A stretch of 20,927 bases of DNA from a virus. The stretch's first letter is position 1, and every line of letters begins with the position of its first letter. The position numbers and the translations under genes are program-made. The stretch lies in IMG/VR virus record IMGVR_UViG_3300037635_000489, positions 1 to 20,927 of that record. One strand, 5' to 3'. Positions 1 through 20,927 of this stretch are shown in pieces. The notes beneath the pieces are model-generated. The model ran no database searches, had not been told where the DNA came from, and saw only the letters and a program-made list of their open reading frames with translations.

Positions 1-198
1 CTAAAAGCTAGGCAAACCGGGGCTAAGGTGGTAGCTATGGTGCATGATGAAATAGTTATCGAAAGTCCTAAGAAAAGTGTTGACTCAGTACATGAGTGTG
101 TTAAACTATCTATAGCTCAAGTGAACAATGAATATAAATTACGTTGTCAACTTGATTGTGACGTTGATATTGGAAATAACTGGAGTGAGGTTCATTAA
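1..198 (+). CDS. DNA polymerase, family A, C-terminal end (partial)
   Basis: The window opens inside this gene; the last 65 codons are present and end at TAA 196-198. The translated tail contains AMVHDEIVIESP, the VHDE signature of motif C in family A (Pol I/T7 gp5-like) polymerases, whose Asp binds a catalytic metal in the palm domain. The protein would be the replicative polymerase of the phage. The next gene starts directly after the stop codon (TAA-ATG), as expected for a polymerase/SSB operon. The start, any exonuclease domain and the rest of the palm lie outside the window. Motif C is seen directly; the role as phage replicase is inferred from context. Confidence 0.9.
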   Translation, partial: LKARQTGAKVVAMVHDEIVIESPKKSVDSVHECVKLSIAQVNNEYKLRCQLDCDVDIGNNWSEVH

Positions 199-627
199 AT
201 GTCAGGAAGAGCAAGTGTTAATTACCTAGAGGGTGATGTTTATTACGCCTACATCTTTGATTACAAAGATAAGTTTGACCGCTGGAGCATGGCTATGGCT
301 CTGCAAGGCGATCAGGTAGGCCATGCTAAGAAGATCGGCCTGAAGATTAAACAGTCAGAAGACAAGTTTGAGGGTCTTCCGTATGTTCAACTCAAGTCGA
401 ACTACCAACCTCAAGTTCTGGACAAGGACGGTTCAGAGTACAAAGGACCAACCATGCTTGCCCAAGGTACTAAGGGTGTGGCTAAACTGACCAGCAGACC
501 GTACAATAACAAGTTTGGTACAGGCGTCACCACCTTTATGAGTGCGGTAAAGCTGACCAATATTGTCGAGTACAAACCAGAAGGGGCTGAGTTAGACTCT
601 TCAGAGGAGTCTGACGAGGCTTTTTAG
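199..627 (+). CDS. single-stranded DNA-binding protein, T7 gp2.5-like
   Basis: This 142-residue protein follows the polymerase without a gap. It ends in an acidic tail closed by an aromatic residue (ELDSSEESDEAF), which is the hallmark of single-strand binding proteins of the T7 gp2.5 type, where the tail contacts polymerase and helicase and shields the DNA-binding groove. The body is rich in Lys, Tyr and Phe and has alternating polar/hydrophobic stretches compatible with an OB fold, for example near residues 14-35 and 108-125. It should coat unwound DNA at the fork and assist annealing. Size, tail and neighbour all fit. The body alone does not identify the family, so the call rests mainly on the tail and the gene order. 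The start ATG at 199 is the first possible one. Confidence 0.72.
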   Translation: MSGRASVNYLEGDVYYAYIFDYKDKFDRWSMAMALQGDQVGHAKKIGLKIKQSEDKFEGLPYVQLKSNYQPQVLDKDGSEYKGPTMLAQGTKGVAKLTSRPYNNKFGTGVTTFMSAVKLTNIVEYKPEGAELDSSEESDEAF

Positions 628-1244
628 TGGAGTACGGGCATTGGGATGTTGATCTCGTAGGAGATTTTGACCCTGACGATCACCTAGGGTTTGTCTACCA
701 GATCACTAATACCGAAAGCGGTAAGTCCTATATAGGCTGTAAACATCTTTGGAGATTTAGCAAAGGTAAACGAGTCAAGGCTAGTGCGTGGCAAAATTAT
801 TGCGGTAGTTCTAAGTACCTATCAGAAGACATTGAGGGTTTAGGTAAGGATAAGTTCTCGTTCCAAATCCTCATGCTTTGCGATAACAAGCGTAACCTGT
901 ACTATAACGAAATTAAGATGCAGGTGGAACTAGGGGTACTTGAGAGTGATAAATACTATAACGCCAACATAGGTGGAATACGTTTTTATCGTCCTGTTAA
1001 AAGCTACTACACTGATAAGCTGAGAGGCTACTTTAAGGGTATACGAAACCCTGCATACAGAGGGCCTTTCCTCGTAACCTTTGCCAAGGGTCATACTGTC
1101 AGGGTGGTGGATGTAACTATGAAAGATTGGTGTGCATCTTCTGGCTTGACCCATCAAAGGATTTCTGATTTGCGTACAGGTAAGCGAGATAGCTACAAAG
1201 GGATTGTAAAGGTAGAATATGAAAGCGAAATCGAAAAAGATTGA
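627..1244 (+). CDS. GIY-YIG endonuclease, Seg/homing type
   Basis: This 205-residue protein starts with GTG at 627, sharing one base with the SSB stop (TAGTG). Residues 21-37 hold the GIY-YIG core in the form GFVYQI...SYIG. A downstream WQNYCGSS segment and YYNEI with Glu95 supply the expected conserved positions, the Glu being the likely metal ligand. Towards the C-terminus, KGIRNPAYRG resembles a NUMOD3 element, and the last 40 residues (WCASSGLTHQRISDLRTG, then KGI) resemble a NUMOD1-like helix-turn-helix DNA-binding repeat. This is the architecture of free-standing phage homing endonucleases (T4 Seg type). It lies where T7-like phages keep their junction-resolving endonuclease, so a replication role is an alternative. 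The nuclease fold is well supported; the biological role is not. Confidence 0.85.
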   Translation: MEYGHWDVDLVGDFDPDDHLGFVYQITNTESGKSYIGCKHLWRFSKGKRVKASAWQNYCGSSKYLSEDIEGLGKDKFSFQILMLCDNKRNLYYNEIKMQVELGVLESDKYYNANIGGIRFYRPVKSYYTDKLRGYFKGIRNPAYRGPFLVTFAKGHTVRVVDVTMKDWCASSGLTHQRISDLRTGKRDSYKGIVKVEYESEIEKD

Positions 1245-2076
1245 TACCTTAGTAGAGGATATCTATTCTCTCCTAGACACTGGCACTAAGAGCCCTAATA
1301 AGGAAGCCCTCTTTGGTATGGCCTCTGATATGATGGAGTCTGTTAAAAAGCAGCTATGGTTTTCCACTTCTGATCGTAAGCCTACCTTACGGATGTCCAA
1401 CATAGGGAAACCGTGTGTACGTTCCCTGTGGTACGATATCAACGGGGATGAACAGGCAGAAGACTTCTCGCCTCAGACCCGTATCAAGTTCCTGATGGGG
1501 GATTTGGTAGAGGCTCTCATACTGTACCTCGCCAAAGAAGCTGGACACGATGTAACAGACCAGCAAAAGCAGATAGAGATTGACGGGATTAAGGGCCATA
1601 TCGACAGTCGTATAGACGGGAAACTTGTCGATGTTAAGTCTACCAGTTCGTATGGTATGCGTAAGTTTAAGGAAGGTACGCTACCAGACGATGACCCGTT
1701 TGGATACATAGACCAGATAAGCGGCTATGGAAATGCTTTGGGAGAGGATAGCGGAACCTTCCTAGCGTTTGATAAAAGCTCTGGAGAACTAGCAACCTAT
1801 ACCCATACGGAACTTTCAAACACTAAGGATCGTATTGCGTATGTAAAAGAGGCAGTAGCACAGGATGAAGCACCCGCAAGACCCTTTGATACCGTCTATG
1901 ATAAGTCTTATAGGCGAGATAAACTTGGAATAAACTGTTCCTACTGCGCTCACAAGATGACTTGTTGGGCAGACAAAGGGCTAGACCTGAAGTTCAGGGG
2001 GAACCGTCCTACGTTTTTCATTAAGCGTGACCCTAAAGAAAAGGGCAAGAGGCGGAGTCATGCAGAAACTTTCTGA
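1219..2076 (+). CDS. PD-(D/E)XK exonuclease with probable Fe-S cluster (Cas4/AddB-like)
   Basis: A 285-residue nuclease starting 26 bases inside the preceding gene, with AAAGG-like bases upstream of ATG 1219. The catalytic core GHIDSRIDG followed by LVDVKS (residues 126-141) gives the D...DxK pattern of RecB/Cas4 nucleases, and YIDQISGYG (Gln166) fits the downstream conserved Gln/Tyr helix. Four cysteines are placed as in Cas4, AddB and Dna2: one before the core (Cys66 in IGKPCVRSLWYD) and three after it (Cys240, Cys243, Cys249, spacing C-x2-C-x5-C). These normally hold a 4Fe-4S cluster that pins the nuclease fold. It probably replaces the T7 gp6 5'-3' exonuclease for host DNA degradation, primer removal or recombination. 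The fold is strongly supported; cluster binding is inferred from spacing. Confidence 0.85.
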   Translation: MKAKSKKIDTLVEDIYSLLDTGTKSPNKEALFGMASDMMESVKKQLWFSTSDRKPTLRMSNIGKPCVRSLWYDINGDEQAEDFSPQTRIKFLMGDLVEALILYLAKEAGHDVTDQQKQIEIDGIKGHIDSRIDGKLVDVKSTSSYGMRKFKEGTLPDDDPFGYIDQISGYGNALGEDSGTFLAFDKSSGELATYTHTELSNTKDRIAYVKEAVAQDEAPARPFDTVYDKSYRRDKLGINCSYCAHKMTCWADKGLDLKFRGNRPTFFIKRDPKEKGKRRSHAETF

Positions 2077-2233
2077 GGATATTTTATCTGACTTAGCTTC
2101 TGCTTACACCTCTGAACAAATCCTAGAGATACTAGGTATAAATACTGTTGAACTATTGTGCCTACTTTCGGAGCAGGTAGAGGATAACATTCACAAATTT
2201 GAATTGAGGCCACTGGATTGTAATGAATTTTAA
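2060..2233 (+). CDS. small hypothetical protein (57 residues)
   Basis: An acidic helical protein of 57 residues beginning MQKLSEDILSDLASAY. The open frame runs further upstream to 2027, but ATG 2060 is preferred because it follows a purine-rich GGCGGAG and overlaps the exonuclease end by only 17 bases. Residues 9-27 (SDLASAYTSEQILEILGIN) look like a helix-turn-helix-sized pair of helices: a run followed by SEQILEIL. It overlaps the reductase start by 11 bases. No family is recognised. It could be a small regulatory or partner protein, but nothing in the sequence proves a function. Confidence 0.6.
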   Translation: MQKLSEDILSDLASAYTSEQILEILGINTVELLCLLSEQVEDNIHKFELRPLDCNEF

Positions 2234-3926
2234 ATCTAATGAAAACCCTATGTTTCGCTCCAAGTTTAGCGAGGACATATTCAAACAGAAGTACGCTCAC
2301 GAGGACTGCACCACTTGGGCAGACTTGTCTAAAACATTGGTCAACGATGTTTGCGGCGATATCAAGTACATTAACGGGCAGTTAATGTCTAGGGGTGATA
2401 GGGATCAACTTATCCAGTACATCACCGACCTAAAATTCATACCCGGTGGTAGGTATCTTTACTACGCTGGCAGACCTAGTAAGTTTTTTAACAATTGTTT
2501 TCTACTCAAGGCAGAAGAAGACTCCAGAGAAGATTGGGCAAATTTATCATGGAAAGCAGAAAGTTGTCTTATGACAGGTGGGGGGATAGGCGTGGACTAT
2601 TCAGTATACCGTCCCTCTGGTTCAAGGTTGAAGTCCACAGGTGGTATAGCGAGTGGGCCAATTCCGAAGATGCTGATGATAAACGAGATAGGTCGCAGGG
2701 TGATGCAGGGGGGAAGTCGTAGGAGTGCTATATACGCCAGCCTTAACTGGCAGCACCAAGACGCTGGAGAGTTCTTAAGGGCTAAGAACTGGTATGATAT
2801 GCCTGTAGGTGACACTGGTGTTACTCTGGGTGACGTTAAGGAACAGGACTTTAACTTCCCCGCCCCCTTGGATATGACAAACGTAAGCCTTAACTACGAT
2901 ACAGATTGGCTTACACAATTTTGGGATACTGGAGATGTCGGGAATACTTTTCGCCAGAATGTTAAGCAAGCCCTATCGACAGGGGAACCCGGATTTAGCT
3001 TTAATTTTTTTGATAAGGAGAATGAAACGCTCCGTAATGCGTGTACTGAAGTGTCTAGCGCAGACGATTCGGACGTTTGCAACTTGGGTTCGATCAACCT
3101 TGGTAGGATAGAGTCTATTGCAGAGCTATCTGCTGTGTGTGATCTTGCTACCAAGTTTCTAATGTGTGGAACATTGAAAGCTAAGTTACCGTATGATAAA
3201 GTAGATAAGGTCAGGGAGAAGAACCGTAGACTAGGGCTAGGCTTGATGGGGGTACACGAGTGGCTCATCAAGAGAGGGTATAAGTATGAGGTTACAACTG
3301 AACTTCACAGATGGCTCAGTGTCTACAGAGGAGTTAGCGATGATACTAGTCGCAGTTATGCTAGGGAGCTATCTGTTAGTACTCCTGTGGCTAATAGAGC
3401 AATTGCCCCTACTGGTTCAATCGGTATCCTTGCTGGTACTAGCACTGGGGTTGAACCTATTTTTGCTGTGGCCTATCGTCGTAGGTATCTTAAGCACAGT
3501 AACCGTTGGCACTATCAGTATGTTGTAGACAGTGCGGCTCAGGAAATTATCGACCTGTATGGTACGAACCCTAACAAAATTGAATCCGCTTTGGACTTGG
3601 CTGAGGACTACGAGAGGCGTATAAAGTTCCAAGCAGATGTTCAAGACTATGTGGACATGGCTATATCTTCCACTATTAACCTACCATCATGGGGGTCAAA
3701 ATTAAACAATGCGGATACTGTTGAGGCATTTACCGATACTCTTGCTGCTTATGCTCATAGGTTGCGGGGTTTCACCGTGTATCCTGATGGATGCAGAGGG
3801 GGACAACCTCTTAGCTCTGTGCCGTATAGTGAAGCTGTGACCAAGCTAGGAGAAGAGTTTGAAGAGGGTGTAGAGACTCACGATATATGCAGCATTACGC
3901 AACGAGGTGGAACGTGCGGGGTGTAG
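2223..3926 (+). CDS. nrdJ: ribonucleotide reductase, class II (adenosylcobalamin-dependent), NrdJ-like
   Basis: A 567-residue reductase that converts ribonucleotides to deoxyribonucleotides for phage DNA synthesis. The catalytic set is visible: Cys92 in FNNCFLL and Cys286 in CNLGSINL (the redox pair), and Asn272-x-Cys274-x-Glu276 in NACTEV (radical cysteine and its partners on the finger loop). The APTGSIGILAGTSTGVEP loop near residues 395-412 matches the phosphate-binding region. GGGIGVDYS and GRRVMQGGSRR support class II over class I, and no small-subunit gene lies beside it. The C-terminus carries Cys556 and Cys565 (CSITQRGGTC), probably the swinging dithiol. There is no N-terminal ATP-cone, so allosteric activity control may be absent. 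A second possible start is ATG 2250. Enzyme identity is firm; class II assignment is strong but sequence-based. Confidence 0.9.
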   Translation: MNFKSNENPMFRSKFSEDIFKQKYAHEDCTTWADLSKTLVNDVCGDIKYINGQLMSRGDRDQLIQYITDLKFIPGGRYLYYAGRPSKFFNNCFLLKAEEDSREDWANLSWKAESCLMTGGGIGVDYSVYRPSGSRLKSTGGIASGPIPKMLMINEIGRRVMQGGSRRSAIYASLNWQHQDAGEFLRAKNWYDMPVGDTGVTLGDVKEQDFNFPAPLDMTNVSLNYDTDWLTQFWDTGDVGNTFRQNVKQALSTGEPGFSFNFFDKENETLRNACTEVSSADDSDVCNLGSINLGRIESIAELSAVCDLATKFLMCGTLKAKLPYDKVDKVREKNRRLGLGLMGVHEWLIKRGYKYEVTTELHRWLSVYRGVSDDTSRSYARELSVSTPVANRAIAPTGSIGILAGTSTGVEPIFAVAYRRRYLKHSNRWHYQYVVDSAAQEIIDLYGTNPNKIESALDLAEDYERRIKFQADVQDYVDMAISSTINLPSWGSKLNNADTVEAFTDTLAAYAHRLRGFTVYPDGCRGGQPLSSVPYSEAVTKLGEEFEEGVETHDICSITQRGGTCGV

Positions 3927-4126
3927 GGTGGATACTCCTATTGGTATCTATACCCATACTATCGTGGATGATTATGATCGTTACCGTCTTGATCGTAAAG
4001 CATCATGTAGAAACATTACCCTATACCAACAGCTTTTCAATATGGCTATCTTCCTTAATTACAGCCTACGCTTTCTGTCTGTATAATTTATTGGGTAATA
4101 AAAGTGTTCGTAACCGTAACAACTGA
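3887..4126 (+). CDS. possible small membrane protein (reading frame uncertain)
   Basis: The 220 bases after the reductase can be read in two ways. This frame gives 79 residues with two hydrophobic spans (about 15-37, ILLLVSIPILSWMIMIVTVL, and about 50-69) flanked by Lys/Arg/His, and it ends 20 bases before the next gene. It overlaps the reductase by 40 bases with no clear ribosome site for its ATG. The competing frame starts with GTG 3928, just after the reductase stop and a GGGGTGTAGG ribosome site, and gives a 52-residue hydrophilic protein ending at 4086. Only one is likely to be real. The hydrophobic character of this frame could be an accident of the other frame's codon usage. No family is recognised for either. 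Confidence 0.35.
   Translation: MQHYATRWNVRGVGWILLLVSIPILSWMIMIVTVLIVKHHVETLPYTNSFSIWLSSLITAYAFCLYNLLGNKSVRNRNN
3928..4086 (+). CDS. alternative small protein after the reductase (52 residues, GTG start)
   Basis: GTG 3928 lies two bases after the reductase stop and is preceded by a G-rich ribosome-site-like stretch. It opens a frame of 52 residues beginning with Met/Val-DTPIGIYTHTIVDDYDRY and ending at TAA 4084-4086. The product is Tyr/Asp/Arg-rich at the start and helical with aromatic residues later (TLYQQLFNMAIFLNYSLRFL). It has better translation signals than the overlapping hydrophobic frame but leaves 60 bases empty before the next gene. The two frames exclude each other in practice. 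No function can be assigned. Confidence 0.4.
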   Translation: MDTPIGIYTHTIVDDYDRYRLDRKASCRNITLYQQLFNMAIFLNYSLRFLSV

Positions 4127-4146
4127 AGCTGAATAGAGAGTGTATC

Positions 4147-4425
4147 GTGGGCCTAAGTTTTATCAGGGAGATACGGTATATACACCAAGGCCCGTCCAAC
4201 AAGATTGGGTATCAGGTTATCAACCCTCATGGACATATAGTACACGAAACTGTGGATAAAGAAGAGGCTGAGGGGTATCTAATGGAGTACGATCACGAGG
4301 CTATGAACGTCATTCTTAGGAAGAATGTTAAGGATTTGCAAGAGCAGCTTCAAGAATCGTATAAAAAGCTGAAAGAACTATCCGACAAGCTGGATAGATT
4401 TAAACAAAGAAAGAACTTTTCCTGA
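4147..4425 (+). CDS. hypothetical protein with C-terminal coiled coil (92 residues)
   Basis: The frame starts with GTG 4147 behind an AGAGAG ribosome site and is the last gene of the + strand module. Residues 1-45 hold a small predicted beta/alpha region (IGYQVINPHGHIVHETVDKEEAEGYL is split by a Gly-His turn). Residues 50-90 are a charged heptad-like helix (for example KDLQEQLQESYKKLKELSDK), which suggests a coiled coil and oligomerisation. It is followed within 26 bases by the hairpin at 4451. No family is recognised. Its place after the reductase suggests a middle-stage accessory gene, but this is inference only. Confidence 0.7.
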   Translation: MGLSFIREIRYIHQGPSNKIGYQVINPHGHIVHETVDKEEAEGYLMEYDHEAMNVILRKNVKDLQEQLQESYKKLKELSDKLDRFKQRKNFS

Positions 4426-4450
4426 TCGGGTGATGCCGTAATACATCCAT

Positions 4451-4473
4451 GAGGGGCCAACGGTTAGCCCCTC
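4451..4473. terminator. hairpin between the converging modules
   Basis: GAGGGGC (4451-4457) pairs perfectly with GCCCCTC (4467-4473) around a 9-base loop. It lies 26 bases after the last + strand gene and its end touches the stop codon of the last - strand gene (4473-4475). On the + strand it is followed by the moderately T-rich TATTCGT; the - strand side lacks a T run. It therefore fits best as a terminator for the + strand module, possibly slowing transcription from both sides. Confidence 0.6.
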
Positions 4474-5350
4474 TATTCGTACACAGTAGGTATCTTTTTA
4501 ACTTTAAGGGGGTTGATTAACACCTCTGCTTCACCAGAAAAACTATAACTATTAGGGAATAGAGCGTTAGGTGCGGATATTATATCCTTCCTGTCTACCA
4601 AGTATCTGTCCACAGGTAAAGTTCTTAACGGATCATCTGCGTGTACCCAAGGTAACGCTTTAGTAGAAAATCTGGGGTCAAGGGAAAAAGACACTATACT
4701 ATCATCCCCTATATCACCTCTACGGTACACAGCTATTTTACCTTCTGGTACTCCTAACTGATGTAAATAGTCCTGCGTTGCGTCATAGTATTGTTTTTGC
4801 ATACTAGCTATATCAGCATCAGATAGATTATCAAATTCTTTACTGTGATCACCCCTTTTCCTCATTTTGTCAAAATGTTCGTTTCTTTTGGGAAACTTCC
4901 TAGGGTTAGTTTCGTAAAGTCGCTTCAGGTTTTGATCCCAAGAGGAACCAAATTCTGATGTAGGAATATCTTTCGCACTACCCTTTGTAGGCCGTAGAAA
5001 GTCTTTTGCTGCTCCTTCAAATCTTTCTAAAAACTTACTATAGGCTTTACCAGCTATGTCAGAAAAGTAATTGGGCTCTGGGTAGACTCTAGACGGTGAA
5101 AACCTGTTCCATACGTTCTTAAAAGGTGCGGCGTAGGGTAACTTAGTTATCCCCCAAAACCCGGTATAAGTCCTAGTGCTGAAAGACCTGCTAAAAGTCC
5201 CGCCTCTCCATACCTTCCAGCCCTTCTAGCTTGCTCTGCTTCCCACCCTGTTATAGCTTCACCCAACAGCGGTGTAACTCCCGCAACACCTTTGAGCAAC
5301 CCTGTAACAGTCTCCCTGTTAGGTCTTGGTATGAGAGTTGGGTATTCCAT
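4473..5350 (-). CDS. virion-associated or effector protein with ADP-ribosyltransferase-like C-terminus, interrupted by a -1 frameshift
   Basis: Two open frames join into one 292-residue protein. The first (5350-5147, 67 codons) ends GLIPGFGG-stop. The second frame is open from 5225 to 4473 and has no good start upstream of codon 163; it continues ITKLPYAAPFKNVWNRF. The switch point is TTT GGG GGA TAA (read on the - strand, about 5158-5147), where re-reading one base or restoring a sixth G both give GFGG-ITKLPY. The N-terminus has hydrophobic Gly/Ala/Leu segments (AGLLAGLSALGLIPGFGG). The C-terminus shows AVYRRGD (Arg210/211), VSFSLDP (Ser221/223) and GEAEVLI (Glu274, Glu276), the R-S-ExE order of arginine-type ADP-ribosyltransferases. 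It is the last gene of the late operon. The joined protein is well supported by the sequence; the transferase call is a motif-level inference. Confidence 0.6.
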
Positions 5351-5351
5351 T

Positions 5352-6239
5352 CTAGATTGCCTGTTGTCTGTCTTCTACAATTTGGTTCAAGTCTGCTTGT
5401 GTTGGTAGTAAACCACCTTGAGGCAAGTTTGCAATTTGTTGTGACGGGAGTAAGCCCCCTTGTCCGGGGCCTCCAAAAGTGGCAGATGAAGACCCCTCAC
5501 CCCCATATGTAGGAGCAGATGAAGACCCCTCACCCCCATATGTAGAAGTGGTTGATCCCCTTACCATTGCTTGTACTGCTGGACCTAATGCTCCTGAATC
5601 GCCTAGAAATCCAAGTATCCCGGTTGTCGCAGCCTTACCAAGAACGTGTCCTAGTTGTCCAAAGATACTCATCCCCGGAACCAATCCAGAGTCAGCCGCT
5701 ATATTTGCATTTGCCATGTTAGCAGCACGGCCATATGTGCTGTTAGCAAGAGGGGAAAAAGACAACCCTTGATTTGTTCCTCCAGTTGTTCCTCCAGTTG
5801 TTCCTCCGTCACCCATACTTTGCCCGTAGTTTCCCTGCCCTTCTCCAAGAACAGCCATAAACCCCAGACCTCCGTCAGCAGCTACTGCCCCCTCCCCTAT
5901 AGATGTGACACTGCTACCTGTTCCCGTAGACCCCGGAGCTGATGATCCCGTTCCTAATCCCATAGCAGCTAATCCTTGTGCTACTGCTGTGGGGCCTATT
6001 CCCATAGGTCCCGGTCCTGATGAACCTGAGGAACCTGATGAACCTGATGTAGCTGAAGCGACTGTTGATGGCCCAAACCCCATTGCCCAGTATTCAGGAA
6101 GACCTGTTATAGGGTTTACGCTACCAGCACCGCCCAACCGCCTGAGCAAGTCTGCCTCTGCTGCGCTAATATGAGCTACTTGACCACCTAGGGCAGCATT
6201 GTCCTCTCTGCGTCCAGCATTTGCTAATAGTCCATACAT
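5352..6239 (-). CDS. Gly/Ser-rich late structural protein with tandem repeats
   Basis: This 295-residue protein is dominated by Gly, Ser, Ala and Thr. The first 55 residues form the only compact block: REDNAALGGQVAHISAAEAD, then LLRRLGGAGSVNPITGLPEY. This reads like the conserved opening of proteins found near the end of late operons in marine podoviruses (an H-x-x-x-E-A-x-L-L...GG-x-G-x-x-NP-x-TGLPEY pattern, recalled rather than searched). The remainder has simple repeats: SGSSGSSGSSG (residues about 66-76), GGTTGGTTGGT (about 146-156) and two copies of an 11-residue unit TYGGEGSSSAP (about 230-252). A hydrophobic patch (GMSIFGQLGHVLG) lies near residue 190. It is probably a flexible virion or tail-associated protein. 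It ends two bases before the frameshifted gene. Confidence 0.65.
   Translation of the reverse strand: MYGLLANAGRREDNAALGGQVAHISAAEADLLRRLGGAGSVNPITGLPEYWAMGFGPSTVASATSGSSGSSGSSGPGPMGIGPTAVAQGLAAMGLGTGSSAPGSTGTGSSVTSIGEGAVAADGGLGFMAVLGEGQGNYGQSMGDGGTTGGTTGGTNQGLSFSPLANSTYGRAANMANANIAADSGLVPGMSIFGQLGHVLGKAATTGILGFLGDSGALGPAVQAMVRGSTTSTYGGEGSSSAPTYGGEGSSSATFGGPGQGGLLPSQQIANLPQGGLLPTQADLNQIVEDRQQAI
5482..5547. repeat. 33-bp direct repeat, two copies
   Basis: Two adjacent 33-base units (5482-5514 and 5515-5547) differ at a single base. They encode 11 residues of the TYGGEGSSSAP type in the Gly/Ser-rich protein. Near identity at DNA level points to a recent in-frame duplication by slippage or recombination. 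Confidence 0.9.
5774..5806. repeat. 12-bp tandem repeat
   Basis: Almost three copies of TTGTTCCTCCAG lie head to tail inside the Gly/Ser-rich gene and encode GGTTGGTTGGT. The unit length keeps the frame, so copy number can vary without breaking the gene. Confidence 0.85.
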
Positions 6240-6322
6240 TTACTTTCCTTACCTTTCATAGAACCGCACCTAGGACAGGTGACGCTCTTACCTTTATCTG
6301 CTCCACAGTAAATACAAATCAT
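6224..6322 (-). CDS. 32-residue two-knuckle zinc-binding protein
   Basis: A very small gene fills the gap that otherwise seems empty between the lipoprotein and the Gly/Ser-rich gene. Its ATG overlaps the lipoprotein stop as ATGA (6322-6319), and it ends 15 bases inside the next gene. The product opens MICIYCGADKGKSVTCPRCG, giving Cys3-x2-Cys6 and Cys16-x2-Cys19, each followed by Gly. These are two zinc knuckles as in zinc-ribbon proteins. Residues 20-32 are Lys-rich (KGKESK) with one further Cys. It may bind one Zn ion and contact nucleic acid or protein. The coding call rests on the knuckles plus the coupled start; the function is unknown. Confidence 0.7.
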   Translation of the reverse strand: MICIYCGADKGKSVTCPRCGSMKGKESKCMDY

Positions 6323-6561
6323 TCGCACAGGCTTTCCCAAACAGCGTTGTACTCGTCTGCCCATTCTAAAGTTTCCTCGCTAATTCGGACAGGGAAATGA
6401 GGATCTATGTTCTCGTCCTCGTATAAGAAAGGGCCGGGGAGAGACACACAAGGTATATAGCTAATCGCCTTCTTTGGAACTACGGCGGTACTTAGAGCGC
6501 AACCGCTTACTATCAATATCGCTCCTAGCCCTACGAGCTTTCTCAATGGTGTTTGCAACAT
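6319..6561 (-). CDS. Rz1-like outer-membrane spanin lipoprotein
   Basis: This 80-residue protein has a lipoprotein signal: basic LRK at 6-8, a hydrophobic stretch and the lipobox VSGC (18-21), so Cys21 would be lipidated and the mature part held in the outer membrane. The mature region contains a Pro-rich segment (VSLPGPFLY) and ends ETLEWADEYNAVWESLC. Its start lies inside the upstream gene in another frame over about 100 bases, the nested arrangement typical of Rz/Rz1 spanin pairs, which fuse inner and outer membrane at the end of lysis. The lipoprotein nature is clear; the spanin role comes from size, overlap and location in the lysis block. Confidence 0.75.
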   Translation of the reverse strand: MLQTPLRKLVGLGAILIVSGCALSTAVVPKKAISYIPCVSLPGPFLYEDENIDPHFPVRISEETLEWADEYNAVWESLCE

Positions 6562-6682
6562 CTACCAAACCTTTGTTCACTGCTGCCGATTCGCCAGCCT
6601 TTATCAGTTGTCTACGCATAGCCCATTCTGATAAATGACCGACCAATCGGAGCAGTACTTTTATTAAACCTAGAAATTGCAC
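6461..6682 (-). CDS. Rz-like inner-membrane spanin partner (candidate)
   Basis: This 73-residue protein overlaps the start of the lipoprotein gene by 101 bases out of frame. It begins with a hydrophobic/amphipathic stretch (MQFLGLIKVLLRLVG) that may anchor it, followed by a charged helix (AGESAAVNKGLVDVANTIEK, then ARRARSDIDSKRLRSKYRR). A short anchor plus an alpha-helical charged body matches the layout of i-spanins, which span the periplasm and meet the lipoprotein partner. The anchor is weaker and the protein shorter than a textbook Rz, so it might be a cytoplasmic or peripheral protein that only shares the position. The overlap geometry is the strongest argument. Confidence 0.6.
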   Translation of the reverse strand: MQFLGLIKVLLRLVGHLSEWAMRRQLIKAGESAAVNKGLVDVANTIEKARRARSDIDSKRLRSKYRRSSKEGD

Positions 6683-6687
6683 CTTGA

Positions 6688-6903
6688 TTAAGCGTCTAGG
6701 TTCTTGTTTTTACCAATGTTGCCAGCAACTATGTTAAGCACCCATAGTACTTTGCCGATAACCATATCGTCTTTACGGGTTGGAGTTATTGCGGTGATAG
6801 CTGTGGCCGCTGTGACCACTGTTGTAATCGCCGTGAGCCAAGCTGGTATGTCTCCAAACCAAGTCATAATGTGAGTAACAATACCTACAGTTTCATTTTC
6901 CAT
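6688..6903 (-). CDS. small membrane protein, holin candidate (71 residues)
   Basis: The product has a hydrophobic stretch at about residues 20-40 ([20 protein letters not shown]), a charged turn TPTRKDDM, and a second hydrophobic stretch [13 protein letters not shown] (about 49-61) before a Lys/Asn tail. Two membrane segments in 71 residues, placed just ahead of the spanin pair in transcription order, fit a holin or a holin regulator. Ala/Thr-rich composition is common in such proteins. Several neighbouring small membrane proteins are equally good candidates, so the exact role is open. Confidence 0.6.
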
Positions 6904-6916
6904 AATTTAGTCCTCT

Positions 6917-7189
6917 CTAAAATTTCAAAGATTGTACCACAACTGCTACAACACCAGCAGTCATTGTACCTATAACCATCCAAGCTAGACGTTCCCATCT
7001 ACGGGAATGTATTCCTAGCTGTTCTCTGATTAGCTTCATCTCTGCATGAGCATCTCCCCAACGTAATCCACATTCCCGCTCGTGCCTCGCTATGGCGTGT
7101 AACGCATCTAACGCAGCTTTCATTGCTTCATCTTTGGGCGGTAGTGTGTCAGACAGTTCCCCTGTCAAGTCTATGTTACGAGCATCCAT
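6917..7189 (-). CDS. C-terminally anchored membrane protein, XhlA-like (90 residues)
   Basis: Residues 1-65 are soluble and charged, with a helix containing LHAIARHERECGLRWGDAHA. Residues 67-86 form one hydrophobic segment (RLAWMVIGTMTAGVVAVVVQ), followed by a short SLKF tail. A soluble amphipathic helix followed by a single C-terminal membrane anchor is the layout of XhlA/hemolysin-like phage lysis proteins. It sits between two other small membrane proteins in the lysis block. Function as a lysis accessory protein is inferred from layout and location; no catalytic motif is seen. Confidence 0.6.
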   Translation of the reverse strand: MDARNIDLTGELSDTLPPKDEAMKAALDALHAIARHERECGLRWGDAHAEMKLIREQLGIHSRRWERLAWMVIGTMTAGVVAVVVQSLKF

Positions 7190-7191
7190 AA

Positions 7192-7479
7192 TTAACTACC
7201 CTTGACCCTATTGGTTAATGCTTGCTCAATTACAGGGAGTAGCCGTATTCCGCAAAATCCTATGACAAATGCTATGGCTGGTCCCCAAGTTACGTCTAGC
7301 TCCCAGTGTTTCATCACTGGTGGGATAAAGAACTCTGCCGCTGCCCAACCTACGAGAACGGCTAGAGCTAAATCTCTCCAGCTAATAGCTTTCTTCACGG
7401 CCCAGTTAGATAGACCGCCCACTCCTGACGCTGCGATGCAGCAGAACTTAGCACCTATTGTTAAGATCAACCACTCCAC
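7192..7479 (-). CDS. multi-span membrane protein, holin candidate (95 residues)
   Basis: Three hydrophobic regions are visible: about residues 2-22 (EWLILTIGAKFCCIAASGVG), 36-53 (DLALAVLVGWAAAEFFI) and 66-84 (GPAIAFVIGFCGIRLLPVI). Between them lie basic or acidic turns (VKKAISWRD, KHWELD). The small size, three probable membrane spans and position directly after the transglycosylase and one other small gene make it the best class I-type holin candidate in the block. The C-terminus is short and basic (TNRVKGS), as is usual for holins. Proof of pore formation is not in the sequence. Confidence 0.65.
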   Translation of the reverse strand: MEWLILTIGAKFCCIAASGVGGLSNWAVKKAISWRDLALAVLVGWAAAEFFIPPVMKHWELDVTWGPAIAFVIGFCGIRLLPVIEQALTNRVKGS

Positions 7480-7483
7480 CTGA

Positions 7484-7711
7484 CTACTCCTTTTTGACTA
7501 GCGAGTTATACTTGTCCCATAGAGATGCAATGTTTCGGTTTACAACACCCATCTCTGCCTTGAGCGTGACAACTTCTATAAATGTATTTCTCTTGTACAA
7601 GTCTGAGACATCTTTCTTCAGACTATCTAGCTCAAACTTCATCTTAACTATAGCCAGTATTGCAAATCCTATAATGGCTAATTGTTCCCAATATTGCTGT
7701 ATGAAGTCCAT
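7484..7711 (-). CDS. N-terminally anchored coiled-coil protein (75 residues)
   Basis: A hydrophobic segment at about residues 9-23 (EQLAIIGFAILAIVKM) is followed by a heptad-like charged helix (KFELDSLKKDVSDLYKRNTF) and a second helical stretch ending DKYNSLVKKE. This anchor-plus-coil layout is also used by i-spanins and by XhlA-type proteins. It lies between the transglycosylase and the three-span holin candidate, with four bases to the latter. It may therefore be a second spanin-like or holin-partner protein. No family is recognised with certainty. Confidence 0.6.
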   Translation of the reverse strand: MDFIQQYWEQLAIIGFAILAIVKMKFELDSLKKDVSDLYKRNTFIEVVTLKAEMGVVNRNIASLWDKYNSLVKKE

Positions 7712-7726
7712 TCACTATACTTGCCT

Positions 7727-8284
7727 CTAAACGGTTGGTACTGGTACACCCAACATCTTCTTGATCTGTTTGTCTGGTGCTTCTAAAACTTTACGCAAGT
7801 AGTCCCTTGTTTCTTTAGGGAGTTCTGAAAAGTTGCGACCACCTTCTCTCCACTCTTTGTAATTACCCGGACCCCAGTTATACGCTACAAGAGCTTTAGC
7901 GTTGTTGCCAAAAGATTTCTTCAAAGCGTTAAAGTAGTCCGTGCCAAACTTTACATTCTTCTCAGGATCGTATAGCTCTTCCAGTGATAAAGTTTTTCCG
8001 TACATACCGTGTGCATAGGTTTGTTTACCATCATCGTCCACACCGCCTAAAGCTGTTATGGGAGTTATCTGCATTAACCCTCTTGCACCTGAGCCCTCGT
8101 TGAATGCTCTATGATTTCCAGAACTCTCTGCCTGTATAATTTTCTCTACGATAGGATTCTTTTTAATTACGGCTTGTATGTTAGAGTTATCTCTCCAATT
8201 AGAAAAGTCTACCTCTAATAGACCTTTACCAGATGGCCTGTTCTCAGGCGGTATAGGGGGTATAATGTCTAGTAGTCCGGCCAT
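7727..8284 (-). CDS. lytic transglycosylase (SLT domain)
   Basis: A 185-residue enzyme that cleaves peptidoglycan glycan strands with formation of anhydromuramyl ends. Residues 46-140 carry the SLT motifs in order: VEKIIQAESSGN with catalytic Glu53, GARGLMQITP (about 67-76), a long insertion with the YDPEKNVKFGTDYF helix (about 105-118), and ALVAYNWGPGNYKEW (about 131-145). There is no signal peptide. It starts three bases after the stop of the 987-residue internal virion protein, so it is probably a virion-borne enzyme that opens the cell wall during DNA entry, with lysis as an alternative role. In T7 this domain is fused to gp16; here it is a separate gene. Confidence 0.92.
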   Translation of the reverse strand: MAGLLDIIPPIPPENRPSGKGLLEVDFSNWRDNSNIQAVIKKNPIVEKIIQAESSGNHRAFNEGSGARGLMQITPITALGGVDDDGKQTYAHGMYGKTLSLEELYDPEKNVKFGTDYFNALKKSFGNNAKALVAYNWGPGNYKEWREGGRNFSELPKETRDYLRKVLEAPDKQIKKMLGVPVPTV

Positions 8285-8286
8285 TT

Positions 8287-11250
8287 TTATTCCCTACCCT
8301 TTTCCACACGCTCGTTATACTTCTCTGCTCCACCGCCGAACCAGTTGTACAACATTGGCCCCACTGCTGGTACTGATCTCAAGTACTTCTTAAAGTTTGG
8401 GTCTTCTTTCATAGTTACAATATCCCTAGTCATCCCAAGCACCGCATCTATTATAGGCGTTGCTGGCATAATTTGGTTAACACCCCAATCTTTAATTTCA
8501 CCGCCTAGTATATATCGTTCGATACCATACTTATTAAGTCCGTAAACCCCTAACAATGCCCATAAACCTTTCTGAATAGTTTCATCGGGATCAGACATTT
8601 CTGGATCACGGCCTAGCAATATATCTTTAATAGCACCAGTTGCAAGATTGGCAGTGGAAAGATACCCGGCTAATGCCCCTGCCTGTTTAACAGCTTTTAT
8701 TTTACTACCGTGCTTCCATTCTTGAACCACGTTCCTTCTGACCACATCATACTGCTTCAAAGTAAAGGTCTTCAGGGCATATGCAATACGACCATCAGGG
8801 TGGTTTAAATATCTTTGCGGCATTTCCATCATAGAAATAGGTTGCATATCCGATAGCTCGTTAAAGGCGTGGAACTTTGTCGATGGGCTAATTTTCTCAG
8901 CTTTCAAATCTGATATAAGCTGTTCTATATCATCTCCGTAAGCCTTGCCCCACTTCTTTCTAAACGCTGCTTCTCCTTTTGCAGTTTTAAGTAGCTTAAA
9001 GTTTTTACGGAAAGCTGCGTTCATACTGGTTTCTTTACCCAGACGGTCAAGCCGCCTAAAACCTGTGGCTGCAAACATCTTTCTAAGATATTCAGAACTC
9101 TTACGAACATCTGCAAATTCTTGGCCTACATCACTTAGACCAACATCTACCATCTTTACATTCTTAGTCTTAAACATGGATGCAATGGTGTTTCTAAATC
9201 CATGCAACGCTCCAGATACACCCAAGTCTCCTAGCTGAGTTATAGCAGATATGGGATTAGCTATAGTTCCCATATACCCCAAGTCTCTGACCCAACCAAG
9301 CCCTGATCCAGTACTTTGCTCACCCCCTTTAAATCTAGATTGTAAAAGGCTTGTAAGTTCTTCTATTTTTTTACTGTCTAAATTTAGTGCCTTTTGCTCT
9401 GCTGTAACAATTTGCCCTATAGATTCGTCCATAGGAATTTCTCTAACAGAACGATCAGGGTTTCGCACTGTACGGGTAGGGGCCAAGCCTTTATACCCTC
9501 TACCTTTCTGGTGCATACCGAAAAACTTAGCCCGTTCTATACTGTTTACAGAATTTCGTATATACATTTGCAAGGCTTCTTCGGGCGGCGCGTAAAACTT
9601 TTGCATTTCGCTATCTATTTGTGCTATTTTTCTTTGGTACTGTTGCCTTGATTTGGCCTTACCCCCGGTGTCACCGTAACCTTTGATAACTTGGTTAGCT
9701 ATTTCGTATTTTCTCCAGCTAGGTACTTGATTTATATTTGCTAAACCCTTACTTTTTGCCTCTTCATCTAGTCTCTTAGTAATAGCATCTGATGGTTCTT
9801 TACCAAAGTGACTTAAAAGTGCAGTATACTGCCTCTCTCCCTTGATAAGACGAGGGTAGTAGTTATCCATCATTTTTAGGTCTACTCCAGATGCCTTTAG
9901 CTCTCCTCCTAAATTGTTAAGAGTTTCCCTAACCGTTTTGAACTCGTCACGCATCTCCCTAGACATAAGTCTCTCAGCCTCTTGGAATCTCCCGTTAGCC
10001 AGATGCCTAGCAATTGCTTGTTTCATCGGTCCTTTTATTTTAGAAATACTTTTCATAAACGGTTCTACTGCTTCTAAATGTTTTACAGTATCGACTCGCG
10101 TGTTAAACTCGTACTTACGGAGTCGCATAAACAACGGCTCAGATATGTTTCTAATTCTTGTAGAAACGCTACCCAAAAAATTATCCACACCCTTATGATA
10201 GAAACGAGATACAGTTTCGTCCTCTGCTGCATCCTTTAGTATTTTCTGGGCTGCTGTTTGACTACTAGGTACTCTAACTTTTCTGCCCGTTCTCTGCATA
10301 GCTTTCTCTATAGGCATACCACCCATAGATAAGATTTCTTCTTGGGCAGAGGCTACAGCAGCCTGTGTATCTGCTCCAGCGGCAACGTGTCTGGTTATAA
10401 TCTTATCCGCTAAGTCTACTTGTTTATTAGCAGAACGATCTCTTAATTTCGATACACCTTTGCCAGCACCTATGAATAGTCCTGTACCAGCAGCAGCAAG
10501 CGCACCTGTTTCTAGAGCCTTATCTACGTCTATATCTCCTACTCCTCCACCTCTAGCCAAGTCGTCTGAGACACTATAGCCAGCGCCTAGCGCACCTCCT
10601 GTACCTATATTTGCTCCTACTCTTAGTGCTTTAGAACCTAATGAAGCAGTCTTAGCAGCAGGGCCTAGAAATGGTATCAAGGATGTAGGGTCAGCAATAG
10701 CCCCGGTAACTTGCCCTCCAAGCCTAGCTCCGCTATCAGCATCCGGGGTAAAGTGTCTGCCGTATTTGTCTAGCAACTCTCGCTCTCTGGCCCTGCGAAT
10801 CATTGCTCGTTGTGTTTCGTTATCCGCTTCGCTCCAACCTTCTCCGTAGGCTTCGTCAGGTGAGGTATAACCGTCTAGTCCAAATCTTCCTATACCTGCC
10901 CATGATTCTAAGATGTCAGCTATATTCTGTGTTAGGTTATTTTCCTCATCATAACCGTACCAAAACTGTTGCCAACCGCTACCACTACCAGTTTTGATAA
11001 TCTTGTTCTCATCTTCTAGGTATCTATCTCCAGCTTCTACACCCATTTCAACTAGCTTGGGATCATTTTTCAGAATCTCGTCTGTTATAACGAGGCCCAA
11101 GTTAATTCCACCTTCCTCAGAAAAGACACGATTTACGTTAAACTTGCCATCTTCTCCTACTGTGTAGGTATCTCCCGGCTCAAGATTGGCTGCTAGAAGA
11201 GCAGGATTGCTTCTAAGGTCTGACAGAGTTATAGTTTTAGTTTCAGCCAT
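8287..11250 (-). CDS. large internal virion protein, DNA-ejection type (T7 gp16-like position)
   Basis: At 987 residues this is the longest gene in the window. The N-terminal 180 residues are soluble and acidic. Gly/Ala-rich hydrophobic stretches follow (SLIPFLGPAAKTASLGSKAL, and a second near ETGALAAAGTGLFIGAGKG), then long charged helices through the centre. The last third has further hydrophobic helices (AGALAGYLSTANLATGAIKD) and a conserved-looking end, LRSVPAVGPMLYNWFGGGAE. Such proteins are stored in the capsid and pushed into the host envelope to form the channel for DNA entry. It starts one base after its neighbour and directly precedes the transglycosylase. It lacks the N-terminal SLT domain of T7 gp16. 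Position, size and composition support the call; no direct family signature was identified. Confidence 0.75.
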   Translation of the reverse strand: MAETKTITLSDLRSNPALLAANLEPGDTYTVGEDGKFNVNRVFSEEGGINLGLVITDEILKNDPKLVEMGVEAGDRYLEDENKIIKTGSGSGWQQFWYGYDEENNLTQNIADILESWAGIGRFGLDGYTSPDEAYGEGWSEADNETQRAMIRRARERELLDKYGRHFTPDADSGARLGGQVTGAIADPTSLIPFLGPAAKTASLGSKALRVGANIGTGGALGAGYSVSDDLARGGGVGDIDVDKALETGALAAAGTGLFIGAGKGVSKLRDRSANKQVDLADKIITRHVAAGADTQAAVASAQEEILSMGGMPIEKAMQRTGRKVRVPSSQTAAQKILKDAAEDETVSRFYHKGVDNFLGSVSTRIRNISEPLFMRLRKYEFNTRVDTVKHLEAVEPFMKSISKIKGPMKQAIARHLANGRFQEAERLMSREMRDEFKTVRETLNNLGGELKASGVDLKMMDNYYPRLIKGERQYTALLSHFGKEPSDAITKRLDEEAKSKGLANINQVPSWRKYEIANQVIKGYGDTGGKAKSRQQYQRKIAQIDSEMQKFYAPPEEALQMYIRNSVNSIERAKFFGMHQKGRGYKGLAPTRTVRNPDRSVREIPMDESIGQIVTAEQKALNLDSKKIEELTSLLQSRFKGGEQSTGSGLGWVRDLGYMGTIANPISAITQLGDLGVSGALHGFRNTIASMFKTKNVKMVDVGLSDVGQEFADVRKSSEYLRKMFAATGFRRLDRLGKETSMNAAFRKNFKLLKTAKGEAAFRKKWGKAYGDDIEQLISDLKAEKISPSTKFHAFNELSDMQPISMMEMPQRYLNHPDGRIAYALKTFTLKQYDVVRRNVVQEWKHGSKIKAVKQAGALAGYLSTANLATGAIKDILLGRDPEMSDPDETIQKGLWALLGVYGLNKYGIERYILGGEIKDWGVNQIMPATPIIDAVLGMTRDIVTMKEDPNFKKYLRSVPAVGPMLYNWFGGGAEKYNERVEKGRE

Positions 11251-12489
11251 TTAATTTATTACCGCTGGAGTCTTGCCGCTTATATTTAAATCTCCTGAAG
11301 TAGCACCGCTAATACTACCATTTTGTACGGGGGCGTTAGCTCCGTTTGCTGGTGCCTCTCCTTGTCCTTTTAGATTGGCTATGGCTTGTATAATAGCATC
11401 AGTAGGTGATGTCTCAGGGCTGTTCTTTTGGATTTCCAAGGCTGCAAGAGCTATGGCTTCTCGTGCCTCATCTGGATCAGGAGTATTGGGCTTCCAGTAA
11501 CTATAAAAATCACCAATCTTTATAACGCCATTCTTTTCTAACAATGCTACTGCGTCTGCCATAGCCGCTATAGTAACTTTGTTTATCTTGGGTTGGTCTG
11601 GCAGTGGGTTTTGTAGAAGAGCAAGTTTTGCTTGATTTATCCTTAAGTTCTCTTCAGCTATTCTCCTATCATACGCTGTAGCCGCTCTTCTAGCTGCAAG
11701 GTCTGCTTCCTCTATCTCCCTATCTAACCTAGTCTGCTCTCTCTCGTACTCTAGTTGGTTTCTAGCTACCTGCGCTCTGGCAAAAGGCTCTAATCCCCAA
11801 TCTCCGGGGTTTACGGGTTGGGCTAAAGCGTCACGAGATAGTTGGAAAAAGTTTTGCATAGGATCGCTAAAGAATATATCCTTACCCTTTTGAAACAGGC
11901 TGCTAAGATCAACACCACCGCCCATGAGTGTGGGCTGCTCCCTGTTTCTCATTCTTTTGTTGACGGTATCTCCAGCTTCAAGAGCATTGATAGCAAAGTT
12001 ATTATAAGGATCATTAATACCATGAGCCTCTGTAAGGCCAAAAGGTGGTCCAAACCCGTAGTTCCACGAATTAGGATTATTTACAGGAGCAGTTTGTCTA
12101 GCGGCTGCATTTGCTGCGTCCAGATCACTCTGCGCTTGGGCTGATGGATCATATATAGGTTGTTCGAGGGCTGGTGTTACTGCAACATCTGGAACATAAA
12201 TAATATTTTCTGGTTTTTGTTCTGGTCTAGTAGAGATAGGAACAGGTTGTGTAAAGTTTAGGCCGCGTTGCTGAGTATCATAAAGAGGTACTTGTCCAGC
12301 AGGAAGGCCACCGCCTGTAATAATATCTGTAGTATTTACACCCAAATCCTCATCGCTTGGTAGCAATCCTACTCCTCTTTTTATCAACTCAGATAGAATA
12401 TCTCTAGAAATGTTGAGAAATCCGGGTGAACTATAATGGGAAAATTCATCTTCTACAGTCATTCCCGGTCTGTTTACATTATCAGGCAT
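11251..12489 (-). CDS. internal virion protein (T7 gp15-like position)
   Basis: A 412-residue protein with Pro/Asn/Gly-rich flexible ends and a helical centre. Residues about 240-290 form a strongly charged helix (RNQLEYEREQTRLDREIEEA, then DLAARRAATAYDRRIAEENL) that is a good coiled-coil candidate. The C-terminus is low-complexity (GQGEAPANGANAPVQNGSIS). It lies between the 165-residue and 987-residue virion proteins and abuts the latter. By order it corresponds to the middle ejection protein of T7-like phages, but the sequence shows no recognised domain. A role as a virion core component is inferred from gene order. Confidence 0.65.
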   Translation of the reverse strand: MPDNVNRPGMTVEDEFSHYSSPGFLNISRDILSELIKRGVGLLPSDEDLGVNTTDIITGGGLPAGQVPLYDTQQRGLNFTQPVPISTRPEQKPENIIYVPDVAVTPALEQPIYDPSAQAQSDLDAANAAARQTAPVNNPNSWNYGFGPPFGLTEAHGINDPYNNFAINALEAGDTVNKRMRNREQPTLMGGGVDLSSLFQKGKDIFFSDPMQNFFQLSRDALAQPVNPGDWGLEPFARAQVARNQLEYEREQTRLDREIEEADLAARRAATAYDRRIAEENLRINQAKLALLQNPLPDQPKINKVTIAAMADAVALLEKNGVIKIGDFYSYWKPNTPDPDEAREAIALAALEIQKNSPETSPTDAIIQAIANLKGQGEAPANGANAPVQNGSISGATSGDLNISGKTPAVIN

Positions 12490-12499
12490 ATTCGTATTC

Positions 12500-12997
12500 C
12501 TAGACTAAAGGTTGGTAATTATTACGTCTTATCAATTGTGACCATAGTTTTAGAGCAGCTTCTCTTCTAGCATTATAGTCATCTACTCCCATGAGATATC
12601 TATTCTGAGGTAAGTCTGTAGGACGGTACGAAATTCTACCACCCCTAGGTGCATTCATTCTTCCAAGTCTGGGTCCAGAAATAGGCACAGGTGGTTCGTA
12701 TTCTCCTACTCCCCCTAGCTTACCCCCAAAATCTTTAAGATCACTCCATATTGTTTTTTTCGTAGCATATGGGTTTTGACCGGGGAACATATCAGCATGA
12801 TCCCCTCGTATAGAATCAGGACCAAACATTCTTTGGTTGGCATACTTCGGATTTGTCTCGTAAGGGTTGTATCTTTTCTGCATGGAAAAGTAGCCGGGAT
12901 CAAAGATTCTATTAGAGCTAGGAGATGTCATGCTTAAATTAAGCGACCCTCCTCCAAAATTAAGTCCACCTAACGGTGTGTTTGTATACGGTCCCAT
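12500..12997 (-). CDS. hypothetical virion protein (165 residues)
   Basis: The protein is basic and rich in Gly, Pro, Asn, Tyr and Arg, with few long helices. It starts with GPYTNTPLGGLNFGGGSLNL and ends RREAALKLWSQLIRRNNYQ, a short amphipathic helix. Pro-Tyr-Asn segments (KRYNPYETNPKYANQRMFGP) suggest an extended chain that wraps or links other virion parts. It lies between two probable internal proteins with gaps of about 10 bases on each side. No family is recognised. Confidence 0.6.
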   Translation of the reverse strand: MGPYTNTPLGGLNFGGGSLNLSMTSPSSNRIFDPGYFSMQKRYNPYETNPKYANQRMFGPDSIRGDHADMFPGQNPYATKKTIWSDLKDFGGKLGGVGEYEPPVPISGPRLGRMNAPRGGRISYRPTDLPQNRYLMGVDDYNARREAALKLWSQLIRRNNYQPLV

Positions 12998-13008
12998 TTA
13001 CTATACTC

Positions 13009-13875
13009 CTACTTTAAAATACCAGCTAGTGTTCCTATAGCCCCGGTTGCTTGCTGGAACGGACTTGCACCTTGGAAAGCCTGACCTTGCGTACCAGACT
13101 GACTTTGCGTAAACTGCGTCTGACTACCCAGACCTGCCAAGCCGCCCAGTAAGTTGGTCAAGGTCACAGCTTGGGCTCTACGAGCTTCCTGCTCTTGCGA
13201 TGCAAGCCTAGCTTGATCTGCCAACCTAGCACGATCTCTAGTTTCCACATCCTTTCCTACAGATTCTAGCAGGGCTGATGGCGTTGTTGCAGCTTGCAGG
13301 GCTGTTTGACCTAACCCCGGTACATCTGCCAGTGCTGCTGTTCTACGAATTTCAGCATCTTTCAAAGCAGTTGCCAGAGCTTGTCTTGTAGACTCTTCTC
13401 TCTGACGTTCCTGTAAGGTTGCAAGTTCACCCAAGGCTGTACTTCCTAAGCCGAACTGACCAGCATTGATAGCTTGCTGCTGTGCTAGAAGTTTATCTCG
13501 CTCTGTCAGGGAACGTGCCTCGTCTGCTATAACACCTCTTTCAGCTTGGAAGATCGGGTCTTCGAAGGGGTCACTCAAGGCTGTATTCAAACGATTCTGG
13601 TATATATCGGTAAAGCCTTGGGTAAATCCCGGTATAACATTCTGTGCTAAGTTAGTATAACCTTCCCTAGCAGCCAGTGTTTGGGCAGAATCTTGAGGCA
13701 CTAAACTCTCTCTAAACAACTCAGGAGTAGCTCTAAACTCGTTTACCAAGTCAGGTAACTGTTCCCTAATAAAAGGCACAACAGGTTCAAAAGGCTCAAT
13801 CTTACTTGACCCTGATGACTGTGACTGACTAGGAACATTTACTACTGTTGTTTTAGGTCTGAATATACTGCCCAT
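13009..13875 (-). CDS. internal virion protein (T7 gp14-like)
   Basis: A 288-residue protein with a Ser/Gln-rich start after MGSIFRPKT, long Ala/Gln/Arg-rich helices between about residues 100 and 240 (for example ERDKLLAQQQAINAGQFGLG and RARLADQARLASQEQEARRA), and a Gly/Ser/Gln-rich hydrophobic end (FQQATGAIGTLAGILK). This composition, with GQFG-S-TALGEL in the middle and an amphipathic Gly-rich end, is usual for the small ejection protein of T7-like phages (gp14), which enters the outer membrane first. It is followed at once by the other internal proteins. The call depends on composition and order, not on a single motif. Confidence 0.7.
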   Translation of the reverse strand: MGSIFRPKTTVVNVPSQSQSSGSSKIEPFEPVVPFIREQLPDLVNEFRATPELFRESLVPQDSAQTLAAREGYTNLAQNVIPGFTQGFTDIYQNRLNTALSDPFEDPIFQAERGVIADEARSLTERDKLLAQQQAINAGQFGLGSTALGELATLQERQREESTRQALATALKDAEIRRTAALADVPGLGQTALQAATTPSALLESVGKDVETRDRARLADQARLASQEQEARRAQAVTLTNLLGGLAGLGSQTQFTQSQSGTQGQAFQGASPFQQATGAIGTLAGILK

Positions 13876-13876
13876 T

Positions 13877-14368
13877 TTATAGCCTCTTGTGTATCGTGAT
13901 GTTCATAAACTTGTACCCCATAGGTTGCATAACTTTCTCCCAACCTTTTCTCCCAGACATTTGGAAAAACTTGTATCCTAAGTTCTTATAGTGTTGTTCT
14001 ACTATCGGTGTTATTACCTTAAAGTTAAACTCACCACCTATAGTTTCAGCTATGATTCCTGTTTCTTTTGGGTAAGGGGCTGCTCCTATTACAAAGCAAC
14101 CTCTGATTGTACCGTTTTTATCCTCTGAAACCCATAAATCAGATTCTCTGCTAAGTATGCTCTTTACCAAGTATTCGGTACTAATAAGCTCTTCACTACC
14201 GCTATGCTCTATACCAGATTCAATATATTTCCAACAGTCGGAAACAATCTTTCTGAATGTCTTACCTTCAGGGTTTACTTTCTTATAGCTTAACCCATGA
14301 ACCAGCGGCGTTGTAAAAGTATATTCCTTCTCCTGTACTTCCGGGGTTCCAGCTAGTTCCGTCAGCAT
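13877..14368 (-). CDS. GNAT acetyltransferase-like virion protein (T7 gp13-like position)
   Basis: A 163-residue alpha/beta protein. The middle (LWVSEDKNGTIRGCFVIGAA, about 97-116) reads like the beta-strand pair before the acetyl-CoA loop of GNAT folds. The end (IVEQHYKNLGYKFFQMSGRK, then GWEKVMQPMGYK) matches the common phage pattern GRxGWxxxxxxxG. A clear Q/R-x-x-G-x-G/A acetyl-CoA loop is not seen, so it may be structural rather than catalytic. It sits immediately upstream of the gp14-like gene, where T7 has gene 13, needed for virion assembly. The ATG at 14368 lies 86 bases inside the previous gene; no better start is visible downstream before conserved-looking residues. Confidence 0.65.
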   Translation of the reverse strand: MLTELAGTPEVQEKEYTFTTPLVHGLSYKKVNPEGKTFRKIVSDCWKYIESGIEHSGSEELISTEYLVKSILSRESDLWVSEDKNGTIRGCFVIGAAPYPKETGIIAETIGGEFNFKVITPIVEQHYKNLGYKFFQMSGRKGWEKVMQPMGYKFMNITIHKRL

Positions 14369-14546
14369 ATCTTATATCTCCTTGGAAGGGCTTATCTGGT
14401 TCAGCGTAGACAACTTCTAAGTGACCCTCTCTTGCTATATCCAGAGATGTCTTAATCTGGGTTAAAGTGTTATCCAGATATCTGGGTATATCCTCAGAAT
14501 TAGAAGGAGCCGTAGATGGGTTAAACTTAGGGTAGTCTCTACTCAT
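14283..14546 (-). CDS. small tail/structural protein (87 residues)
   Basis: It starts ATGA-coupled to the stop of the tail nozzle-like gene (14546-14543). The first part has a helix (NTLTQIKTSLDIAREGHL). The end, DIRYADGTSWNPGSTGEGIY followed by FYNAAGSWVKL, is a short beta-rich unit with Trp-Asn-Pro and aromatic repeats, of the kind found in small phage tail and carbohydrate-facing proteins. Its final 86 bases overlap the start of the GNAT-like gene in another frame. Function is not known; a minor virion component is likely from context. Confidence 0.65.
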   Translation of the reverse strand: MSRDYPKFNPSTAPSNSEDIPRYLDNTLTQIKTSLDIAREGHLEVVYAEPDKPFQGDIRYADGTSWNPGSTGEGIYFYNAAGSWVKL

Positions 14547-16111
14547 CTACTTGACACCACTTCAGACTCTAGGGTAAATCCTGAAACAGAAAATGTAGTA
14601 TCAGCATCGCTCTCAAACTTTACCGCTATGTATCTTCCCTTGACTCTACAGTCTACCTTGTTGTCAGTACCTATAGTATATGTCACTGGGTCAGCATAGG
14701 AAACACCTTCAAAAGCGTTTAACTCTGACCCTACACTTATCTTTACTGTACCTGTACCACTTATACGAGGGTACATTCGGCTTATCTTTTTTATAGCGTC
14801 TGTTCTACCAGAGTGTAACCCTATACGTTCCAAGGTTGTAGTAAAACTTGTACCGTCAAAAGTAGTTCCTGAATCTGCTAGGTATAGTTTAGTACCGTTA
14901 GTTCCACACATTAACAGGGAGTCGATAGTAGGGTTATACTCCTGTTGAGCCCAAGCTAGAGTACTGTTGTTCCAAGTGTTTGTCGAGGCGGTCCAAGTGT
15001 TGGTAAGCGCAGGGTTTACCAATCCCTTCCCTATAAAGTTTACACTTGGTAACTCCCTTGTAGTCCAAGTATCGTCCCGGTAGTTCCAGATCAACGCCTT
15101 GTCTGGAAAACCGTTTGTTGCGTTGGTCTTGGGGTAACATATCCAAACCTCGTTTTCAATCTTGTTGTGCGTAAGGAATGTCTTACCAAAGTTTACGGTA
15201 TCAATTTCTGAGAACAAGAGTGTCTTCATCTTGTCATCAATAACACTTACAATGGAGTTACCGTTGTGTACTATCACATCGTCAGTAGACATTAAAACGT
15301 GCCTACCATCTCCAAGGTCTACTACAGCATCTCTGGCAAACAACCCTACATCTTTAAACTTGTCTCTTACGTTGAAGATGAATGTACCACCGACATACTG
15401 TAGCGAGTAGATACTATCCTCTTTGTAAACAATAAGTTCATCGCCTAGCTGAACAGCATTGAGCAAATGTCCCTTTGTACCACCTATGGTAACTTCCGCT
15501 GCTTCTGAAGCGGTGCTACTAGTTACCCAAGTATTAGCACCGTTAGTGGCTGCACCTTCTGGTATGGCATCGCTCCACCTTATTGTGTAAGGTTTTGCCG
15601 TACTACTGTCGGTCATATTCAGAGCTACAAGGTGGTTCTTAAACGGAACTATAGTCTTGCAACGCAGCGCAGCAGGCCAGTTAGGTAGGTCTGTAAACAG
15701 TGACCCTGCTTGTGTCAGGCTTTGCGGTACGTCTATACCGTTGTTTACCACCAGCACACCGCCTAGAACATCGCCTTGCCAGTTATTTGTAGTTCCTGCG
15801 AGAGTAGTATAAGCACCACTGGAACGTGTTACAGCAGCGTGGGTAGTTCCTGTAATCTTCTGTAGAGTTGTCAACCCACCGTATATCCAGAGAGAGTTAG
15901 CCCCTTGTAGAAAGTTTATTGTCCAGTACGGGGCCACAGTTGGTGTGCCTAGTACCTGAGAGTGTCCTGTAATCGTAGAGGCAGTCTTATCTGTAAATCT
16001 TGCGTTAAGCGCATTGCTGAAGAAATTAGGGGGCATATCATACGGAGATAAATCCGTATTGAAACTAAACCCTGATTGCTGCCCGTTTATATCAAATAAC
16101 TCTTTAGGCAT
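14543..16111 (-). CDS. tail nozzle/stabilisation protein, beta-propeller-like
   Basis: A 522-residue, Thr/Gly/Asn/Val-rich protein with repeated short beta-strand segments and Trp/Tyr at intervals, such as NSLWIYGGLTTLQKITG and NEVWICYPKTNATNGFPDKA. The opening, SGFSFNTDLSPYDMPPNFFS followed by NALNARF, matches the usual start of podovirus tail-tip proteins (an 'nlspydlpp...waldNvRf' style pattern, recalled not searched). The end has TFSVSGFTLESEVVSS. Such proteins form the distal tail nozzle (T7 gp12) or the tail stabilisation part (P22 gp10). It lies downstream of the adaptor gene with one 53-codon gene between, as expected. The beta-rich tail role is likely; nozzle versus stabilisation type is not decided. 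Confidence 0.75.
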   Translation of the reverse strand: MPKELFDINGQQSGFSFNTDLSPYDMPPNFFSNALNARFTDKTASTITGHSQVLGTPTVAPYWTINFLQGANSLWIYGGLTTLQKITGTTHAAVTRSSGAYTTLAGTTNNWQGDVLGGVLVVNNGIDVPQSLTQAGSLFTDLPNWPAALRCKTIVPFKNHLVALNMTDSSTAKPYTIRWSDAIPEGAATNGANTWVTSSTASEAAEVTIGGTKGHLLNAVQLGDELIVYKEDSIYSLQYVGGTFIFNVRDKFKDVGLFARDAVVDLGDGRHVLMSTDDVIVHNGNSIVSVIDDKMKTLLFSEIDTVNFGKTFLTHNKIENEVWICYPKTNATNGFPDKALIWNYRDDTWTTRELPSVNFIGKGLVNPALTNTWTASTNTWNNSTLAWAQQEYNPTIDSLLMCGTNGTKLYLADSGTTFDGTSFTTTLERIGLHSGRTDAIKKISRMYPRISGTGTVKISVGSELNAFEGVSYADPVTYTIGTDNKVDCRVKGRYIAVKFESDADTTFSVSGFTLESEVVSSR

Positions 16112-16272
16112 TAACCTGAACCTGTGGTTGTATTAGGAGGCCAAGAAGTAGACTCGTATTCCTGCAAAGAAACATATACAGGGTCAGTTGGGGTGCTATC
16201 TTCCATAAAGATATTACCGCCAGATTCCTGTAGTAATATCCAGTTCTCAGTAACCCAATTAGTATCAGGCAT
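16111..16272 (-). CDS. small protein between adaptor and tail nozzle (53 residues)
   Basis: The 160 bases between the two large tail genes are fully coding. The ATG shares bases with the adaptor stop (TAATG, 16274-16270) and the stop shares its last base with the next ATG (TAATG, 16113-16109). The product begins MPDTNWVTENWILLQESGGN and ends in a Pro/Thr/Gly-rich tail (SWPPNTTTGSG). The phrase NWILLQESGGNIFMED resembles the 'L-x-E-x-G-x-x-x-x-E' turns of small phage tail proteins. Perfect coupling on both sides makes it a real gene. Its role is unknown, probably a minor tail component. Confidence 0.75.
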   Translation of the reverse strand: MPDTNWVTENWILLQESGGNIFMEDSTPTDPVYVSLQEYESTSWPPNTTTGSG

Positions 16273-16922
16273 TACGCACCTCGTCTGACTAAGCTACCGG
16301 GATCACCTTGAACAGTCATTGTCATTACCGTACCACCGTATCTAGCTTTCTCCTCTGCCTCTGTTACACTTGCAAGAGCAGCGTTGTAAAGAGAGTCGAA
16401 CCTGCCTAGTTGCTCTGTATCGTTTAAGAACACTGCTCCTTCTTTACACGAACCAAATAGGTATAAGTCTGGAAACTCTGTCAATATATCGTTAGTTGTA
16501 TTTGTATCAGAAAGAGTAACTAATTTTCTAAAGTAGTTTATACCTACTTCGTATACAGCATCAGGTGTTGGGTATAGTTTAATATTTTTACCAAGATTGG
16601 TATATGCTCTAGGATACCCATTAATCAAGCCTCCGTATTCCCGTGTACCTGATTCTGGAGAAACATAGTCTAGGGCGTAGCTATCGTTAGTAGTGTTATA
16701 GGTTATATTACGCAACTCTATTAAATCAGAAGGCAAGTCGTAAAACTCTGTCCCTGCTGTAGTTGAAGTTGTTGCCCTAACCAGATTAACCCTAACTCTT
16801 AAATCACGATTAAGCCTGTTCTCCGTCAGTGTAATAAAATCTGGAATAACAGCAGTGAGATCGTCACGCTCCAAATAGTTAGCAACACTTGTTTTCAAAT
16901 CTGTATAGGTGGCTAGACTCAC
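16272..16922 (-). CDS. head-tail adaptor / tail tube protein (T7 gp11-like)
   Basis: A 216-residue protein beginning SLATYTDLKTSVANYLERDD followed by LTAVIPDFITLTENRLNRDL. This helical opening is characteristic of adaptor proteins that dock under the portal in podoviruses. The centre is beta-rich (EFYDLPSDLIELRNITYN, KLYPTPDAVYEVGINYFRKL), and the end returns to helix (FDSLYNAALASVTEAEEKAR). It connects portal and nozzle. It starts three bases after the 102-residue gene and is coupled to the 53-residue gene. The portal itself is not in the window and presumably lies to the right of 20927. Confidence 0.8.
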   Translation of the reverse strand: MSLATYTDLKTSVANYLERDDLTAVIPDFITLTENRLNRDLRVRVNLVRATTSTTAGTEFYDLPSDLIELRNITYNTTNDSYALDYVSPESGTREYGGLINGYPRAYTNLGKNIKLYPTPDAVYEVGINYFRKLVTLSDTNTTNDILTEFPDLYLFGSCKEGAVFLNDTEQLGRFDSLYNAALASVTEAEEKARYGGTVMTMTVQGDPGSLVRRGA

Positions 16923-16925
16923 TTG

Positions 16926-17234
16926 CTAAATCCTGCTGTTGTGAGTACGGAGATACGCATACTCTGGATCGTTTAAAAGTTGCTTGACTTTGGGCATATG
17001 GTCCTTATTCATAACATCTATGCCTAGCTCAGTTCTCCACTTCTCTATAACTATAAGAGGAATACTAGCTACTTTACGCATACCTAAAGGACCACCTTCC
17101 GTACCATATATGGAATCGCCGTTGATTTCCTTCTTGTTCATGTCAAGCAAAGGCTGTACGTCCTGTACTGAATGTACTACCGCTTTATCTTCGGTATGAT
17201 CGTACCTGAAATCTCTTTTGATCGGGTCACTCAC
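16926..17234 (-). CDS. conserved-looking small virion protein (102 residues)
   Basis: The first gene after the capsid terminator. It is charged at the start (DPIKRDFRYDHTEDKAVVHS), has a central region GDSIYGTEGGPLGMRKVASI, and ends with a helix and the sequence LLNDPEYAYLRTHNSRI. The ending DPEYAYLRT recalls small proteins that often lie between capsid and adaptor genes in podoviruses (recalled, not searched). It is helical and soluble with no membrane part. A role in head completion is suggested by position only. Confidence 0.65.
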   Translation of the reverse strand: MSDPIKRDFRYDHTEDKAVVHSVQDVQPLLDMNKKEINGDSIYGTEGGPLGMRKVASIPLIVIEKWRTELGIDVMNKDHMPKVKQLLNDPEYAYLRTHNSRI

Positions 17235-17248
17235 TATTCAAATCTCCT

Positions 17249-17280
17249 CAAAAGTGGGAGAGGTCATTACGACCCCTCCC
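17249..17280 (-). terminator. rho-independent terminator after the capsid gene
   Basis: Read on the - strand, GGGAGGGGTC (17280-17271), loop GTAAT and GACCTCTCCC (17265-17256) form a 10-bp stem with one G-U pair. The bases AC TTTT G (TTTT at 17253-17250) follow. It lies 14 bases after the capsid gene stop and before the next ATG at 17234, the same place as the major terminator in T7, where partial read-through gives abundant capsid and less tail protein. Confidence 0.8.
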
Positions 17281-17293
17281 GTAGTTGAACAGT

Positions 17294-18256
17294 CTAGGTA
17301 AGATCGTAAACTGCACCGTGTCCTTTTTCGTTGTCCACCTGTAAGGTGTACTCAGCGATAATAGCACGTTGCTCACCGTCAGAAGTACTAGCGACTTCAC
17401 GGGTTGCAAACGGACGCAAGTAAGCGATCTTGTAGTACTCAGGATCAAGAAGCCATACATCCCTAGCCCGTTGGAAACGGTTAGGAACAACAGCCATCTC
17501 ACCAAAGTCGGATACATAGATATCCATACCACCGATTATACGTTGATCGGCAGTGTCGGTCCAGTTAGAAACACCGCTTGCTCCGCCTACACCTACAAAG
17601 CTAGAAAACGTCTGCTTCTTCGCAGGGGCCATCATCAAGTACTTAGTATCAGCACCGTTGTTGTAAGCAAGAAGAATCGTAGCTTTCAACAGTGTTTCCG
17701 TAAAGGCACGTTGCGTACCATCAGTACGAGCAGCACCCGCACCGCCAGAACCAGCCGCCGTACCACCACTACCAACACTGGCATTAGTGGTTATATAGGA
17801 GGCAAAAGAGCCAAGTTTACGAACAGTACTATCCGCAGACATAGCCGTTTTAGCTTGATTGGTTCCTATAAGAGAGGTTTCCATATCTCGCTTTAGTTCT
17901 TTAGCCCGTTTGGACATCTGGTAAGCAAGCTCTTCCTTACGACCAGCTTTAGACACGGCGTCTAACGTACCAGAAACCAGCGTAGTTTTCAAGCTGATCT
18001 GGCAGATATTACCAAGTCTAGTAGTTGCGGCAGGTTCGGCAGCAGTAAGCGTTGAACCTTCCTCGTTAAAGTTAGTAGCGGCAGCAGCAGTAAGAGCGTC
18101 TGTTTGCCACTCGTGATTTACAGCAGTGGCATCAGTCCGACCACCCATAGTCATAAAGGGCGTGTCTGTCGGAGAGATGTCGTATATTACGTTCTCAAGG
18201 TCTTCTCTAAGACCTGCTGAGGAGAATGTAACATATACTCCAGTAGGTTGTGCCAT
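17294..18256 (-). CDS. major capsid protein (HK97 fold, DUF5309/SU10-type)
   Basis: A 320-residue capsid protein. The opening, EDLENVIYDISPTDTPFMTM then NHEWQTDAL, matches the N-terminal pattern of DUF5309-type capsid proteins (an early 'I...I.p..TPF......+.....W' motif). Helical stretches with GRKEELAYQMSKRAKELKRD (about 118-137) suit the HK97 spine helix. A Gly/Ala-rich insertion lies near residues 160-180 (GSGGTAAGSGGAGAARTDG). The C-terminal part (REVASTSDGEQRAIIAEYTL) fits the final beta strands. Its ATG is preceded by AAAGG. It is flanked by scaffold upstream and a strong terminator downstream, the classic capsid setting. Family-level recognition is by memory of the motif. Confidence 0.88.
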   Translation of the reverse strand: MAQPTGVYVTFSSAGLREDLENVIYDISPTDTPFMTMGGRTDATAVNHEWQTDALTAAAATNFNEEGSTLTAAEPAATTRLGNICQISLKTTLVSGTLDAVSKAGRKEELAYQMSKRAKELKRDMETSLIGTNQAKTAMSADSTVRKLGSFASYITTNASVGSGGTAAGSGGAGAARTDGTQRAFTETLLKATILLAYNNGADTKYLMMAPAKKQTFSSFVGVGGASGVSNWTDTADQRIIGGMDIYVSDFGEMAVVPNRFQRARDVWLLDPEYYKIAYLRPFATREVASTSDGEQRAIIAEYTLQVDNEKGHGAVYDLT

Positions 18257-18284
18257 GATTGGCCCTTTCTTTCAAAGTTAAAGT

Positions 18285-19253
18285 TTACACAAAATCAAGA
18301 AAGACCTTCGCACCATCACGAACATGACCAGTCTTTTTGAGTCTATCTCGTTTAGCTGTTAAAGCCTTACGAGACTTTTGTTTTTTAGACTCAGGTGTTC
18401 CAGATTTTACAACCTTGGGAACATTCTTTTTCTTAGCTTTGGAGGTTCCTTTAGTAGCTTTATCCTGTAGCATGGATTTGTATAAAACCATTACTACACG
18501 ATGGTCTGTAATGCCATCAACATCCTCTTTAGAGAATCCCAAATCTTTCATGGCATATTCTCTAAGTTGGTTTTTAACAGCAGGGTCAGCATACTCAGGA
18601 AGTGCTTGGACAAGTTTATCAGCTTCAGTTTCAACGTGTTTCTGCAAGTGTTCTGCGTACTCTTGTTGTTGCTGTCGCTGCACTCTTTGCTGCTCCACGT
18701 TTACTTGTTGCAGCTTATCCTTTGCATCTTGAAACTCCATTCTCTTTTCCATATATTCCATAGGATCAGATTCTTTCAACTCTTTCCAATCGACAGTGTT
18801 GAATTTCTGTAACTCCATGTTCTGGAATTGAGAAGCATTTTCCAAGACCTGTGTGTACTGCGACCTTTCCTGCTGAACGGCACTCAGGTTAGCTTCGTAA
18901 GCTTTCCTCTGTTCTGCTAGAGACTGTGACTTTCTCGTGTAATCCGATTGTCTCTGGTAGCCGTTTCGGAGTTCGTCAAGACTGACCTCAAATTCCTCAC
19001 CGTCAACTTTGACACTGTAGGAAGGCGGGGTTTCTTCAGGAACTTCCTCCTCTTCTACCTCTTCTTCAGAAACTTCATCCGATTCCTCTTCTGCTGAAAG
19101 TTCTTCAACGTCCGTATCTTCTTCTTCAGTTTCTACTGATGCTGGTTCAGGATTAGTGCTTTCTTCACTTCCAAACATGACATCATACATACTCAGTTGT
19201 CGATCCTCGACTTCCGCTTTTTCTTCTTGCGGATTGGTCTGATCTTCGTTCAT
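18285..19253 (-). CDS. capsid scaffolding protein
   Basis: A 322-residue, highly charged helical protein directly upstream of the capsid gene. Residues about 40-80 form an acidic Glu/Asp-rich tract (DTDVEELSAEEESDEVSEEE). A compact piece (SYSVKVDGEEFEVSLDELRN, about 80-100) is followed by long Gln/Glu/Arg coiled-coil helices (NVEQQRVQRQQQQEYAEHLQ). The end is strongly basic (KSGTPESKKQKSRKALTAKR). An acidic start, coiled-coil body and basic tail that can bind capsid subunits are standard for scaffolds. They guide procapsid assembly and leave the head. Position and composition agree, so the call is fairly secure. Confidence 0.85.
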   Translation of the reverse strand: MNEDQTNPQEEKAEVEDRQLSMYDVMFGSEESTNPEPASVETEEEDTDVEELSAEEESDEVSEEEVEEEEVPEETPPSYSVKVDGEEFEVSLDELRNGYQRQSDYTRKSQSLAEQRKAYEANLSAVQQERSQYTQVLENASQFQNMELQKFNTVDWKELKESDPMEYMEKRMEFQDAKDKLQQVNVEQQRVQRQQQQEYAEHLQKHVETEADKLVQALPEYADPAVKNQLREYAMKDLGFSKEDVDGITDHRVVMVLYKSMLQDKATKGTSKAKKKNVPKVVKSGTPESKKQKSRKALTAKRDRLKKTGHVRDGAKVFLDFV

Positions 19254-19265
19254 TACGTTCTCCCT

Positions 19266-19484
19266 TTAAGGATTTTCTATCTTGTCACTTTGTACTAGGG
19301 CATTTAGGTCTTCTGTAATAGAACGCAATGCGTCTAGTCGTAGCCAACAAGATTCTCTTGTTTCAGATGAATCGGCTAATTTCCATTCTTGGATAATACT
19401 ATTTTCCATCTTTGAAAGTAATTCTTGGAATACTTCATTGGTTAAAATAATATTAGCTTGAACAGCCCGTTCTCTTGTATTCAT
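19266..19484 (-). CDS. hypothetical protein (72 residues), helical, before the scaffold gene
   Basis: A helical protein coupled to the upstream basic-protein gene by TAATG (19486-19482). It runs AVQANIILTNEVFQELLSKM, then SIIQEWKLADSSETRESCWL, then LRSITEDLNALVQSD. Helix-turn-helix-turn-helix packing with Trp at two points resembles small proteins often encoded between portal and scaffold genes in podoviruses (recalled, not searched). There is no membrane or signal segment. Function unknown. Confidence 0.65.
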   Translation of the reverse strand: MNTRERAVQANIILTNEVFQELLSKMENSIIQEWKLADSSETRESCWLRLDALRSITEDLNALVQSDKIENP

Positions 19485-19630
19485 TAGCCTTTGCTGTTCC
19501 CCATGATATCGCCTTTGTAGTAACGATTACCGTGAGCCGTTACAGTTGGGAAGTTTTTATTCCCTGTATTACCGTGAGGTAATTTACGATTGCCTTTAGT
19601 TTTGGCAACACCTGTTCCACTATATTTCAT
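19484..19630 (-). CDS. small basic protein (48 residues)
   Basis: ATG 19630 overlaps the last 11 bases of the cysteine-rich gene in another frame. The stop at 19486-19484 shares its last base with the next ATG (TAATG). The product begins MKYSGTGVAKTKGNRKLPHG and carries many Lys, Arg, Asn and Gly residues with two HGN repeats (HGNTGN, AHGNRYY). It is basic and Gly/Asn-rich, so probably extended or nucleic-acid/capsid binding. The close coupling on both sides supports a real gene. No family is recognised. Confidence 0.7.
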   Translation of the reverse strand: MKYSGTGVAKTKGNRKLPHGNTGNKNFPTVTAHGNRYYKGDIMGNSKG

Positions 19631-19751
19631 TTTCTTCTGTCCTTTGGCAGCAGTTGCAAGGGTTATCTGTGTTGCACTCGCAAGGATCGCAAGCGCAGTC
19701 TGGGTTATTACACTTATGGTAATAGTCTTCCATTGGGATAGTGTAGCTCAT
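19620..19751 (-). CDS. 43-residue cysteine-rich, metallothionein-like protein
   Basis: The ATG overlaps the stop of the tail-fibre gene as ATGA (19751-19748), and the gene ends at TAG 19622-19620. Eight cysteines lie within 22 residues: Cys14, 19, 21, 24, 26, 32, 34 and 35, in KCNNPDCACDPCECN and NPCNCC. The C-x-C, C-x2-C and CC spacings, with almost no hydrophobic residues between, are those of a metallothionein that wraps Zn, Cu or Cd ions. Zinc fingers need fewer and more widely spaced Cys. His12 could add a ligand. The protein would act in the infected cell by holding metal or buffering oxidants, or be packaged. The coding call is good; metal binding is a strong but untested inference. 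Confidence 0.75.
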   Translation of the reverse strand: MSYTIPMEDYYHKCNNPDCACDPCECNTDNPCNCCQRTEENEI

Positions 19752-20236
19752 GTTTTAATCAAGAAGTTAATAGGTTGGTAGCTAAGAGTAGTAGACTCTG
19801 TTCCTATGGCCTTTGTCTGTGCCGTCCCTAAGACAAATCCAGTGCCAACTCCTATAGGTATATGCGCTCTAAAGTCTGGTACTTGTACATTACCACTAGA
19901 GGTTCCAAACACTGTACCTATCACTGCGTAAAGCGCAGAGTATGTTGTGTTGCTATACACACTACCATCGCAAAGTAGCCAATCTTTAACACCGCTGATA
20001 GTCTCTGTGGTAGGTGCTGTTCCTGAAGCAAACATCACTATAGTACCCACCTCAAAGCCAAGTTTGTTCATCTGTGCGCTAGTTTGCGTAACAGCCGTGG
20101 TAGCCAAGTTTGGAAACTGCGCTTTTAGTACTGATTTAACCAGCCGTACATGATCGTCACCCTCAGAAATGTTATCTCCAGCAGCAGGGTAAGCGGTATT
20201 TAGCTGGCTTATATATGTCGCAGATTCTACAGTCAT
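19748..20236 (-). CDS. tail fibre protein with phage tail-collar domain
   Basis: A 162-residue protein. The opening (YISQLNTAYPAAGDNISEGD, then DHVRLVKSVLKAQFPNL) is the common N-terminal tether of fibre proteins. Residues about 65-140 form a tail-collar domain: VGTIVMFASGTAP, DWLLCDGSVYSNTTYSALYA, VIGTVFG, VQVPDFRAHIPIGVG. In known relatives the fibre binds the host surface, here in a very short form. It overlaps the secreted-protein gene and the Cys-rich gene by ATGA junctions on both sides. The domain is clear; whether it is the main receptor-binding protein is not known, since no long fibre gene is in the window. Confidence 0.85.
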   Translation of the reverse strand: MTVESATYISQLNTAYPAAGDNISEGDDHVRLVKSVLKAQFPNLATTAVTQTSAQMNKLGFEVGTIVMFASGTAPTTETISGVKDWLLCDGSVYSNTTYSALYAVIGTVFGTSSGNVQVPDFRAHIPIGVGTGFVLGTAQTKAIGTESTTLSYQPINFLIKT

Positions 20237-20571
20237 GTTGGTTCACCTAGTTCTTTTAGTTCTTGTTCTTTCATAAGAGGGCCGTTTAAAATATTACCGT
20301 GATAGTTAGGAGCAGTGCAGTACTTACCAGTTAATCGGCTTTTAAAGAATACTGTAAAACTTCTGTCACTTTTGAAGAACCAGAGAGGTAGTCCTGTTCT
20401 GGTTATTCCTGCAAAGACTAGAGTTTGCCCCTTCTCTCCTGTCTCTTGTTCTACTTGCTCGTAAGAGCTTATGCAATACATATTACCTGTTTGAGCGTGT
20501 AGCGAGGTGTTCAGAGCTATGCTTGCCACTGCGAGAGAAGCTATGAATATTAAGGTTTGTCTAATCTTCAA
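20233..20571 (-). CDS. secreted hypothetical protein with signal peptide (112 residues)
   Basis: The N-terminus KIRQTLIFIASLAVASIALN has a basic start and a hydrophobic core followed by SLHAQ, a typical signal peptidase I site (cleavage probably after HAQ or HA). The mature part holds two Cys (YCISSYEQVEQETGEKG and GKYCTAPNYHG) that could form a disulfide, with a beta-rich centre (TLVFAGITRTGLPLWFFKSD). Export of a phage protein to the periplasm in the fibre cluster is unusual. It may act on the host envelope or exclude other phages, or simply be a moron-type gene. No family is assigned. Confidence 0.7.
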   Translation of the reverse strand: MKIRQTLIFIASLAVASIALNTSLHAQTGNMYCISSYEQVEQETGEKGQTLVFAGITRTGLPLWFFKSDRSFTVFFKSRLTGKYCTAPNYHGNILNGPLMKEQELKELGEPT

Positions 20572-20586
20572 TGGTATTGCCTTCTC

Positions 20587-20916
20587 CTACGGCTTCACAG
20601 GCCAAATGGGGTTTTCAGGGTCATCCGTGTTTGCTGGCATGTCGCGTAGTAACTGACGGTAGTTTAATTGCGCCTCAGTTGCATTGCCCCGCATCACCCA
20701 CCAATCGCTTTCTTCCAATCGCTTATCGCGCTCCACTCGGAGCAGCCGCATTGGTTCCGCTGCCGTTAATCTTGAGATTTCTGCATTGATTTCTGAATCA
20801 GTTGGGCGGTCTTGACTTTCGTCATGCCAGATAATTGCACCAAGATTATTCCCAGTAACGGTCCATTCTGCGTGAGGTCGCAAAGAAGACAAAGCCTCTG
20901 GTATGTAATAATTCAT
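20587..20916 (-). CDS. tail-fibre assembly-like protein (109 residues)
   Basis: The C-terminal half carries RLLRVERDKRLEESDWWVMR, then NYRQLLRDMPANTDDPENPI and WPVKP. This RD-x-L-L-x-x-SDW...YR-x-x-LRD-x-P...WPxKP pattern is the hallmark of phage tail-fibre assembly/XkdW-like proteins that help fibres fold or attach. The N-terminus (MNYYIPEALSSLRPHAEWTV, GAIIWHD) is a small beta region. It lies upstream of the secreted and tail-fibre genes in the same operon. ATG 20916 is 11 bases from the end of the window; further upstream context is missing. The pattern is recognised from memory. Confidence 0.78.
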   Translation of the reverse strand: MNYYIPEALSSLRPHAEWTVTGNNLGAIIWHDESQDRPTDSEINAEISRLTAAEPMRLLRVERDKRLEESDWWVMRGNATEAQLNYRQLLRDMPANTDDPENPIWPVKP

Positions 20917-20927
20917 GCTCCCACCTC

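Follow-up and report, generated by a model that had tools for sequence, protein, structure and literature searches.

The window analyzed here, meaning the whole stretch of viral DNA under study, is a 20.9-kb fragment (20,927 nucleotides) that opens with genes of a phage replication module. The genes and features that concern us are as follows, all on the plus strand.

1..198, plus strand: C-terminal end of a family A DNA polymerase (PF00476, E 1.8e-10)
199..627, plus strand: ssDNA-binding-like (SSB-like) protein (phrog_112, E 3.6e-9)
627..1244, plus strand: GIY-YIG (SegE-type) nuclease (PF19835, E 1.9e-29)
1219..2076, plus strand: Cas4-domain (PD-(D/E)XK, four-Cys) exonuclease, 285 aa (PHROG 1990, E 3.5e-40; model nearest to Cas4 SSO0001)
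1414..1416, plus strand: Cys66, the classical N-terminal fourth ligand position (GKPC); the column is Cys in 74/201 proteins
1594..1638, plus strand: catalytic motifs GHID (126-129) to DVK (138-140), conserved in 200-201/201
1714..1728, plus strand: QISGY (166-170), the QhXXY motif; Q166 and Y170 in 201/201
1882..1884, plus strand: residue 222, Pro in the window protein; the column is Cys in 247/333 relatives
1936..1965, plus strand: C240-x2-C243-x5-C249; triplet kept in 331/333 relatives
2223..3926, plus strand: ribonucleotide reductase, large-subunit/class II type (PF02867; NrdJ_Z is the best NCBIfam match, under its cut-off)

The ORF at 1219-2076 encodes a protein of 285 aa with just four cysteines, at positions 66, 240, 243 and 249. 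Its start is sound, since the alignments with the SIO1 and ICBM1 proteins begin at residue 1. The RecB-type nuclease motifs are intact (GHID, DVK and Q166-ISG-Y170), and QISGY fits the motif of Cas4 proteins that is named QhXXY in PMC4176176. The original prediction placed four cysteines with C...C-x2-C-x5-C spacing around a PD-(D/E)XK core, and both the translation and the conservation described below confirm this arrangement.

By sequence, the protein belongs to a known family. A PHROGs search assigned it to phrog_1990, ‘Cas4-domain exonuclease’ (E 3.5e-40, residues 34-254 on profile positions 13-240 of 290), which is also matched by 53/53 members of a set of relatives; the second match is to phrog_1706, ‘CRISPR/Cas system associated’ (E 2.5e-15). 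The protein reaches no curated cut-off in Pfam or NCBIfam: Pfam gave PDDEXK_1 under its cut-off and a weaker ferredoxin-type match, and NCBIfam gave no match. We dismissed PF05187 (Fer4_ETF_QO; E 0.085, under the cut-off) as noise on the Cys stretch. The Pfam Cas4 family, PF01930, is absent from the query's matches at E 0.1, and it matches only 4 of the 53 relatives, weakly (best E 0.0074). The HMM comparison that had been proposed supports a Cas4 relationship through PHROG 1990 but not through PF01930. With tblastn, the gene was found in 82 of 50,697 phage records, with ∼40% identity to SIO1, ICBM1 and P12053L, and it is annotated as an exonuclease or Cas4-domain exonuclease in several of the matched records and as hypothetical in others. 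The exonuclease gene is ordinary in this respect, as marine phages of the Cobavirus type (SIO1, ICBM1) have it annotated already. The Cobavirus-type roseophage exonuclease (SIO1 NP_064755.1, ICBM1; PHROG 1990) shares with the window protein its family, length, nuclease motifs, C-terminal Cys triplet and location after the polymerase; however, the two are only ∼40% identical, and C66 is missing from the SIO1 type, which carries the column-222 Cys.

Solved structures gave no match by sequence for the query, and only noise for the profile. Two confident AlphaFold2 models, one for the window protein (pLDDT 91.6) and one for L061, which is of the SIO1 type (pLDDT 94.8), were compared with known folds, and with Foldseek and VIA-align the window protein has the RecB-type PD-(D/E)XK fold. 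The top four Foldseek rows for the window model are all chains of the Cas4 protein SSO0001 (best E 6.2e-7, 4ic1), and VIA-align against 4ic1 gave a Z of 11.6 and an rmsd of 3.7 for 182 aligned residues spanning 39-256, a stretch that includes the Cys region. Next in VIA-align come the Cas4/Cas1/Cas2 complex, MGME1, lambda exonuclease, AdnA, Exo5, AddB and Dna2; the Z scores are 9.1 for Pcal_0546, 8.2 for 3l0a, 7.3 for AddB and 7.1 for Dna2. MGME1 is within 1 Z of the top, and lambda exonuclease and MGME1 are within about 1-2.5 Z of Cas4; neither of these two is known to have the four-Cys set. The SIO1-type model gave the same fold picture (Z 10.8). The PHROG 1990 match, together with a model fold closest to SSO0001, upholds the call of a Cas4-type four-Cys PD-(D/E)XK nuclease.

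The window protein shares with Cas4 (SSO0001, Pcal_0546; Z 11.6 and 9.1) the fold, the QhXXY motif and the set of one N-terminal and three C-terminal cysteines, but differs in its lack of a CRISPR context, its lack of a PF01930 match and its longer N-terminal helical part. Similarly, it shares the fold and the four-Cys iron-staple arrangement with the nuclease domains of AddB and Dna2, but these are fused to a helicase and the window protein is a single polypeptide in which a helicase domain is absent.

Conservation of the cysteines depends on how far from the query one looks. Among the close rows (the query and its relatives at about 60-70%, n = 31), C66 is present in all 30 rows that cover it, and C240, C243 and C249 are present in 28 of the 29 that reach that region; the one exception is L037, whose frame is broken at the C-terminus, and rows L040 and L041 are truncated. 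Across 201 distinct full-length proteins, G126, K140, Q166 and Y170 are invariant, D129 and D138 are found in 200/201 and the C240/C243/C249 triplet in 199/201, and on the basis of this conservation we rejected the idea that the cysteines occur by chance. The C66 column, however, is Cys in just 74/201. Poor conservation of the four Cys among close homologues, which the original prediction had named as the result that would speak against it, is not seen; it is in the wider relatives that C66 is mostly gone, and there another Cys accompanies the loss.

We therefore give the distribution of this fourth Cys in 333 distinct full-length proteins, drawn from eight viral scans, one genome scan and named phages. 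Because the scans used short query patterns, this is a sample that leans to close relatives of the queries, among the matches listed, rather than the whole family. Exact duplicates were collapsed, and proteins were excluded for internal stops (L137, L240, L335, L370), for a broken C-terminus (L037) or for a length below 250 aa (L023, L036, L038-L041, a few others, and L470 with 249 aa). L042 was counted as C66-only, since its Cys at -25 is unrelated.

The C-terminal triplet is present in 331 of the 333 sampled relatives, and every one of these 331 proteins has at least one further Cys at one of two sites. The largest group, 180/331, has the column-222 Cys, which precedes the triplet by 17-18 residues, and none at or next to the C66 site; 84/331 have the N-terminal Cys only (83 at the C66 position, and phage YS40 one residue earlier); 60/331, the HMO-2011 type, combine the column-222 Cys with an N-terminal one that is displaced by one position; and 7/331 have C66 and the column-222 Cys together. 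No triplet protein (0/331) lacks both. Thus, the set of one N-terminal and three C-terminal Cys (C-x2-C-x5-C) found in the window protein is incomplete at its N-terminal site in 180/333 relatives. In all 247 proteins that have it, the column-222 Cys aligns to one and the same column, and none of the 83 C66-only proteins has a Cys there. An alignment-free recount agrees with these numbers once its five apparent exceptions are inspected: in four, the N-terminal Cys lies beyond the stretch that was searched, and the fifth is YS40.

Loss of C66 is evident in SIO1, ICBM1, HTVC115P, HTVC104P and phiM6, which in place of GKPCxRxLW have GKPxRQLW or a similar sequence that is shorter by one residue. 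The proteins of SIO1, HTVC115P and phiM6 have four Cys in total, namely the triplet and one Cys 17-18 residues before it. The two proteins without the triplet, from the cyanophages LPP-2 (L058:2917-3798) and Pf-WMP3 (L059:2914-3774), have lost both fourth positions as well, and they retain the D...DxK...Q...Y residues; both genes adjoin an ERF-type recombination gene. In the HMO-2011 type (L053:4950-5804 and 59 more), Cys replaces a conserved Arg after the C66 site (GRPxCQLW) in 60/60 proteins. Two contigs of the Flavobacteriaceae MAG SAT25, L467 and L468, carry two nuclease classes, column-222 only and HMO-2011 type; these are probably phage contigs that were binned with the MAG.

By DSSP, a short hairpin begins in the models a few residues after position 222 (224 in SIO1), and its second strand leads to Cys240 (241 in SIO1). 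Judged from the DSSP strings alone, residue 222 would therefore be near the cluster. In SSO0001, as described in PMC4176176, the N-terminal Cys32 sits at the apex of a pyramid that has the three C-terminal Cys as its base; this is the staple. The four Cys of the window protein would ligate a metal centre with a structural role, most likely an Fe-S cluster, which may pin the C-terminal subdomain onto the core. In the query's clade the fourth ligand would be the classical Cys66; in most of the sampled family, the column-222 Cys at the base of the predicted hairpin to Cys240 would take over, and the whole Cys set would then lie within the C-terminal subdomain, with the staple to the N-terminus gone.

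The metal itself might be zinc rather than an Fe-S cluster. The DUF3799 nuclease 3L0A, which has a common fold and four-Cys site with the window protein, was reported with zinc in the crystal in the section of Zhang et al. 2012 that describes it (PMC3466216), and this structure is in our fold list; the DUF3799 family (PF12684) matches 6/53 relatives weakly, and four Cys within about 30 residues, as in the column-222 proteins, would suit zinc too. We consider zinc unlikely: PF12684 does not match the query itself at E 0.1, Fe-S Cas4 proteins are the best matches by fold, and the authors of the 3L0A report themselves allow that its zinc may be an artefact of overexpression (PMC3466216, same section).

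We demonstrate a complementary Cys pattern in these proteins, along with their conservation, sequence and fold prediction. The two Cys may be alternative ligands; if instead the pattern was inherited by chance, the proteins without C66 would use a three-Cys centre or some other fourth ligand. To follow the changes, we used a tree of 83 representatives from which the trait columns had been removed. It was rebuilt without YS40, Seurat and the two cyanophages, because their very long branches had met in the first tree. On this tree there are at least four changes of the C66 state and five of the column-222 Cys; an earlier tree of 68 rows with distant outgroups, in which long branches meet, gave 3 and 4 changes. 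Only three independent pairs are on well-supported branches, and all three are opposite in direction; with three pairs the sign test cannot attain significance (p 0.25). This small number of independent changes speaks for chance inheritance, and the HMO-2011 type, which keeps both a shifted N-terminal and a 222 Cys in 60/60 proteins, indicates that one of the two may be no ligand. Nevertheless, chance inheritance does not readily account for the presence of at least one of the two Cys in 331/331 triplet proteins, for the confinement of all 247 column-222 Cys to one column (among the 247 proteins without the classical N-terminal motif, Cys occurs in at most 12 at any other offset within the 60 residues ahead of the triplet), or for the absence of both fourth Cys in the two proteins that lack the triplet. 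We regard it as a possible but rather doubtful account.

We favor, with moderate confidence, a history in which the fourth ligand moved several times between Cys66 and column 222 via five-Cys intermediates of a kind that present-day phages retain, such that the moved cluster would no longer staple both ends of the nuclease domain. Depending on where the tree is rooted, either Cys66 was regained or the column-222 Cys arose more than once. The double-Cys proteins L013 and L396 lie inside the query's own clade, and therefore a path via a five-Cys state exists; L023 and L036, excluded for length, also show both fourth Cys. On the sequence evidence, the fourth metal ligand would have moved, and in most sampled relatives the cluster would not tie the N-terminus to the C-terminus.

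The genes around the exonuclease bear on its function. In the window the order is the polymerase A end, the SSB-like gene, the GIY-YIG nuclease, the exonuclease, a small ORF and the ribonucleotide reductase; in SIO1, ICBM1 and CRP-4 it is the polymerase, one or two unnamed genes, the exonuclease, endonuclease I, MazG and a B12-dependent reductase. Thus, the exonuclease is followed by endonuclease I in the SIO1 type, but by a small ORF in the window. In 39/42 related contigs the GIY-YIG gene is flanked by the SSB-like gene and the exonuclease, and the remaining 3/42 begin within the exonuclease gene; it looks like a fixed gene rather than a sporadic homing gene. The SIO1 endonuclease I has no match in the 42 related stretches, although it lies 3' of the exonuclease in several sister phages, and the GIY-YIG gene may be a stand-in for the T7-type endonuclease I. 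Among seven records (the window and six relatives recorded as complete genomes), endonuclease I (PF05367) is found in six, the sole exception being the window record, a 20.9-kb fragment. Elsewhere in the window, the major capsid protein (17294-18256) is closest to those of uncultured Manatee Spring phages (50%) and then pelagiphage HTVC106P (42%); its nearest relatives are not the Cobaviruses that lead for the exonuclease, and so the virus looks mosaic. Two adjoining 33-bp repeats, 97% alike, lie at 5482-5547 inside a minus-strand ORF (5352-6239).

The gene had also been proposed to stand in place of a T7 gp6 exonuclease. T7 gp6 itself is assigned to phrog_107, which is not among the query's own PHROGs matches at E 1 and was found in 0/7 of the same records; we therefore rejected the possibility that the window protein is a gp6-type exonuclease. 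The two belong to different families; what they share is a presumed role and a place, after the polymerase, in a T7-like replication module. Because the gp6 family is absent from 7/7 records searched, it is reasonable to describe the exonuclease as being in place of gp6, and its location just after the polymerase and SSB-like genes fits this description; from absence and position, it is plausible that the exonuclease does the job of T7 gp6.

No cas gene is present among the other window ORFs that were scanned, and there is no CRISPR-like repeat array in the 20.9-kb window, in agreement with the original prediction that no CRISPR genes are near; a CRISPR-associated Cas4 was rejected on these grounds. 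The use of the fold is thus stand-alone, as had been suggested, but it is not new, since it is annotated in SIO1, P12053L and others, and Cas4 proteins of mobile elements and phages are already treated in the review PMC5704561, which also proposes anti-defence roles for mobile-element Cas4. A Campylobacter phage Cas4 has been linked to spacer acquisition (PMC4283603), and the gene might by analogy act against host defences such as CRISPR, a role that has been proposed for the Cas4-like proteins of Campylobacter phages, rather than in replication or recombination. We think this very improbable, given that the exonuclease is at a fixed spot in the replication operon of the query's clade, between other replication genes, and that its location is similar in SIO1, ICBM1, CRP-4 and HMO-2011.

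We conclude that the gene quite probably encodes a stand-alone Cas4/AddB-type exonuclease of a marine phage replication module, with a metal centre, a gp6-like job and a swap of the fourth ligand between C66 and column 222, the latter being the site in most sampled relatives. Its catalytic core (GxxD, DxK, QhXXY) would cut DNA with a divalent metal by the known Cas4/RecB chemistry, probably as an exonuclease that runs 5'-to-3' and works alongside the polymerase and SSB of the phage, a polarity that we assume from SSO0001 and Pcal_0546. The enzyme may process replication and recombination intermediates as well as host DNA, as gp6 would. Cutting may not need the cluster, because Cys mutants of Pcal_0546 and SSO1391 retain nuclease activity in the experiments of PMC4176176.

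The original call of the gene is right, and the exonuclease gene by itself is one more member of a known family; the relocation of the ligand is the apparently unreported part. We found no report of such a swap in open-access titles and abstracts, a search that leaves most subscription papers and preprints outside its scope and is not proof of absence. The swap matters in that it contrasts with published views: the four Cys of Cas4 proteins are described as conserved in all members (PMC5704561), and the four-Cys staple is treated as needed for stability in AddB and SSO0001 (PMC3466216), yet in Pcal_0546 and SSO1391 the Cys are dispensable for activity (PMC4176176). If the relocation is true, the proteins with a moved ligand are a natural test of the staple's purpose. 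With both ligand arrangements, double-Cys intermediates and two members that have none of the four Cys, the family would let one ask directly whether the cluster has to span the domain ends or need only exist.

Follow-up and report, generated by a model that had tools for sequence, protein, structure and literature searches.

The window (the whole stretch of viral DNA analysed here, 20,927 nucleotides, IMG/VR record IMGVR_UViG_3300037635_000489) carries, amid the late structural genes of the phage, a minus-strand ORF of 43 codons followed by TAA (19751..19620; hereafter the Cys gene). Its product, MSYTIPMEDYYHKCNNPDCACDPCECNTDNPCNCCQRTEENEI, contains Cys at residues 14, 19, 21, 24, 26, 32, 34, and 35, that is, eight within 22 residues, spaced C-x4-C-x-C-x2-C-x-C-x5-C-x-C-C, together with one His and three Tyr, none of the latter inside the Cys core. 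The start of the gene overlaps the stop of the collar ORF (19748-20236) via ATGA. The genes of this region are the following:

17294..18256, minus strand: major capsid protein, used as a query for relatives (tblastn to annotated capsid proteins)
18285..19253, minus strand: head scaffolding protein (phrog_3927, E = 3e-66)
19266..19484, minus strand: conserved hypothetical gene, 72 aa, lower border of the variable slot (phrog_8161, E = 1.6e-7)
19484..19630, minus strand: gene for a basic, Gly/Asn/Lys-rich 48-aa peptide, downstream of the Cys gene and overlapping its end by 11 nt
19620..19751, minus strand: Cys-rich metallothionein-like microprotein gene, 43 aa, 8 Cys (orthologues at the same locus, pN/pS, family alignment A2)
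19748..20236, minus strand: phage tail collar-domain protein, 162 aa, upstream gene with the ATGA overlap (Pfam PF07484, E = 3.9e-16; PHROG tail families)
20233..20571, minus strand: probably exported 112-aa protein with a hydrophobic N-terminus, without significant family match

The Cys count and spacing given in a preliminary description of this DNA were reproduced exactly by translation of the ORF, and so were its 43 codons and the ATGA coupling to the upstream gene, which is the tail-collar ORF (PF07484, E = 4e-16). Since 0 of 500 Markov-shuffled windows contained eight Cys in 22 residues in any frame, the Cys-rich ORF is more than a product of chance. A second Cys-rich frame of the window, in the plus-strand ORF 18337-18732 and at about 18640-18732 within it, appears antisense to the Gln-rich scaffold gene and is a composition artefact; Cys-richness by itself is therefore no proof of a gene, and conservation was used instead.

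Relatives were fetched via their scaffold and capsid proteins, independently of Cys content. Five distinct Cys-gene sequences were found at the identical place (window/L213, L166/L214, L220/L222, L285, and L122/L215); L213, with 99.99% identity to the window over 8.3 kb, represents practically the same virus and did not count as independent evidence. The ATGA junction with the collar gene is present in all five orthologous lineages, and the Cys positions are kept in all five sequences, the sole exception being the last Cys of L122 (C to R); the proposed gene thus survived the check on whether relatives of identical gene order conserve its Cys. The pattern of synonymous and nonsynonymous change is likewise that of a coding sequence: for the five syntenic sequences, pooled pN was 0.18 versus a pS of 0.51 (0.15 versus 0.59 in the Cys core), differences at codon positions 1, 2, and 3 numbered 79, 37, and 129, respectively, and TGC and TGT were exchanged synonymously at Cys codons. 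The Cys gene is under purifying selection. In all five orthologues, the antisense frame is free of stops as well, as would be expected if the ORF were due to chance or if the real gene were the antisense one, but this openness results from the sense frame having no TTA, CTA, or TCA codons. As substitutions fall mainly on sense third positions, and as the sense ORF lies on the operon strand, has its start coupled to the collar gene, and is found again in unrelated phages, the probability of such a reading is negligible. The Cys ORF is a real phage gene, small, co-oriented, and conserved, and its composition and Cys spacing are metallothionein-like, which supports this part of the preliminary description.

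When used in tblastn, the major capsid protein matched annotated capsids of HTVC106P, Venkman, and LUZ24-like Pseudomonas phages, among others. The inspected relatives share the gene order collar, slot, (basic peptide), 72-aa gene, scaffold, capsid; the 72-aa gene is syntenic wherever their contigs cover it, and the 48-aa basic peptide gene is conserved both with and without the Cys gene. The slot is filled by the Cys gene in 7 of 63 capsid-anchored loci (five distinct sequences). In most relatives, its occupant is an 83-aa, highly conserved basic protein (p83; for example, L173:4324-4575 and L223:2968-3216), which ends in RYWSCKKW and has weak similarity to DUF5754; T4-like marine phages, Melnitz among them, also encode p83. 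Some relatives carry other small genes in the slot, and L168 and L169 contain neither the Cys gene nor p83. The Cys gene, being absent from the slot of most relatives of the window phage, is dispensable there, and close relatives without it retain the same head and collar genes. In the matched regions of Venkman, HTVC106P, ctnlZ23, Melnitz, and C48C1, no such gene was found near the matched genes. Functional displacement of p83 by the Cys gene was considered, p83 being missing from the contigs of the Cys lineages, but these contigs are fragments; because of this, and because L168 and L169 have neither gene, the slot was read as a cargo site. Phages of this genus carry the Cys gene as accessory cargo, the place between collar and scaffold being a variable slot.

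The window and L220/L222 are 85.6% identical over an uninterrupted stretch of DNA that spans the 112-aa gene, the collar gene, and most of the Cys gene, whereas the basic peptide, 72-aa, and scaffold proteins encoded downstream of it are 38–58% identical; it thus seems that the Cys gene travels together with the collar module. The 112-aa protein (20233-20571, minus strand) is 97–100% identical in L214 and L220, compared with 38–90% for the adjoining proteins, which suggests either recent exchange or strong constraint.

The Cys peptide belongs to a family with the conserved core Cx4CxCDPCECTx4CxCC, usually plus one further Cys upstream, and the consensus MaCxNeeCknpdCtCDPCECTeenPCxCC. A first strict Cys pattern had returned mainly antisense or low-complexity frames, with four hits in the family. 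The seed-based search (five-member seed alignment and CDPCEC[TN] seed; tblastn similarity required, Cys beyond the seed not required) yielded 36 viral and eight genome loci, four of the latter being convincing (three Verrucomicrobiota MAGs and one Dehalococcoidia MAG). A loose pattern (six Cys, one D/N, and one P) matched at least 120 stretches, the expectation from base frequencies being ∼0.2 per 1e11 strand-bases, a yardstick and not the measured collection size. Among the matches listed were 110 distinct ORFs of less than 80 aa, located on IMG/VR phage contigs with few cellular exceptions; the peptides among these listed matches are 21–64 aa long (median 35), are mostly without His, have a net charge mostly between −5 and −9, and in 78 of the 110 ORFs lack any aromatic residue. 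Exactly nine Cys occur in 81 of the 110 listed ORFs, a count that the search pattern partly dictates; less biased evidence comes from the orthologues at the locus and from additional Cys lying outside the pattern. The Pro of the core is invariant, and the Asp and Glu are near-invariant (P23, D22, and E25 of the window peptide; alignment A2). The member at L129 (MACTNEECKNPDCTCDPCECTEKNQCVCCK) has nine Cys, and a single contig, L137, carries two family copies. In L372 and related loci, a variant has an N-terminal hydrophobic segment (MKKKIILITLSAVAALHFGLVATGTCLNPKCTCDPCRCGLVCFCDGEDCKCPKC...), which suggests that this form is exported or anchored in the membrane.

With more than 100 distinct phage peptides, the family was previously unnamed, and standard gene annotation misses it because of its small size. 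There was no family match in Pfam, NCBIfam, PHROGs, or the PDB, and tblastn of the peptide against named phages and plasmids, in which low-complexity filtering may mask such queries, gave nothing useful. The carriers may be called marine-type, judging from their Pelagibacter and Methylophilales phage relatives and from Synechococcus-phage-like genes in some contexts. From bacterial genomes, the family is almost absent: among 188 genomes from the class to which one verrucomicrobial carrier belongs, a profile search matched that carrier alone, so that the family is mainly viral in the searched collections. Rare chromosomal homologues (MSEEPTKCSNPDCECENCTCDPCECTKGNPCACG) are found in the Verrucomicrobiota MAGs of L157, L158, and L161, in the first two upstream of the same conserved gene. 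A cellular origin was considered, but the cellular homologues found were rare, in Verrucomicrobiota and Dehalococcoidia MAGs, and transfer may have gone either way.

In 193 of 207 cases, the nearest neighbour of a family gene has the same orientation, and at least eight unrelated gene neighbourhoods were distinguished. Apart from some unidentified ones, the neighbours comprise NadR/cytidylyltransferase, SNase, NifU/IscU, IscA-type Fe-S carriers, PhoH, Hsp20, M15 peptidase (a zinc-enzyme family), DUF1353, single-strand binding protein, and collar/scaffold genes. Fe-S genes (NifU/IscU and IscA) adjoin family members in at least two arrangements: in IscA-NifU-CYS, NifU immediately precedes the family gene, and in NadR-CYS-SNase-NifU, it is the second gene after it. 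None of the labelled neighbours is present in 45 of 110 contexts among the matches listed. Because related phages share their contexts, those of one lineage cannot count as independent, and the neighbour genes are no more than suggestive. The lack of a constant partner gene favours an autonomous small protein and disfavours a virion-specific role.

A second group of phage-borne peptides, micro-family B, was also observed (20–23 aa, nine Cys, for example MKCNCKVCNCGTSCDCTCCNC; about 80 distinct sequences), at L023:14041-14103, L037, L065, and L112 and on at least 120 viral contigs (loci L417-L529). Like the CDPCEC family, its members have nine Cys, a C-x-C-x2-C-x-C start, and CC near the end, but their spacing is different and the CDPCEC core is absent. 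The coding signal is clear (Ser codons alternating between TCN and AGY, four Gly codons in use, and fixed start and stop positions), and Shine-Dalgarno sites are few in the carrier phages. The gene is often followed by one with a weak FAD/NAD oxidoreductase match. In 41 loci (for example, L505, L512, L518, L422, and L517), a hairpin is located 14–23 nt past the stop, with a covarying 5-bp stem (GACTG/CAGTC, GTCCG/CGGAC, GTTCG/CGAAC, GATAG/CTATC, and others) and the invariant loop ATTCATAGC; six loci scanned gave no Rfam match, and the examples read contained no T-run.

With nine Cys in about 30 residues, a peptide has as many ligands as an M3Cys9 domain. Because the ligand number of the family matches a three-metal cluster and its spacing is shared with SmtA, we infer a metal-thiolate peptide; judged by composition, metal binding is most likely, and the peptide might, at a further remove, buffer or shuttle Zn, Cu, or Fe in the host cytosol. 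The cargo gene would thus probably encode a soluble, metallothionein-like metal buffer or chaperone of the infected cell with a single metal-thiolate cluster. The peptide would fold around metal ions as one such cluster, by analogy M3Cys9 in the usual nine-Cys members and an eight-Cys version in the window phage, and would take up Zn(II), Cu(I), or Fe that becomes free or is required in the late phase of infection; alternatively, the benefit might consist in blunting metal and thiol-oxidant stress. In either case, it would act autonomously, without a fixed partner. The low-confidence apo fold predicted by AlphaFold (pLDDT 64) is as expected for a metal-folded peptide, which is compatible with this proposal but no proof of it.

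The invariant Pro and near-invariant Asp and Glu leave room for a docking role, since conservation of D22, P23, and E25 exceeds the needs of a pure metal sponge. The CDPCEC core could then be a structural zinc knuckle through which a host-takeover microprotein docks on host polymerase, protease, or a defence factor, and genes for host interaction are typically spread over unrelated phages and variable slots in this way. A density of eight Cys in 22 residues is, however, far above that of known zinc knuckles, there is a single C-x2-C and no paired knuckle, and the sequence beyond the core varies freely without a confident predicted fold, which makes host takeover unlikely, if worth keeping in mind. 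Delivery of Fe-S or Zn to phage metalloproteins (Fe-S enzymes made by NifU/IscA, a zinc M15 endolysin, or metal sites of the fibre tip) would agree with NifU, IscA-type carriers, and M15 peptidase adjoining several loci and with the Cys gene travelling with the collar module in this genus; it is quite improbable given that the peptides have no ferredoxin-like or scaffold Cys motif, that the 45 listed contexts show none of the labelled neighbours, and that contexts of one lineage are not independent. The location between collar and scaffold and the ATGA coupling to the collar gene would suit two further suggestions of the preliminary description, that the virion stores metal or that the peptide supplies Zn for its assembly. 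This part found no support: structural genes are not adjacent in most homologues, for which reason virion storage was rejected as the main reading, and close relatives without the gene keep the same head and collar genes, so that a virion-associated metal store or fibre assembly factor is very improbable.

What is new here is an unnamed phage family that is metallothionein-like by composition. Metal economy in phage infection is little explored, and if the peptides bind metal, phages own a dedicated, common tool for it. Tentatively, and with about as much against as for it, aquatic phages may commonly carry metallothioneins, in at least two unrelated, unannotated micro-families (CDPCEC and the 20–23-aa, nine-Cys peptides) that would have been acquired by phages differing in translation signals and would control the Zn, Cu, and Fe-S economy of the infected cell. 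As the CDPCEC peptides are small enough for synthesis, the question of metal binding is directly testable. The open-access literature searched for phage metallothioneins contained nothing relevant.

The bacterial metallothioneins SmtA, BmtA, and PmtA (Metallothio_Pro; PDB 1jjd, 6gv6, 6gv7, and 6grv) are small and Cys-rich like the phage peptides. Common to both is the motif C-x-C-[DE]-P-C-x-C (CACEPCLC in SmtA, PDB 1jjd; CACDPCEC in the phage peptide), the C-x-C-x2-C-x-C stretch C19-A-C21-D-P-C24-E-C26 being aligned to KCACEPCLC of SmtA. The C-terminal zinc-finger half and the His ligands of SmtA/BmtA are absent from the phage peptides. SmtA and BmtA have a zinc-finger-containing Cys9/His cluster (PMC7387436) and a length of about 50–80 aa; solved members have 52–81 aa, and the window peptide, with 43 aa, eight Cys, and one His, falls outside this combination of length and cluster. 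Pfam, searched with five family members to a cut-off of E = 10, gave no match, nor did it for the window peptide; NCBIfam gave none either, and hhalign of the family against SmtA aligned 12 columns at a weak 27% probability. By profile, the family thus lies outside SmtA/BmtA. The sole PDB match of its profile, not significant at E = 0.16, was fish metallothionein MT_nc (1m0j), a vertebrate metallothionein beta-domain with a local DPCEC...CNC match; this resemblance most likely reflects convergence, and the below-significance profile similarity to known metallothioneins in general could stem from convergence or composition. The Cys spacing of the window peptide (C-x4-C-x-C-x2-C-x-C-x5-C-x-C-C) also differs from the ferredoxin-type [4Fe-4S] motif C-x2-C-x2-C...C. 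Phage zinc-ribbon and zinc-knuckle proteins, such as a 58-aa neighbour in L129, are small and have Cys-based metal sites as well, but with few, separated C-x2-C pairs, whereas Cys makes up one third of the core in the Cys family, which shares with metallothioneins in the broad, compositional sense its small size, its Cys-richness, its C-x-C, C-C, and C-x2-C motifs, and its few aromatic residues.
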